From positions 1 through 64,000 of the IMG/VR virus record IMGVR_UViG_3300042518_001429: DNA of 64,000 bases, one strand, 5' to 3'. The notes under the pieces are model-generated. The model had not been told where the DNA came from, ran no database searches, and was given only the letters and a program-made list of their open reading frames with translations. Of this stretch, positions 1-64,000 are shown one piece after another (positions within the stretch are counted from its first letter, which is position 1; the number at the start of each line of letters is the position of its first letter). This stretch comes from a virus. The translations under genes and the position numbers were made by a program.

Positions 1-84
1 CGTTTTCCGTACGGTCCAATACCTAAAAGAGAAGTCTTAGAACAAGATTTCTTAAATAAAGCCCGAGAACTTAATCTCCTTTAG
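1..84 (+). CDS. C-terminal end of an unidentified upstream gene (partial)
   Basis: Frame 1 is open from the left edge to a TAG at 82-84. It encodes 27 residues that begin RFPYGPIPKR and end KARELNLL. In T4 the genes before the portal encode terminase, sheath and tube, so a tail or packaging protein is possible, but the fragment is too short for me to recognise. It reads in the same direction as the portal gene 23 nt downstream. Confidence 0.6.
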   Translation, partial: RFPYGPIPKREVLEQDFLNKARELNLL

Positions 85-107
85 ATTTAATTAAATAATA
101 CTATTAC

Positions 108-2012
108 ATGATTCATCAAGCTTACACTTACAATAATGCTATTCCGGGTAATACAACAGGACCGGTACAAGATCAGGCGTTTCCATCAACTACTTTATTA
201 GGGGCGTTTGTCTCCCGACTCCCATATGCTTATCAAATTTTGGACAGTTTAATGGAACGGAATCCTCGATTCCAAGACTTCCGTAAAGTAGCACCTAAGA
301 GAGAAGAGCTCATTCAAGATCAATCCGTCTTTTTAAATGACCCGGAATTGTCTTTTGGTTCCGGTCCCGGTACCCCAGGTGCTTTACAAATTAATAAAGA
401 CTACCAGGCCTTTATCTATGCTAATGTCGATAAGGATAAGACAAGACGTTTACAAGATTATCGCCGTATGGCAGCATTTGCAGAATTGGCTGATTGTATT
501 GACGAGATTTGCGATGAATGTATCGTTAAAGACGAGAATGATACCATTGTTCAGTTTAACTTAAGAGGCACTTATACCAAAGAGGTCAAAGATACAATTG
601 AAAAGGAATATAAGAAGTTTGTAGAGGTATTTGACTTAGAGGATAAGGGCTGGGAGTACTTCAGACAGTTTCTTATTGACGGGGAGTTATATTTTGAGAA
701 CATTATTGTAGAGGATAAGAAGGATCTAGGTATCATTGGTCTTGTTTCCATTCCTTCTGAACTTATCAATCCTGTTTATCAGAATGTTCAGAATGAATTA
801 GTCAAGGGCTTTTTAATTCGTAAGCCTGTTGTCGGTCCGGCTACATCGATGAATCGTAAGGATCAGGAAGAGCTATTCTTTATGAATAAGGCTCAGGTCA
901 CTTATATCAATTCTGGTATTTGGAATGAGTATAAGTCAATTCGTCTGCCCTTTATTGAAAATGCTAAAAGAGCTTATCGTCAGTTATCTCTTATTGAAGA
1001 TAGTATTGTTATCTATCGTCTTGTAAGAGCACCTGAGCGTCTAAGATTTACTATCTATACCGGTTCCATGCCGCCTCCCAAGGCTGAAGCTTATCTCAAG
1101 CGTCTCATGCAGTCTTATTGGTCAAAGAAGAACTATGACACCACACAAGGTTCAGGTGGAAGAGTTACTAACGTCTATGACCCACAGTCCATGCTTGATG
1201 CTTATTGGTTTACTAAAGACGCTCAAGGCAATGGCTCAACAGTAGATACCTTACCAGCAGGTCAGAACCTAGGACAGCTTGACGATCTCAATTACTTCCT
1301 TAAGAAGCTTTATAACTCTCTCAAAGTGCCTACCTCGCGCTTCATGCAGAATGATGTACCCTTTAAGGATGGTGCTGAGATTACAAGAGAAGAATTGAGA
1401 TTTGCTCGTTTCATTATTCGTATTCAGAGACAGTTTGCAATGGGTATTCGCGAGACCTTTATTGCACACCTGAAGATGAAGGGATTCTGGAAGCAGTATA
1501 GACTCCGTGAACGCTCTATTCAGTTAGAATTTAATGTTCCCACATCCTTCATGGCAATGAGGGACCAGCAGCTCTTACAGATCAAGTTTGATAATTTTAA
1601 TACTGCTACTCAGAACGCTTCTATCGCACCTTCTTATGCTCAGAAGTATTACATGCAGTGGTCTGATGAACAGATGAAAGAGAATAGAGAGTGGATTAAG
1701 AAGGATGCTGCTCTTCGTTGGGAACTAGCACAGATTGAAGGTTCAGGCCCTAACTGGAGAGAGCAGCTAGCAGCTCAGGCTGGCGTAGCACCAGAAGGTG
1801 GAGCAGCTCCTAGCGAGCTTGGCGGCGGTGGTGGCGGAAGTGCTGCAGGTGGTTCTGAGATTCCTGAGTTTGGCGGGTCAAGCGCGTCCCCAGAAGCAGG
1901 CGCTGAAGCTGGAGGAGCCGTAGGTGCTGAAGGCGGAGCAGGAGCTCCTCCAGAAGTAGGACCACCCACACAGGCAACCGGGGCTGGTACCCCAACACCA
2001 CCTCCAGCATAA
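108..2012 (+). CDS. 20: Portal protein, T4 gp20-like
   Basis: This is the dodecameric portal ring at the head vertex through which DNA is packaged and ejected. The protein has 634 residues (T4 gp20 has 524). It carries the typical gp20 core: the IDEICDECIV region, IEDSIVIYRLVRAPERLRF, and TLPAGQNLGQLDDLNYFLKKLY followed by KVPTSRF. The last ~80 residues are an unusual Gly/Ala/Pro-rich tail that probably explains most of the extra length. A TTAAATA box lies at 91-97, 10 nt before the ATG. In T4 the portal gene sits next to genes 21-23; here those genes are about 37 kb away on the other strand. Confidence 0.95.
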   Translation: MIHQAYTYNNAIPGNTTGPVQDQAFPSTTLLGAFVSRLPYAYQILDSLMERNPRFQDFRKVAPKREELIQDQSVFLNDPELSFGSGPGTPGALQINKDYQAFIYANVDKDKTRRLQDYRRMAAFAELADCIDEICDECIVKDENDTIVQFNLRGTYTKEVKDTIEKEYKKFVEVFDLEDKGWEYFRQFLIDGELYFENIIVEDKKDLGIIGLVSIPSELINPVYQNVQNELVKGFLIRKPVVGPATSMNRKDQEELFFMNKAQVTYINSGIWNEYKSIRLPFIENAKRAYRQLSLIEDSIVIYRLVRAPERLRFTIYTGSMPPPKAEAYLKRLMQSYWSKKNYDTTQGSGGRVTNVYDPQSMLDAYWFTKDAQGNGSTVDTLPAGQNLGQLDDLNYFLKKLYNSLKVPTSRFMQNDVPFKDGAEITREELRFARFIIRIQRQFAMGIRETFIAHLKMKGFWKQYRLRERSIQLEFNVPTSFMAMRDQQLLQIKFDNFNTATQNASIAPSYAQKYYMQWSDEQMKENREWIKKDAALRWELAQIEGSGPNWREQLAAQAGVAPEGGAAPSELGGGGGGSAAGGSEIPEFGGSSASPEAGAEAGGAVGAEGGAGAPPEVGPPTQATGAGTPTPPPA

Positions 2013-2015
2013 ATA
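2009..2015 (+). promoter_or_regulatory. Late-type promoter box, 6 nt before the start
   Basis: ATAAATA overlaps the portal stop codon and lies 6 nt before the ATG at 2022. It matches the T4 late promoter core TATAAATA except for the first base. If it works as in T4, transcription would begin within a base or two of the start codon. Confidence 0.5.
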
Positions 2016-2021
2016 TAATAT

Positions 2022-2399
2022 ATGGCAACACCGATTTTCACTACTACCCCAGCTTTAACAAGTACATATAATCCAGGAATGGCCGAGACCTTTTCTTGGA
2101 TTCCAATGGAAGGCGCCGGAAGACCTCTATTTGCTAAAGCAGCATATATTGTCGGTGGTGGTAGCGGGGCTGGTGGTGGTAACGGGTTTGATTTAGTATC
2201 TCCAACAGCCATTTCAACAGGTCCTTATTCTTCTATTCAAGTACTTTCAGCTTGTAGAATCTCAGGTTTAACAGCAACTAATGTTTCAACAGCTACTGTT
2301 CAGACATTAACTGCTATTGAGTTGCCAGTTAATTTTACCTTCTCAGCCGTTATTCAAGGTATTAGTTTAACTTACGGCCGGGTTCTTGCTTACAAGTAA
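2022..2399 (+). CDS. Small virion/fibre protein with shared AET-SWIP N-terminus
   Basis: 125 residues. The N-terminus (NPGMAETFSWIPMEG, then GRPLFAKAAYI) closely matches the start of the large minus-strand fibre protein at 32216-34186 (NVGIAETYSWIPIEG, GRPLYAQANYI). A Gly-rich linker and a short beta-rich, Ser/Thr-rich part follow. It looks like a short member of a fibre or decoration family that keeps the attachment segment and little else. Its exact function is unknown. It opens a run of structural genes after the portal. Confidence 0.7.
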   Translation: MATPIFTTTPALTSTYNPGMAETFSWIPMEGAGRPLFAKAAYIVGGGSGAGGGNGFDLVSPTAISTGPYSSIQVLSACRISGLTATNVSTATVQTLTAIELPVNFTFSAVIQGISLTYGRVLAYK

Positions 2400-2412
2400 T
2401 AACGTTTATTCC

Positions 2413-2419
2413 ATAAATA
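2413..2419 (+). promoter_or_regulatory. Late-type promoter box, 7 nt before the start
   Basis: ATAAATA (preceded by C) ends 7 nt before the ATG at 2427. The gap contains AGG but no convincing Shine-Dalgarno sequence. Confidence 0.5.
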
Positions 2420-2426
2420 TAGGTAT

Positions 2427-2765
2427 ATGACATACGATATACCTACAGCCAAAAGAGGTGATACTTGGGATGGTATTAATTCTATTTGTATAAGTGTCAA
2501 CGGAATACCAGCAAATTTAACAGGTGCTTCAATTAAAGCTGATTTTCGGCAAAAAGTAGATACACCAACAGTATTAACTCTTTCAACAAATAATGGAGGT
2601 ATTGTTATTACTAACCCTACAGGCGGTTTAATACAATTTCCACCTAAGAAGATCGAAATACCATTCGGCACTTATATATACGATCTTCAAGTTACATATC
2701 CTAATGGAGTTGTTAAAACATATTTTTCTGGTACCTGGACTATAACACCTGATATTACTGAATAA
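2427..2765 (+). CDS. Small beta-sandwich virion protein, baseplate/fibre type
   Basis: 112 residues. It reads as one beta-sandwich: KRGDTWDGINSICISVNG, a strand containing ASIKADFRQK, then IEIPFGTYIYDLQVTYPNG and YFSGTWTITPDIT. This layout resembles the N-terminal domain of BppU-type upper-baseplate proteins, in which a polymer-like strand pattern ends in a G-x-W-x-I-x-x-D-x-T strand. The assignment rests on pattern, not on a search. It sits inside a run of structural genes, 4 nt before the next one. Confidence 0.65.
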   Translation: MTYDIPTAKRGDTWDGINSICISVNGIPANLTGASIKADFRQKVDTPTVLTLSTNNGGIVITNPTGGLIQFPPKKIEIPFGTYIYDLQVTYPNGVVKTYFSGTWTITPDITE

Positions 2766-2769
2766 TTGA

Positions 2770-3351
2770 ATGTCTGATTGTTTTTTTAACTACACTACTG
2801 CAACTGATCTTGTTACCTATTCTACAAATATAGGCGACGGGATTAATAATGTTTTTACTGTACCACACAATCTAGGTACTAAAGATGTTTCGGTTACAGT
2901 TAGAGATACACAGACCAATCTTTTAGCTTACCCGGCTATTGAAGTCATTACTTTAAGCTCGGTTAGTGTTTCGTTTAATTTTGTTCCTACTTTAACTGCT
3001 TATGACGTTACTATATTTGCAGCTGCTTCTGCAATTAGAGTCGAACCATTTACAGATCGGGTTGTTATTAACATTGATGAACAGCCAGCTCAGAACGTAA
3101 CTGTCAGTGTTAGCAGTGTTGGAGACAATGTAAATGTAAATGTTATAGACTTTTTATCTCAGTGGGGATCTATTATAGGCACGATATCTGCTCAAACTGA
3201 TCTCTGGGCTTATCTTTCTTCGGATAGCGATTTTCAAACTCTGTCTTATACTCCTTCTTCTATCCAAATTTCTATATCTAACGGCAACACAATTACTTTA
3301 GATAACTTAATAACTAAAACCCAGGCCCTTGCCTACTCAATTGCTCTATAA
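2770..3351 (+). CDS. Virion/tail protein with a fibre-type beta domain
   Basis: 193 residues. Residues ~20-100 hold a pattern common in phage fibre proteins: IGDGINNVFTVPHNLGTKDV, then VTVRD, and a closing ...PTLTAYDVTIFAA strand. The C-terminal half contains VSVSSVGDNVNVNVIDFLSQW and a Ser/Thr-rich end. A structural role is inferred from composition and neighbours; the specific part of the tail is not known. No box or Shine-Dalgarno sequence is clear in the 4-nt gap before it, so it may be translated from the upstream transcript. Confidence 0.65.
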   Translation: MSDCFFNYTTATDLVTYSTNIGDGINNVFTVPHNLGTKDVSVTVRDTQTNLLAYPAIEVITLSSVSVSFNFVPTLTAYDVTIFAAASAIRVEPFTDRVVINIDEQPAQNVTVSVSSVGDNVNVNVIDFLSQWGSIIGTISAQTDLWAYLSSDSDFQTLSYTPSSIQISISNGNTITLDNLITKTQALAYSIAL

Positions 3352-3354
3352 ATA
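3347..3354 (+). promoter_or_regulatory. Perfect TATAAATA late promoter box
   Basis: Exact T4 late consensus TATAAATA. It overlaps the stop codon of the upstream gene and ends 7 nt before the GTG start at 3362. Confidence 0.6.
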
Positions 3355-3361
3355 TTAAACA

Positions 3362-4381
3362 GTGAAGACTCTTGTAACAAATTATACATTTTCAGCCAGT
3401 GCAAAGCAAATTACACTTACAAACTACCCGTCTTTAAGGCTTGATCAGATTCTTCTTATAACCAACGTTACCGATAATGTTATAATTTATAATTTTGCTG
3501 ATCCTACAGCAGGTGGTACTCTTGCAGGAAATGTTCTTACTTTGTTGTATAACACTACCTCAATGTCAGATAGTGACCGGTTACAAATCTTTATTGATGA
3601 TTATACAGTACCTGCTACCGAAGCTTCTCTTACCGCAGTACAAGTTAAAATAGATAATACTAATGTTTTATTAAATGCTTTAACTGCTAAACAAGACACT
3701 TTTAACTTTGATATATCTTCGGTTAATGTAAATACAAATGAACTTGAAGGTTTAACAAGAACTGTTAATGCTAGTATTACAGCAACAAATAACAATTTAG
3801 TAACTTTTAATAGACAGCTTACAGGTCAAGTTTTAGCTTTTAATAATCAATTATCAGGTCAGGTACAAACTTTAAACACCCAGTTAACTGGGCAGCTCTT
3901 TACAATAAATCAAAATGTAAGTTCTACTAATCCCAGACTTTCTAGTATAGATACAAAGCTAACAACTCTTATAAATCAAACTGATGGCATAGAAGGCTCA
4001 GTAGATCAAATTGAAGGTTATATTAATGATGTTGAAAGTACTTTAACAAGTATTAGTAATAACACCATATATTTAAACTCTGCTGAATTCAGTCAAACTG
4101 TATCTCAATTAACAAGTAGTGTTTATATAGGGGAAGGAAGAATTTTTAGTATACAGGGTATTTCTTATGCTGGTTACGATCAGTACCTGCAAATTGAAGA
4201 TGCACCACAAGGCCCTGGAAGTCGTTTTACTCAATTAATAAAAGCAAATGAAAATTTTAATATTGAGTTTTCGAAAGGCTTTTACGGTGAAAATTTATAT
4301 GTTAGAAATAGTTTAACTCCAGTGACCCATACACCCGGTAATAATGATATAATGTTGACAGTGCATTGGCGAGGGATATAA
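3362..4381 (+). CDS. Trimeric-fibre-like protein with coiled-coil middle
   Basis: 339 residues starting with GTG. The first ~90 residues are beta-rich (KTLVTNYTFSASAKQITLTNYPS...). Residues ~95-250 form a long helical stretch with short repeats such as NRQLTGQVLAFNNQLSGQV and NTQLTGQLF, typical of a trimeric coiled coil. The last ~90 residues look globular (IFSIQGISYAGYDQYLQIED... LTVHWRGI). It probably acts as a tail or collar fibre. The name is inferred from shape only. Confidence 0.65.
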   Translation: MKTLVTNYTFSASAKQITLTNYPSLRLDQILLITNVTDNVIIYNFADPTAGGTLAGNVLTLLYNTTSMSDSDRLQIFIDDYTVPATEASLTAVQVKIDNTNVLLNALTAKQDTFNFDISSVNVNTNELEGLTRTVNASITATNNNLVTFNRQLTGQVLAFNNQLSGQVQTLNTQLTGQLFTINQNVSSTNPRLSSIDTKLTTLINQTDGIEGSVDQIEGYINDVESTLTSISNNTIYLNSAEFSQTVSQLTSSVYIGEGRIFSIQGISYAGYDQYLQIEDAPQGPGSRFTQLIKANENFNIEFSKGFYGENLYVRNSLTPVTHTPGNNDIMLTVHWRGI

Positions 4382-4384
4382 ATA
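4377..4384 (+). promoter_or_regulatory. Perfect TATAAATA late promoter box
   Basis: TATAAATA overlaps the preceding stop codon and ends 7 nt before the ATG at 4392. Confidence 0.6.
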
Positions 4385-4391
4385 ACTAAAA

Positions 4392-5006
4392 ATGATTATA
4401 GACGAAAACAGACCAGAACCCAATGAAGGTAAAGTGACATACACTTATGATCACTTAGATCGTTTGCTTTATAGAAATGTTTATCAAGGAGATGTACCGC
4501 ATTTGAGGCAAACCAGTGAACGCAGTTATATCGGTTCTGGCGGAACAGGTAAATTAGCAGGTCAAAGAAAACCTAAAAAGCTTTTGTATCAAGACTATTA
4601 TACCTATAACAATAATGGCTTAAGATCAGTAAGAAGAATTTATCAACCTATTGTTGAAACTCCTTCATTTTCTCGAGATGAAAACGACTATCCAATATTA
4701 GCAACCAATATAATTTGTAAATCCCCAGTAATTGCTTCCGGATTTATGTGGATACAAGCAGGTGATTCCAATGAAGGAAAAATAAAATTAATGTACAAAG
4801 GTATGTATACAACTAATAAGTTTGTTATTGGTAATAACCCTATTCATTTAGAAGATGATGTTTATTTGTTTCGTTTTCTTGGTAGTAATGCAGTTGGCCC
4901 AATTACATACACTTTAAATAGTAATGCAACTTACTTTGTTAAAGCCTGGGCACAGGTTGAAACTGGAACTTTATTTTCTAAAACAATACAAATTGACGAA
5001 ATTTAA
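4392..5006 (+). CDS. Virion protein of unknown role
   Basis: 204 residues. The N-terminal part is polar with many charged and Tyr residues (VTYTYDHLDRLLYRNVYQGDV, RSYIGSGGTGKLAGQRKPKK). The C-terminal ~100 residues look like a beta-sandwich (SGFMWIQAGDSNEGKIKLMY... TYFVKAWAQVETGTLFSKT). I do not recognise the family. It is 2 nt from the next structural gene, which suggests shared transcription. Confidence 0.6.
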   Translation: MIIDENRPEPNEGKVTYTYDHLDRLLYRNVYQGDVPHLRQTSERSYIGSGGTGKLAGQRKPKKLLYQDYYTYNNNGLRSVRRIYQPIVETPSFSRDENDYPILATNIICKSPVIASGFMWIQAGDSNEGKIKLMYKGMYTTNKFVIGNNPIHLEDDVYLFRFLGSNAVGPITYTLNSNATYFVKAWAQVETGTLFSKTIQIDEI

Positions 5007-5008
5007 CT

Positions 5009-6451
5009 ATGAACGACTCAAGATTATTTACAGACAGTGAATTAAGCCAACCTTTGCCTCCTATTTATAAGGGCAAGGATATAACTATTTGGCCTGGTCA
5101 GCTTGCCCAGTACCCTGCACATGGAAATAGAGGCATTAACGGGAGTTATATGTTAAAACAAGGCAGACCTAGAAGATCAGCTTTACGAAGATATGTTTTT
5201 AGATATGAAGGGGGCAAATTTGTTTATTTGGCTACAAGAAAAGGTCAAAGAAATGGAGGCTTTACTAGTAAAAATGCTGGCACTAATTTAAAAATACAAT
5301 TTAACGTTACTAATCAAGGAGAGTTGTTTAATTCTAATTTTACTTTTCGAGGCAAGAATACAGCTGGTGAAGACGTATGGTCTACTGGGCCTTTAAATCA
5401 GTTTCGTTATGACAGTGCAAATAGTAGATGGGTTTGGGAAACAGCTCCTGCCCCTGCAGCTGGTGCCCCTATGCCTGCTCTTAGCGCTAATGGTTTTTCC
5501 TCTTCAACAACAAACACTCTACCTAATGCAGGAACTATAAACGAGGTGTCTTGGACTTATATTTCTAATCCCTATACTACTCAAACACCTCAATTACCAG
5601 CTACCCTTGTTGCTACACCTATACAGTGGTATAACAACAATGACATAGAAAATCTTAACAAATGGCCTATTAAAAATAAAGATATGAACTATGGAGTTAG
5701 AAAGCATATGTTCTATCATAGATGGCAAGAACTAGACTATGATTATATAGAAGGCGTAAGATTTGATGGCTGGGATTATGGAAACGGTTTGTATATTAGA
5801 CAAGATAGAAATTCTAATTATTTTTATAGAGTAACAAGCATTGGCCCCAATATAGGCATGACTCTTTCTCAAGATGATTATCTTTACTGGGACAATACTC
5901 AGTGGTGTTTATATAATCAAACGGAAGTAGGAGGAGATTGTATTACTAATAATAATACACCTCAGATGTCAATGCATAATAATGATGGTGGACAACTATG
6001 GACTGATAATGGCTATGGTCTAGGTACAGCTTCAAAGCACTATGCCGTTAAACCTGAAGGTAGACCAGATTGTCTTACAGATGATTATCTTAATAAATGC
6101 TTTGCAGGAGTTAACCTTAAACACTATGATACAGTCTTTGTTGAAGTTATGTGGAAATTTGTTTCTAATAAAAATTATAAAAGAGGGGTAAATTATTTTG
6201 ATTCTGGTCTTTGGAATGTAGACTCCTATAAAGGTATGCTAAATTTTGGTATACCTCTTGACCAAATAAGTGATATGGATTGGTGGACACCTAGACCTTT
6301 TAGAACAAAAAGTAATAAAGGGAGAGTTTATAGAATAGGTATACTAGAAGAAGATACTGGTGTTGGCGGGTATGATAAAGTACTTTGGTGTCAAAGAACT
6401 AAAACAATTACTACTAAATATGATAGAGGAGGACATACAGCATTAGAATAA
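5009..6451 (+). CDS. Large aromatic-rich virion protein; possible 5' exon of a ribozyme-split gene
   Basis: 480 residues with many Trp, Tyr, Asn and Gly. A basic segment (MLKQGRPRRSALRRYVFRYEGG) comes early, and a later part is dense in aromatic residues (YYRWQELDYDY-like, WDYGNGLYIRQDRNSNYF). The reading frame ends with GGHTALE and a stop only ~20 nt before a group I ribozyme core. One reading is that this is a complete gene. The other is that it is the first exon of a longer protein continued at about 6742-9435, with the stop contributed by intron sequence. I cannot place the splice sites, so both remain open. Function is probably fibre or decoration. Confidence 0.65.
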   Translation: MNDSRLFTDSELSQPLPPIYKGKDITIWPGQLAQYPAHGNRGINGSYMLKQGRPRRSALRRYVFRYEGGKFVYLATRKGQRNGGFTSKNAGTNLKIQFNVTNQGELFNSNFTFRGKNTAGEDVWSTGPLNQFRYDSANSRWVWETAPAPAAGAPMPALSANGFSSSTTNTLPNAGTINEVSWTYISNPYTTQTPQLPATLVATPIQWYNNNDIENLNKWPIKNKDMNYGVRKHMFYHRWQELDYDYIEGVRFDGWDYGNGLYIRQDRNSNYFYRVTSIGPNIGMTLSQDDYLYWDNTQWCLYNQTEVGGDCITNNNTPQMSMHNNDGGQLWTDNGYGLGTASKHYAVKPEGRPDCLTDDYLNKCFAGVNLKHYDTVFVEVMWKFVSNKNYKRGVNYFDSGLWNVDSYKGMLNFGIPLDQISDMDWWTPRPFRTKSNKGRVYRIGILEEDTGVGGYDKVLWCQRTKTITTKYDRGGHTALE

Positions 6452-6470
6452 AATAATATAAACAAACAAA

Positions 6471-6710
6471 GGCCCTAATCGGATGAATTCGGGGAAACCT
6501 TCCTCTGCGTTGTAGAGATGGCAATCCCGAGCCAAGCCATAAACCATTTTATGGAAGGTGTAGAGACTACTGGAGACAAAAAGGTTTGTCTTAATAACCA
6601 GCAAGAGCGTCCGACAAATAAAAAATATTTGAAGATATAGTCCAACCTGTAGTGAAAACTATAGAACATGTTGCGACGCCAGTACTTTATATAACAAGCC
6701 ACGCGAGTGG
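6471..6710 (-). other. Placeholder for strand check: no feature on the minus strand here
   Basis: Nothing coding or RNA-like is supported on the minus strand of this stretch. The real element is the plus-strand ribozyme entry at the same position. Confidence 0.05.
6471..6710 (+). ncRNA. Group I intron (ribozyme) core without an endonuclease gene
   Basis: The paired elements of a group I ribozyme can be drawn in order. A candidate guide GGCCCT lies at 6471-6476. P3 is TCGGATG (6479-6485) with CGTCCGA (6608-6614). P4 is TCGGG (6489-6493) with CCCGA (6526-6530), preceded by the diagnostic GGCAAT and followed by GCCAAGCC. P6a is CCATAAA with TTTATGG. P7 is GACTA (6565-6569) with TAGTC (6638-6642, within GATATAGTCC). 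P8 is CAAATA (6615-6620) with TATTTG (6626-6631). P9 is CTGTAG (6647-6652) with CTATAG (6659-6664), and a GCGA-capped hairpin sits at 6699-6710. A CTGG/CCAG pair enclosing an AGACAAA/TTTGTCT stem between P7 and P3 fits P7.1/P7.2 of subgroup IA. Exact splice sites are not resolved. Confidence 0.85.
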
Positions 6711-6741
6711 GCAGGCTCGGTTCACAAGGGTCAAACAACAT

Positions 6742-9435
6742 ATGCCATACACAAGAGAATCAGGCTATCTACAGAACATGGTCGAAAATGGAATTACGTT
6801 TTCTGACCGTGATAGAGATGCTGTAGAAAAATTACGAGTATCTAATCCGCAAAGTCTTATCGATACAGACTTTGAGTATTCTTTGCAAAATACAAAATGG
6901 GAATTCTTAACTCTCTGTAATAACTATCCAGGGGTATATGCAAGAGCTAATGAACCAGCATTTACTTCAAATCAAATAACTTCTATACTACCCTCAGGCA
7001 TTGGTAATAGATCAGTAACTGTAACAGTAAATGAATTGCCTCGTTCTCCTTTCAAAATAGGGGATTCTGTAGTGTTAAAAGAAACAGCTAACACCACTTA
7101 CGTAGATGGGGCTTATATTATAACAGCAGTATTATCTCAATATTCTTTTCAAGTAGTTACTAAATCTCCTGCAGCATTAGTAGGTGATCAAAAAACGCAA
7201 TATACTGCACTCTACACTGGTGGCTTCTATACAAATGCCAATATACCTATTGTTGGTGTATCTTCAATTGCTGGAACGAGTGCAGCGTTAATTCAATTTG
7301 CAAACCCTCATAACCTTTATATAGGAACCCCTCTCACAGTGGTTGACTATAGACTATCAGCTGTTCCTTGGTCGGGTAGTTTTGAAGTATCTGCGGTAAG
7401 AGATGATTATAGAGTTATCTATCAGACTTTAACTGGTTCTAATTATTCAACATCAACTCTATTAGTGCCTGCAACAGGGGCAGTATATGCCAGAACCGAA
7501 GGTGTAGCGGTTCATAGATTCTTTGACGGTGGTGTACAAATTAATCCAGGTACCTCAGCTCCTAATGCTCGCATAATGCGTCAAACCAGAAAGTACTTTA
7601 AGTATCAGTCTGGTAAATCAATGCAATTTTCAACCGGTGTCTTGTTTAGACCGGTTTATGAAGTTACTAATGCTTATATTGACAAAACCCTTTATACTGC
7701 TAATTCTGCCACCTACCCTTACTACGACTTCGTTATATCAACAGAACAATATCATGGCTTTGCTGCTCCTGACTCCCATAAACAAGGGGTAACCATAAAA
7801 ACATTTGGCTTTGTATTATCTTCAAATGAAACTAATCCATATAATAAGACATTTGTTGTTAATAAAGTTTTAAATTCTAAAACCTTTAGTGTACAAATTC
7901 CGGTAAATGCTCAATTTAATCCTTTCCCAACAACAGACTTATCTCCCGGTGGTATTGCTTACGTGGAAGTACAAAATTGGAATGATGCCACAGTAAGAAC
8001 AGGTCTTTTTGATGATCAGAACGGAATGTTTTTTGAATATGATGGTAAACAATTTTATGCTGTAAAACGACAAACTACAACACCTCTAGCAGGAACAGTA
8101 AGAGTTGTAAATGGTTCTCCTTGGATTGTAAGTAGTGATGGATTTACTAAGTTTAAAACACAATTAGACGAAAATAATTTTATATCAATACAAGGAATGT
8201 CTTATCAGGTAGGATCAATTGTTAATAATTTATCAGCTACTGTAACCCCTGTTTATCGTGGTCAGAATGCTACAGGTTTAAAAGTTATAAAAACAGAAGA
8301 ATTGAGAATACCTCAATCTGAATTTAATCTTGATAAACTTGATGGCGCAGGGCCTTCTGGTTATGTACTCAATCTCAATAAAATGCAGATGATGTTTATT
8401 GATTACTCCTGGTACGGTGCCGGGAAGATCCGTTATGGTATCAGAGCTGTAAATGGTAAGATAATTTACTTTCACGAAATTTATAATAACAACGTAAATA
8501 TTAAGGCTCACATGCGTTCAGGTAACCTTCCCGGACGTTTTGAAATATCTAGTATTTCAAAGACCGGTACCTTCCTAACAGCTATAAGTTCAAACTCTAC
8601 ATCAGGTTTAATATCTCAAACCGACGCTAATATGCTACCACCTAAAGGCCGTATTGTTATAAATAACGAATACATAAACTATACAAAAGGTAGCACACAA
8701 TCAGGAGGAATAGTTCTAAACTTTAATCAAAGAAATGTCGGGGGTTTAACCTCAGGTGCTAAAAATCATAATGCTGGGGATCAATATGCTTCTTATAATC
8801 AAAACTGTTCACCTGCTTTAAGTCACTGGGGTGTAGCAGCGTTGATGGACGGAGAGTTTAACGAGGATAAGTCTTATCTTTTTACGGGGTCTAATCAAAC
8901 CTCCCTAACTGCAATGTCAGCAGATAAAGCTTTATTGTCTGTTCGTCTAGCACCTTCTGTTGACTATGGTATTATAGGTAAACTCGGTGAAAGAAGCTTA
9001 GTAAATCATTCCACCCTTAAACCACAAACTATAGGCATTGTCACTAACAATCCCTTACAAATTAATGTAAGAGTTAATTGCGAGCCACAAACTTTATTTA
9101 AGAATTTATCAGCCTGGAATTTTGTAGCCAATGGAAGTATAGCACAATACTATGACCATTCTGTTGATGGTTCGTTTGAAGTGGAGGGCACCGGTGGAGA
9201 TCTCATTGCTTCGTTCTTTGTATCTCCGGAGTCTCCTATTAATTCTAACTATCAAACATGCAAAGACTTTAACATTGAAGTTGTACGAGAGTTAACAAAC
9301 AGTATTCTCGGCGGGGATTTCCCTTTTCCGGATGGCCCCGACGTCGTAACAATTAGTGTCAAAACATTAGATGGCGGTTTAAACTATAATGCTGTATGTC
9401 GGGCTAGAATGTCTTGGACTGAAGATCAAGGCTAA
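6742..9435 (+). CDS. Very large virion fibre/structural protein
   Basis: 897 residues if the ATG at 6742 (MPYTRESGYL) is used; an AAGGG lies 11 nt before it. The frame is open further upstream into the ribozyme, so translation could also run through from an upstream exon after splicing. Near the N-terminus KLRVSNPQSLIDTDFEYSLQNTKWEFLT is a motif I associate with large phage structural proteins. Residues ~290-630 hold a domain also present in the minus-strand protein at 32216-34186: YQSGKS, GLFDDQNGMFFEYDG, DKLDGAGPSGYVLNL and a closing LPGRFEIS. The role is probably fibre or baseplate periphery. Confidence 0.7.
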   Translation: MPYTRESGYLQNMVENGITFSDRDRDAVEKLRVSNPQSLIDTDFEYSLQNTKWEFLTLCNNYPGVYARANEPAFTSNQITSILPSGIGNRSVTVTVNELPRSPFKIGDSVVLKETANTTYVDGAYIITAVLSQYSFQVVTKSPAALVGDQKTQYTALYTGGFYTNANIPIVGVSSIAGTSAALIQFANPHNLYIGTPLTVVDYRLSAVPWSGSFEVSAVRDDYRVIYQTLTGSNYSTSTLLVPATGAVYARTEGVAVHRFFDGGVQINPGTSAPNARIMRQTRKYFKYQSGKSMQFSTGVLFRPVYEVTNAYIDKTLYTANSATYPYYDFVISTEQYHGFAAPDSHKQGVTIKTFGFVLSSNETNPYNKTFVVNKVLNSKTFSVQIPVNAQFNPFPTTDLSPGGIAYVEVQNWNDATVRTGLFDDQNGMFFEYDGKQFYAVKRQTTTPLAGTVRVVNGSPWIVSSDGFTKFKTQLDENNFISIQGMSYQVGSIVNNLSATVTPVYRGQNATGLKVIKTEELRIPQSEFNLDKLDGAGPSGYVLNLNKMQMMFIDYSWYGAGKIRYGIRAVNGKIIYFHEIYNNNVNIKAHMRSGNLPGRFEISSISKTGTFLTAISSNSTSGLISQTDANMLPPKGRIVINNEYINYTKGSTQSGGIVLNFNQRNVGGLTSGAKNHNAGDQYASYNQNCSPALSHWGVAALMDGEFNEDKSYLFTGSNQTSLTAMSADKALLSVRLAPSVDYGIIGKLGERSLVNHSTLKPQTIGIVTNNPLQINVRVNCEPQTLFKNLSAWNFVANGSIAQYYDHSVDGSFEVEGTGGDLIASFFVSPESPINSNYQTCKDFNIEVVRELTNSILGGDFPFPDGPDVVTISVKTLDGGLNYNAVCRARMSWTEDQG

Positions 9436-9439
9436 TCCC

Positions 9440-9446
9440 ATAAATA
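9440..9446 (+). promoter_or_regulatory. Late-type promoter box, 6 nt before the start
   Basis: ATAAATA ends 6 nt before the ATG at 9453. Confidence 0.5.
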
Positions 9447-9452
9447 CTATTG

Positions 9453-9914
9453 ATGAATGTTCCTTTTTTACAGGACACTACTTTTACGGGTTTAATTAGC
9501 ACTAAGAATTATAAGACTTCTCAGGAATGGTCCCAGGCTTATAGTCTTATACAAGCTAATTCTGCAACCTGGGAAGAATCAGCCGATATACTTCCTACAG
9601 TTACAAATTATCTTTCAACAAATAGGGTACAAATATCTGCTTTAACTATTACAAATACTTTTTCAGGTATTAATAGTTTAACAGTATTTGGCAATATTTC
9701 AGCTTCTAGCACAGTATACGCTCAAGAAGGTAATTCAAGTAATTGGAATTCTGCCTATCAGCAAACTTCAGCATCTGATCTTGTACGAAGTAATACAACA
9801 TTTGAAACCCCAACTACCGGACTTTCAACTATTCAAAATATTGTTTCACTATCTTTAGAAACTTATAACAATTTAACCGTTAAATTACCCGGCACCCTAT
9901 ACGTAGTAGTCTAA
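9453..9914 (+). CDS. Fibre protein with WEES-PTVT module
   Basis: 153 residues from the ATG at 9453. An upstream in-frame TTG at 9450 falls in the promoter gap and is less likely. The segment NSATWEESADILPTVTNYLS is nearly identical to two segments of the minus-strand fibre protein at 62423-63571. Other recognisable words are SLTVFGNISASSTVYAQEG and NWNSAYQQTSA, typical of phage fibre shafts. The C-terminus is short and beta-rich. It is probably a fibre subunit or adaptor. Confidence 0.65.
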   Translation: MNVPFLQDTTFTGLISTKNYKTSQEWSQAYSLIQANSATWEESADILPTVTNYLSTNRVQISALTITNTFSGINSLTVFGNISASSTVYAQEGNSSNWNSAYQQTSASDLVRSNTTFETPTTGLSTIQNIVSLSLETYNNLTVKLPGTLYVVV

Positions 9915-9915
9915 T

Positions 9916-11331
9916 ATGCTATTAACAGATAACAATTATTACCTTGACAATGAGCCAGTTCTTCGTCTTTATAAAGATGATAAACTAGTCTTTCCTGAAC
10001 GAAATTACCCTGTAACCCTTACTATAGATACAAGTAAAACGGCTCCTACCGATCAGTTTTTTATAGGTACACTAAATAATACTGTTTATAATTTTTTAGT
10101 TGATTGGGGTGATAATATCGTAGAAAATCTTACCGCTACTAGCACTGGTGCATTGCCATTCACTCATACTTACCCAGTATCAAATCAACTTTATAATGTT
10201 TATATATCTGGTGCACCTCTTTCCGGGTTTCCATATATGGGTTTTGCCTCTGTTAATGTAAGAGAAAGGGTGATAAAAGCTATTATAAACGACGATAACC
10301 ATTTTACTCAGTTTAATACTACTTTTCAAGGGTGTATAAATTTAAGAAAATTTACAGCAGGTGTATTTCCAAGCGCGGTTAACTTTGCAACTGCATGGCA
10401 AAATTGTTCTTCGCTAACAGAATTTCCTGCTATTAGTAGTCTAAGAGGTACTAGTTTTTCTCAAACATGGCGGGGATGTACAAGTTTGCAAAGCTTTCCC
10501 TTGATAGAAATTCCTGATACAGCTACGAATATCGCAGGGGCGTGGTTTGGTTGCACTTCTCTTACTTCATTTCCTGCTATAAATTTTAAAAATGTTGTAA
10601 CTTTTAGTATAGGTAGTGCTATAGGTACCTGGCAAAACTGTAGTTCATTAACAACATTTCCAAAGATTACATGTAATAGTGCTAATAATATTGCATCAGC
10701 CTGGGTAAATTGTACTTCTTTATTATCATTTCCGGATATAGAATTTGGAGGTTCAAGCTTGACCCTCACCAACACTTGGGGTAATTGCAGATCTTTAAGA
10801 AACTTTCCAAATTTAAATTTAAGTCGTGCAATTACTCTTATTTCTACTTGGCAAGGTTGCGTTTCTCTCACTTCATTTCCGCCTTTAAATTTATCTGCAG
10901 GTACTAATTTTTCTAGCGCCTGGAATAGCTGTTCATCCCTTAACACTTTCCCTCTTATTACCTGTATAAATGCTACTACATTAGGAAATGCTTGGTTGAG
11001 TTGTTTGTCTCTAACCTCTTTTCCTCCTATTAGTTGCCCAAATGTAACTAATTTTAGTAACACGTGGAGTAACTGTATATCATTATCGGTCTTTGAATTT
11101 AATATAGATACATTTTCAAAAGTAGCAACTACAGGTGGCACTAATTGTTTTTTAAATGTTACTCTACCTACACAGACTTGGTCTTCTATACTTACTTCCA
11201 TATCAGCCACAAATACTAACTTAAATGTCACATTTCATGGAGGCAACTCAAAACGTAATGCTGAAGGTACAACCGCTTATGCTTATCTTACAGGCCGAGG
11301 CTGGTCTATAACTGATGGAGGGCCTGAATAA
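9916..11331 (+). CDS. Fibre/adhesin with ~11 BspA-type leucine-rich repeats
   Basis: 471 residues, one base after the previous stop. Residues ~35-110 form a PKD-like beta domain (FLVDWGDNIVENLT, FTHTYPVSNQLYNVYIS). From ~135 to ~400 there are about eleven repeats of 22-30 residues with the pattern W-x-x-C-x-S-L-x-x-F-P, for example WQNCSSLTEFP, WRGCTSLQSFP, WFGCTSLTSFP and WNSCSSLNTFP. This matches leucine-rich repeats of the BspA/DUF285 kind. Each unit carries one Cys, so the side of the solenoid would show a ladder of cysteines. The last ~70 residues are non-repetitive. Leucine-rich repeats bind proteins in many systems, so a receptor-binding role is plausible; this is inference. Confidence 0.75.
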   Translation: MLLTDNNYYLDNEPVLRLYKDDKLVFPERNYPVTLTIDTSKTAPTDQFFIGTLNNTVYNFLVDWGDNIVENLTATSTGALPFTHTYPVSNQLYNVYISGAPLSGFPYMGFASVNVRERVIKAIINDDNHFTQFNTTFQGCINLRKFTAGVFPSAVNFATAWQNCSSLTEFPAISSLRGTSFSQTWRGCTSLQSFPLIEIPDTATNIAGAWFGCTSLTSFPAINFKNVVTFSIGSAIGTWQNCSSLTTFPKITCNSANNIASAWVNCTSLLSFPDIEFGGSSLTLTNTWGNCRSLRNFPNLNLSRAITLISTWQGCVSLTSFPPLNLSAGTNFSSAWNSCSSLNTFPLITCINATTLGNAWLSCLSLTSFPPISCPNVTNFSNTWSNCISLSVFEFNIDTFSKVATTGGTNCFLNVTLPTQTWSSILTSISATNTNLNVTFHGGNSKRNAEGTTAYAYLTGRGWSITDGGPE

Positions 11332-11339
11332 ATTATTTT

Positions 11340-11555
11340 ATGCCATTCTTAAACTATCCAGAAACTGCTAAATGGGTTGTTGCACATAACGGAAATGATA
11401 TATTTCATCTCTCTGAAGTACAGCCCCAGAATTGCTTTGCTACAGGACAACCATTCTTAGAAGTTTTTAATACCCAAGAAGAGGCTCTAATAGCATTTCC
11501 TCAACTATCAGCTCAATTTGTAGAAGAAACAGAATTATTTGACCTTATCGACTAA
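11340..11555 (+). CDS. Small protein after the LRR fibre
   Basis: 71 residues, acidic, 8 nt after the LRR fibre gene (MPFLNYPETAKWVVAHNGND, ending ETELFDLID). I do not recognise it. Its position suggests a fibre assembly factor or small virion part. Its 3' end overlaps the convergent minus-strand gene by 21 nt. Confidence 0.55.
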   Translation: MPFLNYPETAKWVVAHNGNDIFHLSEVQPQNCFATGQPFLEVFNTQEEALIAFPQLSAQFVEETELFDLID

Positions 11556-11828
11556 GGCAGCCAAGTAAGGAACCAAATCTAGAGCTGTATCGTGCTTGTA
11601 ACCGCCAATGAAGCGAGAGTACTTCTGATCAATAAAGACCGCTAAACCGATACAGGCTAGTTCCTCTTCTGATAAATCTTTATCGGTATATTTCTTCACA
11701 AGAGCTTTTGTAAGAAGCCAAATAGCATCTTCACCCCAGGAATCACTATACTGACCACCTCGTTCTTGCATAGTACTAGCAACCTCTTTTAAAGTTGCTG
11801 TTGCAGCTCGGATAAATTCGTTAGCCAT
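11535..11828 (-). CDS. Small DUF6378-like protein
   Basis: 97 residues using the ATG at 11828, which overlaps the stop of the preceding gene as TAATG. The pattern TLKEVASTMQERGGQYSDSW early on and KYSRFIGGYKHDTALDLVPYLAAL late resembles the phage family DUF6378, whose function is unknown to me. The upstream in-frame codon at 11843 lies within the neighbouring gene and is not needed. Confidence 0.6.
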   Translation of the reverse strand: MANEFIRAATATLKEVASTMQERGGQYSDSWGEDAIWLLTKALVKKYTDKDLSEEELACIGLAVFIDQKYSRFIGGYKHDTALDLVPYLAALVDKVK

Positions 11829-12094
11829 TAATGACCAAGCCAATTAATGTTCGTAGCAGCCGAGCAGTCCGTAGTATCAAAGAAGAGGGAGTGTGACTGC
11901 CCTCCGGCTTCTACTAGAAAAGATACAATGCGCCGAGGTGTCTTAGAATATGAAACAAGCCTGTTCATTGTTTGCTCATTAACAATCTCATAATTGTTAC
12001 TAAATTGATGTGCAATTTGCTGACGAAGGAAGTCCATAATGTCTTTGCCCCCGACTTGTTCTGGTTTAACTTGGAATATAGTAGGTTCTGCCAT
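11828..12094 (-). CDS. Small protein of unknown function
   Basis: 88 residues (MAEPTIFQVKPEQVGGKDIM ... NINWLGH). It has a helical first half and a beta-rich second half with RRIVSFLVEAGGQSHSLFF. I do not recognise it. It is coupled to the following gene by a TAATG overlap and lies 13 nt after the end of the gene at 12108-12368 in the same direction. Confidence 0.55.
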   Translation of the reverse strand: MAEPTIFQVKPEQVGGKDIMDFLRQQIAHQFSNNYEIVNEQTMNRLVSYSKTPRRIVSFLVEAGGQSHSLFFDTTDCSAATNINWLGH

Positions 12095-12107
12095 AATAGT
12101 CTAATTA

Positions 12108-12368
12108 TTAAAAGTTTGATTCGTATTCCACCACAGAATCAACTCGAAAGGATCTCCAAGCTAGCTTTTCTAGATCCCATACCGGAAGAGTATTAGGATT
12201 TTCTTTTTTCTTTTTCTTTTCCTGGCCTTCAATTATTTCTTCCGGATCAGGGAGATAGTCTTCCGATAGAGTACAGACCATTTTACGGATGCTATCATCT
12301 TTTTTTCGAAACTTAATTGTAACGACCTTACTTTTTAAAAGATTAACCAAGTCTTCTTTTGATGTCAT
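12108..12368 (-). CDS. SH3/WYL_2-like small protein (DUF2693 type)
   Basis: 86 residues. The pattern DLVNLLKSKVVTIKFRKKDDSIRKMVCTL, then NPNTLPVWDLEKLAWRSFRVDSV, is that of the small phage beta-barrel family DUF2693/WYL_2. The function of that family is not established to my knowledge. A Lys-rich linker (GQEKKKKKEN) sits between the two parts. It has its own sigma70-like promoter, divergent from the RNase H gene. Confidence 0.7.
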   Translation of the reverse strand: MTSKEDLVNLLKSKVVTIKFRKKDDSIRKMVCTLSEDYLPDPEEIIEGQEKKKKKENPNTLPVWDLEKLAWRSFRVDSVVEYESNF

Positions 12369-12374
12369 GCAATC

Positions 12375-12402
12375 ATAATACTATCAAACTAAATATAATC
12401 AA
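12375..12402 (-). promoter_or_regulatory. Sigma70-like promoter for the gene at 12108-12368
   Basis: On the minus strand a -35 TTGATT (12397-12402) and -10 TATTAT (12375-12380) are separated by 16 nt. The -10 ends 6 nt before the start codon, so the transcript would be leaderless or nearly so. Confidence 0.55.
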
Positions 12403-12405
12403 CTC

Positions 12406-12433
12406 TTGACTTAAACTCTTTTACCTCTATACT
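12406..12433 (+). promoter_or_regulatory. Sigma70-like promoter for the RNase H gene
   Basis: -35 TTGACT (12406-12411) and -10 TATACT (12428-12433) are separated by 16 nt, and 6 nt follow before the ATG at 12440. It lies back to back with the minus-strand promoter at 12375-12402. Confidence 0.6.
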
Positions 12434-12439
12434 AATAGT

Positions 12440-13345
12440 ATGAATAATTTAGTAGTGGATGGTAGTAACGCCCTCTGGCGCACATATTGGATCGCTGAAA
12501 CACGCCATAAACTTGTTAATTCTAAAGGTGTATGGACAGGCCCTATATACCTTTTCCTTAAATCTATAAAGGCTTTACAAGAGAAATTTAAACCTAACAA
12601 CACCTACGTGACGTGGGATAAAAAATTAAAATATCCATCGACGAACTTTCGTAAAGAGCTGGCACCAGAGACGTACAAACAGAATAGAGACGACGATAAG
12701 TCAAAACTCATCCACGAACAACATGATGAGCTTTCTAAATGGCTGACCGTCTTAGGTATTAAGCAGATCTATCCTGGAGTGTTGGAAGCTGACGACATTA
12801 TTGCCTGGCTTTGTAAAGAGAAGCTTCAATCAAGTATTATTGTTTCCGTTGACAAGGACTTACTTCAATTGGTAAATGATTTCTGTCATTACTACAATCC
12901 AATTAAGAAGAAGCTCATTACACCCGCTAACTTTTTAGAAGAGGTAGGAGTTGAGATTATTGAATACAATTACTACAAAGCTCTTCTCGGTGACAAGTCT
13001 GATAACGTTGAAGGCATCCAAGGGTACGGGGTTCAGAGATCAGCCAAGCTTTGCAAAGAAGGCTATAACGGTATCGTTCAAAAGCTATCTGAAGAGGATA
13101 AGCAGAAGTTTGATAAGAATTTAATTCTCACTAATCTAACTGGCTCTTACTATAAAGAGGAAGGCGAGGTTGAGCTCTATCAAGACCAATACGAGAAGCA
13201 GCAGTTAGTTAAAGCTGACATGAAGAAGTTCGAAGAGATGTGCCAAGAGTCTGAGTTTTATTCTTTTGTTAAGGAGATGGACAAGTGGAAGGATACTTTC
13301 TCTAGAGGTCAGTCGCTTGTTGACTTAATCTCCCAGCTCTCCTAA
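12440..13345 (+). CDS. rnh: RNase H / 5'-3' FEN-type exonuclease (T4 Rnh-like)
   Basis: 301 residues, close to T4 RNase H (305). Such enzymes remove RNA primers and 5' flaps from lagging-strand DNA using two metal ions. The acidic residues of the family are visible: D7 in VVDGSN, D60 in TWDKK, E116/D118/D119 in EADDIIA, D138/D140 in SVDKDLLQLV, and D185/D188 in GDKSDNVEGI, followed by the helix-hairpin-helix GIQGYG. Expression is probably early, from the sigma70-like promoter that ends 6 nt before its start. Its 3' end overlaps the convergent gene by 21 nt. Confidence 0.9.
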   Translation: MNNLVVDGSNALWRTYWIAETRHKLVNSKGVWTGPIYLFLKSIKALQEKFKPNNTYVTWDKKLKYPSTNFRKELAPETYKQNRDDDKSKLIHEQHDELSKWLTVLGIKQIYPGVLEADDIIAWLCKEKLQSSIIVSVDKDLLQLVNDFCHYYNPIKKKLITPANFLEEVGVEIIEYNYYKALLGDKSDNVEGIQGYGVQRSAKLCKEGYNGIVQKLSEEDKQKFDKNLILTNLTGSYYKEEGEVELYQDQYEKQQLVKADMKKFEEMCQESEFYSFVKEMDKWKDTFSRGQSLVDLISQLS

Positions 13346-13519
13346 GTCTTCAGGGCCCATCTTTTCTAAGACCATAACTACAAAGTCTTCAATGTCTTCT
13401 TCTGAAGCATACTTAACATCAAAGATCTTAGCAACCGCAGCTGCAAATTCCCAATCATAGTCCATCTTTAGGACTATTCGATCACCTTTATCGATTGCGT
13501 CTGTTATCTCGAGCTTCAT
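13325..13519 (-). CDS. Small acidic protein of unknown function
   Basis: 64 residues from the ATG at 13519 (MKLEITDAIDKGDRIVLKMD ... EKMGPEDLGELGD). A longer start at 13555 is possible but would lie deep in the neighbouring gene. The start overlaps the 3' end of the HExxH gene by 32 nt in another frame. I do not recognise the family. Confidence 0.5.
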   Translation of the reverse strand: MKLEITDAIDKGDRIVLKMDYDWEFAAAVAKIFDVKYASEEDIEDFVVMVLEKMGPEDLGELGD

Positions 13520-13880
13520 TTTTGTACTTCTTCTTTTTACGAGCTCGGCGCTCATTTATTAGCGCACATTCGTAGGTTTTAACTGAAAGCATTTTTAAGA
13601 ATCGGGCATTATCGAGTATCGATACCCCGTTCACTACTCTTGATTCGGCATAGATGACCTGAGACTCTGACCAATCCGGATAGAGGTAGTGAATGAGTTC
13701 ATGATAAGCTGTTCTTAGCATATCTTTTCTGTGGTCAATTATAACTACATCTTCGTCATATAAGCACCATCCACAGATTTTTAATTTCTTAAAGATGAAG
13801 AATTCAGATGGCTTTCTTCTTACCAAAGACAGACATCTATTATAGACAGATTTAACGTCTTTTTTGGTAAGCCGTTTCAT
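13488..13880 (-). CDS. HExxH-containing protein, putative small metallopeptidase
   Basis: 130 residues. H60-E61-L-I-H64 in RTAYHELIHYLYPDWSE is a zinc-protease motif, and E79 in VIYAES could be the third metal ligand. Early part: KPSEFFIFKKLKICGWCLYDEDVVIIDH, which resembles the strand before the active-site helix of SprT/ImmA-like folds. The C-terminus is strongly basic (RRARKKKKYKN). Activity is inferred only from the motif. An ATAAATA box (13886-13892) lies 5 nt before the start. Confidence 0.65.
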   Translation of the reverse strand: MKRLTKKDVKSVYNRCLSLVRRKPSEFFIFKKLKICGWCLYDEDVVIIDHRKDMLRTAYHELIHYLYPDWSESQVIYAESRVVNGVSILDNARFLKMLSVKTYECALINERRARKKKKYKNEARDNRRNR

Positions 13881-13885
13881 ACTAA

Positions 13886-13892
13886 TATTTAT
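13886..13892 (-). promoter_or_regulatory. Late-type box before the HExxH gene
   Basis: ATAAATA on the minus strand ends 5 nt before the ATG at 13880. Confidence 0.45.
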
Positions 13893-13897
13893 TCTGC

Positions 13898-14629
13898 CTA
13901 TAGGTCAAAGTCTTTTTCAAATCCCTTAAAGGATTGTTTATATGACTTTAAAGATTCATCGTACTTATCTTTGGTGAACTGCCAGTTCCAGGAGAGAGCT
14001 TCGGGCACCTTAAATCCATAGAACTTAAGTACTTGCTTCTGAACACTTAATACATTTTCACCGTTCCAGTTTTGGCCTGTAAGAATGATACCGGCATCAA
14101 TATCTTTAATGACATTGTCTTCTCCTAGAGTGGTGTGTCTACTCTCCAACCAGCAAAGTCGTTCAATAAGACGCTGATACACAGCATTCATCTGACCCCA
14201 GCGAACAGCTCCAAAGAAGATAACAGCTTCAGACTCAAGGAGTTCTTTTACAATCTTCCATAGTTCATCGTCCTTCATGTGGAACGAGGTCCAGCAACGT
14301 AAGCATCCAGAGGGATTCTTGTCTTTATCTTTGAGAGTCGCGGCCTTGACCCCGCAATCATTGTTCTTAAAGGAGACATGGCCCGTACAATCATGAACTG
14401 TCATATGCGCAGCATCCATAAGCAAAGTTCTATCGGACAGCTTTGACTGAATGTACTTTGCCAGCATCATTGACTTTGGCATTTCCTCTTCCTTTAACGA
14501 TTCCGGTCTATTAGAAGTAGAGATGAGAAGTATTTTCTTTTTCTTAGAAAGGTATTCAACAGTTTTATCGAGCTGTTTTTGTTCTGTCTTTTCTAAAAGG
14601 TAGAAGTATTTTTTAAAGTCTGCAGACAT
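13898..14629 (-). CDS. Flavodoxin-fold (FMN reductase-like) protein with cysteine cluster
   Basis: 243 residues. KKILLISTSNRPES (residues 31-44) looks like the first strand and phosphate loop of NADPH-dependent FMN reductases. VIFFGAVRWGQMNAVYQRLIERL (136-158) matches the flavin-contacting region and helix. Between them lie four cysteines: C81 (HDCTGH), C92 (DCGVK), C109 and C112 (CLRC). This resembles the iron-sulfur flavoprotein subgroup, in which cysteines bind a cluster, but the spacing here is not the classical compact one. It may be an auxiliary redox gene. Cofactor content is inference. Confidence 0.7.
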   Translation of the reverse strand: MSADFKKYFYLLEKTEQKQLDKTVEYLSKKKKILLISTSNRPESLKEEEMPKSMMLAKYIQSKLSDRTLLMDAAHMTVHDCTGHVSFKNNDCGVKAATLKDKDKNPSGCLRCWTSFHMKDDELWKIVKELLESEAVIFFGAVRWGQMNAVYQRLIERLCWLESRHTTLGEDNVIKDIDAGIILTGQNWNGENVLSVQKQVLKFYGFKVPEALSWNWQFTKDKYDESLKSYKQSFKGFEKDFDL

Positions 14630-14677
14630 ATGTATAGTATTTAACCGAATTATAGATAAATACTATTATAATATCAT

Positions 14678-14956
14678 ATGTACGAAGATCAAAATTTATT
14701 AGGACCGGGAGGCTTTAATCCAGTACCTAAGAAGGTACTACCCTTCCCATTGGAGAACATAGAAGAGCAGTTAGCTGACGTTTACTTTGAGATGGATAAG
14801 ATCCGTAAACGTATTGAAGTTGTCAAGCGCAATAACGTCACTTCATTAACCGAAGTTCGTTTAAAGCAATTAGGTAAGATGCAGTATAAGATTAATACTG
14901 CAATGGGTCTAATCAGAGACCTAACAAAGGACTTGGACAGCTTTTGGATTGATTAA
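14678..14956 (+). CDS. Small helical protein of unknown function
   Basis: 92 residues. An N-terminal Gly/Pro-rich segment (LLGPGGFNPVPKKVLPFPLEN) is followed by a predicted helical pair (EEQLADVYFEMDKIRKRIEVVKR ... LKQLGKMQYKINTAMGLIRDL). A TAAATACTATTATAAT stretch (ATAAATA at 14656-14662) lies 15 nt upstream. Its 3' end overlaps the convergent gene by 4 nt. I do not recognise it. Confidence 0.55.
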   Translation: MYEDQNLLGPGGFNPVPKKVLPFPLENIEEQLADVYFEMDKIRKRIEVVKRNNVTSLTEVRLKQLGKMQYKINTAMGLIRDLTKDLDSFWID

Positions 14957-15423
14957 GACAGGGAAGTCTTAAATTCAATACTCTCATCTCCAGCCGGTAA
15001 CATTACTTTTTGTAACGGTGTAGTGACCTGTGCAGCAAAGAATTGCATCTTAACAGCATTTACCTGATTGCAGGAACCACATTTAAATCTATTTTCTTGA
15101 TTAAGAGTTATCGGGGTTGTATTGGGCTGTTTACAGTACGCACAGGCTAGTTGGATAGTGAATTTCGAGAGAGCTTCTAACTGTTCATTTACAATCCTAG
15201 CTCCTTCAATGGTATCTTTCCTCTGCAAATAGGTATTAACAATAGCAAAGGCTACAAATTGAATACCGAAAGCTAAAGCAAAGAAGCCCCAAAAGGATCC
15301 AGTAAGAAGGTACCCGCCAAGCCCTACCACAGCTGCTACTACAGCTGTAAAGAGCAAGGAGAGACCTATAATTACAAGAGCAGGACTATTAAGTTGTTTC
15401 AATTTTTGTACTAACTTTTTCAT
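14953..15423 (-). CDS. Membrane protein with two TM segments and zinc ribbon
   Basis: 156 residues. Two hydrophobic helices (ALVIIGLSLLFTAVVAAVVG and SFWGFFALAFGIQFVAFAIV, residues ~14-62) are followed by a cytosolic part with a CxxC...CxxC zinc ribbon (ACAYCKQ ... FKCGSCNQ). It is probably an inner-membrane protein. Function is unknown. The start overlaps the preceding gene by 35 nt. Confidence 0.65.
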   Translation of the reverse strand: MKKLVQKLKQLNSPALVIIGLSLLFTAVVAAVVGLGGYLLTGSFWGFFALAFGIQFVAFAIVNTYLQRKDTIEGARIVNEQLEALSKFTIQLACAYCKQPNTTPITLNQENRFKCGSCNQVNAVKMQFFAAQVTTPLQKVMLPAGDESIEFKTSLS

Positions 15424-15625
15424 AAATTTTATCTGTCTGGCCGTCGACGTAAGTCATAATGTCGAGAGGGTTTAATTGAACCTTTTCAAAGTCCATTCCG
15501 CGCTCTTCACATTTATCGCCAATAAGGTTAATAGCTTCTTCGAGTGCTGACCAACGGCAGAGTTCATATAAGGACATCTGTTCAATATTTGCTTCGGATA
15601 CTTTTTCTTGTGCTTTGTGTTTCAT
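15389..15625 (-). CDS. Small protein of unknown function
   Basis: 78 residues, largely helical (SLYELCRWSALEEAINLIGD). No recognised domain. It is followed, with overlap, by the zinc-ribbon membrane protein, which suggests joint expression. Confidence 0.55.
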   Translation of the reverse strand: MKHKAQEKVSEANIEQMSLYELCRWSALEEAINLIGDKCEERGMDFEKVQLNPLDIMTYVDGQTDKIYEKVSTKIETT

Positions 15626-15658
15626 ACGTTCTGAATCTATAGGATATATTTACAAGGG

Positions 15659-15925
15659 TCAAGAACTTTTTTGAAATGTTTCTATATTTGCTGCCGCTAC
15701 TTCGAATACCTCTTCCGGTATCTGTTCTACAAAGTCTAAAAGTTTAATTGAAAGTCCTTCTGAGAATTCTTCTTTTGTTAAACAGATCTGATAACGATCT
15801 GGAAGTTGCATAAATTCTAGAACTTCAGAGTCTTCTTTTATAAAAAGTATAAAGTCACCTCTCCGATGTTTTGTAAATGCATAGACCCCTCGAGGAAGAG
15901 GTAGTTTGTGTTTCTTTTTGGACAC
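15659..15925 (-). CDS. Small protein of unknown function, GTG start
   Basis: 88 residues with GTG at 15925 (MSKKKHKLPLPRGVYAFTKH). The N-terminus is basic and the middle beta-rich (GDFILFIKEDSEVLEFMQLP). No family recognised. The AT-rich upstream sequence (TATAAACTATATAG) may hold a promoter close to the start. Confidence 0.5.
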   Translation of the reverse strand: MSKKKHKLPLPRGVYAFTKHRRGDFILFIKEDSEVLEFMQLPDRYQICLTKEEFSEGLSIKLLDFVEQIPEEVFEVAAANIETFQKSS

Positions 15926-15945
15926 CTATATAGTTTATACTACTT

Positions 15946-16353
15946 TTAGGATGCCTTCCACAGAGGAATATAATAACTTTGATTATCTATATTAACCTCT
16001 AAGTATGTACCTGTATGGGTTACCTCACTACCGAAAGTGCGGGAAGGGTACGTTACCGGATCAAAGCGTAGTAAAGTTTTTACTACGACATTACTGACTG
16101 TAGTTACTCCATCTATTGTTGCATTACCGGTAGCAGATAAAGATAGATTGTTACTTCGAAGAGTTAAAGCAGTATCTCCTGCAAGCTGCGCGCTACCTGA
16201 TGCGGATAATGCTCCATTTAATACAAAGTCTCCTTGAAATGGCGAGTCATGAGATGCTATAGGATCATGCCCGGAATCCGGTAAATTTATATCCGCTGTT
16301 GGAGCAGTGTGGTGGTTATGTCTATGCCACTTATTATGTAATCTTGATGACAT
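15946..16353 (-). CDS. Small virion/fibre protein with His-rich N-terminus
   Basis: 135 residues. The N-terminus HNKWHRHNHHTAP is strongly His-rich. It continues with DSGHDPIASHDSPFQGDFVLNG and a fibre-type beta region (LSASGSAQLAGDTALTLRSNN, LSLSATGNATIDGVT). Composition and words such as GNATIDG are typical of phage tail or collar fibres. The His-rich part may bind metal or anchor the protein. It stands apart from the main fibre clusters. Confidence 0.6.
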   Translation of the reverse strand: MSSRLHNKWHRHNHHTAPTADINLPDSGHDPIASHDSPFQGDFVLNGALSASGSAQLAGDTALTLRSNNLSLSATGNATIDGVTTVSNVVVKTLLRFDPVTYPSRTFGSEVTHTGTYLEVNIDNQSYYIPLWKAS

Positions 16354-16401
16354 TCTATATATATTTATGCATCTCTTCTAGAATAAATAATATCAACATC
16401 T

Positions 16402-17073
16402 ATGTTGTTTATAGCCGAAGCAGTATCTATGGTTCCAGAATATATCCACTTCATTCCGTTAATGATAGCATTTTTAACAGGTATTCTTGGACCGGTTCTG
16501 CTTGTTTTGATCAAACATAAATTATTTCATAAAGATAAACAGCTTGAAAGACGTAAAACAGAATTTAAGCATGCTTTAGAAATTCAAGACAAAGTTAATA
16601 CTTCCCTTAATCAACTTCAGCAAAAGTATAATTTAGATAGACTTTGGATAGCTCAATTTCATAATGGAGGCAATTTTTGGCCTGGCAACAAGTCCATGAA
16701 GAAGATGTCCATAACCTTCGAATCTACTGCACCAGGTATTGCTGCCGATATAATGAAGATGCAGAATTTGCCGGTTTCATTTTTATCTCCGGTGCTTCAA
16801 AGGTTAACGGATGCTGATGCAACTGGAGTTAATATAGATGTTTACACCGAAGAGGATTATGCATTAAGATCGTTCTGGGAGACTAGAGGTGTTCAAACAG
16901 TTTACCTCTTCCCTATTAAATGCTTAGAATCAGATTTTATCGGCATTTTTGGTGTAGATTTTGTTAAGAGGGATGGTTTTGTATCGGATGAAGTGTACGA
17001 TCAATTAAGAGCTGAAGCTCTTCTGTTATCAGGTTATATTTCTGCAATTTCCGTAGATAAGTCAGCAAAGTAA
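16402..17073 (+). CDS. Membrane-anchored GAF-like domain protein
   Basis: 223 residues. One TM helix near the N-terminus (HFIPLMIAFLTGILGPVLLVLI) is followed by a basic segment, a coiled coil (residues ~45-75) and a GAF-like domain: LDRLWIAQFHNGGNFWPG, FWETRGVQTVYLFPI and FIGIFGVDFV. The internal ATG at 16429 is an alternative start. GAF domains bind small ligands or mediate dimerisation; no ligand can be named. It is the first gene of the plus-strand group that includes the lysis genes. Confidence 0.65.
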   Translation: MLFIAEAVSMVPEYIHFIPLMIAFLTGILGPVLLVLIKHKLFHKDKQLERRKTEFKHALEIQDKVNTSLNQLQQKYNLDRLWIAQFHNGGNFWPGNKSMKKMSITFESTAPGIAADIMKMQNLPVSFLSPVLQRLTDADATGVNIDVYTEEDYALRSFWETRGVQTVYLFPIKCLESDFIGIFGVDFVKRDGFVSDEVYDQLRAEALLLSGYISAISVDKSAK

Positions 17074-17086
17074 CATAATTACTTTT

Positions 17087-17350
17087 ATGAAACATATTCT
17101 TTTATTGGCACTTTTATTGAGTGCTGGGTGTGCTACAACCAAGCAGACGCCACCACCTTCTGTATCAACGGCTCAAGTTATTGTATCCTTAACTGAAACA
17201 AAAGAAACATTAAAAGAGGCTGGAGATCAGAATACAGTTGTAGCACAAAAGATCGACAAAGCTTTAACCTTAGCTGAAAAGCTAGACGCTCTTCTTGAAC
17301 AAATTGAAAAAGAGGCACAACAAGCAAACAAAAACGTAATCAAACCTTAA
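17087..17350 (+). CDS. Small lipoprotein, outer-spanin candidate
   Basis: 87 residues. The signal sequence MKHILLLALLLSAGC ends in a lipobox (L-S-A-G-C15), so the mature protein would be lipid-anchored at Cys15. A Pro/Thr-rich stretch and a helix follow. Small lipoproteins near endolysin genes often act as outer-membrane spanins (Rz1/o-spanin). No overlap with an Rz-type gene is seen, so that role is a suggestion only. Confidence 0.6.
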   Translation: MKHILLLALLLSAGCATTKQTPPPSVSTAQVIVSLTETKETLKEAGDQNTVVAQKIDKALTLAEKLDALLEQIEKEAQQANKNVIKP

Positions 17351-17351
17351 T

Positions 17352-17870
17352 ATGAAATACATCCTACCTCTCATTGCGGTTCTTTTTTTAACCTCAACCG
17401 TTCAGGCCTGGCCCTTTGGAAAGAAAGAACCTAAATCACAACCTACACCAGTAGCTGTTGCTAAGCCAACACCTAAACCTACTATCAACGAAGGTAGAGA
17501 GATTGTGAAGGGCATTGCTGCTGAATTAAAAGCTGCTAAAGAAGAGAATACAAAGCTTAAAGCCTCTCTTGATAAAGCTTTACAACAAACTAAAAACGCA
17601 GAAGCTAAGACAGTAGAGGTTCAAAAGTCAGCTGATGCTCTTAAAGAGTGGGGTGTTATTCAACAGGCTGAAGCCCAGAAGTTTATGGAGAAGTATAATA
17701 GTGCTGTTAAGCGTTATCATCGTTTGAAAGCTATTGCTGCTCTTATTGCTGCTGCCGTTGGGGTGTTACTAGGTTTACAGATTATGGGCTTTGTTCCTCC
17801 TCCATATAGCTTACTGGTACCCGTAGGCGGGGCTGGATTGTTTGCAGCTCTTGTCTGGTTCTTCCTCTAA
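17352..17870 (+). CDS. Exported coiled-coil protein with C-terminal TM segments
   Basis: 172 residues. A signal peptide (MKYILPLIAVLFLTSTVQAW), a Pro-rich linker, a long coiled coil (~50-125) and two C-terminal hydrophobic segments (AIAALIAAAVGVLLGLQIMG and LLVPVGGAGLFAALVWFFL). The layout suits a periplasmic coiled coil held in the inner membrane, so it could partner the lipoprotein one base upstream as a spanin-like pair. It starts 1 nt after that gene and ends overlapping the next start by one base. Role not proven. Confidence 0.6.
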   Translation: MKYILPLIAVLFLTSTVQAWPFGKKEPKSQPTPVAVAKPTPKPTINEGREIVKGIAAELKAAKEENTKLKASLDKALQQTKNAEAKTVEVQKSADALKEWGVIQQAEAQKFMEKYNSAVKRYHRLKAIAALIAAAVGVLLGLQIMGFVPPPYSLLVPVGGAGLFAALVWFFL

Positions 17871-18124
17871 TGTCTCTCGGAGACATTTATTCACAATCAG
17901 TCAAAGGTAAAGCGGTTGGAGGGTTGCCTTCTATAGGTTCAGCTGCACCCCCTATCATAGAACGCGACCCTCAAGTTCGTAAACTAGAACAAGACGTCTT
18001 TGCCCGAATGCATGAGATTGTTAAACCTGAGCCTTTAGAACAAGGGCAGGCTGCACTTGATTTGGAGTTTGTTTCTTTTGAACAGGCTTTAAAAGAATTA
18101 CAGCAAATGAATAATGGCAATTAG
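17870..18124 (+). CDS. Small protein of unknown function
   Basis: 84 residues; its ATG overlaps the preceding TAA by one base (TAATG). Mostly polar with a helical C-terminal half (QVRKLEQDVFARMHEIVK). No family recognised. Position suggests it belongs to the membrane/lysis operon. Confidence 0.55.
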   Translation: MSLGDIYSQSVKGKAVGGLPSIGSAAPPIIERDPQVRKLEQDVFARMHEIVKPEPLEQGQAALDLEFVSFEQALKELQQMNNGN

Positions 18125-18148
18125 TTAGACTGAGTTCTAATTAATTCC

Positions 18149-19438
18149 ATGACATTTATCTTAACATTAATGCTCTTGGGAGCCGTTGCCGGAGCTGTAT
18201 ATTTCTACCAGCAAGGACAGGGCTGTCAACAGCAAGTAATACTTCTTCAAGAACAAATAGAAGCTTATAAAGTTAATTCAGCTCCTTTACAAGAACAAGT
18301 AACAGAGCTTAAGAAGCAAAACGAAGAACTTACTTCTTATAAAGTTACTTTACTTCAAGAGTGCGCCCGTTTGGAAGAACGTAATAAAGCATTACAAGAC
18401 CAGATTGAAGTTGTCACAGATATTACAACTCAGCTCGAGAAGCATACAGCACAGGCTATTAAGGATCAGTATTTGGCCTCTCAAGACCAATCTGTCCAGA
18501 CTTTAAAGTATGCTTTAGATCCAATCCAAGATCAGCTTAATACCCTCAGACAGCACGTCTCTGAGACCGCAGACCGTGAGACTCAGGCCCGGTCATCGCT
18601 TCTCAATTCAATTGAAGAATTACAGAAGTATCAGACAGACTTCTCTGAACGGGCTCGGGACTTAGTATCAGCTCTCACTGGACAGAATAGAGCACAAGGT
18701 GATTGGGGTGAAATGGTATTGCAGACTCTCCTTGAGACTTCCGGGCTCATTGAAGGGGTTCACTTCACCGTTCAAGGACATGCAAGGAATGACGAGGGTA
18801 CAGCTTATCGCCCGGACGTCGTGGTGCAGTTCCCTGATAACAAGAACGTAATTATTGACTCAAAAGTATCTTTGGTTTCGTTTATGCGTTTAATGAATGC
18901 TACAAGTTCTGCTGATCAGAAGGCAGCCGAGAAGGATCTCATGATGTCTATTAAGCTTCATATTGATGGTCTTTCAAATAAGAACTATGAAGACTTGTAT
19001 CCATTCGGAATTGACTTTGTAATGTTATTTGTTCCTGTAGAAGGTGCTTATATGCAGATTATGCAACTGGATCCTTCCATCTGGCAGTATGCTTATAAGA
19101 AGCGCATTGTGCTTATGTCTCCTACGTCCCTTATTCCTGCATTGCGGATGGTACATCACATCTGGCAAAGAGATGGACAGCAGAAGATGGCCGATAAGAT
19201 TGTTAAAGAGGCTTCTAACTTCTATGATAAGATTGCCGGGTTCTGTGATTCGTTTGTCAATATTGGAGATGCCCTTGAGAAGGCTTCTTCGGCATTCGGG
19301 AAAGCTAAGACTCAATTGTCAGAAGGTAAGGGCAATTTAATTCAGAGAGCCGAGCAATTCAAACAGCTCCACCTCCAACCTAAGAAGAAGATTGATGAAA
19401 GTTTATTACTGCAAAATTCATTTGAAGAGGCAGCATAA
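18149..19438 (+). CDS. rmuC: RmuC-family protein
   Basis: 429 residues, the usual size for RmuC. An N-terminal TM helix (FILTLMLLGAVAGAVYFYQQ) is followed by a long coiled coil (~25-185) and a RmuC domain: GDWGEMVLQTLLETSGL, GTAYRPDVVVQFPDNKNVIIDSK, DFVMLFVPVEGAYMQIM and KRIVLMSPTSLIPALRMV. In E. coli RmuC limits inversions at short inverted repeats, and the domain has a nuclease-like fold. Here the family's D...DSK residues are present. A phage copy inside a lysis operon is unusual. Possible roles are cleavage of host DNA, recombination control or counter-defence; none can be chosen from sequence. Confidence 0.9.
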   Translation: MTFILTLMLLGAVAGAVYFYQQGQGCQQQVILLQEQIEAYKVNSAPLQEQVTELKKQNEELTSYKVTLLQECARLEERNKALQDQIEVVTDITTQLEKHTAQAIKDQYLASQDQSVQTLKYALDPIQDQLNTLRQHVSETADRETQARSSLLNSIEELQKYQTDFSERARDLVSALTGQNRAQGDWGEMVLQTLLETSGLIEGVHFTVQGHARNDEGTAYRPDVVVQFPDNKNVIIDSKVSLVSFMRLMNATSSADQKAAEKDLMMSIKLHIDGLSNKNYEDLYPFGIDFVMLFVPVEGAYMQIMQLDPSIWQYAYKKRIVLMSPTSLIPALRMVHHIWQRDGQQKMADKIVKEASNFYDKIAGFCDSFVNIGDALEKASSAFGKAKTQLSEGKGNLIQRAEQFKQLHLQPKKKIDESLLLQNSFEEAA

Positions 19439-19441
19439 ATA
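19435..19441 (+). promoter_or_regulatory. Late-type promoter box before the holin candidate
   Basis: ATAAATA overlaps the rmuC stop codon and ends 7 nt before the ATG at 19449. Confidence 0.5.
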
Positions 19442-19448
19442 ATCATGA

Positions 19449-19931
19449 ATGTGGGAGTCAGTTACAAATATAGCGAAGAATGCAGCCTCGTTTCTCTCTT
19501 CAAATAGAGTACCACCAGGCACCCCTATTGAGTTACAAGATTCTTTACGCAAAGAGAATCATTTTAAGTCAAAGAAGTTCTTTTTAGCTTTTTCATCGTT
19601 TATTGGTCTGTTGTTTTTTTATCTTGTATCTGTTGCTATTTTATTTTTACTACCAGCTCAAAATGAGCTTATAGCCGGTTACGTTACAATTTTTACTAAG
19701 ACAGTTGAAATAGTTGCTATCATCGTCGCTTCTTATATAGGGGTTCAGGCAGCCATTGACTTTAAGTATGGTAGTTCTTCAAGTACTAATTTAGATTCGC
19801 TGTTAACTTCTGAGCAAAGAGAAGAAAAGATTATAGAAGAGCAGACAATAGTTTACGCTAATAAATTTAAAGACGATCCATCATATGCCCCTCTTGATTG
19901 GGTCTTTAGTTACGGAGAACAACAGCAATGA
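19449..19931 (+). CDS. Two-TM membrane protein, holin candidate
   Basis: 160 residues. Two hydrophobic segments (FFLAFSSFIGLLFFYLVSVAILFLL and AGYVTIFTKTVEIVAIIVASYIGVQA) are separated by a short loop, with a polar N-terminus and an acidic C-terminus. The gene overlaps the endolysin start by 4 nt (ATGA), the arrangement expected of a holin-endolysin pair. The size is on the large side for a simple holin. An overlapping ATG at 19445 is out of frame and gives no product. Confidence 0.65.
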   Translation: MWESVTNIAKNAASFLSSNRVPPGTPIELQDSLRKENHFKSKKFFLAFSSFIGLLFFYLVSVAILFLLPAQNELIAGYVTIFTKTVEIVAIIVASYIGVQAAIDFKYGSSSSTNLDSLLTSEQREEKIIEEQTIVYANKFKDDPSYAPLDWVFSYGEQQQ

Positions 19932-20623
19932 AAATCTTACAAAAAGGAGATGTAAATGAAGAAGTAAAGCAGTGGCAGTTATTTTTACAATCTGCTGGTT
20001 ACAAGATTCCTTATGTAGATGGCGCATTCGGTCCTGCTACAGAAAGAGAAACTATAAAGTTTCAACTTAAGAACGGGTTAAAGCCAGACGGTGAAGTAGG
20101 GCCAAAGACATGGGCTTTTGTAACTAACGTTTCAAATAATACTCCATTATCTCAAAAATGGCCTAAACAAGATTATACTTCAATGTGTAACTTCTACGGG
20201 CCGGTTGGCGAGAATATGACCTCTTTAGAACTGCCTTATGTTATGAGACTAGCTTGGGATAAGAATGCTACCATTAAGAAGATGTCTTGTAACCAGAAGT
20301 GTGCTAAGGCTTTTTATAATGTTTTCGAAAAGACTTTAAAGCACTACGGAGAAGCTGAAATTAAAAAGCTAAGATTAGACTTATTTGGTGGTTGTGTCAA
20401 CGTTCGCAGAATGCGCGGAGGATCAGCTTGGTCAATTCATTCCTGGGGCGCGGCATGCGATGTAGATCCTGATAACAATCAGCTTAAATGGGGTAAAGAT
20501 AAAGCAACTTTTGCAAAATCCGTTTATAATCCGTTTTGGAAATTTGTTGAAGAAGAGGGTGGCACGAGTTTAGGTAGAGCACGTAACTTTGACTGGATGC
20601 ATTTTCAGTTTGCTTATCTGTAA
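19928..20623 (+). CDS. Endolysin: peptidoglycan-binding domain plus M15 peptidase
   Basis: 231 residues. Residues ~1-65 are a PG_binding_1 domain (GDVNEEVKQWQLFLQSAGY, DGAFGPATERETIKFQ, DGEVGPKTW). The C-terminal part is an M15-type zinc D-Ala/L-Ala-D-Glu peptidase with ligands H171 and D178 in SIHSWGAACDVD and H225 in DWMHFQF. It would cut peptide stems of the cell wall at lysis. There is no signal peptide, so export through the holin encoded immediately upstream is expected. Confidence 0.9.
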   Translation: MKILQKGDVNEEVKQWQLFLQSAGYKIPYVDGAFGPATERETIKFQLKNGLKPDGEVGPKTWAFVTNVSNNTPLSQKWPKQDYTSMCNFYGPVGENMTSLELPYVMRLAWDKNATIKKMSCNQKCAKAFYNVFEKTLKHYGEAEIKKLRLDLFGGCVNVRRMRGGSAWSIHSWGAACDVDPDNNQLKWGKDKATFAKSVYNPFWKFVEEEGGTSLGRARNFDWMHFQFAYL

Positions 20624-20629
20624 TTTTTA

Positions 20630-20636
20630 ATAAATA
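20630..20636 (+). promoter_or_regulatory. Late-type promoter box, 7 nt before the start
   Basis: ATAAATA ends 7 nt before the ATG at 20644. Confidence 0.5.
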
Positions 20637-20643
20637 ATATATA

Positions 20644-21135
20644 ATGGACACTTTTGATAAATTAGTAGATCAGTTATTAAACGAATTTAACGTAGAGGAT
20701 CGCAACGACCCGGCTTTCTACGACTATGCTGTATTGTTTATACAACAACTTAAACAGCGCAACATGATTAAGCCCGGACAAGATGTCCGTAAAACGTCTA
20801 TGCAGATTGTTAAAGACGGTTACTACAATTTCATCGATGAAGACGGTAACTTATCTTACAAAATCGAATTTGTTTTTGATTCAGATCAAAAGGTACCTAA
20901 TAACCTTTCTGTTATCATTAAAGAGCTTCCTTCAGGTAACACAGTAAAAGAGATTAATAACACCCACGAAGAGTCATCGATTAATGAAATTGCAGAATTT
21001 ATTGCCGCTGAACAGCAAAAGCAGCAACAAGCTGGACAAACAGCACCCGAACAAGTAGGTGAAACACCATCAGAGATGCCTAATGCAGTTAAGCCTCAAG
21101 AGCCTAATACTTCCCAGTATCTAAAGGGACTCTAA
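20644..21135 (+). CDS. Acidic protein of unknown function
   Basis: 163 residues. The N-terminal ~60 residues are helical; residues ~60-110 look beta-rich (GYYNFIDEDGNLSYKIEFVFD, NLSVIIKELPSGN); the C-terminus is Gln/Pro-rich and disordered. It has its own late-type box, so late expression and a virion or assembly role are plausible. No family recognised. Confidence 0.6.
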   Translation: MDTFDKLVDQLLNEFNVEDRNDPAFYDYAVLFIQQLKQRNMIKPGQDVRKTSMQIVKDGYYNFIDEDGNLSYKIEFVFDSDQKVPNNLSVIIKELPSGNTVKEINNTHEESSINEIAEFIAAEQQKQQQAGQTAPEQVGETPSEMPNAVKPQEPNTSQYLKGL

Positions 21136-21137
21136 TA

Positions 21138-21305
21138 CTACTCTTCGAAGTCTTCGGGCTCTAAACCTTTTATCTTTTCTTTAAGATAATTTAAAGCGTA
21201 TTCAATATCGCTAATGTCGTGAAACTCTCCACTGAATACTTCTGATAGGATTTCATCGACAGCATGATCAACAATTGACTCGATTTCTGGTTCTTTAAGT
21301 GACAT
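21138..21305 (-). CDS. Small acidic protein (55 residues)
   Basis: Open frame from ATG 21305 to TAG 21138, filling the gap between neighbours. It begins MSLKEPEIESIVDHAVDEI and ends KIKGLEPEDFEE. It is helical and strongly acidic. No family recognised. Confidence 0.55.
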   Translation of the reverse strand: MSLKEPEIESIVDHAVDEILSEVFSGEFHDISDIEYALNYLKEKIKGLEPEDFEE

Positions 21306-21318
21306 ATATAAATCTTAT

Positions 21319-21651
21319 TTAATCTTCGATATATTTCAACTGCTTTGTTGTAAACTTCTTTTCAGAACAGAATATAGAGTAAATTAATCTTAATATACCT
21401 TTCTTAGATTCCATTACTATATCGGTACATTCTATCTTATTTTGCTCTAATTGATTAAGACCTGTTCGGATACTTTTAACAGCTAAGGCCACATCTTCAG
21501 GTTTAAATTCTCTAGGGAATATTATATGAGTTTCATAAAACGGATCAGGCATTATAGTAACACCGTTTTTAAAGAATGCTGTAACAGCTGTTTCTGCTCC
21601 TAGAAGTAAGCAGCAGTCTTTTAAGTCTTCGTTAAATTCGAAGCCAGTCAC
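21319..21651 (-). CDS. Protein of unknown function, GTG start
   Basis: 110 residues from GTG 21651. A beta/alpha pattern is visible (TAFFKNGVTIMPDP, THIIFPREFKPEDVALAVKSI, IECTDIVMESKKGILRLI). An ATAAATA box (21658-21664) lies 6 nt before the start and overlaps the stop of the upstream gene. No family recognised. Confidence 0.55.
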   Translation of the reverse strand: MTGFEFNEDLKDCCLLLGAETAVTAFFKNGVTIMPDPFYETHIIFPREFKPEDVALAVKSIRTGLNQLEQNKIECTDIVMESKKGILRLIYSIFCSEKKFTTKQLKYIED

Positions 21652-21657
21652 ATAAAG

Positions 21658-21664
21658 TATTTAT
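21658..21664 (-). promoter_or_regulatory. Late-type box, 6 nt before a GTG start
   Basis: ATAAATA on the minus strand, overlapping the stop codon of the gene at 21661-21852, ends 6 nt before GTG at 21651. Confidence 0.45.
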
Positions 21665-21852
21665 TGACAATGATAATTAAGAAAGCGCTGAGCAGCTTTA
21701 GCAGTATTGTTACCTTTATTCTTTTGCTTAGATTTTATAGCTCTAGCTTTTGTGCAGGTCATTTTACCTTTTACCTGACGTTTTAAGATTCCAGGACGAA
21801 CAGGATCGTGGATAGACTTTTTCTCATTTATGTATTCTTTTAGAGAGATCAT
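21661..21852 (-). CDS. Small basic protein
   Basis: 63 residues, Lys/Arg-rich (GILKRQVKGKMTCTKARAIKSKQKNKGNNTAK is the core, given only as a description of its charge). It overlaps the preceding gene by 4 nt (ATGA). The charge would suit nucleic-acid or capsid binding. The first residues MISLKEYINEKK look like the short N-terminal tags seen on small T4-like phage proteins. Function unknown. Confidence 0.55.
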   Translation of the reverse strand: MISLKEYINEKKSIHDPVRPGILKRQVKGKMTCTKARAIKSKQKNKGNNTAKAAQRFLNYHCQ

Positions 21853-22961
21853 TGTAAAGTAATCATCATTCCAGCAGCATCAAATAAGCTACCACCTTCA
21901 CCTTTATATTTGAAATAAATGCCTTTGCTATTTAATGTTTTGGAGAGCTGTTCAGGATCATTACCAATAATAGATACATCAAAGCCTATACTATCACCAT
22001 TCTCTTTAAAGATTATAATATACTTAAATTCTTCAACCTTTTTAATGTAATCGGTTAAATGCATTGCCCCGATTATTTGTCCTAGCTCATTTCTTTTCAT
22101 GAGAGGTACTTTATCTAATCTTTGATTAAAGAAGTTACTGCTAAACTGAGACGTATCTTCAACACCTGACATACCTGTCCATTGATCTTTACCGAGAATT
22201 AAATCCCCGAATGTAGCAAGTTTGTATTGACTCATTAATCCCTCTAAAGCGGTTATATCAACAGCTACATCTTGTCTTGGCATTGCTTTGCCGGTATAGA
22301 TCTTTTTGAGGTTAACTCCTTGAGCGGGTATAATGTTTTTACCAATACGACCTTCTTGTTTTTTAAGCTCACAAAGCACACCATTAATTTTTAAGTCGCC
22401 TACTTCTGGTTTTGTACCATTATAAAAGAAGGCTAAAAAGGCTTCACCAGGACCTGGAGCACCTCTAGTTGCTGTTCTTGCCATAGCAGGTTTAACAGTG
22501 TTAATCAGATATGAATTAAATTCGAAGTTACCACCGTAAATTTCGTCAAGTAAATTAATAAAATTAAAACGCTCTGAGCTACCCACCTTACCAAGGAATG
22601 TCTGACCAACTTTTGTCATCATTTCAGGTGACTTTAATATCTCAATAGCTCTATTAACGTCAGTGCTATCCTTAATATATTTGAAAAAGCCTAGAACCTC
22701 AGGTTGCATCACATCATCAGTCTCTTCAGAAATGCCTGCCTGTTTGCATCTCTCTAAGATTACTTCTAAAGATATTTCTTGTGTTGAGTTTTGTAAAATA
22801 GGCTGTAATACTTTTTTATAATAACTATCACTTAATGTATATGTTTTAGGCTCAGGGCTATCTGTACTTGAAACGGTTATACTTGTACGTTCAGTTATTA
22901 GTTTGGGATCTTGACCTTGTAATAAGCAGTCGTAAATCTTATTGAGAAAGTAATCAGACAT
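21849..22961 (-). CDS. PD-(D/E)XK-like nuclease candidate
   Basis: 370 residues. The first ~130 residues are helical. Around residues 170-206 a restriction-enzyme-like active site can be read: E173 in GPGEAFLAFF, D189 in VGDLKINGV, and E198-L-K200 in CELKKQEGRIG. This E...GD...ExK arrangement is that of PD-(D/E)XK nucleases. The C-terminal part has an alternating strand pattern (KYIIIFKENGDSIGFDVSII). It may act on host or rival DNA, or in genome processing. No methyltransferase is present nearby. The assignment is from motif alone. A box ATAAATA lies about 10 nt upstream. Confidence 0.55.
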   Translation of the reverse strand: MSDYFLNKIYDCLLQGQDPKLITERTSITVSSTDSPEPKTYTLSDSYYKKVLQPILQNSTQEISLEVILERCKQAGISEETDDVMQPEVLGFFKYIKDSTDVNRAIEILKSPEMMTKVGQTFLGKVGSSERFNFINLLDEIYGGNFEFNSYLINTVKPAMARTATRGAPGPGEAFLAFFYNGTKPEVGDLKINGVLCELKKQEGRIGKNIIPAQGVNLKKIYTGKAMPRQDVAVDITALEGLMSQYKLATFGDLILGKDQWTGMSGVEDTSQFSSNFFNQRLDKVPLMKRNELGQIIGAMHLTDYIKKVEEFKYIIIFKENGDSIGFDVSIIGNDPEQLSKTLNSKGIYFKYKGEGGSLFDAAGMMITLQ

Positions 22962-22984
22962 ATAGATATATTATTTATTAAGGA

Positions 22985-22992
22985 TATAAATA
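22985..22992 (+). promoter_or_regulatory. Perfect TATAAATA late promoter box
   Basis: TATAAATA ends 6 nt before the ATG at 22999 and supports the small gene that follows. Confidence 0.55.
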
Positions 22993-22998
22993 ATTGAA

Positions 22999-23178
22999 AT
23001 GTCTTTTAATAGTCTCATACAGCAATATCTCGAAGAGAAGTCAGAGCCTACAAAAGAGGACTATGAAGCTATGCCCTGGAGTCTCGAGATTGTTAAAGAC
23101 TCAAAGCGCTCAGAGACGTATAATGAGCTGGGGGAACTCATTATTAAGCTTTTTGAGCTAAGATCTAAGCTAGAGTAA
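22999..23178 (+). CDS. Small helical protein (59 residues)
   Basis: Open frame from ATG 22999 to TAA 23178: it begins MSFNSLIQQYLEEKSE and ends LIIKLFELRSKLE. A perfect late-type box sits 6 nt before the start, which makes this short frame credible. It overlaps the convergent gene by 14 nt. The N-terminus resembles the short segments seen on other small proteins here (for example MISLKEYINEK). Function unknown. Confidence 0.6.
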   Translation: MSFNSLIQQYLEEKSEPTKEDYEAMPWSLEIVKDSKRSETYNELGELIIKLFELRSKLE

Positions 23179-23407
23179 CCGGCTCAGGTAAGGTCACAGT
23201 AGCCGGCATAGGCACGGAAGGGTTAGCCAAGGTACGAGACAGTTCTGGTACTTCTTGAGGCTGGGCAAATTGAATCACCTGATTACTCTTTCTACTATTA
23301 CCCTTACGGCGATAACCTAAAATCATTACCTTACCGTCCTCGGTTTTCTGAAGAATAGGAACGAGACGGCCTTGCATTACTAGTTTGTTTACTTTTTGTG
23401 GTGACAT
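23165..23407 (-). CDS. Small protein downstream of the tmRNA
   Basis: 80 residues from ATG 23407 (MSPQKVNKLVMQGRLVPIL). The frame is open further upstream, but that extension (beginning MDRGSTPLTST) is the translated 3' end of the tmRNA and should be ignored. The N-terminal half is basic (GYRRKGNSRKSNQ); the C-terminus is Pro-rich. It starts 17 nt after the tmRNA acceptor and may share its transcript. Confidence 0.55.
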   Translation of the reverse strand: MSPQKVNKLVMQGRLVPILQKTEDGKVMILGYRRKGNSRKSNQVIQFAQPQEVPELSRTLANPSVPMPATVTLPEPVTLA

Positions 23408-23424
23408 AAATTTTAATTTGAAAG

Positions 23425-23872
23425 TGGAGGTGAGGGGAGTTGAACCCCTGTCCAAATAATTTGCTCTAAAAGGTCTACATGTTTTAGTATCTTTAGCATT
23501 TCAGCCACCATACGGTGACGAAGACTTTAGGCTGCTTGGCGATACTAACCGAGTTTTTAGTCTGCCTATAGACATTAGCGCACATCTACATACGGAGGAT
23601 TCTTTTTGTTACGTTGATACAGTCCACAATTCAACAACCTCTATAATCAAAGTATCCTTAGAGGATCTGGATACTAGGGTTTAGGCTGCCATTAAGCAGT
23701 AGTTTTCTTCAGGAGCGAAGAATTCTACTACATTAGACCAAGCGGACTTAACAGCTTCAACAGCAGAGGTAATAGCCTTTGCGTTTAGTTTTTAATCGAT
23801 TTTAACGAGGCCATCGATCAACCTCGACATGCACTTTTAGTCTCAACTATCTGTCGAAACCGGTACACCCCC
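23425..23872 (-). ncRNA. ssrA: Transfer-messenger RNA (tmRNA), one-piece
   Basis: tmRNA frees stalled ribosomes and adds a degradation tag. The 5' end GGGGGTGTACCGGTTTCGACAG (in short: GGGGGTG then GGTTTCGACA) is canonical. The 7-bp acceptor pairs GGGGGTG with CACCTCC (23426-23432), followed by A; CCA is not encoded. The T arm reads GGGGTTCAACTCCCC. Pseudoknot 1 can be drawn as CGAGG/CCTCG with ATCGAT/ATCGAT, followed by an A-rich stretch and CGCAAAG, as in E. coli. The tag frame runs from the resume codon GCA (23782-23780) to TAA (23683-23681). It encodes 33 residues, starts AKAITSAVEAV and ends FFAPEENYCLMAA, similar to the ...ENYALAA end of E. coli but much longer. Confidence 0.95.
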
Positions 23873-23889
23873 AAATTTTCAAAGATCTG

Positions 23890-24525
23890 TTAAAGCCTAT
23901 ACAATACTTTTGTCAGAGCATTGTGTAAGCTATTAACCCCTCTAATTGTAGAACGAATTAGAGTTCTATACCAGCTAAATTTTCTTAGAAACGATACAAT
24001 TCTTCTTGAGAGCTTTTTATTCTCTATGGCTCTTTTTTCAGCCCAGAGCTTGTTATTTTTAATTCTTTCGCTAATCGGGTCTTTAGAGACTTTAATAAGT
24101 TTAATATCATCAAGCTTACCTTTGGTGAAATAGGCTTCAAACTCAAACCACCAATCATAACCCTGAATTAATTCAATATCATCCCAGGACATTTGCTCCG
24201 GGTCATCGCTAATCCAATCCCAATGATAATCATTATTGTCGGTATGAGTAGTATAGAAGTTAATTGTACCGTGAAAATCAACATCTCTCCATTCTTCTTT
24301 AATAACTTCAAAATACCCTTTTAAGAAAGCACTATCATCGTCTCTCCATTCTCTTTCTTGCCAGAGATGACGAAGTTTACCGGATTTAGTAATCTCGTAA
24401 GCATCTAAAGCGTTGTCTAAATCTTTAGTCTGAAAGTCTATTTCTTCCCAATTAACATTGAGAGCTTTAAGCTCTTTAGTTAATGGAAGCTTCTTTTTTA
24501 CGTAGAGATGATCGAACATACCCAT
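23890..24525 (-). CDS. Conserved phage protein, MGMFD family
   Basis: 211 residues. The start MGMFDHLYVKKKLPL followed by FQTKDLDNALDAYEIT and GKLRHLW belongs to a type of protein I know from large phages and some bacteria; no function is established to my knowledge. The middle is rich in Asp, Trp and His (HTDNNDYHWDWISDDPEQ, GYDWWFEFEAYF). The basic C-terminus (SRRIVSFLRKFSWYRTLIR) may be membrane- or nucleic-acid-binding. It has its own sigma70-like promoter. Confidence 0.65.
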   Translation of the reverse strand: MGMFDHLYVKKKLPLTKELKALNVNWEEIDFQTKDLDNALDAYEITKSGKLRHLWQEREWRDDDSAFLKGYFEVIKEEWRDVDFHGTINFYTTHTDNNDYHWDWISDDPEQMSWDDIELIQGYDWWFEFEAYFTKGKLDDIKLIKVSKDPISERIKNNKLWAEKRAIENKKLSRRIVSFLRKFSWYRTLIRSTIRGVNSLHNALTKVLYRL

Positions 24526-24533
24526 TTGTAGTA

Positions 24534-24561
24534 ATTATACAGCTTTTTATCTGTACTGCAA
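24534..24561 (-). promoter_or_regulatory. Sigma70-like promoter for the MGMFD gene
   Basis: On the minus strand -35 TTGCAG (24556-24561) and -10 TATAAT (24534-24539) are separated by 16 nt. The -10 ends 8 nt before the ATG at 24525. It is divergent from the phoH late-type box. Confidence 0.6.
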
Positions 24562-24563
24562 GA

Positions 24564-24570
24564 ATAAATA
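24564..24570 (+). promoter_or_regulatory. Late-type promoter box before phoH
   Basis: ATAAATA ends 7 nt before the ATG at 24578. Confidence 0.5.
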
Positions 24571-24577
24571 TTAATAG

Positions 24578-25390
24578 ATGAGCAAAAGTAAGCGCTCTCG
24601 TAAAGCTAAAGTAGTAAATAACAGCAAAGCCGAGAGCAATACGGCGCCGGTCCCTGACACTTCACCATATGTGTTTCAAAGGGAGAAGATCAGCTATGAC
24701 CTCAGTATTAGAGAGCTTCCATGGACTGAAAAACAAAAAGCTTTAATAGAACTTTTCCTTGATAAGAGGTGTAAGGTTTTGTTTCTTAAAGGTGTAGCAG
24801 GTACATCGAAGACAATCCTCTCTATGTATCTCGGGCTTCAGTTACTTCAAAAGCGTAGAGTATCAGATATTGTCTTAATTCGTTCAGCTGTTGAGTCAGC
24901 TGATTCAAAACTTGGTTATCTTCCCGGAGACATTACTGATAAATTCGGTGTCTATCTAGCCCCTTTTAATCACAAGTTTGAAGAACTTTTACCTAAACCC
25001 CAAATTGATAAACTGGAAAAGGATAACCGTTTTGTTATCTGTCCAATTAACTATGCAAGAGGTCTACACTTTGCTGCAAAGTTTATTTGCTGTGATGAAT
25101 CTCAAAACTTAACTATAGCTGAGCTCAATACTCTTATGACCCGTATGGGTGAGTTTGCAAAGGTTATTGTTTGTGGTGACCCGGAACAGTCTGACCTCCC
25201 TCATGGTAAGTCCGGTTTTACAAAAGTCTATGACGCATTCAATAACGATGAGTCAATTGAACAGGGCATCATTTGCGCAGAGTTAACCGAAGAGGATATC
25301 GTGCGTTCAGAACTCTGTAGATATGTTACTCACAAATTCAAAGAAATAAGAGCAGCAAATATACCACAAAATCATCACGGGCACAAATAA
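24578..25390 (+). CDS. phoH: PhoH-like ATPase
   Basis: 270 residues. PhoH proteins are P-loop ATPases that are common in marine phages; their role in infection is unclear. Walker A is GVAGTSKT (72-79), in which the usual GK is SK preceded by T, so the canonical second-last Gly is Ser. Walker B is FICCDES (D173, E174). Downstream, VIVCGDPEQSDLP matches the sensor region. A basic N-terminal tail of ~30 residues precedes the domain. The next gene follows after 8 nt. Confidence 0.9.
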   Translation: MSKSKRSRKAKVVNNSKAESNTAPVPDTSPYVFQREKISYDLSIRELPWTEKQKALIELFLDKRCKVLFLKGVAGTSKTILSMYLGLQLLQKRRVSDIVLIRSAVESADSKLGYLPGDITDKFGVYLAPFNHKFEELLPKPQIDKLEKDNRFVICPINYARGLHFAAKFICCDESQNLTIAELNTLMTRMGEFAKVIVCGDPEQSDLPHGKSGFTKVYDAFNNDESIEQGIICAELTEEDIVRSELCRYVTHKFKEIRAANIPQNHHGHK

Positions 25391-25398
25391 GTATATAT

Positions 25399-25884
25399 GT
25401 GAACGCTCTCATCGACGAGCTTTACGACTCGGAGGATTGTAATAAGATTCGGTCTTTTTACAAAGAAGATAACTCACTTCACACGGCATTACGTCAAGCT
25501 ATCGGTGAACAGATTACTATTAAGTCTGATAAGTTTTTAGCCTCTAATCCTATAGATGTTATTTGTCTAGTTTGTTTAACAGCTAAGTTTGCTTCTTCAG
25601 AAGACGAGTGCCATAGAGTGGGTGTTACGGTTAGCCAGATGATAGATGAACCCAACCCTCTACCCTATGTTCATAGAGATGATCCCTTAACTCTTGCTAG
25701 TAAGACACTTATATCATTATCCTTCTTTTATAAGGCGTTAGAACATAGATTCTTGTGTCACGGATCACCCTCTCCTGCGTTTTACCGTAATCTCTCTAAG
25801 TCCGTGTATAAGTCGAATAAGCAGCCAGATATAGCGGCTCATCACGAAAAGTGGGAAGGGTTCTTAGGAGAGATGTTTTGTTAG
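25399..25884 (+). CDS. Protein of unknown function after phoH
   Basis: 161 residues from GTG 25399 (the ATG two bases earlier runs straight into TGA). Mostly helical; it begins NALIDELYDSEDCNKIRSFY and contains PYVHRDDPLTLASKTLISLSFFYKALEHRF. No family recognised. It is probably co-transcribed with phoH. Confidence 0.55.
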   Translation: MNALIDELYDSEDCNKIRSFYKEDNSLHTALRQAIGEQITIKSDKFLASNPIDVICLVCLTAKFASSEDECHRVGVTVSQMIDEPNPLPYVHRDDPLTLASKTLISLSFFYKALEHRFLCHGSPSPAFYRNLSKSVYKSNKQPDIAAHHEKWEGFLGEMFC

Positions 25885-25905
25885 TTGGATCTTTGTAGTT
25901 TTTAC

Positions 25906-25913
25906 TATAAATT
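25906..25913 (+). promoter_or_regulatory. Late-like box TATAAATT, 6 nt before the start
   Basis: TATAAATT ends 6 nt before the ATG at 25920. It differs from the T4 late consensus at the last base. A TTGTAG lies upstream, so a sigma70-type reading is also possible. Confidence 0.4.
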
Positions 25914-25919
25914 AGTAGT

Positions 25920-26555
25920 ATGGATTCAGATACAATACTACCCCCTTTTAGCGATATTACAAATACCGAACTAACAGGAGCGAATATTTTTCAAGGTTTA
26001 TCAGGGCTTAATTTTACACCTACACCGGAACTTGTAAGTTTTCTTTCCGGGTCTAATATAGATTTTTCAAAATCGTCGTATGAAGTACTATCAGCTGTTT
26101 CTGCATATTTTTCTCAGTCTGTAAATTCTATGATACAGGGGTTGAGTGCCCCGGTGGTTCATCCTTGGGACGCTTTAAAGATGACACTATTTGACCAAGA
26201 CCATAAATTCCCAACTATTGAAGAAGTTACAATACCAGAAGGAGTAAATCTTGAAGCCATTCAAAGTAAAATTAAAGAACATGAACAAACATATAGAAGT
26301 CGAATTATTGATTGTATTAGTAATCGAGAGAGGTATGAGTTTGTCGGTCCGTTTGATCAGGTATCTATTATGTCAGAAGCTTCAGGTGCAGATTGTTTTG
26401 CTGTAACAGAAGATAAAATCAAAAGTTACGTTGAAACCGTCGAAACTATTCGATCTATAAACCCGGAAGATATTAACGAAGATAACTACCTTGAATATAT
26501 AACAAAAATTAATTATTGTCTCGCAAATATGTTAGCGCGCAGAACAATTAGTTAG
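25920..26555 (+). CDS. Protein of unknown function, possible tail/baseplate part
   Basis: 211 residues. The N-terminal ~80 residues are Ser/Asn/Phe-rich (TELTGANIFQGLSGLNFTPT); the rest is mainly helical and acidic (EGVNLEAIQSKIKEHEQTYRSRI). The convergent overlap of 4 nt with the spike gene, and the neighbourhood of baseplate genes, hint at a tail role, but I do not recognise it. Confidence 0.55.
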   Translation: MDSDTILPPFSDITNTELTGANIFQGLSGLNFTPTPELVSFLSGSNIDFSKSSYEVLSAVSAYFSQSVNSMIQGLSAPVVHPWDALKMTLFDQDHKFPTIEEVTIPEGVNLEAIQSKIKEHEQTYRSRIIDCISNRERYEFVGPFDQVSIMSEASGADCFAVTEDKIKSYVETVETIRSINPEDINEDNYLEYITKINYCLANMLARRTIS

Positions 26556-28294
26556 GTACCTAGACGTTGAATTGTAGCTACAACTAATTGATAAGGCACT
26601 TGTATTAATTTGAATAATTTTAATAATGCGCTTTCTTTATTAGCAGGCACCGGGGCTCTAAGCTCCTTAGCTTTAGCTGGGCCGCGAACCTGTTCATCAC
26701 TTTCAAGGAGGTTAATGTTAGGTACACGCATATTATGGGCGTGTATTTGATCGGTTAAGGTGTGATGATGCGGGAAGTTCCAAATAGGTAATATTGCTGG
26801 ACCTGGCATAACACCTATCACAACACCGGTCGGTATTAGTTCTAAAGGCAAAGCCTTTTGTCCTAATTCCTTTGCATCCATTATTAAATTTAGAATCTGA
26901 CGAGGTGTTAGTATTATCATTGACGGATCTAAAGTTCTTACTGTTAGGGTTCTTAAGAAATCTTTTGCCCCTTGTACGGCTGCAAATGCAGACCATTTAG
27001 CAGGGCCTGTAAACTCTGTTTCTTGAGAAGAGTGTTTGGTTCTCTCTTCTTTATACGGACAGGTGGCTGATATAAAGGAAAGATCACCTTCAATGTGAGC
27101 CCCGCCTTGCGCAATCATGTTACCCGTACATGCAAATGTTCCCTGTGCTACAACTTGACCGTCTCCGTTACGTCCAGGGGTTAAGGCAATACTTTCTCCA
27201 TCAAGTTGTAAATGATTACCGGTAATGCGAGTTTCACCCGTTGCCGTACCAATAACAACTTCAGGACCTACAAATTGAGTTTGACCTGCTTTAACAATAA
27301 GAGGTCCTTCAGTGGAGAGCTCAATACCTTGGGCCCCAGCGCGCAGCTTAAAGTGATTACCGATCTCCATGGTGTAATTACCACCTATTGTCGGTAGTGG
27401 GTTTAACCCGTTTACTTGAGCAATTTTTCGACTTGTCTTAGTAGGGCCTTGTTTATCAATTTGAACTTTAGATGGCACATCTTTACCCTCTTTGACACTT
27501 TCGTAAGACTGAGAGTCATTATAGGCCATACCTACCTTTAAAAATTTACTACCGACTACTACCTTTACATCATTACCCCCGAGCCCGGTGCCACCTGATG
27601 CTTTAGATTCTAAATCTGTAAGTTTTTCTTTTTGAGCATTTGCAGCTGCAACAGTTTTTTGAATTTCTGGTTGTTGATTTGATTTATCTTTTACAGTTCT
27701 TTTACCTTCACATGTACGACATTTACCCTCTTTAATTTCTAAAATGTCCATGAGGTTATTAAAGAAATTTCCAATAGATTCTAATACTGCAGCACCTATT
27801 TGTAGAAAATTTAAACCTGCAAATGGCTGATTAGGGAACCAACTGTTAGTATCAGAAACTGGCTTTTTCTTTTTATTCGTAGATTGTTTACCGGCATTTT
27901 TTGTACCAGGTATCAAACCGCAGTCTGGGCATGGTTTTTCGGCTTCAGACTCTGAACTGCTCGCACTTGAACCGCTAGCCCCAGTACTGCCTGATTTACT
28001 GGCTGAAGTTACATTTGCAGTACCAGTAGTTTTTCCTGCATTGATGCTAAAGGCTTCCCCTGTAGTAGGATTAATAAAACCATCTGCATTAAGCCCGGGA
28101 GTAGATTGAATTTGATTAACAAGTGTAGCTTGTGTTGTTGCTGGCATTGCTGCGTTTTGAATATTGAACCCGGCCGCATTACTTGTTGTATTACCTAATG
28201 ACAGACCCCCGGTAGGTGCAATAGCTATAGCAGCCGGTTCTCCGGTTGCAGTAGTCGCAATTAAAGTTTTTGTCCCTGTACTTAAACTGGCCAT
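26552..28294 (-). CDS. Baseplate spike-like protein with zinc-type CxxC pairs and His-rich tip
   Basis: 580 residues. After a Ser/Gly/Thr-rich N-terminus come two CxxC pairs, CPDCG (~120) and CRTCEG (~195), as in a split zinc site. Residues ~275-420 show a regular beta pattern (NYTMEIGNHFKLRAGAQGIELS, GPLIVKAGQTQFVGPEVVIGTATGETRITGNHLQL) as in the beta-helix spike of gp5-type proteins. Near the C-terminus, NFPHHHTLTDQIHAHNM is His-rich and could bind metal like PAAR-type tips. It follows the hub gene by 10 nt, so it is probably the central spike. The fold is inferred from the strand pattern. Confidence 0.6.
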   Translation of the reverse strand: MASLSTGTKTLIATTATGEPAAIAIAPTGGLSLGNTTSNAAGFNIQNAAMPATTQATLVNQIQSTPGLNADGFINPTTGEAFSINAGKTTGTANVTSASKSGSTGASGSSASSSESEAEKPCPDCGLIPGTKNAGKQSTNKKKKPVSDTNSWFPNQPFAGLNFLQIGAAVLESIGNFFNNLMDILEIKEGKCRTCEGKRTVKDKSNQQPEIQKTVAAANAQKEKLTDLESKASGGTGLGGNDVKVVVGSKFLKVGMAYNDSQSYESVKEGKDVPSKVQIDKQGPTKTSRKIAQVNGLNPLPTIGGNYTMEIGNHFKLRAGAQGIELSTEGPLIVKAGQTQFVGPEVVIGTATGETRITGNHLQLDGESIALTPGRNGDGQVVAQGTFACTGNMIAQGGAHIEGDLSFISATCPYKEERTKHSSQETEFTGPAKWSAFAAVQGAKDFLRTLTVRTLDPSMIILTPRQILNLIMDAKELGQKALPLELIPTGVVIGVMPGPAILPIWNFPHHHTLTDQIHAHNMRVPNINLLESDEQVRGPAKAKELRAPVPANKESALLKLFKLIQVPYQLVVATIQRLGT

Positions 28295-28304
28295 ATATTA
28301 TTTT

Positions 28305-30659
28305 TTATCTGTTACTTTTGTTAGCTTTTTGTTGAGTTTCGTTGCGTTGTTCATTACTAAAAGAGTTTATTTTGTTAGTAAGATTTTTTAAAGAATTAGT
28401 AAGACCGGTTGTTATAGTGGGTTTAGTTGTCGTTGTGCTTGCTGAACTACTACCCCCCTCTTTAAGCATATTTTTATTAATATCCTTAACTATTTGAGCG
28501 TGTTCTTCTATAATTGCTAAAGCTTCTTGCGACATATTTCCTACAATTGTGATTCGGTCACCAATAGTGACTTGATTACTGTCCCCCTGGGTCCAATCCT
28601 CTCTATTTAAACAACTATTATAAGCATTACCAGCAACCTGTTGCACGTGCTCGTTTGGTGAATAAAGCACCGACCCTTTTGAATGCCATTCCATATGCCC
28701 GCCATTTGCGTGAAATAATCTTAAAGAGCGAGCATCTTCTTCATCTGTAATAGTATCAACAAACGAAATACCACCTGATTGATTAGGTCTGAAAATTGCC
28801 TGATTACGAGGTGTTGTATCTCCTTCTTGAGGATAGTGTGCCCCTGGTGAAGAGGACTTAAAAGCGTTTTGCCACTCTCTAGAGCCATACGAAGCAGCGA
28901 AGTATACAGGAAACAATGGATCTCCTTCTCTGAAGAATACCCACAACATCGCACCTGGGTTTGGAACAGAGAACATTCCTTGAGGCATACCTGTTGTATC
29001 TGTTACAGATGGTTGTGTAGGTGTAGGGTTTCGGACCATGCCTGCCTGGCCTTCCAAACCATTAACATCAGCAACACTTGTTACTGGACCAATTGGTCCC
29101 GCATATGGTATACCCATATAATCAGTATTACAAAGACCTGTCTGTTGAACAGCCGCTTGACCGTCTGGTGTAAGGCGGAACACTGTTGTTTGTTGACCGC
29201 TTTTACCAGCGTACGCATCAAAATTTAATCCTTCTGTTTTATATGAGTGCCAGTTGCCGTCGACAAATATTTGAGCATGCCCGTATTTCCCAGCACCGGC
29301 CTGGTGTATAGCTATATCTCCCTGTTGTGGTTGATAGCCTGTACCTTGTATTATACCTAAATTACCATACAAAACTTTACCTTTCCCGGGACCCGAAGTT
29401 GCCAGAGATGTTAATTTGTTATTAACACCACCTACATCTTTTGCAAAACTAATACCAGTAGATCCCTGCCAAGCAGTATTACCGGTTATATAAGCGGCTG
29501 AATTAATAGTTCCGTTCAAACATGCTGTCACCCCACTTGATGTTCTTAATATACCATCACTACCAATATTATATTGACTACTAGCGACTGAATTACTCCA
29601 ATTAAAAGGTTTTCCGCCACCACCAGAGCTCGGGCCAGTTCCTGGTAGTGTACTCTGGCTTGTAGTTTGGGCAACATTATTTAGAATTGCCTGTTGACTG
29701 GGCTCAAGTTGTATATAGGGTGGAGGTTCTGGCGACAAAAATGGTGAAGGTTGAGCTGGGTTTGAGCTCCCCGGGTAACCGCCAGCAGACGGGTCTGTTA
29801 TATCTATAGAACTTGCAGGTGGTGTCCACCCCCTCCGTAAAGGTCCCCAATAGCGCGCGGCTCCTGTGTTTGCACTATTACCTATTGCCCCATCTTGTCT
29901 TACAAGTTGTTGTGTGATAACAATTGCTGCCGTAGTATTAACAACAGGATCAATTAGTTGTTGCTGGGAGAAGGCAGGTTGCCCATTAATTGTGGTTCCA
30001 GGCTGAATACCAGCTGCCTGCATCGCGCCTTTATAATTGTTATAATCTAAAGGAGATAGTTGAAATAGTCCATTTGAGTTTCCAGTAAATTTACCTATAT
30101 CTCCGACAGTATTTGTATTAAAGCTTGACTCTTTACCCGCTAGATGATACAGGTAATTAGCCCAAGACTGTGGTGTACCATCAATTCCATATTTAGCTCC
30201 GTCAGTGGGCACAAACCCGTTTAACCCGGAATTTGCAATTTGACTTTCCAAAAAGCCAAGAAATTCCCCTTTGCTAACAGAACCATCAGAATTTAAACTA
30301 ATAGATCCACCACCTACAGCTACCGGGTTAACACCTACCGCCGCTTGATTTTCTGTATTGTATGATTGATTAAAATTACCAGATTGTGGATTGTAATGAC
30401 CTGCTACAGAGTTGCCAAATACTGGGGAAGCAGCTTCAGCCCAAGGTAGCATCTTTTTTAATTGATCAATATCTTTTTGTGGTAATGCTTGTTCAAGATT
30501 GTTACCTACAATTTCAATTTTGCGATCAACACCAGCTTGATTCCAGCGTTCATACAACGCAGGCATAATATGAGGAATAAAGATTTGTACCCGACCTCGA
30601 AATTCTGGATCGGTATTGCTTATACAAAGCCCTAAATAGTTTCCGTAAAATTTGTCCAT
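28305..30659 (-). CDS. 5: Baseplate hub (gp5-like) with two inserted cell-wall hydrolase domains
   Basis: 784 residues. The OB fold of gp5 is split: YGNYLGLCISNTDPEFRGRVQIFIPHI and LPWAEAASPVFG at the start, then GMFSVPNPGAMLWVFF-REGDPLFPVYFA at ~565-600. Between them lie two domains. Residues ~128-280 resemble a lytic transglycosylase (catalytic E177 in LAGKESSFN, then GNSNGLFQLSPLD). Residues ~365-480 resemble a CHAP/NlpC-type amidase or peptidase (C380 in VTACLNG, GDIAIHQ, H461 in KYGHAQIFVDG). The C-terminus has a Ser/Thr-rich linker. T4 gp5 has one lysozyme domain at the equivalent site, so this protein appears to carry two distinct activities for penetration. Activity is inferred from motifs. 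Confidence 0.8.
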   Translation of the reverse strand: MDKFYGNYLGLCISNTDPEFRGRVQIFIPHIMPALYERWNQAGVDRKIEIVGNNLEQALPQKDIDQLKKMLPWAEAASPVFGNSVAGHYNPQSGNFNQSYNTENQAAVGVNPVAVGGGSISLNSDGSVSKGEFLGFLESQIANSGLNGFVPTDGAKYGIDGTPQSWANYLYHLAGKESSFNTNTVGDIGKFTGNSNGLFQLSPLDYNNYKGAMQAAGIQPGTTINGQPAFSQQQLIDPVVNTTAAIVITQQLVRQDGAIGNSANTGAARYWGPLRRGWTPPASSIDITDPSAGGYPGSSNPAQPSPFLSPEPPPYIQLEPSQQAILNNVAQTTSQSTLPGTGPSSGGGGKPFNWSNSVASSQYNIGSDGILRTSSGVTACLNGTINSAAYITGNTAWQGSTGISFAKDVGGVNNKLTSLATSGPGKGKVLYGNLGIIQGTGYQPQQGDIAIHQAGAGKYGHAQIFVDGNWHSYKTEGLNFDAYAGKSGQQTTVFRLTPDGQAAVQQTGLCNTDYMGIPYAGPIGPVTSVADVNGLEGQAGMVRNPTPTQPSVTDTTGMPQGMFSVPNPGAMLWVFFREGDPLFPVYFAASYGSREWQNAFKSSSPGAHYPQEGDTTPRNQAIFRPNQSGGISFVDTITDEEDARSLRLFHANGGHMEWHSKGSVLYSPNEHVQQVAGNAYNSCLNREDWTQGDSNQVTIGDRITIVGNMSQEALAIIEEHAQIVKDINKNMLKEGGSSSASTTTTKPTITTGLTNSLKNLTNKINSFSNEQRNETQQKANKSNR

Positions 30660-30680
30660 TTTATTAATTTATTATAAAGT

Positions 30681-31964
30681 TTAAGATACAGCTATTTGAG
30701 TCGGATTATTATAGTTCGGATTAGGTTGATTGGCTTGGGTTTGAACAATGTTGCCCCCTGTGTTACCTTTATTGTATGTAGGACCTGCAGGTGTGCTAAA
30801 TGGCACTGTTGCATTATCGTATGATTGAGCTCCAGAGGTCGGTATACCTGTAAACAGAGGAGCCAAAATAGAAAATTGAGTTGCAAAACCATTTAAAATA
30901 CTAGCCATTACCCCGCCCTGCAAACCTTGCAATACACTTTGCAAACCAAAGCCCATATTACCATTAAGACCGAATCCAGTTACAGAGGATATTTGCCCAA
31001 GAAAATTATTAAGGCCAGGTACCTGTCCTAGCAAATTATTAAATAGTTGTTGAGGGTTTTGCAAAATGTATACACCTTGGTTGAAGCTTGGCGGGAATAA
31101 AGAAAAGGCAGCATCTAGTGGGTTTTGTAATGCACCATTTATAGTGTTAGTAAAGGATATTAAATTATTTGTAAATGCTGTTATTTGATTAAATCCACTA
31201 AAGATAGTAGCAATACCCCCAATTTGATTTGCAAAAATTGAAAGCTGGTTTAGAAAATCAGTTAAACCAGGGAATAACTGATCAATCATATTAACCAAAA
31301 ATTGTTGTATCATATCGAATATAGCGTTTATAGCATCGCTAATAGCAGACATAATCTCCATCAACCCTGCATAGATATCAGAAATTAACTGAATAGGTAT
31401 GGCTAATATCTGATCTACTAAACCGATAAATGACTGTATACTACCTAATATATTACCAGGTATTTCTAACATTTTACCTAAATTAAAATTTTTATAGCTA
31501 CCAACAAATTTAGATCGAAGTGTAGGGCTAATTGCATCTAGTACTGGTCCAATAGCGTTTGGTAAATCAGTTAATGCACCTAAAGGATCCTTCATTACAT
31601 TTGTTAATGAATAAAGGGTAGCCCCCATAAAACCTGAAACTGGTTTTAATGTTTCTGAAATCGCTTGATTTGCCTGACTAAGACCGCTTCCAATTCCTTG
31701 AGTAACACTATTAATACCTGAAGTTACTAACCCTGCACCTGTAGCTACATAAAGGTTCGCATATTGATATTTTAATGTTTTATAAACATTATTATCAATT
31801 TTACCTTGCAGATTAACACCATTAACTACATCACCAAAATTAACAACACTTTGCTTAGCCGCAGTAATTGTAGATCTTATAGGGCCATCCGGGCTTAAGA
31901 TTTTAAAAGCTGCAGTTGTAGTATGTTGTAATTTGTCATCTGCATATGACCAAACTTGTCCCAT
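30681..31964 (-). CDS. Hydrophobic helical tail/baseplate protein
   Basis: 427 residues rich in Ile, Leu, Asn, Gln and Gly, with long amphipathic stretches (ISDIYAGLMEIMSAISDAINAIFDMIQQFLVNMIDQLFPGLTDFLNQLSIF is one region, shown here only as positions ~185-240 of the protein). The C-terminal ~60 residues are Pro/Asn-rich and disordered. Composition recalls tape-measure or hub-associated proteins, though it is short for a tape measure. It is encoded 21 nt upstream of the hub gene in the same direction. Confidence 0.55.
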   Translation of the reverse strand: MGQVWSYADDKLQHTTTAAFKILSPDGPIRSTITAAKQSVVNFGDVVNGVNLQGKIDNNVYKTLKYQYANLYVATGAGLVTSGINSVTQGIGSGLSQANQAISETLKPVSGFMGATLYSLTNVMKDPLGALTDLPNAIGPVLDAISPTLRSKFVGSYKNFNLGKMLEIPGNILGSIQSFIGLVDQILAIPIQLISDIYAGLMEIMSAISDAINAIFDMIQQFLVNMIDQLFPGLTDFLNQLSIFANQIGGIATIFSGFNQITAFTNNLISFTNTINGALQNPLDAAFSLFPPSFNQGVYILQNPQQLFNNLLGQVPGLNNFLGQISSVTGFGLNGNMGFGLQSVLQGLQGGVMASILNGFATQFSILAPLFTGIPTSGAQSYDNATVPFSTPAGPTYNKGNTGGNIVQTQANQPNPNYNNPTQIAVS

Positions 31965-32001
31965 TATATATTATTTAACCAGAGAATCTAGTTAAACAAC
32001 A

Positions 32002-32193
32002 TTACTTTACCAATCCCTTAACCCAATCAACAGCTTTCTGCCAGTAAGATTTAACTACAGGAACTGTAGCTGCTGGTACTTCAGCGGTAGCTTGAATAGC
32101 TTCTACTGTTTCCTTTTTAACTCTCTTAACTGTTTTTTTAAGAGTTGTTGAAGGTTTTTTAGTATATTTACGTTTTGTGGTATACTGTGCCAT
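32002..32193 (-). CDS. Small, very basic protein
   Basis: 63 residues. The first half is Lys/Arg/Thr-rich (TTKRKYTKKPSTTLKKTVKR), then an Ala/Val/Pro linker and an amphipathic end (VKSYWQKAVDWVKGLVK). It could bind DNA or a membrane. An ATAAATA box lies at 32203-32209, 9 nt before the start. No family recognised. Confidence 0.55.
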   Translation of the reverse strand: MAQYTTKRKYTKKPSTTLKKTVKRVKKETVEAIQATAEVPAATVPVVKSYWQKAVDWVKGLVK

Positions 32194-32215
32194 AACTATT
32201 ATTATTTATTCTATT

Positions 32216-34186
32216 TTATCTGCTAATCTCTTCCCAGTCCATTGAAGCGTGAATATCTGCGCCGTTTGAATCAGCAACAGCAACAACAGAAAGTTCATAT
32301 GGAGTTCCAGGGGTTCCGTTTAATGCATCTCTTTCCAATTGAAATTTAAATAATGCCTCTTTAAGAATATCTACTGATGTTGAACCCTGATTAGAGCCAT
32401 ACATATAACCGGAAGCTAATATTCTTCCCCCTGTATAAGTTCCTCCACCAATCTTATATTCAACAGCACTATCAACACCAGCATCAATCCAAGTTCCTCC
32501 ATTAGATGTACCGCTTGCTCGCACCTGCCAGTTATAAGTTGCATTATTCGTAGTACCTAAAAGTGAAATTGCAGTTAAGATTACAATTGCATCTAACCTG
32601 TTTGGTGTTGCTTTAAGACGAATTGACAGAACTGTATAAACCGTTCCTGCAGTTGTTAAATCAACAGGTGTTTGAACTGGTGTTCCCACTGCTTGTTGCA
32701 AACCTCTCAATTCATAACCACCTTCTGATATTACAGTGGAACATACTTGTTTTAATGTTTTGGAAACACCTGTTGCTGCCTTATTAGTAATCTCATATCT
32801 CAGAGGCAAAGATGCTGTAGTAATATAAGTTGAAGCAATTCTGTTAGCATGGTGAAATGAATGACAAACAATAAATTTACCATCGATAACAAACCCAGTT
32901 CTTACCGTTCCTAAACCAAGCCATTCGATATCTGTCCACAATATTTGTGCCTTAGTAATATCTAAAGTAAAACCAGAAGGCCCGGTTCCATCTAATTTGT
33001 CACCATTCCAAGCTGATACAGGTACTATAGTTTCTGAAGAAGGAGAACCATTTACTAATGTTCTTTCAACAAAACTCATTACACCATCATCTAGTTGAAA
33101 ATAGATACCATTATCTTGTCCAAAATAACCTACTCTCTGTCTTAAATTTGTAGCAGAAGAAGCCATGACAAATGTATTCATTACTAATAATGACTTACCG
33201 GGTTGATAAGAAAATACTTTTGTTGTTTCTCTAATAACAGAAGAACCAGATAACCCAGTTACATTTAGTTCCATCAACCCTTGATTTTGATTAAAGACAT
33301 ATGAAGCACTAACTGCAGTTAATGATGACCAGAGATTATTGTCTCTATATCTATGACTTGAATCAAATAAAGTCATAGGGGAAGATGTTCTCAATCTTCC
33401 AAAGGCATCAAGCTGAGTTGCTTCCGGTGTTGTGGTAACTTCTGTAATTGGATTTAAGACAGTAATTGAACCAGAGATTGGTAAGGTTTGAGTTGTACTA
33501 ATTGCTACAGTATTTGTTATTGTAGCATTAACAGAAGTTACAGGATTTGTTACCGTTAAAGAACCTGAAACTCCAATTGTGTTTGTAACAACAGCATTAA
33601 CAGAAGTTACGGGGTTAGTAACTGTAACACTTCCTGATATTGGCAAGGTCTGAGCTGTACTGATAGATACGGTATTTGTTATATTAGCATTAACAGCTGT
33701 AACAGGATTTGCAACTGTAACATTTCCTGATATTGGTAAAGTTTGAGTTGTACTAATTGCCACTGTATTTGATATAACAGCTGTTAAAGGCGTTACATTA
33801 GCCACTCTAACATCTAAAGCTGATAGTGTAGGATCAACATTGGCAAAATTACCTTGTTTATCTCCAATTGTTATATCATCGATAGTAGATTCTAAGTCTT
33901 GTGTAAGAACTTGAAGGCCGTTTCCATAACCAGGTATAGCTACAACATCTACGGTTACCCCTGAGCTTTCATCTGAAATGTGTACTGAACCAATATTTAC
34001 CTCTGAGGATGAAAGAGTTACTTGAAGATCAGAGAAGTTAGTTATATAATTGGCCTGAGCATATAGAGGTCTCCCTAGAGCTTCACCTTCAATAGGTATC
34101 CAGGAATAGGTTTCAGCTATTCCAACGTTATAAGCTCTTGGTGTATCTTTAGTAGCAGATAATATAGGGGTTAATACAGTTCCCAT
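32216..34186 (-). CDS. Large fibre protein with shared attachment and central domains
   Basis: 656 residues. The N-terminus (NVGIAETYSWIPIEG ... GRPLYAQANYI) matches the small protein at 2022-2399. Residues ~120-260 are a shaft built from repeats like ISTTQTLPISGSVTVTNPVTSVNA (each ~25-27 residues, about 5 units). Residues ~275-470 match the central domain of the protein at 6742-9435 (YQPGKS, GYFGQDNGIYFQLDDG, DKLDGTGPSGFTLD, LPLRYEI). The C-terminal ~150 residues form a further beta domain. It is probably a tail or baseplate fibre. A variant box TATAAGTA precedes the start. Confidence 0.7.
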   Translation of the reverse strand: MGTVLTPILSATKDTPRAYNVGIAETYSWIPIEGEALGRPLYAQANYITNFSDLQVTLSSSEVNIGSVHISDESSGVTVDVVAIPGYGNGLQVLTQDLESTIDDITIGDKQGNFANVDPTLSALDVRVANVTPLTAVISNTVAISTTQTLPISGNVTVANPVTAVNANITNTVSISTAQTLPISGSVTVTNPVTSVNAVVTNTIGVSGSLTVTNPVTSVNATITNTVAISTTQTLPISGSITVLNPITEVTTTPEATQLDAFGRLRTSSPMTLFDSSHRYRDNNLWSSLTAVSASYVFNQNQGLMELNVTGLSGSSVIRETTKVFSYQPGKSLLVMNTFVMASSATNLRQRVGYFGQDNGIYFQLDDGVMSFVERTLVNGSPSSETIVPVSAWNGDKLDGTGPSGFTLDITKAQILWTDIEWLGLGTVRTGFVIDGKFIVCHSFHHANRIASTYITTASLPLRYEITNKAATGVSKTLKQVCSTVISEGGYELRGLQQAVGTPVQTPVDLTTAGTVYTVLSIRLKATPNRLDAIVILTAISLLGTTNNATYNWQVRASGTSNGGTWIDAGVDSAVEYKIGGGTYTGGRILASGYMYGSNQGSTSVDILKEALFKFQLERDALNGTPGTPYELSVVAVADSNGADIHASMDWEEISR

Positions 34187-34214
34187 CTATAATACTTATA
34201 AAGCTCTTTAAAGA

Positions 34215-36170
34215 TTAACCTACTTTCCAAATTTCTAGTTGGAATAATATTGCTCTTGTTTCTGATGGGAAAGCAGCGGTAACGGGTTCCCGTAAACTAC
34301 CTGTTACACCACCTTGATTGCCGCGTATTCTTATACGGTAAGAACTTGCTATTGGGACATTTATTCTACCAGTAAGAACATGGTCATAAGTCATAACAGA
34401 AGACGCACTCCACGGTTTTGTCATGTATGGTGTACTCATAAGTACAGGGGCACTTGTTCCCGCTTGTTCAAAAATGTAATCAACAGCACTTTCAACACCT
34501 GAAGACCATGTTATTAAAAGAGGTGCTCTAAGAGAAATTTCATAAACACCTGCACTCGGGAATGAAACAAGACCACTTGGGTCACATGTTATACCTATAG
34601 TATCGTAACGTAAACTGTTTGTCGGGTCTTGAGGTTGACCTGGTTGAAATCTTAAAAATCTTTCTACCATAGAGCCAAAAGCGGGTCTGGATGTGTTAGT
34701 GGGTGCAGGTAAGATAATTTGAGCTGGTTGATTTTCAGCTGCTGAAGCTCCGGTTATAAGTTTTAACGTACTGACATTGGTATATGTACCAGCCATTTCA
34801 TAAAATCTAGCATATGGTATATTAGATAAATAATTTCTCATAAGTTCTGCAGTTATTTTTTTAAGAGAAGTTCCTGATGTATCATAAATTAGAAACTCAT
34901 CATTATTACTTAAGGATGTTTTGGAATTTTGATCAGTAATAACACTAGATTGAAGAGTACTTGTTATTGAAACATTTGCAGTACCGTCAAAGCTAACAGA
35001 TCCAACAACAGCTCCTGCTAAGGCTATATTTCGTGCTATTTCTAATCTATCTGCTCTATCAGCATTACCTGTAAGATTACCTGTAACATTTCCGGTTACG
35101 TCTCCGGTTACGTTACCTGTAACATTACCTGTAACATTACCTGTAACATTACCTTTTACATTTCCAACAAATCCGAAAGCTGCAGCAGAAGCTGTAACTA
35201 CTCCAGCAGAAAAATCACCGTAAGTGTCTCTTAATACTAAAGTACTTCCAAGAAGACTTGATGTACCTGTTGTTGCTTCATTAGGAACATTTGCAAACTG
35301 TAATGAACCGCTCGCGCGCACTAAAACTTTATTATCAGTTGATGCCACTATATCTGTCGGTGTACCGGTAGTGTTGGTTGCATTACCTTTTATTGAATAA
35401 GCTGGAGATGTTGCTAATTTTGCATTTGTAACATTGCCGTTTGCAATCTTAGTAACAGTAATTGCGTCAGCGGCAATTTTATCTTCTGTAACAGCAAGAG
35501 CAGAAAGTTTTGCTGTGTTAACAGCTTCATTACCTATTTTTGCATTAGTTACTACACCAGTGCCTAATTTAGTTTCAGTAACAGATCCGTCATAAATTTT
35601 AGCTTCTATAACAGCATTATTAGCAAGTTCTGTCTGATCCACTACCCCAGGATTAATATTCCAAGTAAGAGTGTTGTTCGATACGGTGATATCTCCGTAA
35701 TTTCTATCTACCAACGAACCTGATAATGCCCCGGTATCTGGTTGATTTGTCCAGAATGCTCCATCCCATTTTAAAACATGACCGTTAACAATTGTTGAGG
35801 TTAGTTTGACACCAGCAAGAGAGGATAGAGCTATGTTTGTTGAAGTTAAAAGTTGTTTACCGAATGTTGTAATGTCCTGACCAAATTTTATAGTACCTAA
35901 AGAATTATTAATAACATCTGCTGATAAAATATAACTATTAGGGTTAAAACTCAAATCAATTGTTGAAGAATCTTTTGCTGAAAGAGATTTAACAAAAGCA
36001 GAAAGAGCAACTATACGGCCATTAAGAATGCTTGATAAGCCTGTTAGTGTTGTGTAAAGACTACAAAGGTCTTGGGATAAAAGACTAAAATTATTATTAA
36101 TAACAATACGTGTATCCCCGATACAGTCAGTACCCTGAATAGAAGTTAAAGGTGTAGAACAAGCAGCCAT
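34215..36170 (-). CDS. Tail fibre protein with GNVTGN repeats
   Basis: 651 residues. The N-terminus has a motif shared with two smaller genes here: DCIGDTRIVINNNFSLL. The middle has fibre words (ADAITVTKIANGNVTNAKL, VLVRASGSLQFA) and a run of GNVTGN repeats at about residues 335-370, followed by ADRADRLEIARNIALAGAVVGSVSFDG, which is typical of T4-like long tail fibres. The C-terminal ~170 residues look like a separate globular tip (GVYEISLRAPLLITWSSGVES, RIRIRGNQGG). The box at 36178-36184 ends 7 nt before the start. Confidence 0.8.
   Translation of the reverse strand: MAACSTPLTSIQGTDCIGDTRIVINNNFSLLSQDLCSLYTTLTGLSSILNGRIVALSAFVKSLSAKDSSTIDLSFNPNSYILSADVINNSLGTIKFGQDITTFGKQLLTSTNIALSSLAGVKLTSTIVNGHVLKWDGAFWTNQPDTGALSGSLVDRNYGDITVSNNTLTWNINPGVVDQTELANNAVIEAKIYDGSVTETKLGTGVVTNAKIGNEAVNTAKLSALAVTEDKIAADAITVTKIANGNVTNAKLATSPAYSIKGNATNTTGTPTDIVASTDNKVLVRASGSLQFANVPNEATTGTSSLLGSTLVLRDTYGDFSAGVVTASAAAFGFVGNVKGNVTGNVTGNVTGNVTGDVTGNVTGNLTGNADRADRLEIARNIALAGAVVGSVSFDGTANVSITSTLQSSVITDQNSKTSLSNNDEFLIYDTSGTSLKKITAELMRNYLSNIPYARFYEMAGTYTNVSTLKLITGASAAENQPAQIILPAPTNTSRPAFGSMVERFLRFQPGQPQDPTNSLRYDTIGITCDPSGLVSFPSAGVYEISLRAPLLITWSSGVESAVDYIFEQAGTSAPVLMSTPYMTKPWSASSVMTYDHVLTGRINVPIASSYRIRIRGNQGGVTGSLREPVTAAFPSETRAILFQLEIWKVG
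35063..35168 (-). repeat. Tandem 12-bp repeats encoding GNVT units
   Basis: On the plus strand the unit is close to acattacctgta, present about eight times with a few changes (some units read acgtctccggtt or acatttccggtt). It encodes the GNVTGN run of the fibre protein. Most of the changed bases are silent, so the protein repeat is conserved more than the DNA. Confidence 0.85.
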
Positions 36171-36177
36171 TATAAAA

Positions 36178-36184
36178 TATTTAT
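36178..36184 (-). promoter_or_regulatory. Late-type promoter box for the GNVTGN fibre
   Basis: ATAAATA on the minus strand ends 7 nt before the ATG at 36170. Confidence 0.5.
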
Positions 36185-36206
36185 GCTATAGAAACCTTAA
36201 AACAAG

Positions 36207-36234
36207 TTGATTGCAGAATAGTTTCTAGTATTAT
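36207..36234 (+). promoter_or_regulatory. Sigma70-like promoter, leaderless geometry
   Basis: -35 TTGATT (36207-36212) and -10 TATTAT (36229-36234) with a 16-nt spacer; the -10 ends 6 nt before the ATG at 36241. Confidence 0.5.
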
Positions 36235-36240
36235 TTAATC

Positions 36241-36777
36241 ATGAATATATTTGTAACTAATGAAGATCCGGTTCTTGCAGCACAAGAACTCTGCGATAAA
36301 CATGTAAGATCTAAAATGCAAATTGAGTCTGCTATTATGCTGCAGAACTGTTTTACCAACGAGCAGTTACAAGATCCAAAATGTCCTAGAACAAAGACAG
36401 GCAAGGCTCGTAAAGCAGGTAAGGGGTACGCTAAGCATCAATGCACACTTTGGACTATGGAGTCAAGAGCTAATTTTATGTGGCTTGTTGAACACGCTTT
36501 AGAGATGTTCGACGAGAGGGATTATCGTTGGCCAGAATCTAATCCTCATTTTACTAAAGAGTTTATCGAATGGTGTAAACAAAACAAAGACAAGACTATT
36601 CATACAAATAATGAACCGACGCCTTTTACTATTGCGATTGCAAAAGACACCGAATGTCGGAAGATAAAAGATTTTGACAAGCTTTCTGTAATTGAACAAT
36701 ACCGGCAGTATATTATAAAAGATAAACCTTTTGTATCTTGGACTAAACGTGCCCAGCCCTTCTGGTATACAACTTAA
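36241..36777 (+). CDS. Conserved phage protein with CDKH motif
   Basis: 178 residues. The pattern MNIFVTNEDPVLAAQELCDKHV, then HQCTLWTMESRANFMWLVEHAL, PTPFTIAIAKD and KRAQPFWY belongs to a widespread phage family I recognise by sequence, but whose function I cannot state with confidence. Conserved Cys, His, Trp and Arg residues could make an active site. It has a sigma70-like promoter and may be an early gene. Confidence 0.7.
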   Translation: MNIFVTNEDPVLAAQELCDKHVRSKMQIESAIMLQNCFTNEQLQDPKCPRTKTGKARKAGKGYAKHQCTLWTMESRANFMWLVEHALEMFDERDYRWPESNPHFTKEFIEWCKQNKDKTIHTNNEPTPFTIAIAKDTECRKIKDFDKLSVIEQYRQYIIKDKPFVSWTKRAQPFWYTT

Positions 36778-36787
36778 GCATTTGTTA

Positions 36788-37081
36788 ATGGCAAAATATT
36801 CTTCAATGTATATTCCCCTGTCTATGCCTCCTACTACAGAGGATAAGTTTGCTATCTATCTCACTATAGAAGGAGATGTAGAAATGTTTCTCTATGATGG
36901 TAAACAGGTTTTTACTCCAGACTTCCCTGATATACCTATTGAGAGAATTGACTTAAAGGACGGCAGAACTATAAGACAAGAAACATTAGCTCGTATCTGC
37001 CGTTACCTCATGTCTCAGCAAACTGTTGAGTATAATAAAGAGTTTAAGTTCTGGGAAGCTTTACCTAACGATCCTTTTTAA
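36788..37081 (+). CDS. Protein of unknown function
   Basis: 97 residues from ATG 36788 (MAKYSSMYIPLSMPPTTEDKF). The frame is open further upstream, but that part overlaps the previous gene. Beta-rich first half (FAIYLTIEGDVEMFLYDGKQVF), helical second half. A strong hairpin terminator follows directly. No family recognised. Confidence 0.55.
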   Translation: MAKYSSMYIPLSMPPTTEDKFAIYLTIEGDVEMFLYDGKQVFTPDFPDIPIERIDLKDGRTIRQETLARICRYLMSQQTVEYNKEFKFWEALPNDPF

Positions 37082-37088
37082 AAAAAGA

Positions 37089-37114
37089 AACTCCCGACCT
37101 TTCGATCGGGAGTT
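37089..37114 (-). terminator. Intrinsic terminator of the major capsid gene
   Basis: A 9-bp stem AACTCCCGA/TCGGGAGTT with an 8-nt loop; on the minus strand it is followed by TTCTTTTTTT. It lies 37 nt after the capsid stop codon. On the plus strand only CTTT follows, so it mainly serves the minus strand, though it may also stop transcripts of the convergent gene. Confidence 0.85.
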
Positions 37115-37150
37115 CTTTGAATTTGTTGAGATTTTCCACCAATACCTGTA

Positions 37151-38599
37151 TTAGAGGTATGTAGCTGCTTGACCAGGTACGAACGATTGGCCCAAGCCGG
37201 TGCAGATTACCATGTGATAGTAAAGTGAAGCACCGAAGATGTGGTCAACAACACCATAACGTGTTAATAGACCTACTCTTGGACTGAAATCGTTAGGACC
37301 GATTGTGCGCTGAACCATGACAGGGATATATGGGCAGTATACGATACCTGTATCGTAGTACTCAGGGCCCTTATAACCTAACAGAGCATAGTCAACAGTT
37401 GCTGCGCGGCCTGCGGCGTAGCCAGCATTAGCGTAACTTTGTGTTGATTGTGCTTCTGTGCGTGTGTCACGATAGATTTGGAAACGGCCACCAACTGAAC
37501 CAACCTTGGCGATGCCAACAGGTGCTGTGTTAACAGAGCCTGTTACGGGCTGCCAGGTGAAGTTAGGAAGTGTTTCGAGGATTGCGCAGATACGTGGTGT
37601 AGCGATGATGAAGTTAGCAGCGCCACGACGGTTGCGAACAGCAACGCGGTTTGCTTCAACAACAATTCTGTTGTAGAAGTCACGGGCACGCTCACCTGAC
37701 CAACGGCCGTCAGCTGAGATAGCTGACCATGTTGAATAGCCAACGCCAGCGCCAGCATTCAAGCATGTTTGGATCATACGAGCAATCATTTCACGGTCGA
37801 TCTCAGCTTGAATTTCATATGACATAGCATTTGTTAATTCAGCATCGATGTCGATACCGTTCATGTTTCTTAAATCTTGTTCGAGTTCAACGGACCACTT
37901 AGCTGCGAGACGGCGTGTACCGGCTTCAACTGCGGTCTTTTCAAACGAAACAGTTACTTGAGGAATGTTTGAAGTTAATTCAAACTGTGAGAGAAGGGCT
38001 GCAACACCTGAATCTTCACCAACAACCGCGAAGGCTGAGTTACCGGAAAGAGCTGCACTGGATACACCTGTGAAGGATGTATTCAGGTAGTTATAACCGA
38101 TTTCTTTGCCTGTTACGTTTGCTTGGTTGTAGATTGAGTTAGCGGCTAAGCCGGAAGAATTACCGTCTGAACCGTTACTTGATGTGCCAAGTGCTGAACC
38201 TTCATACTTGTAGCGCATTGCGAATGCTAAGCCAACAGGACCAGTCATAGGCTGTACACCAACGATCTCATTTGTGATGAGCTCAGGGAATGTACGGCGA
38301 ATCATTGGGATGAGGACTTTTGGCAGACGTGCGTCACCAGTTGCGTAGGTATCGCGGTTAGGTACTGCGCCACCGTTGACATTTAAATTGCCACCTGTAG
38401 CACTAAATACTGAACCGTTACCAGCTACGTTTGATGCTTCAAAGCACCACTTTTCTTGGTTCTCAAGAAGGATAGCGGTGTTCAAGCGTGTGTGTTCGTC
38501 TGAGATAGCTGCAACTTTGTCTGAAGTGTAATCCAATACTGGAGTCCACTTCTCAACTAAAGCTTCAGCTCTCGATTTATCGATATGTAGAAGTTCCAT
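37151..38599 (-). CDS. 23: Major capsid protein, T4 gp23-like
   Basis: 482 residues (T4 gp23 521). The N-terminal helix (ALVEKWTPVLDYTSDKV), RLNTAILLENQEKWCFE and VGVQPMTGPVGLAFAMRYKYEG are typical of gp23. Later TAVEAGTRRLAAKWSVELEQDLRNMNGIDIDAELTNAMSYEIQAEIDREMI (described, residues ~220-275) contains the conserved region with the axial helix. The protein forms the HK97-fold shell and would be processed by the gp21 protease. It has the only strong Shine-Dalgarno in the head module, AAGGAG (38613-38618), 13 nt before the ATG, and a strong terminator, fitting very high expression. Confidence 0.95.
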   Translation of the reverse strand: MELLHIDKSRAEALVEKWTPVLDYTSDKVAAISDEHTRLNTAILLENQEKWCFEASNVAGNGSVFSATGGNLNVNGGAVPNRDTYATGDARLPKVLIPMIRRTFPELITNEIVGVQPMTGPVGLAFAMRYKYEGSALGTSSNGSDGNSSGLAANSIYNQANVTGKEIGYNYLNTSFTGVSSAALSGNSAFAVVGEDSGVAALLSQFELTSNIPQVTVSFEKTAVEAGTRRLAAKWSVELEQDLRNMNGIDIDAELTNAMSYEIQAEIDREMIARMIQTCLNAGAGVGYSTWSAISADGRWSGERARDFYNRIVVEANRVAVRNRRGAANFIIATPRICAILETLPNFTWQPVTGSVNTAPVGIAKVGSVGGRFQIYRDTRTEAQSTQSYANAGYAAGRAATVDYALLGYKGPEYYDTGIVYCPYIPVMVQRTIGPNDFSPRVGLLTRYGVVDHIFGASLYYHMVICTGLGQSFVPGQAATYL

Positions 38600-38612
38600 A
38601 GTTATTTTATTT

Positions 38613-38618
38613 CTCCTT
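38613..38618 (-). promoter_or_regulatory. Ribosome binding site of the capsid gene
   Basis: AAGGAG on the minus strand, 13 nt before the ATG. The spacing is longer than usual, but the sequence is clear, in contrast with most genes of this window. Confidence 0.55.
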
Positions 38619-38665
38619 TATAAAAAGAATATTTTCGACCTTAATGTGAGGTATGAAGGATGACC

Positions 38666-39634
38666 TTAGTGTCTAAGTTTTAGCTTAGAGCCGTCAAGCT
38701 TCTTCATCTCATTCAGATATCCGCCAACAGGAGATTGACTCTCAACTATTGGTGCAGAAATGACCTCGTCTTGTGTCTCTGTTGCTTCGGGGCGGTCAAC
38801 GGCCTCAACGATCCGTCTTGTAACCTTTTCCTTAGCATCTTCGACTTGTTCGGAGGTTTCTTTCTCGAACATCTCAACTACGTACTGATAGTTTTCTTGA
38901 ATGTACTCGGGCGATTTGCCTCTGAGTAACTTACTGACATATGCCTTAGTACTTTGTGGCATATCTTTTGTTTTTTCTTCAAGCAAAATTTTGGCTTCAG
39001 CATTGTTTAACTTAGCGTTAAGTGCTGTGTTAGCCTCTAGTGCTTCATTTAATTCCTTCTTTAAGGAATCGATTGTTGTCTTACCATCGATGAGAGCGTC
39101 TTTGATCTCTCCATTGATAAATTCTTCGTTAATACCAACAAGCTTACGAATCTCGTCAAGAACTTTGCGTGAGCGAATATTTTCAACAGCTTCATTTACT
39201 TGTGATGTTGGTACTACTTTTTCAAGATACAGATCCATGTAATTTGAAATCTCATCCACTAAACGTGAACGGAAGGATTCTGCTTCTTCTTTTAAAGTTG
39301 TTTCGTACTTCTCAACTACAGTCTCTAACTTTGCTGTGTGATCTTCGTCGATCTTTGTAAGTACTGCTTTGAGCTTTTGGGCGTGATCGAAATCAATTGT
39401 CTCAACAAGTTTTTGAAGCTTTGCTGTGTGATCAGAATCGATTGACTCGATTAATGATTCGAGCTTAGCAGCGTGATCTTCATCGATCTTTGTTGTTGCT
39501 GCTTCAACAGCAAGTTCTGCTCTTTGTTCTGCTTTTTCATTTACAGCAGCTTCGAATGCTTCGTGTACTGCGGTTAAGGTTTCTTCTGTGATGAGATCCT
39601 TAAACTGTTCTTTGAGAATTGATTTGAAGTCCAT
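38666..39634 (-). CDS. 22: Prohead core scaffold, gp22-like
   Basis: 322 residues, highly helical and charged. A repeated ~20-residue unit is visible at residues ~50-115: IDEDHAAKLESLIESIDSDH, TAKLQKLVETIDFDHAQKL and so on, a continuous coiled coil. Scaffold proteins of this kind fill the prohead and are later cut by the protease. Its place between the small core gene and the capsid gene matches T4 (21-22-23). An ATAAATA box (39645-39651) lies 10 nt before the start. Confidence 0.85.
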   Translation of the reverse strand: MDFKSILKEQFKDLITEETLTAVHEAFEAAVNEKAEQRAELAVEAATTKIDEDHAAKLESLIESIDSDHTAKLQKLVETIDFDHAQKLKAVLTKIDEDHTAKLETVVEKYETTLKEEAESFRSRLVDEISNYMDLYLEKVVPTSQVNEAVENIRSRKVLDEIRKLVGINEEFINGEIKDALIDGKTTIDSLKKELNEALEANTALNAKLNNAEAKILLEEKTKDMPQSTKAYVSKLLRGKSPEYIQENYQYVVEMFEKETSEQVEDAKEKVTRRIVEAVDRPEATETQDEVISAPIVESQSPVGGYLNEMKKLDGSKLKLRH

Positions 39635-39644
39635 ATTTGTTGTA

Positions 39645-39651
39645 TATTTAT
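39645..39651 (-). promoter_or_regulatory. Late-type box before the scaffold gene
   Basis: ATAAATA on the minus strand ends 10 nt before the ATG at 39634. The gap is a little longer than at most other starts. Confidence 0.4.
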
Positions 39652-39665
39652 TTATTCTAAAAGGG

Positions 39666-39815
39666 TTAATTTTCTTCTTGATTTATGTAAGAACGGATTT
39701 TATTTTTGATTTTAGCTTCAACGGCGTCTTGTAGAGCTTGTTGAGCTTCGGAGTAATCTTTATTGGCAATCTTACCAATGAAGCCGGTAATAGTTTTTTG
39801 TTCTTCTTGTGTCAT
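39666..39815 (-). CDS. Small prohead core protein candidate (gp67/gp68 position)
   Basis: 49 residues from ATG 39815 to TAA 39666: begins MTQEEQKTITGFIGKIANK and ends KNKIRSYINQEEN. It is a small helical protein between the protease and scaffold genes. In T4 the small prohead core proteins gp67 and gp68 are encoded next to gene 21, and related phages keep a small gene here. Identity rests on size, composition and position. It lies 3 nt after the protease stop. Confidence 0.65.
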   Translation of the reverse strand: MTQEEQKTITGFIGKIANKDYSEAQQALQDAVEAKIKNKIRSYINQEEN

Positions 39816-39818
39816 ATG

Positions 39819-40493
39819 TTAACCTAATTTAATCTTGTTAATGAAACCAATCAAGGCCTCTCTTAAGAATGTATCTGTGCCGTGTTTAGGCATGTTAGAA
39901 AGTTTTTCAGTAAGTTCTGCCTTAGCGCGTGCTGAGCACTCGATGATTGAACCATCGGGACGAATCATATACTCTCTTGACTCCATAACAGATTCAAGCA
40001 TAGCATTTTGTACTGAAGGCTGGTGAACAACATCCAAGCAAATAAGATGAAAATTTGAAACGTGCTTGGCATCTGACATCTCTTGAATGTTACCTAAAGC
40101 ACGGGATGAAATGCCCATTTTAATTCCATCAGTAATGAGGGACTTAAGAAGTTGACCCATTGGTGTATTGAGCACTTGGGACTTGCCCATGAAGTAATTA
40201 CCATTCTGTTTTAACTCTGTAACAAGGTGACAGGCATTAACCGGGTTAACTTCAGTTGATTGTGGGTGATTCATTTCACCAATAGCTCTACGGGACTTAA
40301 CCATCTCATCAGTGTAACGGTTAACTTCTGTAATCATTTCGTCTAGTTTATAGATACGACCGTTTTGATTCTTTTGTTCGGCCATTAAGAACGGACCGGT
40401 GATATAGAGTTTTTGTTCTCCTTGACGGTTTTTTTCCTCGATCATGAAATCAAGTCCGTCATGGATGTCTTCGACTAAAAATTTAAGTCCCAT
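39819..40493 (-). CDS. 21: Prohead protease, T4 gp21-like
   Basis: 224 residues (T4 gp21 212). This serine protease matures the prohead by cutting scaffold and capsid proteins. The start LYITGPFLMAEQKNQNGRIYK is typical. The catalytic His is H76 in AIGEMNHPQS and the Ser is in IKMGISSRALG (S129 or S130). The C-terminal part (FLREALIGFINKIKLG) resembles the inhibitory tail that is removed on activation. It is followed by the core, scaffold and capsid genes. Confidence 0.93.
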   Translation of the reverse strand: MGLKFLVEDIHDGLDFMIEEKNRQGEQKLYITGPFLMAEQKNQNGRIYKLDEMITEVNRYTDEMVKSRRAIGEMNHPQSTEVNPVNACHLVTELKQNGNYFMGKSQVLNTPMGQLLKSLITDGIKMGISSRALGNIQEMSDAKHVSNFHLICLDVVHQPSVQNAMLESVMESREYMIRPDGSIIECSARAKAELTEKLSNMPKHGTDTFLREALIGFINKIKLG

Positions 40494-40544
40494 ATGTTTC
40501 TATTATTTAATCTACCAGGTTGTAATTTCTCCAGTTAAAATAGC

Positions 40545-40551
40545 ATAAATA
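40545..40551 (+). promoter_or_regulatory. Late-type promoter box, 8 nt before the start
   Basis: ATAAATA ends 8 nt before the ATG at 40560. Confidence 0.5.
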
Positions 40552-40559
40552 TTGCTACT

Positions 40560-41441
40560 ATGTTTACAGCACTATTAGCTTTTACAGCTTTATTGGTAGC
40601 CGGTTGCGGGGCTTATTTTTCCGTTCTCGGCATAGCAACACTATTCTCTGGTCACTTTTGGCAGGTAGCCATTATGGCCGGGTCTTTAGAACTAGGTAAA
40701 TTAGTCGCAACCTCTTTCTTGTATCGTTATTGGAAGAAGATTATTTGGTTCTTAAAAGTTTATATGATAACAGCTGTTTTGGTGCTCATGGTTATTACCT
40801 CTATGGGTATCTTTGGTTATCTGTCTTCAGGTTATCAAGTTAATGCTGGTAAGACTGAATTAATTGATAATAAAGTATCTCTTATTGAGCAACAAAAAAC
40901 AAACATTAAAAATGAAATTGACCAAATCAACGCGCGTATTACTACGCTTAATGAGGCTCGTAAATCTCAGGAAGCTCGTCTCCCGCAAATGTCACGCCGC
41001 TCTGCAGCACCCGTCTATGAGGACATGGCTAGAGCAGCAGAAGAGATCAAGGGTTTAACAGCTAGAGCTCAAGAGCTTCAAACAACAGTATTTGAAAAAG
41101 ATAATGAACTCATTACATTGAGTAGTGAAGGTAATGAAGTACATGATATTGGTACATTTAAGTTTGTAGCTGAATCTGTTGGCTTACCTCTCGATACTGT
41201 AGTAAAGATTTTTATTATCTGTATTGTTTTAGTATTTGATCCTTTAGCGGTAGCTTTAGTGTTAGCTTATAATATTGCCCGTGGTGGTTCTATTCTAAAA
41301 GAAACTAAATCAACTAAACAGCTTTTAGTTGATGAGCCTGTTCCTGCACAGCCTAAGACTAAGACAATTATAACAGAAGAGATTATTGAAGAAGTTGTTC
41401 CTGATTCAGGAAAGACTAGAAAGTATTCTTCAAAGGCCTAA
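40560..41441 (+). CDS. Multi-TM membrane protein with coiled coil
   Basis: 293 residues. Three hydrophobic segments in the first ~90 residues (MFTALLAFTALLVAGCGAYF, GHFWQVAIMAGSLELGKLVA, VYMITAVLVLMVITSMGIFGYL), a coiled coil at ~100-190 and a fourth segment at ~215-240 (IFIICIVLVFDPLAVALVLAY). Proteins of this layout are common in large T4-like phages of aquatic bacteria, without a known function. It overlaps the convergent gp4-like gene by 12 nt. Confidence 0.65.
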   Translation: MFTALLAFTALLVAGCGAYFSVLGIATLFSGHFWQVAIMAGSLELGKLVATSFLYRYWKKIIWFLKVYMITAVLVLMVITSMGIFGYLSSGYQVNAGKTELIDNKVSLIEQQKTNIKNEIDQINARITTLNEARKSQEARLPQMSRRSAAPVYEDMARAAEEIKGLTARAQELQTTVFEKDNELITLSSEGNEVHDIGTFKFVAESVGLPLDTVVKIFIICIVLVFDPLAVALVLAYNIARGGSILKETKSTKQLLVDEPVPAQPKTKTIITEEIIEEVVPDSGKTRKYSSKA

Positions 41442-41882
41442 ATGCTTTTCAGTAAGCACTACAAACTCTGAGCCCTTCTTAGTTGCAAACTGTGTTGCTG
41501 CCTGCCACTTTGCTTGATTCTTAACATACTCGGCTTGACGTCTAAGTAAGGCTCTAGTATTTTTACCCGGTTTAGGTGGCAGTGTTTGAATAGAGGGTTT
41601 TATTTCAACGAGATATTTTTTAAGTTCGCCGTTTTTGTTTCTTAAAGTTATGTTAAAGTCTACAAAGTATCTAGATACTTTTTGCGTAAGAGGGTTTTGA
41701 TACGGTACTATAACTGATTCTGAGCCCCAAGTAAGTACAGCTGGGTTGTGATCACACCAGCGCATGAATTTAATTTCGTAGGATGAACGATAGAGTACAG
41801 GCAGAGTGCCTTTATATTTGTCTTTATTGACAGGGTTGAAGATACCTTGCTTAAACTTAGATGTTCTTTTTCTTTGTAGCAT
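41430..41882 (-). CDS. 4: Head completion nuclease, T4 gp4-like
   Basis: 150 residues, the same length as T4 gp4, from the ATG at 41882 that overlaps the upstream stop as TAATG. RSSYEIKFMRWCDHNPAVLTWGSE, YFVDFNI and YLVEIKP match gp4. The PD-(D/E)XK residues E36, D75, E93 and K95 are all present. gp4 is needed to complete the filled head before tail joining. The in-frame TTG at 41888 is an unlikely start. Confidence 0.9.
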   Translation of the reverse strand: MLQRKRTSKFKQGIFNPVNKDKYKGTLPVLYRSSYEIKFMRWCDHNPAVLTWGSESVIVPYQNPLTQKVSRYFVDFNITLRNKNGELKKYLVEIKPSIQTLPPKPGKNTRALLRRQAEYVKNQAKWQAATQFATKKGSEFVVLTEKHLGL

Positions 41883-42163
41883 TACCAATCCTTACAGGCT
41901 TGATAGCGAGGGGTGCCTGGTTTAGCTGATGAGCATTTATGACGGGCTCTGAAAGATTTTTTACGTTTGGTGTTACCAGATTTACCGGTAACTCTAACAC
42001 CGGCTTGACCCCAGTGAATACGTTTATAGCCACCGCCCGGAGCTTTAACACACTTCATCCACTTCTTTCCAGGACGAGTTGATGAAGCTTTCTTAGTTAC
42101 TTTTTTACAACGAGCTGATTTAGCTTCTTCTAAAATTTCTAATACTGTATTGTTAAAGTCCAT
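41882..42163 (-). CDS. Small basic conserved phage protein
   Basis: 93 residues. The C-terminal half (KRIHWGQAGVRVTGKSGNTKRKKSFRARHKC..., ending PRYQACKDW) is a pattern I know from several large phages, with conserved Cys and Trp. It is strongly basic, so DNA binding is likely. Some relatives are called DUF5872, which I cannot confirm here. It is translationally coupled to the gp4-like gene. Confidence 0.65.
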   Translation of the reverse strand: MDFNNTVLEILEEAKSARCKKVTKKASSTRPGKKWMKCVKAPGGGYKRIHWGQAGVRVTGKSGNTKRKKSFRARHKCSSAKPGTPRYQACKDW

Positions 42164-42171
42164 AAAAGTAA

Positions 42172-43032
42172 TTATCCAATAAAGAACATAGCACCAGTGA
42201 CATCCTCGTAAGTGTTTTTTAATTCAGCTTCTAAAGCGTCTCTTTCAGCAATACCCTGAGACATAAAGTCTTGATAGTTAACTTGTCCGCCACCGAAGAG
42301 ATTTGTACCACCGAATTTACCTCTTACGTTACCAACTATAACCTTTGAAAGAGCTAAAGCATATCTGTAAATCCATCTCTCATTAATAAGATCTTTAACA
42401 GGTCTTTCAAGATAGCAGCCAACAACACCAAGATAGGATTGTTCGAGAATAGGTTCAGGAAGAATTCTAAGAATCTGACTTTTAGGATCAAATCTATAGT
42501 GAGGGGTCATTGCTAGGACTTTATTTCTAGTATCAATAAATCCTTTAAGTACTTCCCAAGTTACCAAGTCAAAACCGAAGTTACCGACCATATAACTAGA
42601 ATAGATTTGCTGGGCCATGGCCTGCTCTAGCGTAAAGAGTGTATTAATGCCTGTAGTTTCACCGTATGTAAAAGAGAAGCAATCTAACACTCTTCTATAG
42701 GAGTTTAAATCATAATCATACCCTGCTGACAGGCCTGGTGTTAATGACTTATACATCTCCGGGGTTTGATTAATGAGAGTTGCTACATCAATGCCGACAC
42801 CTCTTGTATATTTCTTGGAATCAAATACTAAGAATTCCTCTGTGTATCCGGCATACTTGGTAAAGAATTCCATAGCCTGGGCAATACAATCGTAAATCTG
42901 TTCATTAGCTATTTCAACGTTAACTAGAGGTTCGCCCATTTGACGACGAATTCTTTGAGCCAAGGCATCGTAACTTGTAATAACAGAGTTAAAGTTAGTA
43001 GATCCGGAAGTATATCTTGGCAAAACGTTCAT
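42172..43032 (-). CDS. 13: Neck protein, gp13-like
   Basis: 286 residues (T4 gp13 309). The N-terminal motif LAQRIRRQMGEPLVNVEIANEQIYDCIAQAMEFF is typical of gp13-type neck proteins. The rest is mixed alpha/beta with VRGKFGGTNLFGGGQVNYQDF near the C-terminus. gp13 forms part of the collar that closes the portal after packaging. It precedes the basic protein and the gp4-like gene. Confidence 0.8.
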   Translation of the reverse strand: MNVLPRYTSGSTNFNSVITSYDALAQRIRRQMGEPLVNVEIANEQIYDCIAQAMEFFTKYAGYTEEFLVFDSKKYTRGVGIDVATLINQTPEMYKSLTPGLSAGYDYDLNSYRRVLDCFSFTYGETTGINTLFTLEQAMAQQIYSSYMVGNFGFDLVTWEVLKGFIDTRNKVLAMTPHYRFDPKSQILRILPEPILEQSYLGVVGCYLERPVKDLINERWIYRYALALSKVIVGNVRGKFGGTNLFGGGQVNYQDFMSQGIAERDALEAELKNTYEDVTGAMFFIG

Positions 43033-43045
43033 ATTAGTTATTTAA

Positions 43046-43759
43046 TTATATTTCTTTTAACCCTCCGTAGTAACCATAAGGTTCAGTTTTTTCTTGATTA
43101 GTTATTAGATCTTGATCAACGATACATTTAGCTGCCTTATCATTTGATTGCTCGTAAGGTTGTACCAACTCTTCAGGGTTAGCTCCTCCAGCTTCTCTTC
43201 CGTACTCTTCATCATCGTTAAACTGCACATTAAGAGGCTCTGCTTTTGTACCAGGCTCGTATGAGTATTCCCAACGCTTACATTTTATAACCCAGATGTA
43301 ATGACCCATAAGCTGGTTGGCATTAAATTGTAAGTTTTGATCGTCTCGTTCTGTTATTTCGTATACTGGGGCACCTCTGCCTCCAGGTCGATCACCTGCA
43401 CCACCATATTCTTTTAACTCAATAAGGTCTCCAGCTTTTGGTTCTCTATATGTTCCAAAGAACTCTTGGAAGGATGAAATATGTAACACACAAGTCATAT
43501 CACAGTCAGCCATGATACCAAATTTAGAAAGCATAATGGCATCATTGGTAATATCAGTGAGCATTACAATAGGTCCAGCACTTACGAAAGGTGTTGTTGG
43601 ATCTTCTCCGTAGAGGTAGTAATGAGAGGAAAGAGTGTAGCCATGGGTGTAGTAAGTTACTTCTGCACCATAATGCTCAATCTGTTCTTTCCAATAACCG
43701 GAGACTAAATTTCTCTCGTTATCGTTTATTGTTTTGTCTAGATAACGAACTTTTTGCAT
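43046..43759 (-). CDS. 14: Neck protein, gp14-like
   Basis: 237 residues (T4 gp14 256). The segment EPKAGDLIELKEYGGAG, then APVYEITERDDQN, and NQLMGHYIWVIKCKRWEYSYEPGT match gp14-type neck proteins. gp14 works with gp13 in completing the head and joining the tail. It stands 13 nt before gp13, the same pairing as in T4. Confidence 0.8.
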   Translation of the reverse strand: MQKVRYLDKTINDNERNLVSGYWKEQIEHYGAEVTYYTHGYTLSSHYYLYGEDPTTPFVSAGPIVMLTDITNDAIMLSKFGIMADCDMTCVLHISSFQEFFGTYREPKAGDLIELKEYGGAGDRPGGRGAPVYEITERDDQNLQFNANQLMGHYIWVIKCKRWEYSYEPGTKAEPLNVQFNDDEEYGREAGGANPEELVQPYEQSNDKAAKCIVDQDLITNQEKTEPYGYYGGLKEI

Positions 43760-43760
43760 G

Positions 43761-44339
43761 TTAGATTGTTGTTAGTTTTTTAATACCTTTTTTAAGAGAA
43801 GTTTTATGCTTTAATTTTGTTGGGTCTTTGTAAAGCTTTTCTAAATCTGATTTTGCTTCACCGAGAAATCTAGGCTTCTTTACCCATTTTTCTGTAAAGG
43901 GATGGTAGATGGCTGGATATCTTTCCTGATCTAAGTCTCTAATAGTAGGAATATAATGAATAGGGTGTTGAGTGCCAGTAGCTAGTCTTCCGTTTAGTTC
44001 TTTAATTGTCTGAAGAATTCTCTCTTTAAGCATATCATCCAAGTTTGTCTTATTAATCAAGACTAGAATGTTTATAGAACATTTTTCAGAGGAGTTTTCT
44101 TCTAATACAGGACCAACAATAAAGTAATCCCAAACTCTTTTTCTAGCATATTCTTGTTCTGCAGAATTAATACGATCGATATCTTGAAGTATTTGGGTTT
44201 TTACACCAGGCTGTAATTTTGGATCTCCTCCACCAGGGAGGAAATACCAAACACGAGGGTCTAAAGAATTAGGAGCTACAGGATCTGTATGATAAGGGAG
44301 ATAAGCTTTATCGAATTCCTCTTGAAACAATTTCTTCAT
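43761..44339 (-). CDS. Conserved protein, nucleotidyltransferase-like pattern
   Basis: 192 residues. Residues ~60-130 show a beta-alpha pattern resembling small nucleotidyltransferase folds (KRVWDYFIVGPVLEENSS, CSINILVLINKTN, HPIHYIPTIRDLD), but no clear GS...DxD active site, so I do not claim activity. It is one base upstream of the gp14 gene and probably belongs to the head/neck operon. Confidence 0.55.
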   Translation of the reverse strand: MKKLFQEEFDKAYLPYHTDPVAPNSLDPRVWYFLPGGGDPKLQPGVKTQILQDIDRINSAEQEYARKRVWDYFIVGPVLEENSSEKCSINILVLINKTNLDDMLKERILQTIKELNGRLATGTQHPIHYIPTIRDLDQERYPAIYHPFTEKWVKKPRFLGEAKSDLEKLYKDPTKLKHKTSLKKGIKKLTTI

Positions 44340-44372
44340 ATATTGTATTTAAGCTTTTCTCTATAAACAGAA

Positions 44373-44392
44373 ACGGCCCCTTACGGGGCCGT
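44373..44392 (-). terminator. GC-rich hairpin, probable terminator
   Basis: A perfect 8-bp stem ACGGCCCC/GGGGCCGT with loop TTAC, 24 nt after the acidic protein gene. A T tract (CTTTTT) follows on the plus strand; on the minus strand only TTCTGTTTATAG follows. It would best serve minus-strand genes by position but has its better T tract on the plus strand. Confidence 0.7.
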
Positions 44393-44416
44393 CTTTTTAA
44401 TTTCTGTTAATAATTC

Positions 44417-45208
44417 TTATTTGAAGAATTCGCCCTTTTTGACGTTACCTACTTCAGCTTTACCTTTTGGATTTTGAAGTGCTTTGTCAAATGATTTAGC
44501 AGGCTTGAGTTCTGGATCTGATTCAACATCACCGCCGTGAGCTTTACCGCCGTGAGGTTTTACTGATCCGGCTTTGTTGTTCTTGTTTTGAAGAACTTTA
44601 CTCTTATCGCCGAGCGGCTTTAATTCAGTAGCTTCACCCATTGGCTTCTCTTCTTCTTTTTCTTCTGATTCTACTTCTTCTTCAGCTGATTCGTCACCGA
44701 ATTCCATCTCAGCTTCGTCTTCTTTTTCTTCTGAACCAGCCTCGTCAGTTACTTTATCGAGAATTGTTTGAAGCTTACCCATAAGATCTTTAAGATCTGA
44801 AACGAGATCTGACACTTCATCAGCTTCACCTTCGAGCTCGTCTACCATCTCTTCGTTTGAGGTTGGTACTTCAACTTCCATTGAATCAGCGGCCATATCT
44901 TCCATCATGTCTTCGTTGATTGTGGCTTTGAAAAGCTTTTCAAATGAACCTTCAAATGACTTCTTAGGAGCTTCTTCTACTGAATCCTTAAGAACTTTTG
45001 GAGCAGCAGCTTTAACGTCTGTGCCTTCAGCTTCTTCTGGCTTTTCAACGTCTTTAACCTTATCTGGGCCTTGGCCTGATACTGGTTGTGCTTTCTTACC
45101 GTGAATCATTGCGTCTAATTCTTTTTCGCCTTTAACTTTGTTAGAAGGAACTGATTCAGAAACTAGAACCTTTGATGCATAGATTTCTTCGAGAGGATTT
45201 TTCTTCAT
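44417..45208 (-). CDS. Highly acidic, disordered protein
   Basis: 263 residues, dominated by Glu, Lys, Asp, Ala and Ser. Residues ~115-205 are extremely acidic with a coiled-coil stretch (ELEGEADEVSDLVSDLKDLMGKLQTILD). The last ~60 residues are basic and Gly-rich. It begins KKNPLEEIYASKVLVSE. Such proteins are seen among prohead core or internal head proteins, which fits its place near the neck genes, but I do not recognise it. It has a late-type box 12 nt upstream (45221-45227) and the hairpin at its end. Confidence 0.6.
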   Translation of the reverse strand: MKKNPLEEIYASKVLVSESVPSNKVKGEKELDAMIHGKKAQPVSGQGPDKVKDVEKPEEAEGTDVKAAAPKVLKDSVEEAPKKSFEGSFEKLFKATINEDMMEDMAADSMEVEVPTSNEEMVDELEGEADEVSDLVSDLKDLMGKLQTILDKVTDEAGSEEKEDEAEMEFGDESAEEEVESEEKEEEKPMGEATELKPLGDKSKVLQNKNNKAGSVKPHGGKAHGGDVESDPELKPAKSFDKALQNPKGKAEVGNVKKGEFFK

Positions 45209-45244
45209 ATGTTGTAATTATATTTATTCTAGAGGGGGAGATTT

Positions 45245-45490
45245 TTAAGGTATAATAAGTGTAGAAAGAGTTAAAAAGGTTGTACTTAAAGAATTATATG
45301 TAGTACCTACGGCCCCAATACCTGTTAAAGTTTGTATAAGTGTGTTATGCTGGTTTTTTAATAATATATTAGATGCACTTACCGCTAAAATAGCGTTATT
45401 TAAGTTAACGTAATTACTGTTAATTGTAGGGAGTGTGTCTCCCATACATTGATCTTCATTTATTTCTGTTACAAAGGTATATACTGCCAT
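45245..45490 (-). CDS. Short fibre-anchor protein with CMGD-INSN motif
   Basis: 81 residues. DQCMGDTLPTINSNYVNLNNAI is the same motif as in the next gene and in the GNVTGN fibre. The rest is a helical stretch (SNILLKNQHNTLIQTLTGIG). It looks like an isolated attachment domain, perhaps a small cap or adaptor of the fibre network. Confidence 0.6.
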   Translation of the reverse strand: MAVYTFVTEINEDQCMGDTLPTINSNYVNLNNAILAVSASNILLKNQHNTLIQTLTGIGAVGTTYNSLSTTFLTLSTLIIP

Positions 45491-45498
45491 ATTGTTAT

Positions 45499-46041
45499 TT
45501 AGTTATTAAAGAATGTTAAGCAAATAAGAGAAGGATCAATAGCAGCTCCTTGTAAGTTGCGTACAATAATTCGGCAGCTTTGATTACCCGGGCTAGGGAA
45601 CGGATTAGTTGGATGTAAATTTATAACTCCAGTATAATCTGTACCGGTTGTACCTGGTGGTAGTGGGGACGTTATACCACATACAGAGAATTCATTACCG
45701 ATAGGGCTCGTTAATGTTGTAAGATATATACCCGTATCTTCTCGCAAGACACTTGCAACATTATAGCTGTTTTCTATTTTACGATTAGTATTAAGAGAGT
45801 CAGGGGCACCGCTTGAATTTTGCCGCGGGTTGAACTTTACCCAGGCTTTTGCAAGTTGGGCTGTAGATATAGAATTGAAAAAAGTTGTTAAGGTATTTAG
45901 TGTGCTATTAATCGTTGTAAGATCTGTATTAACACTTGTAAAAGAGTTTTTAATATTATCATAATTTGTGTTGATTGTAACGAGAGAGTTACCAACACAT
46001 TCAGTTTTAGGTATTACGGTTATTGCGGGTACGGTAGCCAT
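45499..46041 (-). CDS. Fibre protein with CVGN-INTN anchor motif
   Basis: 180 residues. TECVGNSLVTINTNYDNIKNSF, then a coiled coil (TSVNTDLTTINSTLNTLTTFFNS), then a ~100-residue beta domain (AKAWVKFNPRQNSSG, GIYLTTLTSPIGNEFSVCGI, CRIIVRNLQGAAIDPSLICL). Anchor, stalk and tip suit a short tail fibre. A box ATAAATA (46051-46057) lies 9 nt before the start. Confidence 0.65.
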   Translation of the reverse strand: MATVPAITVIPKTECVGNSLVTINTNYDNIKNSFTSVNTDLTTINSTLNTLTTFFNSISTAQLAKAWVKFNPRQNSSGAPDSLNTNRKIENSYNVASVLREDTGIYLTTLTSPIGNEFSVCGITSPLPPGTTGTDYTGVINLHPTNPFPSPGNQSCRIIVRNLQGAAIDPSLICLTFFNN

Positions 46042-46057
46042 TCTATGTTATATTTAT

Positions 46058-49000
46058 TTAACAGTTTGTTTTATAGTATTCCAATAAAGTATTAAAATTA
46101 CTCCAAAGATAGTTTAAAGCTCTATTAACTACAGTGCTGGTTACTATTTCATTTTGACCAATTGTTATTTCTTCTTTGCTATAGATAGGTGGTTTATACC
46201 TTTTACATGTACCTGTATCGTTGTAAAGTAGAGTGTTTCGAAATATTTCTATATTATCCCAAAGCCTATGCAAAACTTTCGTGTAAACCCAGTTCTGTAC
46301 ATACTCTTCTTGGTGTATTAAAAGATCATTCAATGACCAGTACTGAGGGGGTAACGGAGATTTTAAAGGAATAAGGGTCATGGTATCAACAAATTTTAGT
46401 ATCTTGTCGTCGTTAGCTACTAGTAAGTTTCTATATTCATCATGAAAAAGACTATTAATATTATCTACACACTCCTTATTATTGATAATAGTGCCACTAT
46501 AATTACCGGTTCTAAAATGTCTAACAACTTGAGATCTACTAGCAATATATATCATTTCCCGGTTATAACTGGCTGCTATTTTTCTTAAACTACCTAAAGT
46601 TATAACAGGTTCACCAGGCGTGTACTCAAACAAGAAGGTACCACGATACGTATAAACTCTTATAACTTTACCGGTCATTACGTGTACATTATTTTGAGAG
46701 TCGACACAAACGTCGAGTGGTGCATCCGTTTTAAAGTAACTATCGTCTCTTAAAGTAAATAACCAGCTACCGGTATTTGTATATTGTTTTAATACGAAGT
46801 TGCCTGAATCGACTACCCACACAGTATCGTGCTGGTCTATATGTATATTTGTCGGATTTAAAAATTTTGTTTTAGATAAAGATCCGCCTACTCCACCAAA
46901 AGTTGTAAATAGTGTCCAGCGTTCCCCAGGCGCGGCTTTATTGTAGTTATAAATAGCAATTTGAGAAAGTGTTGAATCGAGAATAAAGATTTTTTGCTCA
47001 CTATCCAGAGCTATGCTCTTAATATTAACAAAAGGTGTTGCTTGATTAAATGTTGTTCTTATGTCAAAAAATGTAGCTGCTCGATTCGAAGATAGTAATT
47101 TTACTTGTGTATCAAGTGCTGTATATATAATATTTTTATAAGATGCTATGCTATTATATGAACATCTATTTTGAGAATAGCAATTAGGTATCGGGTCGTA
47201 ATATAAGTTAAGACCAGGTAAATCGATATTCCATGTACCTTCATCACAGTTCGCATTGGTGAAGGTTTCACATTCTTCTAATGGCTGTCTCCATTTTTTT
47301 GAATAACTACCTGATAAACTTGTATCCTTCCATGTTACAAGTGCTGTGGCATTTTCGCTCTTGCGTGATGCCCAACGCCACTCCAAGCAATACCTGCCTA
47401 AACAATTAGGTACAACCGACGAGAGGGTGCATGTCTGTAAGTCCCAAGTACCACAACTTGCAAAAGATCCAGTTTCATTAATATTAACAAATTCTCCACC
47501 TGTGAGTGCTACTACTCCTGCAGACATTAACTCACTCCATGAAACATAATACTCATTTTCAGGAATAGAACAATCTACATCCTCCCAAGTCCAAACCGGA
47601 CAGGCGGTTACGTTTTGTATTACGGTTGGCTCCATACCTAACCAACCATAATATTCATTATACGTATCTCGATAAACATTACTTCGTTTGTTTAGATAAT
47701 CTAAATTATCATAAAACATTTTAATACATGAATTAATATTATCACTTACAACCCAATCATTAGATCCAATATAAGGTTGTGTCTTCCATGGCAAATTAAT
47801 TAGAATTTTATCAAAATTATAATATGCTTCTGTTTCGATAGTATCATAACTTGTAACAACCTTTATTATGTTAGGAAACGTCTGTGTAAAATTCTCTGAA
47901 TAGTATTGGGAATAACCTGTGATAGTAATATTTTTATCACCTATAGAAGAATAAGAAACAGTGAAGCTTTGCTTAATGTCGTCTCCTGTTAAGAAAATTG
48001 TTTCGTCATCTACATCATCTAATACTATTTTTACAGCTGAAAGAGAATTACCTACATTAAGAAATAAATTTTCAAAAGTAACAGGTTCATTAAGTAGCAC
48101 ATACTTATTAGGTGTATAAACATATAGTTTGTATGGCTCAATAACTGTAAAATTATATACATCTTTAAAAATGGTTTCCTTTGTGGGCCAATCACTAATA
48201 CCATAATTTGTAATAGCAATAGGTATGTTGCAATATAGTTTACGTTCTACAGCTAAGGTTACATTTGTGTTACTAAAACGGCTTACAGTAAATCCAGGTA
48301 ATTCAGGTGTTAAACTGCCACCATAACCAGATAGTTGTAGGGAGAAGTTAAATGTACTACTATTATTATCTAAAGGTATATCGGTCCATCTATCAAATGG
48401 AGTATATGCTGATAGTGTCCAAACTGAAGATGAAAGTGTGCAGGTAACAGGAGACGATCCTGATAGTTCACTTATCCCCTGAACGGACCAAAATTTTGGA
48501 TATGTACCTGAGCACTCTACTGTAGCCCAAGTAGAGGGCCGTGGAAATGTTGTACCAGCACTACAGCCTTCAAATGTACTCCATTTCCATATAGTATCAA
48601 ATTTATCATAACAAGCAGATAGAGCATTGAGATTGTTAACAATAACATCGTAAATAGCTGAAAAATCTTTAAGAGAGCCGTTTAAAGGCAAGTAAACAGA
48701 GGGCCCTGTACCTGGGTCAAAGTAAGTAACGGAAACAACATCATAAGGATTAACAGATATACTCTGTTTATACTTCGTATTACCAGATAACTCATTTCCT
48801 GAAAAATCAACTGTAGAGGTGTAAAATGGGTAATATAGTTTACTGCCTGTCGCATCATCATAATAAGAAATTGGACCCGTAGATGAAATATATGTATTAT
48901 TGGTATCAGAAATTAATAGTGAAATAGGTAATTTAGGATAAAAATCTTGTTTTGAAGTGATAGTAGCTACTGCAGTATTATTAGTATCTTCAACAATATT

Positions 49001-49915
49001 GTATTCATCTAATGAATTATTAACTCTCCATGTGTAGTTATACGCTCCAACGTTGGCTGCACTCAATACAATTCTTTCAGTGTGCCCTTCACCATAAAAG
49101 CAAACACCAGGAGATAGTGTATAATTACTAGCATTCAGGTACGTTAAAGTGGTAGAATTTACAAAATATGCAGTCGGGTAAGCTATAAATGTAGCTGTCG
49201 GGAAGGTAGGTACAAAATATACCTTTAACTCTTTTTCTATAGAGTGTGCACTAAACCACGGATATAAAGATCCAGGGGCCGACAACGCCGTTAAAGTGGC
49301 CTGTACACTACTTAGGCCAGGACTGTTGCGTAGAAATTCATATTTAGCGGAAGCTAAATAATTTTTAGTAGAATTATTGTTAATGTTAAACCATGCAGCG
49401 TGGGTGCTAGAGGTAATTGTGTTCGATAAGGTATAATTTGTACTAAAAAGTTTTATATTAGCCGTTAGTGTGCTAGTAGAAGTGGTTCTATAAAATAGCG
49501 TATCAGTATCAGTGTTTTGATAGTTTATAAACAAATTAAAGTCTATATCTGGAAAGGTGTCGTATTGCAAACTGTATGATGTAGTTTGAACAGCTAAACT
49601 ATCACTATAACTGGCACAGCTTAAATTAAGTGTGCAAAGAGTGTAGTTAGTTGTTTTATAATCATAGCGGTCAGCTGAGAAATAAAAATAAAGAGTGCCG
49701 ATTGATGATACAGGAGCTACAAAATCGGCTGCTATAGAGCTACCTTGAGGTGTTAGTGCATAAGCCTGGCCTGGATAATTCCACGAAATTAAATTCGAGC
49801 CAGATGCTCGAACGGTTGCAGAACCGTTTGTATTCATAACAGTAGCAGTCAAACTACGAACAAAAGGACTGTTATTAAACCTTATAGCTGATATTGAAAT
49901 ATTTGTTAACTGCAT
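46058..49915 (-). CDS. Giant adhesin-like virion protein with NHL-type propeller
   Basis: 1285 residues, the largest gene here. The first ~700 residues are a chain of Ig/PKD-like beta domains rich in Thr, Ser, Asn and Tyr. Between ~470 and ~910 there are Trp/Cys modules (WKWSTFEGC, TWATVEC, WTWEDVDC, WDLQTCTL, WNIDLPG). Residues ~930-1170 read as an NHL-type beta-propeller: IKSIALDSEQKIFILD, NPTNIHIDQHDTVWVVDSGN, PLDVCVDSQNNVHVMTG, KIAASYNREMIYIAS. The C-terminus is helical. NHL propellers often bind proteins, RNA or sugars, so an adsorption role is plausible. Confidence 0.7.
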   Translation of the reverse strand: MQLTNISISAIRFNNSPFVRSLTATVMNTNGSATVRASGSNLISWNYPGQAYALTPQGSSIAADFVAPVSSIGTLYFYFSADRYDYKTTNYTLCTLNLSCASYSDSLAVQTTSYSLQYDTFPDIDFNLFINYQNTDTDTLFYRTTSTSTLTANIKLFSTNYTLSNTITSSTHAAWFNINNNSTKNYLASAKYEFLRNSPGLSSVQATLTALSAPGSLYPWFSAHSIEKELKVYFVPTFPTATFIAYPTAYFVNSTTLTYLNASNYTLSPGVCFYGEGHTERIVLSAANVGAYNYTWRVNNSLDEYNIVEDTNNTAVATITSKQDFYPKLPISLLISDTNNTYISSTGPISYYDDATGSKLYYPFYTSTVDFSGNELSGNTKYKQSISVNPYDVVSVTYFDPGTGPSVYLPLNGSLKDFSAIYDVIVNNLNALSACYDKFDTIWKWSTFEGCSAGTTFPRPSTWATVECSGTYPKFWSVQGISELSGSSPVTCTLSSSVWTLSAYTPFDRWTDIPLDNNSSTFNFSLQLSGYGGSLTPELPGFTVSRFSNTNVTLAVERKLYCNIPIAITNYGISDWPTKETIFKDVYNFTVIEPYKLYVYTPNKYVLLNEPVTFENLFLNVGNSLSAVKIVLDDVDDETIFLTGDDIKQSFTVSYSSIGDKNITITGYSQYYSENFTQTFPNIIKVVTSYDTIETEAYYNFDKILINLPWKTQPYIGSNDWVVSDNINSCIKMFYDNLDYLNKRSNVYRDTYNEYYGWLGMEPTVIQNVTACPVWTWEDVDCSIPENEYYVSWSELMSAGVVALTGGEFVNINETGSFASCGTWDLQTCTLSSVVPNCLGRYCLEWRWASRKSENATALVTWKDTSLSGSYSKKWRQPLEECETFTNANCDEGTWNIDLPGLNLYYDPIPNCYSQNRCSYNSIASYKNIIYTALDTQVKLLSSNRAATFFDIRTTFNQATPFVNIKSIALDSEQKIFILDSTLSQIAIYNYNKAAPGERWTLFTTFGGVGGSLSKTKFLNPTNIHIDQHDTVWVVDSGNFVLKQYTNTGSWLFTLRDDSYFKTDAPLDVCVDSQNNVHVMTGKVIRVYTYRGTFLFEYTPGEPVITLGSLRKIAASYNREMIYIASRSQVVRHFRTGNYSGTIINNKECVDNINSLFHDEYRNLLVANDDKILKFVDTMTLIPLKSPLPPQYWSLNDLLIHQEEYVQNWVYTKVLHRLWDNIEIFRNTLLYNDTGTCKRYKPPIYSKEEITIGQNEIVTSTVVNRALNYLWSNFNTLLEYYKTNC

Positions 49916-49934
49916 TGATAATATTTAGTATGTG

Positions 49935-52403
49935 TTAATCCCATTTAATACTGAGCAGTTCGGTATTTTTGGGTATTATTTCAAGTAAAGCAGCTCTAAT
50001 ATCATTTTCTATAGTTTCTTTTAATTGCGGATCTGAAATTTCAGATTGATTAATTTTAATATTAAAATAGTTACTCTTATGACCTGGTACGCGGTGTTTA
50101 AAAAATCTATCTATTGACTCAACATACTGTAATGGGGCAGTAATTATATTCCAGATCATATCATCACCTTGTATTTTTTCCTTTATAAAATACTGTATAA
50201 GGGACTCATCAATAGCATAATCGTAAATCCTTATAGTATCAATATAGCCGTCCCATATTAATGATTGGGAGTTTATTTCTTTATTGAGATTTTCTGATTT
50301 ACCTGTGGGGCAACCAATGAATAAGTTGTTTTTGAAAATATAATTTAAATCTAAGTTAAAATCTAAGTTAATAGTATCTCTTAGATAGTTATCAATATAT
50401 AGGTTTAGCTGTTTATTTTTTAATGTTACAACAATAAGATGCCATTCGTTGTTAACTAATTGTGAGACTGGTACTGATATTTTATAGATTGTATTTTTAT
50501 TTGGCAATTCAGAGGAATTGACTGCAATTTTAAATTGCATTTGGGTATTGTTGTTATATTTTATTTTATGAAATATGCGTTTCCATTCGTAACCGGTAAA
50601 GTCCCCTTTACTTAAAAAAGTTAACGCGTCTCTGTCTTGTCGAGCAGTTTCTGTTTCTAAAATGTTAAGCTTTTGTGGTAAAAATATTGCCTGCTTTACA
50701 ACACCGTCTAGCGTTACTTGATAAAGAGTTTTTTCATTGCTATGATAAATCATGGCGTACCAGGTTTTAACACCTGTTGATCTTGTATAACTATAAATAA
50801 AGCTAATATTCTTAGTATCGGTAGTCGTTGCATCAGTGCCTACATAAAACGTTGACTTAATTTGTTTAGTGTTAGTATCAACTTTATAAACCAAATTTGT
50901 ACCAGCTAATACCCATAAGTCGTTGTTTGGATCTATGTGAATGTTTGTAGCATTTGATACACTAGAAAATATAGTATTATCATAATAGAGCTGACCAGAC
51001 AAGCTTATATACCATTTAGTATTATTAGAATCATACTTAACATCTAGACAGTTTGCTTGTCTAATAAGTTCGTTATTAAAATTAAAACAAATTTGTTCAT
51101 TTTCAATATAAGGTTGACTTGAAAGATATGATGTCAAGATTAAATCTTGATCAAACGTATAGGTACCTGAAGTTGTAATAACTATTGTGTTGTTATTACC
51201 ATCTAATATTGATAGTTTTGGAATACCGTTCATACCAACAGTAGTATTGTTTTGATCCCGAATTAATGCTTGAACTTCCCCTAAATGATTAAATTTATAA
51301 ACTTTATATGAAGTATTTTGTAGATTATTACCTGATTGACCTTCGACGCCAATCAACTCACTTTCACCATTAATATGAACATTAAAGAAGTTAATTGGCT
51401 GACCTAAAATGACTTGAGAATTTTTTTCGTTATATATTTGACTTTCTTGATTGAATAGAAAGAAGTGTCCGTAGGTAGTTTCAGAAACTACAAAGAAAGG
51501 GTAATATTTTAAATCATCAAAAAATAAACTATACCCCCCTCGATTAAGATTACCTACGAGCTGAGTACTTGGAGACTCTGACCAATCTTTACTTTTAACC
51601 CAAAATGCTATTGAAAATTCATTTTTTAAATTATAACTGTTATCGTGCGGTATTTGGCAGTTTATAAAATCATTATTGTCAAAAGATAGAATATTACGAT
51701 CAATATATCCGGGGGTTAGTTCTTTATATACCCAATTTGATGAAAAATTCTCTATAATAGCACTATTATTGTAAATCGATTTATCAAGCGGGGTAGCACC
51801 CCAATCATCAATTTCTAAACGAAGACGGGAGCTGTCATTACCTGCAAAAGTTTTTATAAATTCTGCCGCTGTTTTTTCACCTTGATGAAAGTATTGATAC
51901 CAAACACCTGATTCTAATGTTAAAGTAGACGGAACGTCATAGTAAATAGGGTCATGTTTTTGATATGTTAAAAGATTTATTCCTTGTGATAAAGCTTCTT
52001 GGTATGATAAATTACCAGGATTATAATACCGGTCAAGCCATTTAGGCGATTCTGATGATACAGCATAAAGCCATGAACAAAGCCAAGTGCCATCTTGTCT
52101 TTGGGTTGTATTGCCCCATGGGGTGCTATTACTATAGTCTCCTAATTTTTTAAATATTTTATCGGCTCCAGCAGGTATGGGCCCGGGAATTGCGCCGGCA
52201 CCTATAAGATCACTATCTTGAATGTGTTGTGTTTCAGCAAAAAAAGGAACGTGAAAAAATGTTGTTTGATCTTTTTTTAAAGTAACTTCGGTAGTTGAAG
52301 CCTCATAACCTAAATGTAGTTTTTCATTATTTTGCTCTTGGTTAGTTCCAGCAAAAATTTTATAATACTCTCTTTGTGTTATATGAGATTCAATATGGGA
52401 CAT
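49935..52403 (-). CDS. LamG-type fibre protein with inserted propeller-like part
   Basis: 822 residues from ATG 52403, one base after the upstream stop codon; the in-frame start at 52463 lies inside the previous gene. Residues ~245-310 (FSIAFWVKSKDWSESPS) and ~640-730 (WHLIVVTLKNKQLNLYIDNYLRDT, IWDGYIDTIRIYDYAI) are the two ends of a LamG/concanavalin-like jelly roll. Between them is an NHL-like stretch (NIHIDPNNDLWVLAG, KVYKFNHLGEVQALI). An N-terminal domain with SHIESHITQREYYKIFAG comes first. LamG domains bind glycans, so surface recognition is plausible. Confidence 0.65.
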   Translation of the reverse strand: MSHIESHITQREYYKIFAGTNQEQNNEKLHLGYEASTTEVTLKKDQTTFFHVPFFAETQHIQDSDLIGAGAIPGPIPAGADKIFKKLGDYSNSTPWGNTTQRQDGTWLCSWLYAVSSESPKWLDRYYNPGNLSYQEALSQGINLLTYQKHDPIYYDVPSTLTLESGVWYQYFHQGEKTAAEFIKTFAGNDSSRLRLEIDDWGATPLDKSIYNNSAIIENFSSNWVYKELTPGYIDRNILSFDNNDFINCQIPHDNSYNLKNEFSIAFWVKSKDWSESPSTQLVGNLNRGGYSLFFDDLKYYPFFVVSETTYGHFFLFNQESQIYNEKNSQVILGQPINFFNVHINGESELIGVEGQSGNNLQNTSYKVYKFNHLGEVQALIRDQNNTTVGMNGIPKLSILDGNNNTIVITTSGTYTFDQDLILTSYLSSQPYIENEQICFNFNNELIRQANCLDVKYDSNNTKWYISLSGQLYYDNTIFSSVSNATNIHIDPNNDLWVLAGTNLVYKVDTNTKQIKSTFYVGTDATTTDTKNISFIYSYTRSTGVKTWYAMIYHSNEKTLYQVTLDGVVKQAIFLPQKLNILETETARQDRDALTFLSKGDFTGYEWKRIFHKIKYNNNTQMQFKIAVNSSELPNKNTIYKISVPVSQLVNNEWHLIVVTLKNKQLNLYIDNYLRDTINLDFNLDLNYIFKNNLFIGCPTGKSENLNKEINSQSLIWDGYIDTIRIYDYAIDESLIQYFIKEKIQGDDMIWNIITAPLQYVESIDRFFKHRVPGHKSNYFNIKINQSEISDPQLKETIENDIRAALLEIIPKNTELLSIKWD

Positions 52404-52404
52404 A

Positions 52405-53319
52405 TTAGTTTGTTGCAGAAACAGTTTTTGTATAACTATTGTTAATTGTTGGTAAGCCTCCACCTGGGGTTACTACATTTTTAAGATTAGCTATATTTAT
52501 ATTTGTATTATTGTTATTAATATCTTCAAATGTAAAACTTAACAAAAAGTTATTTGGGTTATTATCAACTTTTTTATTAACTATTAAATTTTTATTATTA
52601 GCACCACTTTCAAAATCAAAATAATAAGTTAGATAATCATTAACCGGAATAAATCCGTAAACCCCGGTGTTAACTGCTACATACTCAACATTAAAAATAT
52701 AATCATTCAAAATAGTGTTATTTAAAATTGTGCCAGTGGCACGAAGCACGCCATCAGTACAAAAACCTAAATACCGGTAACCTGAATCTGTTTTAGTCTT
52801 TAAAGAAATTGTGTTATTTTGAATATTAATAATAAATCTCTGCCTATATATACTTTCGGGATCTAATGTTTTATCATTTAGAATTATTTCGTACGGGTAG
52901 TTTTCTTTAACTTGAATATATTTTTTTTCAACCTTAAGTTCGACCTCGTTGGTGCCTGAGACTGGTTGTATATATATTTGACTAGCAGATGGAGAAAGAT
53001 ATAAAGAATTTAAAAACGGATTGTAAGAGACGTAACTTATATCAGAGTTACGATCTCTCAATATAACAGAACCGAAAAAGTTGTTTTCAAATAATTTTGT
53101 AGTAAAAAACGCACTTAAGTTTAATGAAGAAGTTAGTACTAAACATGTATCGTTATTAAACGATACATCTTGAAATTGATTTGTACCCTCTAAAACTAGT
53201 GTATTAAGACCTGTGTCGTAAGTTATTTGCTGTTTTAGCAAAGGCTCTGTGCTATTATAACTATAATTTAAATTTATAGGTTTTAAAGCCGATAATGACT
53301 TATATACAATATTTGACAT
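52405..53319 (-). CDS. Virion protein of unknown role
   Basis: 304 residues, rich in Asn, Thr, Leu and Tyr, with regular beta strands (YRQRFIINIQNNTISLKTKTD, GSVILRDRNSDISYVSYNP). The N-terminus (SALKPINLNYSYNSTEPLLKQQ) has no recognised motif. It is coupled with the LamG gene (TAA, one base, ATG). Probably part of the same fibre complex. Confidence 0.6.
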   Translation of the reverse strand: MSNIVYKSLSALKPINLNYSYNSTEPLLKQQITYDTGLNTLVLEGTNQFQDVSFNNDTCLVLTSSLNLSAFFTTKLFENNFFGSVILRDRNSDISYVSYNPFLNSLYLSPSASQIYIQPVSGTNEVELKVEKKYIQVKENYPYEIILNDKTLDPESIYRQRFIINIQNNTISLKTKTDSGYRYLGFCTDGVLRATGTILNNTILNDYIFNVEYVAVNTGVYGFIPVNDYLTYYFDFESGANNKNLIVNKKVDNNPNNFLLSFTFEDINNNNTNINIANLKNVVTPGGGLPTINNSYTKTVSATN

Positions 53320-53342
53320 ACCCTATATTACTTATTAGGTAT

Positions 53343-55688
53343 TTAATTTTGATTACCGAAACAAATAATATTATTCCTATAAAAATCGTAAAACTGTAAT
53401 GAACCATCATTTAAAATAGTTCTAATACCGAGATTTTTATCATCTTGAACATCAAGCCTTATATCCCTCTGTATTGTTGCAGTGTAGGGTTGTCCAGATA
53501 AGGATGGTGGTAATATGGCTGTACCTGCAAAACCGTAGTATACAGGGTTTATAAACCCGGTCTCAAAGTTTAATATATGGGTACCTGTATCAACATATGT
53601 AACTCTAGGTATCTTAAAGTTATCATCTACACGACAAAAACGTAGAATCACGTTTCCGCTAACCGATTGTAAGGTATTAGTGCTTAAAGTATAACTTGTT
53701 ACGTTATTAGGTATACTTTGAATAACATACAAACCAGATGGCTGCGCTACATACGACCCGCTTCCTAAAGGTACCCCTGTTAAAAATTGAGCATTAACTA
53801 TATGCCCTGTCTCGAGTTTATGTGTTGAATTAAAGAAAAGTTCATCAAATTTAATATTTACATTACCAGATGCATACTGTACAATACTACTGGAGATATA
53901 TATTGTAGCAGTTGCTGGTGTAGGGAATTCCAGTAATCGATCTAAAACTATATATGAACCGCTAGGTAGAGATGTATATGTACCTGTAATAGCTTGTTCA
54001 TTTGAAAATGTAGCTGTAAGAGGTGTGCCGGTAAGCAAATTATACTCTAAAAAGGTATTTAAATCCTCGCTAAAGCTTGTTAATACAATACTAATAGTGG
54101 CGCTGCTATCTTGTTGAAATTCGCAAAACTTATCACCAATTCTCATCCCACTTAATTCTTGCACTGTTACAATAATTTGATCGCTTTCGGTTGTACTTGT
54201 GCCTTGTGTATAGGTACCAGTTAGATTATTAAATACTGTAGTATAAACTACCCAAGGTGGTGGTAGTGTTAGGACCGTATTAGTAACTTCCATTGTAACG
54301 TTTTCACTACCATCAAAAGCTACTTGACCTATTGCATCACCGGTGAGCTGTAAAACTTTGGCGTTTTGTAATTTTGAAGCTGTACTTGAATTACCTTTAA
54401 GATTTGCAGTTACTTCAATAGCTGATAAATTACCTGCTGAGTCTCTATTAACAAGTGTATTTGGGATTGCTGCAGCATAGGCTGTGGTTTTCTGTAAAGT
54501 AACGGCACCGTCTAATATTTTTGTGGTGGTTATTGCACTATCTACTATTTTAGATGTTGTAACAGAGTCAGAAGAAAGCTTAACTGTTGTTATGGCATTA
54601 TCAGCTATTTTTTCCTCAGTAACTATTTCGTTACCTAACATAGGGTTAGTTATAGTTCCAGATAGAATAGAAAACTCTGTAGAGCTTAAACTCTGCCAAA
54701 CAGATGCAGAACCTGTACTTATAAGTACCTGACCTGATATAGAACCCGTGGTATCAATAGCTGTAGTAGAAACCTTTCCTTGAGATACAATTTGTGCTAA
54801 CTTTGTATCAGAAATATTTGCACTATTAGAAATATTATTATCTGTAACAACGCCTGTAGAAAGGGTTGTATATATAGTAATGTCTTGCGTGCCATCGATA
54901 GAAGTATTTCCGTAAATTTCACCACTCAAGGCAATACCTCTGACAGTGTTCCAACGGGATGAAGTTTCAGCATTACCTGAAAGATTGGCATAAACAATAC
55001 TTGCTAAAATATTATTCGTGGCTGAGATATTACCTGAAACTGTTAATACCTCATTTGGTGTAGTTGTATTAATACCAACTTTACCTGCACTTAAAACACT
55101 AACAACCTCCCCGATCGGTGTAGCTACTAAACCAATACCTGCTACTCCACCGATACGAGTAAATCCAGTAGAATCAGAAGCAATATATGACTCGTTCGAA
55201 TTTGTAGTTTGCGTTAGTTTTATATGTGCGCTTGTAGCATTAGTAGAAGCAGTATTATGTATATGAAGTTTATTTGTTGGTGTAGGTGTACCGACACCAA
55301 CATTTCCGGCAGATGTAATAGTGAAGGGCGTACTATCTGGGTTTGCACTATCTTCAACGACAAGGGCATTACCAGAACCTGTCTGTGTAATTCTTAAAGC
55401 GGTAGACAAACTATTAACATCTATAATTTGAGGTCCTGTTGAACTTAAAACATTTGTTTGAATATTAACCTGATTACCTACTAGTGAGATAATATTTTGA
55501 CTTGAAAGTGTGAATGTGTTAGAACTATAAGTTATTGGGTATGCTTGTTTAACAGCACAAAGAGCTGTATTGGTTAATGTTAACCCGGAAGCTCTGTTTG
55601 TTGTACTACCGCGTTGGACCGGTACGTAGTCCGTATCTTGGAAGGTTGTAATAACGGGTAATTGGGATATTTTAGTACCGGAAATCAT
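53343..55688 (-). CDS. Long tail-fibre-like protein
   Basis: 781 residues. The N-terminal KISQLPVITTFQDTDYVPVQRGS is typical of phage fibre N-termini. Residues ~110-215 carry words such as GNVGVGTPTPTNKLHIHNT and KVGINTTTPNEVLTVSGNIS, as in many phage fibre shafts. Then SRWNTVRGIALSGEIYG, ADNAITTVKLSSDSVTTSKI and VDSAITTTKILDGAV repeat as in T4-like fibres. The C-terminal ~250 residues are a distinct beta-rich tip. The shaft resembles that of the fibre at 34215-36170. Confidence 0.75.
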   Translation of the reverse strand: MISGTKISQLPVITTFQDTDYVPVQRGSTTNRASGLTLTNTALCAVKQAYPITYSSNTFTLSSQNIISLVGNQVNIQTNVLSSTGPQIIDVNSLSTALRITQTGSGNALVVEDSANPDSTPFTITSAGNVGVGTPTPTNKLHIHNTASTNATSAHIKLTQTTNSNESYIASDSTGFTRIGGVAGIGLVATPIGEVVSVLSAGKVGINTTTPNEVLTVSGNISATNNILASIVYANLSGNAETSSRWNTVRGIALSGEIYGNTSIDGTQDITIYTTLSTGVVTDNNISNSANISDTKLAQIVSQGKVSTTAIDTTGSISGQVLISTGSASVWQSLSSTEFSILSGTITNPMLGNEIVTEEKIADNAITTVKLSSDSVTTSKIVDSAITTTKILDGAVTLQKTTAYAAAIPNTLVNRDSAGNLSAIEVTANLKGNSSTASKLQNAKVLQLTGDAIGQVAFDGSENVTMEVTNTVLTLPPPWVVYTTVFNNLTGTYTQGTSTTESDQIIVTVQELSGMRIGDKFCEFQQDSSATISIVLTSFSEDLNTFLEYNLLTGTPLTATFSNEQAITGTYTSLPSGSYIVLDRLLEFPTPATATIYISSSIVQYASGNVNIKFDELFFNSTHKLETGHIVNAQFLTGVPLGSGSYVAQPSGLYVIQSIPNNVTSYTLSTNTLQSVSGNVILRFCRVDDNFKIPRVTYVDTGTHILNFETGFINPVYYGFAGTAILPPSLSGQPYTATIQRDIRLDVQDDKNLGIRTILNDGSLQFYDFYRNNIICFGNQN

Positions 55689-55709
55689 ATATTAGAATAC
55701 TTATTGTTA

Positions 55710-57149
55710 TTATTTATAGAGTAAAGTTGTGTCTTCCAGTGTTATAGCTGTTTCACCATCTTCTTCTTTAACTAAGTATATAAGGTTTGGCTCTGATGGA
55801 ATATAAGTACAACCGGGTACAAAGGTAGGTGGGTAGTTTTCTCCGGTATTACCGAAATAAATAGCAGGGATATTCTCTACTATTTGTTTAATAGGTGCTG
55901 ACGGTTTTGTGGGTGTAACAGCTTTTGATGACTCTGTACTTGTTAATGTTGTTAGTACGGTAAGATTTTTATTTATTTCTATTCCGTAAAAATCTCCTTT
56001 TGTTGTATTTTTAGCTTTTAGTAGCTGAATATTTTGTGTTTGAGGTTCTAATAAAATAGGTCCAACAACTATAGAACAACTATCAAATGAATTAGTACTA
56101 GCACTATAACAAGTTAATGACGGATAAAATACAGGGTATGTATCAGCATTACGATGCAGTGTATACGTGAAATCATAATTTCTTGGATCTAATGGGTCAC
56201 TGAAATAGGTGTTATTGTAAGTGAAATATTTACTATCTGGTGTTGTGTATCTTGTTACGGTTTTGATTGAAGTTCCGTCACCTGGGTTCCAATCAATTCT
56301 ATCTATTGGGAAGCTTCCGGTTTTGGTATTTTTCGGTGATAGTTTGTATGTAAGCGGGGAGTAGCCTGTGAGTGGCAGTGTATCGTTATGAATAGCTGCG
56401 ACAGGCATGAGCTCTTTAACTTCAACTATAAAAGTTTTTAATGCTGTTTGTTCAGTTGTGTCAATTGTAGCTTTAGCTATTTCTCCTAAATCGCAAATAT
56501 AATCGTTAACTTCATAATCCCAGCGCTTGTAAAAATCACCATATCTATAAGTTTGAAACCAATAGACGGGATTCTTGCCTTTTAAACTCAAATCTCTCCA
56601 GTTCCAAACTTTACAAAATTTTTGAAAACATGTGTCCTCTTCTGACCACCATTTAGGTCGTCTATTAACTGCTGTAGCTGGCGGAACACACATTGTTTCG
56701 TTCCATGTAGTTTTTCTTAAGCTATCACATGTAAGATTGTCCCAGTACCAACCTATCTTATATCTACTAATACATAAGTCGTCTTCATCCTCTAAAGGTT
56801 GATTTTCTTTTGATTGAATGTTTGTTAAAGATACATTGTATTTTCCTGGTAAAATGTAAGTGTGTTCAATAACCTCTTGGCAAGGCAACACTGCAACATT
56901 GTTAACAGAATTATAATAGTCTCCAAAATTCCAAATATATGTTGCTGATACATTTGCGAATCCTGCATAAACTAAATCTGTTATATTTGTTTTAAAAATA
57001 ACTTTTACACCTGGAGCATACCCAGAAATGTATTCAGTAGTGCTATCAGCAACGGTATAGGTAGGAGTAGTTTCAAGAGGATTTCCAATATCCCAAGAAT
57101 AACTTTCAGGTACAGTGCTTCCTGATATTATATAAAAATCCGTTGTCAT
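55710..57149 (-). CDS. PKD-domain virion protein with Trp/Cys modules
   Basis: 479 residues. Two PKD-like domains: residues ~35-105 (TYIWNFGDYYNSVNN ... HTYILPGKYNVSL) and ~245-320 (YSPLTYKLSPKNTKTG, IDWNPGDGTSIKT). Between them lies a Trp/Cys segment (WYWDNLTCDSLRKTTWNETMC, WWSEEDTCFQKFCKVWNWRDL) that resembles modules of the giant protein at 46058-49915. PKD domains usually extend adhesins from a surface. It is probably part of the same fibre network. Confidence 0.65.
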   Translation of the reverse strand: MTTDFYIISGSTVPESYSWDIGNPLETTPTYTVADSTTEYISGYAPGVKVIFKTNITDLVYAGFANVSATYIWNFGDYYNSVNNVAVLPCQEVIEHTYILPGKYNVSLTNIQSKENQPLEDEDDLCISRYKIGWYWDNLTCDSLRKTTWNETMCVPPATAVNRRPKWWSEEDTCFQKFCKVWNWRDLSLKGKNPVYWFQTYRYGDFYKRWDYEVNDYICDLGEIAKATIDTTEQTALKTFIVEVKELMPVAAIHNDTLPLTGYSPLTYKLSPKNTKTGSFPIDRIDWNPGDGTSIKTVTRYTTPDSKYFTYNNTYFSDPLDPRNYDFTYTLHRNADTYPVFYPSLTCYSASTNSFDSCSIVVGPILLEPQTQNIQLLKAKNTTKGDFYGIEINKNLTVLTTLTSTESSKAVTPTKPSAPIKQIVENIPAIYFGNTGENYPPTFVPGCTYIPSEPNLIYLVKEEDGETAITLEDTTLLYK

Positions 57150-57164
57150 GTATGTTAATCTAAG

Positions 57165-57437
57165 TTATACCTGCTGTCCAAGCCATATCTGTACCGGTGT
57201 ATTCACTTCTATTCTAAACTGTTCTACAAAAGATAGGTCTGGTTCGTTTTGATGTACTACATTTACATGCCATCCTTCTATAAAAGTAGGAGCTGTTAAT
57301 TGGTTACCTTCTTCATCATAAGTTCCGGGCTGATCTACTATCTGACCTACTTCACTGACGCTAACACCCTCTGGCCATTCATCAAGAGGCGGTACCAGGT
57401 CTTTACTAGGAAATTTATAATATTTGTATTGTAGCAT
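57165..57437 (-). CDS. Small virion-associated protein
   Basis: 90 residues (LQYKYYKFPSKDLVPPLDEW ... VNTPVQIWLGQQV). Beta-rich with Pro/Asp-rich loops, Trp residues at W20, W50 and W86 by rough count. No family recognised. It sits between two large fibre genes and may help one of them assemble, or be a small virion component. Confidence 0.55.
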   Translation of the reverse strand: MLQYKYYKFPSKDLVPPLDEWPEGVSVSEVGQIVDQPGTYDEEGNQLTAPTFIEGWHVNVVHQNEPDLSFVEQFRIEVNTPVQIWLGQQV

Positions 57438-57445
57438 AAAATTAT

Positions 57446-59308
57446 TTAAGAGGTTATAAGTCTTAATCTATTGTTTGAAAGTCTTGTAGGCCAGTAAGTG
57501 ATTTTGCGGAGATAATTGTTAAGATAAAATTGTGAGCCATTTAATGAGCCAAGGGACAGGCGGTTTATATTATAGGGAGGAATTCTTGTAGTATTGAGCG
57601 TTGTTAAAATAGAATTTTGAGCAGCTTGAGTATTACCTAGTTTATAGGTACCTATCATTTCATATATTGTATTAAGCTGACTATTGTTTGTAAAATTAAG
57701 AGTAGTTGATACACCGTTATTCCATACTGTAAAACCGTGAGCATCTGCATAACTTTGCAAAGTAATATTATTAGTTGTATTAGAAGAATTGGTAAATGAA
57801 ACTATTTTCCAATCGCTTGGTGAATTAACTTTATAAATTTCTGCAAATAATGTTCCTTGTTCTTGATTATAAAACGAATCGACTGTATTTACATAAGCAA
57901 AATCTGCAGATCTCGTAGCCGACAAACCAGCTGTAGGAATATAAGAAGTCGGAAATGTTCCTTGTTCAAGCTGTGGGGCAGCGATACGAAGAGTTATATC
58001 AATTACATCACCATTATCTATACCTATTAATTCAATTTGAGAATTAACAAAAGATGCTGTTGGTTCTATTAAAGTTCTTGTTGCGGTATATCTTTTTAAC
58101 TCAACACCGCTTATATTATTAGATTGAGTTCGTTGTAAAAATGTCCCCGCGGAATCTCTTTCTACAGTAGAGAGCCAAAGATTAGATATATTAGCAGTTG
58201 ATCCGGAAAGCACCCCCACGTAGCAAGAACCTGTCCAAGTTTGGTTAGGAAGTGCTGATAATTGAGTAGTAGAATTAAATCTAACAGCAATATTGTTAGA
58301 CCCAATTTGCGTACACGTACCACTAAACTTTATATCTATGTAAGAAAACCCATTTAGTGTTCCTGTATTTACAATTTCTCGGTTAATGCCGCTCGGACCA
58401 CTAGTATCCCAACCAAAAATTGGCATAGTTCCTGGTGCACCGACAATAGCACCTATAGCTTGAGAATTATATATACTATTAGTTCTAGACTCTTCAATTA
58501 AAAGCCCTCTAGGTACCCCGGTAGTAACTGCTGTTGTAGTTGTAGGGATGTAGCTTGTGGCCGATAGACCTGTCTCAACTTGAGCACCCCATAAAAAGAC
58601 TCCTGAAGAACCATCCCCTGTATAGCTTCCAGCAAAGGTGGAACTGTTACTTGAAGCAAGTCCAACAACAGTTAAAGTATTACTAGAGCTTAAAGCTGTT
58701 GAGGTTATTGAGCACCGGTACCATCCGTTGCTTAAAGCTGATATGGAGGGGGTTATATTACCTAAAGTTGTGAATATACTGCCATTACCTGTCAAATTAA
58801 AATATGAATATCTTGTACCTAAACCAAAAGGACCACTTACAGAAGGGTCGTTATAAAGCTCTACATAAATGCTATTACGCCCGTTAGGTTTAACAAAAAC
58901 CGAGTATGTAAATGGCCCTGCAAACGGGATTGTTATAGATCGAGATACTACATGAAAAGTGTTAGGATCAGTGTTTTCAATAACTCTATCAGCTGTTGAA
59001 GTGCCAATCGGATCTGTTGTATTATTTGCTGTAACTGTTAATTGATTTGGACTCCATTGATCAAAGTCTTGACTAAAAGTTCTATAATTCGTCCTAAAAT
59101 CTCCGTATTCAAATCTCGGAACATCATTAGGTACTGTAGAAAGAATGCCTGTAGAAGTGAACACAGTAGCTGAAGAAGCTCTAGTAAATGTTATATTAGG
59201 TCCTACTCCATGATTGAGAGTATTATTGGTTACAAAGTCTCTACTAAATGTCGGTGTAATGACATTCCTCGATCTTCTAGAACCTATATTAATACCGTAA
59301 TCTGACAT
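57446..59308 (-). CDS. Fibre/spike protein with CBM-like and jelly-roll domains
   Basis: 620 residues. The start contains NITFTRASSATVFTSTGILSTVPNDVPRFEYGDF, typical of a phage head/tail spike domain. Residues ~85-260 form a CBM-like beta-sandwich (FTYSVFVKPNGRNSIYVELY, LSNGWYRCSIT, VFLWGAQVETGLSATSYIPT). Residues ~270-470 repeat a similar layout (GLLIEESRTN, YIDIKFSG, LRIAAPQLEQGTFPTSYIPT), and the last ~150 residues resemble a LamG-like domain (QEQGTLFAEIYK). It is closely related to the next gene. Glycan binding is plausible. Confidence 0.7.
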   Translation of the reverse strand: MSDYGINIGSRRSRNVITPTFSRDFVTNNTLNHGVGPNITFTRASSATVFTSTGILSTVPNDVPRFEYGDFRTNYRTFSQDFDQWSPNQLTVTANNTTDPIGTSTADRVIENTDPNTFHVVSRSITIPFAGPFTYSVFVKPNGRNSIYVELYNDPSVSGPFGLGTRYSYFNLTGNGSIFTTLGNITPSISALSNGWYRCSITSTALSSSNTLTVVGLASSNSSTFAGSYTGDGSSGVFLWGAQVETGLSATSYIPTTTTAVTTGVPRGLLIEESRTNSIYNSQAIGAIVGAPGTMPIFGWDTSGPSGINREIVNTGTLNGFSYIDIKFSGTCTQIGSNNIAVRFNSTTQLSALPNQTWTGSCYVGVLSGSTANISNLWLSTVERDSAGTFLQRTQSNNISGVELKRYTATRTLIEPTASFVNSQIELIGIDNGDVIDITLRIAAPQLEQGTFPTSYIPTAGLSATRSADFAYVNTVDSFYNQEQGTLFAEIYKVNSPSDWKIVSFTNSSNTTNNITLQSYADAHGFTVWNNGVSTTLNFTNNSQLNTIYEMIGTYKLGNTQAAQNSILTTLNTTRIPPYNINRLSLGSLNGSQFYLNNYLRKITYWPTRLSNNRLRLITS

Positions 59309-59309
59309 A

Positions 59310-62300
59310 TTAGTTACTTAGTGCTGTTAATTGTTGGTTGGTTAATTGGGTGTTATAATATTCAATAGACTGAATATGTCCGTTAAAATAGCTAAAACCT
59401 TCAAGTGACGGTAATGCTGATACAGCTGTTGACTGAGTCATGAGGGAGCTACTAACACTAGCTGCAAAAGTACTCGGGCCATATGAGTAAGCTATATAAG
59501 AAGCTGAATTAGCAGCATTTAAATTGCTTGTAAAGTTTGCTGTAAGAGGGGTGTATTGAGCACCAGCTGAAAGGAAATAGCTATCTGTAAATGCATTCCA
59601 TTGAGTGCCTACAGATCCGTCACCGCCTGGACCAGACTTCCAAATACCGTGAATTGAATTATAAGTGTCGCCAATATCAAGAACGGCTGCCGTCTGTGCA
59701 CCTGATAAAGGAACAGCTCTTGTGTAAAATGTTCCTTGTTCTGGGTTATAGAAAGAATCAAAAGAGTTACTGTTAACCTGTATAATATCTTCAGCTCTTG
59801 TTACAGCTGCATTAGTTGTAGGAATATAAGATGTTGGGAAAGAGCCTTGCTCTAACTGCGGAGCAGCGATGCGGAGGGTTAGGTTGATGGGGTTGCCGGA
59901 GGTGTAGCCAATGAACAAATACGGAAACACTCTTTCGACTGATGCGCTGGACATTGTGCGCGTTGCCGAACGTCTTTGGCTAATTAGCGGGTCGCCGGTT
60001 GGAAGCGTGGTGTTTGCGGTAGATTGCCCCGCAACCGAAGAGCCGCCAGCCGTGCCCCCCTGAACGCCTATTCCGTATGTCGCATTAGTAAATGCGCCAG
60101 CTTCAAGTTTTACATAGGCAGAGTTTGTCCAAGTCTGTGCATCGGCGGCTACAACTTGTGTTGCCGTTTCAAAGGGTAGCGTAACAAAGCCTGTCGCCGT
60201 TGGGGTGCCGTGATAGCGGACATCAATGTAAGACAGCCCATTGTCTGTCCCAGCGCCGACAATTTGTCGCGTAACGCCGTTGGTTGTTGAAGTAAAGTTC
60301 CAGTTTGTAGGAGGCGTCCCGGGCGTCCCAGCTACAGCCCCACCAGCCTGCGAGTTGCGGATGCTATTCGTCCGAGCCTCCTCAACCAACAACCCCTGAC
60401 AAACTTTAGTAACCGGGTCATAGTTAAATCTTGGCTTATTGGCTCCGGCAATTCTTAAAACACCATTTGAGTCAAAATATGTAGCTTGAGAATTTCTATA
60501 AACTTCTACCCCAGGCCCTGTGCCAGTATAGAGGGAAGCATCTTCGGCAAAATATTTAGCAAAACCTAGACTTGATAAGGTCAAAGCTCTTAAAGAAGTA
60601 TTTGAAAGACGTTTAGGCCAGTAACCAACTTTACGGATATAGCCGTTTATATAACCAAAATTATCTATTTTACCTAAATGTAAAGTTAATACTTTAGGTA
60701 TATCAATAGAAGTAGTACCTATATTAGCATTATTAACAAAAAGCGTTGCTGAGGTTGTATTATAACTAGTACCCGCTCTTACAATATTTTCATTTAAAAG
60801 ATTGACTTGTGTTGATCGTAGTATTGGAGATGGAACACTATTAACTTGAAATTGAGTGCCAACATAACTAGTTGTACCAATCCGGGTATATATACCAAAA
60901 TGATTTACAGTACTATTATCATTAATTACAGCGAGCCATGGCGTACTAACGGGGCTTTTAACCACCCCTTCAACAAATAGTGTTCCTTCTTTTTTATTAT
61001 ACAAATTTGTAAAACTACTACCAGATATAGTAGCATTATCTGCAGCTTTTGTAACCTGAGTACCAGCTGTAGGAATATAAGATGTTGGGGTAGTGCCTTG
61101 TTCAACTTGAATACCGGCTACTTCACAAGTACCTGTTAAAGCTGGTCCGCCAATACCATGAGCTGGGTATATTTGAAAATATGCATAACTTAAAGGAAAG
61201 CTACTAAATGTGGTGTTAAAAGAAAATCTTTTATACGTTTTAAAATCAGCGGCACTTACATTTTGTACACTATTAGAAATTGTAGCATAAGGACCGAGAT
61301 ATTGAAGGGTATCTGGTCTGTAATAAATTCCAGTGTGGTAAGTTGAAACTGGGTCTGTATTAGTCACCCAAGCAATTCTAGCTACAGCTGCAGCAGTAGA
61401 TTGCGGAACATTTGTTGCATAAAAAGAACAATTATAAGTCCCAGTTGTCATCAATGTGAAAGATGTGGTAATAGATGTATAGCCTATTACTTCTGATTGA
61501 GTTGTAATTACAAAAGAGCTTAACCCCGCAATGCCTGAACCACGTGTACTACTAAGTGAGGTTGATCTTGACCATTGGGAGGGATGGGTTAAGTCATTTT
61601 GGGGTATAAGATTAGTTCTTTGTTCTTCAATTAAAAGCCCTTTTGGTGTAGAGACAGTAACAGGCTGGGAACCAGTTGAGATATAAGAGGTGGCTGTAGT
61701 ACCTATTTCGCATTGAAAGCCGTAAACATAAACTTTAGAGTTTGGATTACTACCAGTGCCAGAAACTACTACAAATTGAGTACCTCTTGGCCCGTTAGGT
61801 GCGCCAGGATTATAATATGTTGAATAGGTAAATCTTTTCCAGTTTGTTGTTAATTGATTTTTAATATCAGGATTAAACCCGTCGGATGTACCTAGCGAAA
61901 CTGCGAAAGCTGATGTATCATCAGCTTTAACCCAAGCAGAAACCGTTATAGGAGTACCTGATAGTAATGGTGGTATTACTTGTATGATCCCGTTTCGGGC
62001 AAATGTAGGGGAAATATATATACTAGAAGATAATGGTATAGACCATGCTGAATTAGCAACGCCATCTGGTCCGACAGTATCTTGCCGCCAATCTGGAGAT
62101 TTTGTACCATACCCAACCCAAGCACTTGAATTAATATCATTAGAAGCTGAAAGAAGATTAGTTCTATGATCACTCCATTCAAATCTCGGTTCATTGATAT
62201 TTGCCAGAGCTATATTGCCGTTCCGGTCAATGTAAGTTGCCGAAGTACTTCTAGTAAAAGAAATATCCGGGCCAATTCTAGTTAAAGAAGGAAGAGCTCC

Positions 62301-62423
62301 AACAGATATCGGGCCATTGAGTTGAGGATCTAAAGTAAAATCTCGATAAAATGTTGGCTTCTCTGATCTAAGACCGGAGAGAGAAGCTTGCTGTTGAGAA
62401 AATGCTATAAAATTATTAAACAT
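59310..62423 (-). CDS. Large fibre/spike protein with duplicated CBM-like modules; mosaic
   Basis: 1037 residues; the start overlaps the upstream stop as TAATG. It holds two sets of the same modules as the previous entry: SFTRSTSATYIDRNGNIALAN, GLLIEEQRTNLIPQ, VEQGTTPTSYIPTAGTQVT in the first half, and YRNSQATYFDSNGVLRIAG, GLLVEEARTNSIRN, LEQGSFPTSYIPTTNAAVT in the second. Each set ends in a LamG-like part (KKEGTLFVEG; PEQGTFYTRAV). The second CBM-like module is encoded by DNA of clearly higher GC than its surroundings (about 59865-60405), which suggests recent replacement. Likely a receptor-binding or virion surface protein. Confidence 0.75.
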   Translation of the reverse strand: MFNNFIAFSQQQASLSGLRSEKPTFYRDFTLDPQLNGPISVGALPSLTRIGPDISFTRSTSATYIDRNGNIALANINEPRFEWSDHRTNLLSASNDINSSAWVGYGTKSPDWRQDTVGPDGVANSAWSIPLSSSIYISPTFARNGIIQVIPPLLSGTPITVSAWVKADDTSAFAVSLGTSDGFNPDIKNQLTTNWKRFTYSTYYNPGAPNGPRGTQFVVVSGTGSNPNSKVYVYGFQCEIGTTATSYISTGSQPVTVSTPKGLLIEEQRTNLIPQNDLTHPSQWSRSTSLSSTRGSGIAGLSSFVITTQSEVIGYTSITTSFTLMTTGTYNCSFYATNVPQSTAAAVARIAWVTNTDPVSTYHTGIYYRPDTLQYLGPYATISNSVQNVSAADFKTYKRFSFNTTFSSFPLSYAYFQIYPAHGIGGPALTGTCEVAGIQVEQGTTPTSYIPTAGTQVTKAADNATISGSSFTNLYNKKEGTLFVEGVVKSPVSTPWLAVINDNSTVNHFGIYTRIGTTSYVGTQFQVNSVPSPILRSTQVNLLNENIVRAGTSYNTTSATLFVNNANIGTTSIDIPKVLTLHLGKIDNFGYINGYIRKVGYWPKRLSNTSLRALTLSSLGFAKYFAEDASLYTGTGPGVEVYRNSQATYFDSNGVLRIAGANKPRFNYDPVTKVCQGLLVEEARTNSIRNSQAGGAVAGTPGTPPTNWNFTSTTNGVTRQIVGAGTDNGLSYIDVRYHGTPTATGFVTLPFETATQVVAADAQTWTNSAYVKLEAGAFTNATYGIGVQGGTAGGSSVAGQSTANTTLPTGDPLISQRRSATRTMSSASVERVFPYLFIGYTSGNPINLTLRIAAPQLEQGSFPTSYIPTTNAAVTRAEDIIQVNSNSFDSFYNPEQGTFYTRAVPLSGAQTAAVLDIGDTYNSIHGIWKSGPGGDGSVGTQWNAFTDSYFLSAGAQYTPLTANFTSNLNAANSASYIAYSYGPSTFAASVSSSLMTQSTAVSALPSLEGFSYFNGHIQSIEYYNTQLTNQQLTALSN
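59865..60405 (-). other. GC-rich insert module inside a fibre gene
   Basis: Within the AT-rich gene, this stretch is visibly GC-rich with sequences such as gccgccagccgtgcccccctg, and changes abruptly at both ends. It encodes one CBM-like module (from GLLVEEARTN to about LRIAAPQLEQG). The frame is kept. It looks like a segment exchanged by recombination with a phage of higher GC. Confidence 0.7.
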
Positions 62424-63571
62424 TAGACGAAAACTCCTACACCGAAGAGTTCATTGTTTGTTTTATAAATGAACATTCCGGAGTAAGGTGTATTGTTTTC
62501 AGTCCCTGAAGCATTAAGAGGTGAGCCAGCTGATAGATATATTGATCCAGTACCAACATTAACAATTGAAACGTTAAACCCGTTTAATAAGCTTCCTGGA
62601 AACTGAGCCGTGATGGCAGGTGTTGTTGTTGTATTGAAGTTAAATGCTCTACCGGAATCTGTATCGGTAAATATAATATTTGAACTTGTAGTAGCAGAAA
62701 CTTGATAGTTAGTAACTCTTAATGAACTAATAGCTACATTTGAAGTTGAAAGATAGTTAGTAACGGTGGGAATAATATCAGAGGACTCTTCCCAGGAAGC
62801 AGAATTCGCGCGAACCAAGCTTGAAGCTGCATTCCAAAGATCGGAAGTACCACCAGGGGTATTAATAACAGCTGCTGAAATATTACCGATAACAGTTAAA
62901 GCTTGACCGGTTAAGGGAAGACCGGAAATACCTACTTGACCTGTAGCGGTGTTGATTATAAAGGAAGTGAGAGTTGTTGTACCAGTTCTACTTGAACCAA
63001 TAAATCTATTAGTAGGTTCTTCATAACGAATTCTAAAACCAGAAAAAGATCCCGTTCGAGTTTCACCGATATCAAAAATAGGGTCAACACCATCATTAGC
63101 AGGATCGTGAACAAGAGTAAATGTTCGAGCGCTTAAAGACCCAATGCCAATTGCAGTAGCTGAAGTAGCGCCTATAAATGAGCCATTAAATGTAATAGAA
63201 CTCATTGTTACATTTGAAGTAGAAAGGTATCTAGTAACTGTAGGAAGAATATCAGCGGACTCTTCCCAAGAAGCAGAACTATTTTGTACTATAGTTGCAA
63301 CATTAGCTGCTCTATTCCAGTTAGCAGAATTAGATTCTACAACTGTTGATGAACTGTCATACCGGCTAGAAACAGAACTAAAGACGGTAGATCTATTAAA
63401 TGCAGTATTCCAGTTAACAGAATTACCGGAAAGTGTATAAGCTGAAGCTAAAGAAAGTACTTGGGATACATTAGTTTTATATTCAGTAGAACCGTCGGCA
63501 TTATATCCTACTAAAAAGTCTGCTGTATCTGGAGTTTTAAGGTTAAAATCTAAAAAGCTATTGTCGGCCAT
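62423..63571 (-). CDS. Fibre protein with two WEES-PTVT modules
   Basis: 382 residues. SASWEESADILPTVTRYLST (~95-115) and SASWEESSDIIPTVTNYLST (~260-280) are near copies of one another and of a segment in the plus-strand gene at 9453-9914. The start (MADNSFLDFNLKTPDTADFLVGY) is typical of phage fibre N-termini. Between the copies is a shaft with GIGSLSARTFTLVHDPANDG and VGISGLPLTGQALTVIGNIS. The C-terminal ~100 residues form a beta tip ending NELFGVGVFV. It is probably a fibre subunit. Confidence 0.7.
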   Translation of the reverse strand: MADNSFLDFNLKTPDTADFLVGYNADGSTEYKTNVSQVLSLASAYTLSGNSVNWNTAFNRSTVFSSVSSRYDSSSTVVESNSANWNRAANVATIVQNSSASWEESADILPTVTRYLSTSNVTMSSITFNGSFIGATSATAIGIGSLSARTFTLVHDPANDGVDPIFDIGETRTGSFSGFRIRYEEPTNRFIGSSRTGTTTLTSFIINTATGQVGISGLPLTGQALTVIGNISAAVINTPGGTSDLWNAASSLVRANSASWEESSDIIPTVTNYLSTSNVAISSLRVTNYQVSATTSSNIIFTDTDSGRAFNFNTTTTPAITAQFPGSLLNGFNVSIVNVGTGSIYLSAGSPLNASGTENNTPYSGMFIYKTNNELFGVGVFV

Positions 63572-63575
63572 ATAT

Positions 63576-64000
63576 TTATTTAACTCCTACTCTAATTAAA
63601 TTTTGTCCATTTATACGAATAAGGTTATTATTATTTATGCGTATAAGATTCGATCTTAATAATGTGGTAATATTTAAAGATGAATATATTGGACCGGCAT
63701 CATTTGTTACACTAAATGACAGATTAAAGCTTTGAGGTGTAGTTGGTGTAAGACAAGTAAAAAGTCCAGTACTTGTTAGGGACGCCCATTCAGGAAAATT
63801 AATTGATTCAAATGTACAATTATTTGGGGTTACTAATAGTTGTTGAGTGTAACTAGCACTAACAGGTAGGGTTACATTGAGATCAGAAAGTATAGCCGGT
63901 GGTAGGCTTTCTTCAAGTTGTGGAGTGTATATTTTTATATCTTCAACCGTTAATTCCGGTTCATTATTGATATAAATCGATATAATAGTATCTTTATTAG
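63576..64000 (-). CDS. Fibre protein, C-terminal part only (runs off the window)
   Basis: The minus strand is open from the right edge to a TAA at 63578-63576, giving 141 residues. An Ig-like domain can be read (LPVSASYTQQLLVTPNNC, FPEWASLTSTGLFTC, FNLSFSVTNDAGPIYSSL), as in putative Ig (He_PIG-like) repeats of surface proteins. The end has a short repeat: LIRINNNN, LIRINGQN, LIRVGVK. It continues the fibre cluster and ends just before the next gene's start, whose upstream box overlaps its stop codon. Confidence 0.65.
   Translation of the reverse strand, partial: NKDTIISIYINNEPELTVEDIKIYTPQLEESLPPAILSDLNVTLPVSASYTQQLLVTPNNCTFESINFPEWASLTSTGLFTCLTPTTPQSFNLSFSVTNDAGPIYSSLNITTLLRSNLIRINNNNLIRINGQNLIRVGVK

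Follow-up and report, generated by a model that had tools for sequence, protein, structure and literature searches.

A probable natural circularly permuted group I ribozyme between two genes of a T4-like phage

Introduction

In the laboratory, circular RNA can be made with back-splicing group I introns. In an engineered Tetrahymena ribozyme, the parts follow each other in the order guide, core, 3' splice site, segment, and 5' splice site; this construct is artificial and comprises P10 and an added antisense region (PMC10415121). For bacteria, circularly permuted group II introns that are active in vitro have been published (PMC8637638). They have group II chemistry and domains, are often plasmid-borne, stand alone without an ORF, carry extra helices foreign to their parent class, and possess reversed splice sites with a small circularized segment in between. 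For group I, the back-spliced intron ND5-717 of mushroom coral mitochondria was called the first natural permuted case (PMC6545197). It is a giant intron that harbors other mitochondrial genes in P8, owes its permutation to the circular genome, and has a circular exon-containing intermediate, the circle consisting of 2.1 kb of coding exons. No permuted group I case from a phage was found in the literature searched, whose scope did not extend to most subscription journals and bioRxiv.

The element considered here lies in a T4-like virus record (T4-type portal protein at 108-2012; Portal_T4, E 8e-100). Coordinates throughout refer to the window, i.e. the whole stretch of 64,000 nt that was analyzed. 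Like ND5-717, it appears to be a natural group I ribozyme with permuted intron-exon order, but it measures only ~0.28 kb and its predicted circle is tiny and apparently non-coding. With the bacterial group II introns it shares the reversed order of splice sites, the small segment between them, the stand-alone, ORF-less state, and a helix foreign to the parent class, whereas chemistry, domains, and host differ. The order of its parts is that of the engineered Tetrahymena ribozyme, with a natural helix, termed P0, in place of the added regions. Conventional phage introns (L003, L005, L105, and L264) have a near-identical core sequence around P7; judged by eye, they differ in that P1, and usually P2, as well as the 5' splice site lie upstream of P3, and in that they sit inside tmRNA, tRNA, or protein genes.

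The catalytic core

The original prediction of a group I core was borne out by the covariance model: cmscan matched RF00028 at 6435-6664 on the plus strand with 77.7 bits (gathering score, 50; E 4.9e-18). Neither the window nor the rest of the 91,891-base virus record contains another group I match. GIR1, the lariat-capping ribozyme, has its own Rfam family, and no match to it was obtained at the curated cut-off, cmscan reporting only a tmRNA and Intron_gpI. The pairing of P3 (5' strand 6479-6485, partner 6608-6614), P7 (GACUA at 6565-6569, the guanosine site, with UAGUC at 6638-6642), and the P9 hairpin (strands 6647-6653 and 6658-6664) can be read directly from the sequence. In ten small-exon relatives, RNAalifold recovered P3, P4, P5, P6, P8, and P9, with 22 of 42 core pairs, among them pairs of P3, changed on both sides yet kept. 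The P7 strands are identical in 14/14 aligned elements; being invariant, P7 pairs but cannot covary.

The element was further described as an endonuclease-free ribozyme between two structural genes without a 5' splice site upstream of its guide GGCCCT, and both statements hold. Zero ORFs of >=100 aa are present within 6452-6741, and the upstream P1/P2 model positions in the cmscan alignment of the window consist almost entirely of non-standard pairs. A P1 containing the U.G pair is present, yet its 5' strand sits downstream of the core, unlike the standard RF00028 layout. The usual P10 is not seen in the elements.

A 5' splice site downstream of the core

The internal guide GGCCCU, the 3' strand of P1, forms the 5' end of the ribozyme at 6471-6476 (+), with G6472 as the splice-site G. 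Its complement, the putative 5' splice site AGGGU↓C (arrow, splice point), is located at 6727-6732 (+), behind the core and 10 nt ahead of the ATG of the downstream gene, here called gene B. The resulting pairs are C6732-G6471, U6731.G6472, G6730-C6473, G6729-C6474, G6728-C6475, and A6727-U6476. AGGGTC at 6727-6732 is the only plus-strand copy before 15,655. Guide and partner differ in concert among relatives: Flavobacterium phage immuto combines the guide GGUCCU with a downstream AGGAUC, L017 combines GGUCCA with UGGAUC, and UGCCC goes with GGGU↓A in L022 and L024, and CGCCC with GGGU↓G in L023.

Seven distinct loci with the core ahead of gene B (the window, L011, L012, L022, L023, L024, and L127; L015 is near-identical to L012) were chosen by synteny with gene B. 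When 240 nt downstream were scanned for P1 partners, the best one preceded the start codon of gene B by 2-12 nt in all seven. In each of these loci (7/7), the base following the splice U forms a pair with the guide (C-G four times, A-U twice, G-C once), which, by arithmetic on the recorded letters, is expected in 48 of 5,040 arrangements. Since the 3' end is misaligned by MAFFT owing to the variable length of the excised segment, P1 was counted by script on hand-set positions. Among 17 curated elements, the pair beside the splice U is standard in 16 (permuted mean 8.1; equalled by 1 of 20,000 permutations), the first exon pair is standard in 17/17 (reached by 1 of 20,000), and whole P1 rows have 82/85 pairs (reached by 0 of 200,000), figures that, like all permutation results given here, are optimistic because members were partly picked by eye for their downstream partner and are also inflated by related sequences in the sets. 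For P1 alone, the observed score was reached by 120 of 100,000 permutations downstream and by 49,498 of 100,000 upstream; the latter control region is thus at chance, and an upstream 5' splice site was rejected. In eight divergent elements, P1 alone gave 2,452 of 40,320, not significant by the usual bar. L118 has just four clear P1 pairs, and RNAalifold offered no P1 on alignment A5, whose splice-site columns are misaligned. Taken as a sequence comparison, with membership settled partly by eye, the strand of the putative 5' splice site after the core is found to pair and to covary with the guide.

The P0 helix and the predicted excised segment

P0 is formed by AUGUUG at 6668-6673 (+), whose last base, G6673, is probably the terminal guanosine preceding the 3' splice site, and CAACAU at 6736-6741 (+), which ends directly before the start codon. 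It joins the end of the ribozyme with sequence past the 5' splice site and would thereby set the two splice sites opposite each other; it resembles the arms that engineers add. A G ends or follows the 5' strand of P0 in the gene-B loci, the position of the terminal G being uncertain by 1-3 nt. The helix is made of different letters elsewhere: AAGUUG with CAACUU in L007, L009, and L155, AAAAGUC with GGCUUUU in L012, AAAUGA with UCAUUU in L017, and UAAAAAG with CUUUUUA in L115. RNAalifold proposed P0 unprompted in the seven gene-B loci, two of its six pairs being changed on both sides and kept.

Scored jointly downstream in 16 elements with their own guides, P1 and P0 gave a value that 0 of 200,000 permutations reached; in the upstream control, 18,962 of 200,000 did so. 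In eight divergent elements the joint figure is 120 of 40,320. In L009, L023, and L245, the upstream score exceeds the downstream one. P0 alone fails to locate the site (9,701 of 200,000 overall; 1,272 of 5,040 in the gene-B loci).

The two splice sites would delimit an excised segment at 6674-6731 (+), predicted as a circle of 58 nt with a GCGA-capped hairpin within a larger stem; the fold energy of this segment is no better than that of shuffles (z 0.26). Predicted lengths are 46-77 nt in the gene-B loci, ~18-26 nt in the small forms, and ~155 nt in L245. The segments of L007, L009, and L155 contain hairpins in which the CUGU loop is constant and the 5-bp stems vary (GUGGC with GCCGC, GAAGC with GCUUC, and GCUGC with GCGGC, respectively).

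Proposed mechanism

The element is best explained as a natural circularly permuted group I ribozyme, broken in the P1 loop, that excises a circle and separates the upstream from the downstream mRNA; on the sequence data, a probability of roughly 0.7 is assigned to this reading. With its front splice site behind the core, such a ribozyme would release a tiny RNA circle and separate messages rather than join pieces of a gene. From the core, the downstream P1, P0, and the intergenic position, which are read from the sequence, we infer two chemical steps, the circle, and a possible effect on gene B translation. In the first step, GTP bound at P7 would attack after U6731, giving a gene B message that starts with G and has a leader of 11 nt (3-13 nt across the seven loci). 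In the second, the new 3' OH of U6731 would attack after the terminal G near 6673, yielding the ~58-nt circle and an upstream message that keeps the ribozyme as its 3' end. Until the reaction, the sequence as far as the start codon of gene B would be covered by P1 and P0, which suggests that this cover may control gene B translation.

It is unlikely, in our estimate, that the element is a one-step processing ribozyme that only performs the GTP cleavage after U6731 and thus creates a new 5' end of the gene B mRNA without a circle. In favor of such a role, the 5' splice site precedes the start of gene B by 2-12 nt in 7/7 loci and a gene start by about 10 nt in L245 and L250, the excised segment varies strongly in sequence and length (mostly 18-77 nt, ~155 in L245), and the terminal G is not fixed to the nucleotide. 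It would leave unexplained that the P0 strand beside the presumed 3' splice site is retained across the family, that the hairpin directly past this site has changing yet paired stems in small-exon members, and that L001, L017, L007, L009, and L255 have no start codon near the 5' splice site.

The permuted ribozyme may be extended to a tentative and rather doubtful proposal, namely that the phage family uses back-splicing as an expression device between virion genes and that the permutation arose at least twice, in the P1 loop and in the P2 loop. A late polycistronic message would then be cut between two virion genes, the upstream message gaining a structured 3' end, the gene B start codon being freed from P1 and P0 as a nearly leaderless message, and a stable small circle being produced. 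A compact phage family, including the cultured phage immuto, would supply testable natural designs with, among others, a helix that holds the splice sites. It would also raise the question of why an endonuclease-free intron unable to repair a gene is kept between genes.

Distribution and limits

Phage contigs yielded 21 distinct elements with the reversed order and the break in the P1 loop (type A), one of them in the cultured Flavobacterium phage immuto (L001). They comprise the seven gene-B loci, L001 and L017, L007, L009, L155, and L249, L115 and L118, L255, L256, L258, and L262, and L245 and L250; the duplicates L014, L015, L102, L124, L125, L251, L257, L259, and L260 were removed, and the census leaves out the cores L160, L183, L210, and L229 and most others of the core survey. 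A break in the P2 loop (type B) is seen in two distinct elements, L108 and L112 (L122 is near-identical). Here, a P1 hairpin GGGUA...UGCCC follows the segment, succeeded by a strand that pairs with sequence just before P3; this split P2 has 26/27 pairs in L108 and 16/16 in L112. A long-stem search for more P2-loop forms yielded none beyond L108 and L112/L122; the longest runs, in L216 (19, with many G-U pairs) and L009 (17), were rejected for lack of a fitting P1.

A survey of 14 type A and two type B loci showed that the distance from the end of the preceding same-strand ORF to the element is 11-35 nt in 11/14 type A loci and 80-81 nt in L245 and L250; L115, another of the 14, has no such ORF on record. 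Directly behind the permuted element of immuto, a terminator-like hairpin is located. The immuto core (L001 4005-4139, corresponding to MW353175.1 145086-145220) is annotated as hypothetical protein immuto26A_226 (QQO91905.1), which is probably a spurious gene.

When 107 distinct cores were scored one by one, the curated elements did not stand out; detection of single permuted elements by complementarity is not specific and was abandoned. Given the null results of the single-core, P0-only, and divergent P1 tests, the case rests on later finds and on covariation within families that were selected through synteny or through their core sequence; the seven gene-B loci are the part free of hand-picking. 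L249, found later by core sequence alone, fits type A. A search based solely on P7.1/7.2 yielded eight new viral loci, seven of which (four distinct: L255, L256, L258, and L262) fit type A, while L261 does not. These seven have, judged partly by eye, the guide GGCCC, GGGU↓CAA, a P0 of 4-7 bp, and, directly past the 3' splice site, a hairpin whose pairs differ between members.

These data also bear on the quite unlikely view that a decayed intron is at hand, in which the core has persisted after loss of P1, with a downstream complement that is vestigial or due to chance. The missing endonuclease, the weak upstream P1, the short helices, and the non-significant single-element scans would be in line with decay; against it, P1 and P0 covary over divergent loci, and the core helices keep pairing despite two-sided changes, with P7 strands invariant.

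Flanking genes

The original proposal also included a virion gene of about 1,380 residues split by an intron. The upstream gene (5009-6451, +) encodes a 480-aa protein without PHROG or Pfam match and stops 19 nt ahead of the guide. Gene B (6742-9435, +) encodes a virion structural protein of 897 aa that matches phrog_5838 over positions 93-709. Its frame was described as open back into the core; this is true for the window, where it is open back to a stop at 6619, but the openness is not conserved among the gene-B loci, in four of which (L127, L022, L023, and L024) the stretch from the putative 3' splice site to the gene B start contains an in-frame stop. In 7/7 gene-B loci, the upstream protein is homologous to the 480-aa protein of the window and keeps the C-terminus [RK]GGxT[AV]LE with its stop just ahead of the core and guide, and gene B has its own conserved N-terminus. 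In homologues without the element, the two neighbors are not fused. The split gene was therefore rejected.

Comparison with relatives lacking the element disclosed a different fusion. Among the 80 loci L022-L101, only L022, L023, and L024 have the core ahead of gene B according to a motif search, with which cmscan on 12 of them agrees. A module of ~80 residues is joined to the N-terminus of gene B in 56 of 76 homologues; by the same measure, 17 further core-free homologues are unfused, some because the contig ends. In the window, this module constitutes the first ~80 residues of the gene at 3362-4381 (+), 3.1 kb upstream. On these comparisons the gene neighborhood is rearranged, with the module distant from gene B here and joined to it in relatives, but not in the way expected if this element had split a gene. 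That the module is joined to gene B by an ordinary intron whose 5' splice site lies far upstream, e.g. at the module end near 3605, as the fusion in relatives and the 3.1-kb distance here might suggest, is very improbable, as no GGGU lies near the module end in the window, L022, or L015, in-frame stops intervene between core and gene B start in 4/7 loci, the upstream test of P1 alone is at chance, and whole genes conserved in other loci would fall inside the intron.

Further observations

Between the module gene and gene B, two further conserved genes and the ribozyme are found. The sequence TATAAATA, which we take to resemble a T4 late promoter, occurs at 3349-3356 ahead of the gene at 3362 and also upstream of the cores L112, L115, and L118.

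The window harbors a tmRNA gene at 23422-23872 (-) that matches RF00023 with 137.4 bits, has a 102-base stretch where the model has 6, and is not reported by ARAGORN. By eye, the T arm of tmRNA is apparently interrupted by conventional introns with nearly the same core, the interrupting introns being L005, L006, L008, L010, L013, L016, L018-L021, L130-L132, and L264.

Follow-up and report, generated by a model that had tools for sequence, protein, structure and literature searches.

The 64,000-base stretch of DNA analysed here (hereafter the window), which comprises bases 1–64000 of a 91,891-base virus record (91.9 kb), holds a real, phage-encoded tmRNA and places it in an apparently undescribed viral family whose tags are about three times the usual length. 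The kind of molecule was already known; the long-tag family is new. Many uncultured phages have this one long tag in common, and its extra part is kept as protein more than the degron is. On balance, we judge the window gene to encode a functional trans-translation RNA of a distant T4-like phage, with a 33-residue tag that probably combines an amphipathic helix with an LMAA degron.

The phage genome and its tmRNA gene

Alongside a T4-type portal and a gp23 major capsid protein (Table 1), a scaffold-like protein is encoded within the window. Portal and capsid are only ~28–34% identical to those of named phages among the best matches listed, which marks this as a distant T4-like phage without a close isolate. 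A prophage within, or a fragment of, a host tmRNA gene was ruled out by the completeness of the tmRNA gene and its location within a T4-like genome; cyanophage identity was unsupported, a psbA-type gene being absent from 21 phage records. The tmRNA gene starts 17 bases downstream of a gene for a 211-aa protein (23890–24525, minus strand), which adjoins the tmRNA on its upstream side in the window and in seven related loci and for which a family search returned no match. No tRNA genes were called in the window by ARAGORN; among more distant relatives, the tmRNA lies near tRNA genes in L166, L193, L204, L212, L225 and L232. The window also carries a group I intron (6435–6664, plus strand; RF00028, 77.7 bits) between open reading frames at 5009–6451 and 6652–9435, and a gene for an RmuC-family protein (18149–19438, plus strand; PF02646, E = 3e-88), matches to which were present in only seven of 50,697 records in the phage collection.

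The initial annotation had described a complete one-piece tmRNA with acceptor stem, T arm and PK1, and had proposed a covariance search as a check. Using cmscan, Rfam model RF00023 was matched over its full length (1–374 of 374) to 23872–23422 on the minus strand with 137.4 bits, against a gathering score of 47, and E = 1.1e-53, a full-length one-piece match that rules out a two-piece (permuted) tmRNA. The coordinates given initially are those of the exact gene without CCA, to which we add the strand, minus, that had been missing. CCA is not encoded in the window, where CUU comes next, and is encoded in many relatives. ARAGORN, which has been employed in published phage surveys (PMC7162821; PMC9004378), missed this gene and skips many of its relatives, revealing a detection gap.

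In a hand-drawn structure comprising the acceptor, T stem, H2, PK1, PK2, PK3, PK4 and P5, all 77 of 77 window pairs were standard. To assess covariation, 35 related phage tmRNAs were aligned, and pairing in the structure hand-read from the window sequence was compared with that of slid-partner controls. The acceptor, T stem, H2a, H2b and PK1 were 90–100% paired (versus 28–65% when slid) and the distal elements 65 to 93% paired (PK2a, PK3, PK4b and P5 among the weaker ones), percentages that are biased towards the structure because it was taken from one aligned sequence. Two-sided changes are better evidence for the fold: PK1b had them at six of seven pairs (93% paired versus 28% slid), H2b at 5/7, the T stem at 4/5 and PK1a at 3/5, with some two-sided changes also arising in the slid controls for H2b, H2c, PK2a and PK3. 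Taken with the full-length model match and the standard pairing, covariation in most helices bears out the fold originally described.

Table 1. Positions of phage structural genes and of the parts of the tmRNA gene in the window.
Feature	Position	Strand	Basis or remark
T4-type portal	108–2012	+	phrog_213
gp23 major capsid protein	37151–38599	-	PF07068
tmRNA gene, one-piece, 448 nt without CCA	23425..23872 (5' end 23872)	-	RF00023; ends by comparison with relatives
Acceptor stem, 5' strand GGGGGUG	23866..23872	-	cmscan, structure alignment
PK1 (CGAGG/CCUCG + GAUCGAU/AUCGAUU)	23794..23826	-	covariation, 35 relatives
Resume site, UAAAC then GCA	23780..23787	-	TA + GCA invariant in 86 loci; A86 rule (PMC2481249)
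Tag CDS, 33 codons, AKAITSAVEAVKSAWSNVVEFFAPEENYCLMAA	23684..23782	-	translation; alignment with phage family
Tag stop codon UAA	23681..23683	-	
PK2 (GUAUCC/GGAUAC + CCUCU/AGAGG)	23638..23674	-	structure alignment; ends hand-counted
PK3–PK4 region, in part without Rfam model match	23483..23637	-	cmscan, structure alignment
Long H2 helix, 3' strand	23450..23482	-	structure alignment; ends hand-counted
T arm, canonical loop UUCAACU	23433..23449	-	cmscan, relatives' alignment
Acceptor stem, 3' strand CACCUCC + discriminator A	23425..23432	-	G3-U70 pair

The tRNA-like domain occurs as three linked types among the 35 relatives: type A, with a canonical T loop (19/35, or 20 if a sequence whose start is offset is included); type B, with a UAUCRUA loop and an altered 5' side (11/35); and type C, with a GGCAGMA loop (3/35). 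Non-canonical T loops were recorded in L121, L123, L160, L172, L190, L196, L203, L204, L220 and L225, and in L016, L182 and L199; L192 combines features of types B and A. Domain types can differ between near-identical tmRNA bodies, as in L173 and L172, whose tags are the same. To judge from the alignment, a non-canonical T loop is accompanied by corresponding changes in the 5' part of the domain, a pattern that resembles exchange of the entire domain as a module between tmRNAs that are nearly identical elsewhere. None of 388 Verrucomicrobiota genomes contained the 5' motif of type B. In L180, a type A member, a group I intron sits at the T loop (3325–3559, plus strand; 83 bits), and it is our guess that the non-canonical T loops of relatives are intron-resistant.

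The tag and its viral relatives

The 33-residue frame proposed at the outset is real. Preceded by UAAAC, which provides the canonical UA-N3 context, GCA serves as resume codon and opens 33 codons that finish in LMAA before the stop UAA, an open frame with a hydrophobic degron that aligns with those of the phage family. The frame is set in E. coli mainly by A86, which lies four bases ahead of the resume codon (PMC2481249). All 86 related loci have the U-A at -5/-4 and the GCA, although locus extraction required the UA context and a GC-starting codon, so that only the third codon base and the near-complete yield count as independent evidence. Degron ends among these loci are LLAA in 47, ALAA in 29 and LMAA in four. 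The cysteine that had been read as replacing the first alanine of ALAA does no such thing: alignment with relatives puts L-M-A-A at the tail and the cysteine just before it, in a variable stretch outside the degron core.

Searching with an alignment of tags returned 118 viral hits with conserved tags, of which 80 were kept. The 86 loci, which include some overlapping copies of one contig, gave 47 distinct tags with the consensus AEDNTSDLLAEAEYIFNNADEFLAGVEEEYLLAA and lengths of 32 (6 tags), 33 (13), 34 (13) or 35 (15) residues. Loci found without using the tag, through the neighbour gene, the 5' tmRNA pattern, the portal or a PK4 pattern, carried tags of 33–35 residues, all of one family. The window tag keeps consensus residues T5, A10, N17, E20, L30, A32 and A33 at 27–39% protein identity to its relatives, and is matched by the tag profile with E = 1.5e-11, the window itself being among the profile's sequences.

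Among 84,980 bacterial and archaeal species, 243 pattern hits included no relative of the tag, in a scan of exact peptide patterns that strongly divergent bacterial tags could escape. Neither a DNA nor a tag match to the window tmRNA was present among 50,697 phage records, and no relative of the tag was found in the PDB. Three DNA patterns for further window-type tags yielded no tmRNA; their sole match, L445, lies within a long open frame that has many amphipathic repeats. Occurrence of the same tag in Verrucomicrobiota was rejected, 388 genomes giving a single weak match (E = 0.006) within a 164-aa open frame, as was copying of the tag from another protein, for which the collected loci gave nothing convincing. 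Three tmRNA-like loci on viral contigs (L109, L107 and L070) carry unrelated long tags of 30, 31 and 33 residues, which suggests multiple origins of long tags.

The commonest tag length in the tmRNA database is 10, among 97,179 sequences of which 79 are from phages (PMC11915505). According to ARAGORN calls, a few of them possibly wrong and from a sample partly picked for long genes, tags have nine residues in 52 of the 69 called in Verrucomicrobiota and range from 9 to 33 residues in Chlamydiota (72 called). A length of 33 is extreme, not unique: of the initial description as exceptionally long, the extreme length stands, but 32–35 residues are normal within the phage family and Chlamydiota reach 33.

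The 5' end and PK1 pattern of the phage family matched 39 loci in bacteria, of which 35 have titles naming Verrucomicrobia or Chlamydiae groups, so that the signature GGGGRUGUANUGGUUUCGAC is nearly confined to these phyla; in its place the window has UGUACCGG, one base different. The nearest tmRNA ends compared are mostly from Verrucomicrobiota and Chlamydiota (0.60–0.68 identity), in a comparison for which few outside comparators passed extraction. This distribution of the signature and the Chlamydiota tags of up to 33 residues would suit an ordinary tmRNA from a long-tagged host lineage of Verrucomicrobiota/Chlamydiota type, with the extension inherited and only the last residues at work. 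We regard such an origin as unlikely, because the extension is the tag's more conserved part and is selected as protein, because the tag sequence had no bacterial match in our scans, and because RmuC appears to point away from these phyla, the window protein being ~34% identical to a Salmonella protein and 23–25% identical to those of PVC-type and other genomes tried.

Selection on the extension and possible roles of the helix

Selection was gauged in 11 relatives retrieved without the tag, with the extension defined as alignment columns 2–22 and pN/pS calculated from pairwise uncorrected distances as a descriptive measure, with no formal test. Over the extension (~20 residues), pS was 0.52 and pN 0.13, giving a pN/pS of 0.24 in the tag frame, whereas the two remaining frames had 1.35 and 2.15; low in the tag frame alone, the ratio indicates that the extension is kept as protein, beyond a role as RNA or spacer, and is in line, for the relatives, with the initial suggestion that the extra residues could add a function. 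The C-terminal degron part had a pN/pS of 0.44; judged by these distances, purifying selection in the relatives is stronger on the extension than on the degron. The window tag is itself a divergent single sequence, and the selection measured here pertains to its relatives. Its DNA is 45–56% identical to that of relatives versus 74–94% (5' part) and 72–91% (3' part) for the tmRNA body, so the tag segment, far more diverged than the RNA around it, was either replaced or is fast-evolving, with length, frame and amphipathicity kept.

Divergence of this order would also be seen if ribosome release (or SmpB titration) alone mattered and the window tag were drifting, its sequence unimportant, and the tag peptide is indeed dispensable in some E. 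coli phage growth assays (PMC2481249). That account seems very unlikely to us, given that the window retains frame, length, amphipathicity and the LMAA end and that the whole tag is under purifying selection in relatives.

A helix, suggested initially as one use of the extra residues, fits the window tag, which is amphipathic and predicted to be helical at residues 2–22. The window tag had a helix moment of 0.41, where shuffled versions averaged 0.17 (P = 0.004), and consensus tags had moments of 0.34–0.35 (P = 0.02–0.04), with segment choice uncorrected in both cases. AlphaFold placed the helix at 2–22 (block pLDDT 81 and 79) and left the tail poorly defined, in a model of modest confidence overall (mean pLDDT 69.5, pTM 0.35). 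Being amphipathic and partly hydrophobic in the window and in relatives, such a helix might sequester tagged proteins or redirect them to the membrane or to some other site, instead of leading to their destruction. Membrane-surface helices are typically not acidic, unlike the consensus tag helices, which are acidic and not basic, and degron-like ends (LLAA, ALAA, LMAA) are retained in nearly all 86 loci; redirection is improbable on these grounds.

On our preferred reading of a functional trans-translation RNA bearing helix and degron, the tmRNA would be charged by the host alanyl-tRNA synthetase, G3-U70 being the alanine charging signal, and would be loaded, together with host SmpB, which trans-translation requires, onto ribosomes stalled during infection. 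The 33-residue tag would then be added, with its ~20-residue amphipathic helix followed by a short C-terminal degron and the LMAA end. ClpX recognises LAA-type ends at the C terminus, and the most likely role of the degron would be to deliver tagged fragments to a host protease of ClpXP type. For the helix, the most likely role would be that of a further recognition element that binds an adaptor, unfoldase or alternative protease of the host, with tagged products cleared in a phage-specified way. A private phage SmpB or ClpP is unsupported: 21 phage records yielded no SmpB gene, which is no proof of absence because every record may be a fragment, and ClpP-like genes were present in only two of the 21. 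Host factors are therefore expected, and host SmpB is probably used by the phage tmRNA.

More tentatively, these molecules may form a phage-specific tmRNA family whose conserved amphipathic helix, not found in the bacterial tags searched, binds a host or phage partner and puts the products of rescue under phage control. Conservation of the extension at the protein level opens the function of tags in phage tmRNAs to a direct reporter test.

Comparison with known tmRNAs

With the bacterial one-piece tmRNA (RF00023), the window molecule shares the G3-U70 acceptor, the T arm, H2 and PK1–PK4, as well as the GCA resume codon after UA-N3 and a degron-like end; it differs in a gene of 448 nt without CCA and in a tag of 33 residues where 10 is commonest (PMC11915505). 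Phage-encoded tmRNAs are known from mycobacteriophage Bxz1 and its relatives and from Bacillus phage G (PMC4131195), and the OM43 phage Melnitz, a myophage with replication genes described as T4-like, has a two-piece tmRNA (PMC9004378). All have, like the window phage, a tmRNA gene inside the phage genome, but that of Melnitz is in two pieces and that of the window phage in one. The tag of the Mesoplasma florum tmRNA is read by that organism's own Lon (PMC9097571), so tags are able to bear a separate protease specificity; it thereby offers a precedent for a long tag with a protease specificity of its own, although its sequence is different and the phage tag has a putative partner only. Chlamydiota tmRNAs resemble the phage molecules in their long genes, in tags of up to 33 residues and in the common 5' signature, but their tags are unrelated in sequence and diverse between species, whereas the phage family has one conserved, predicted helix-forming tag.
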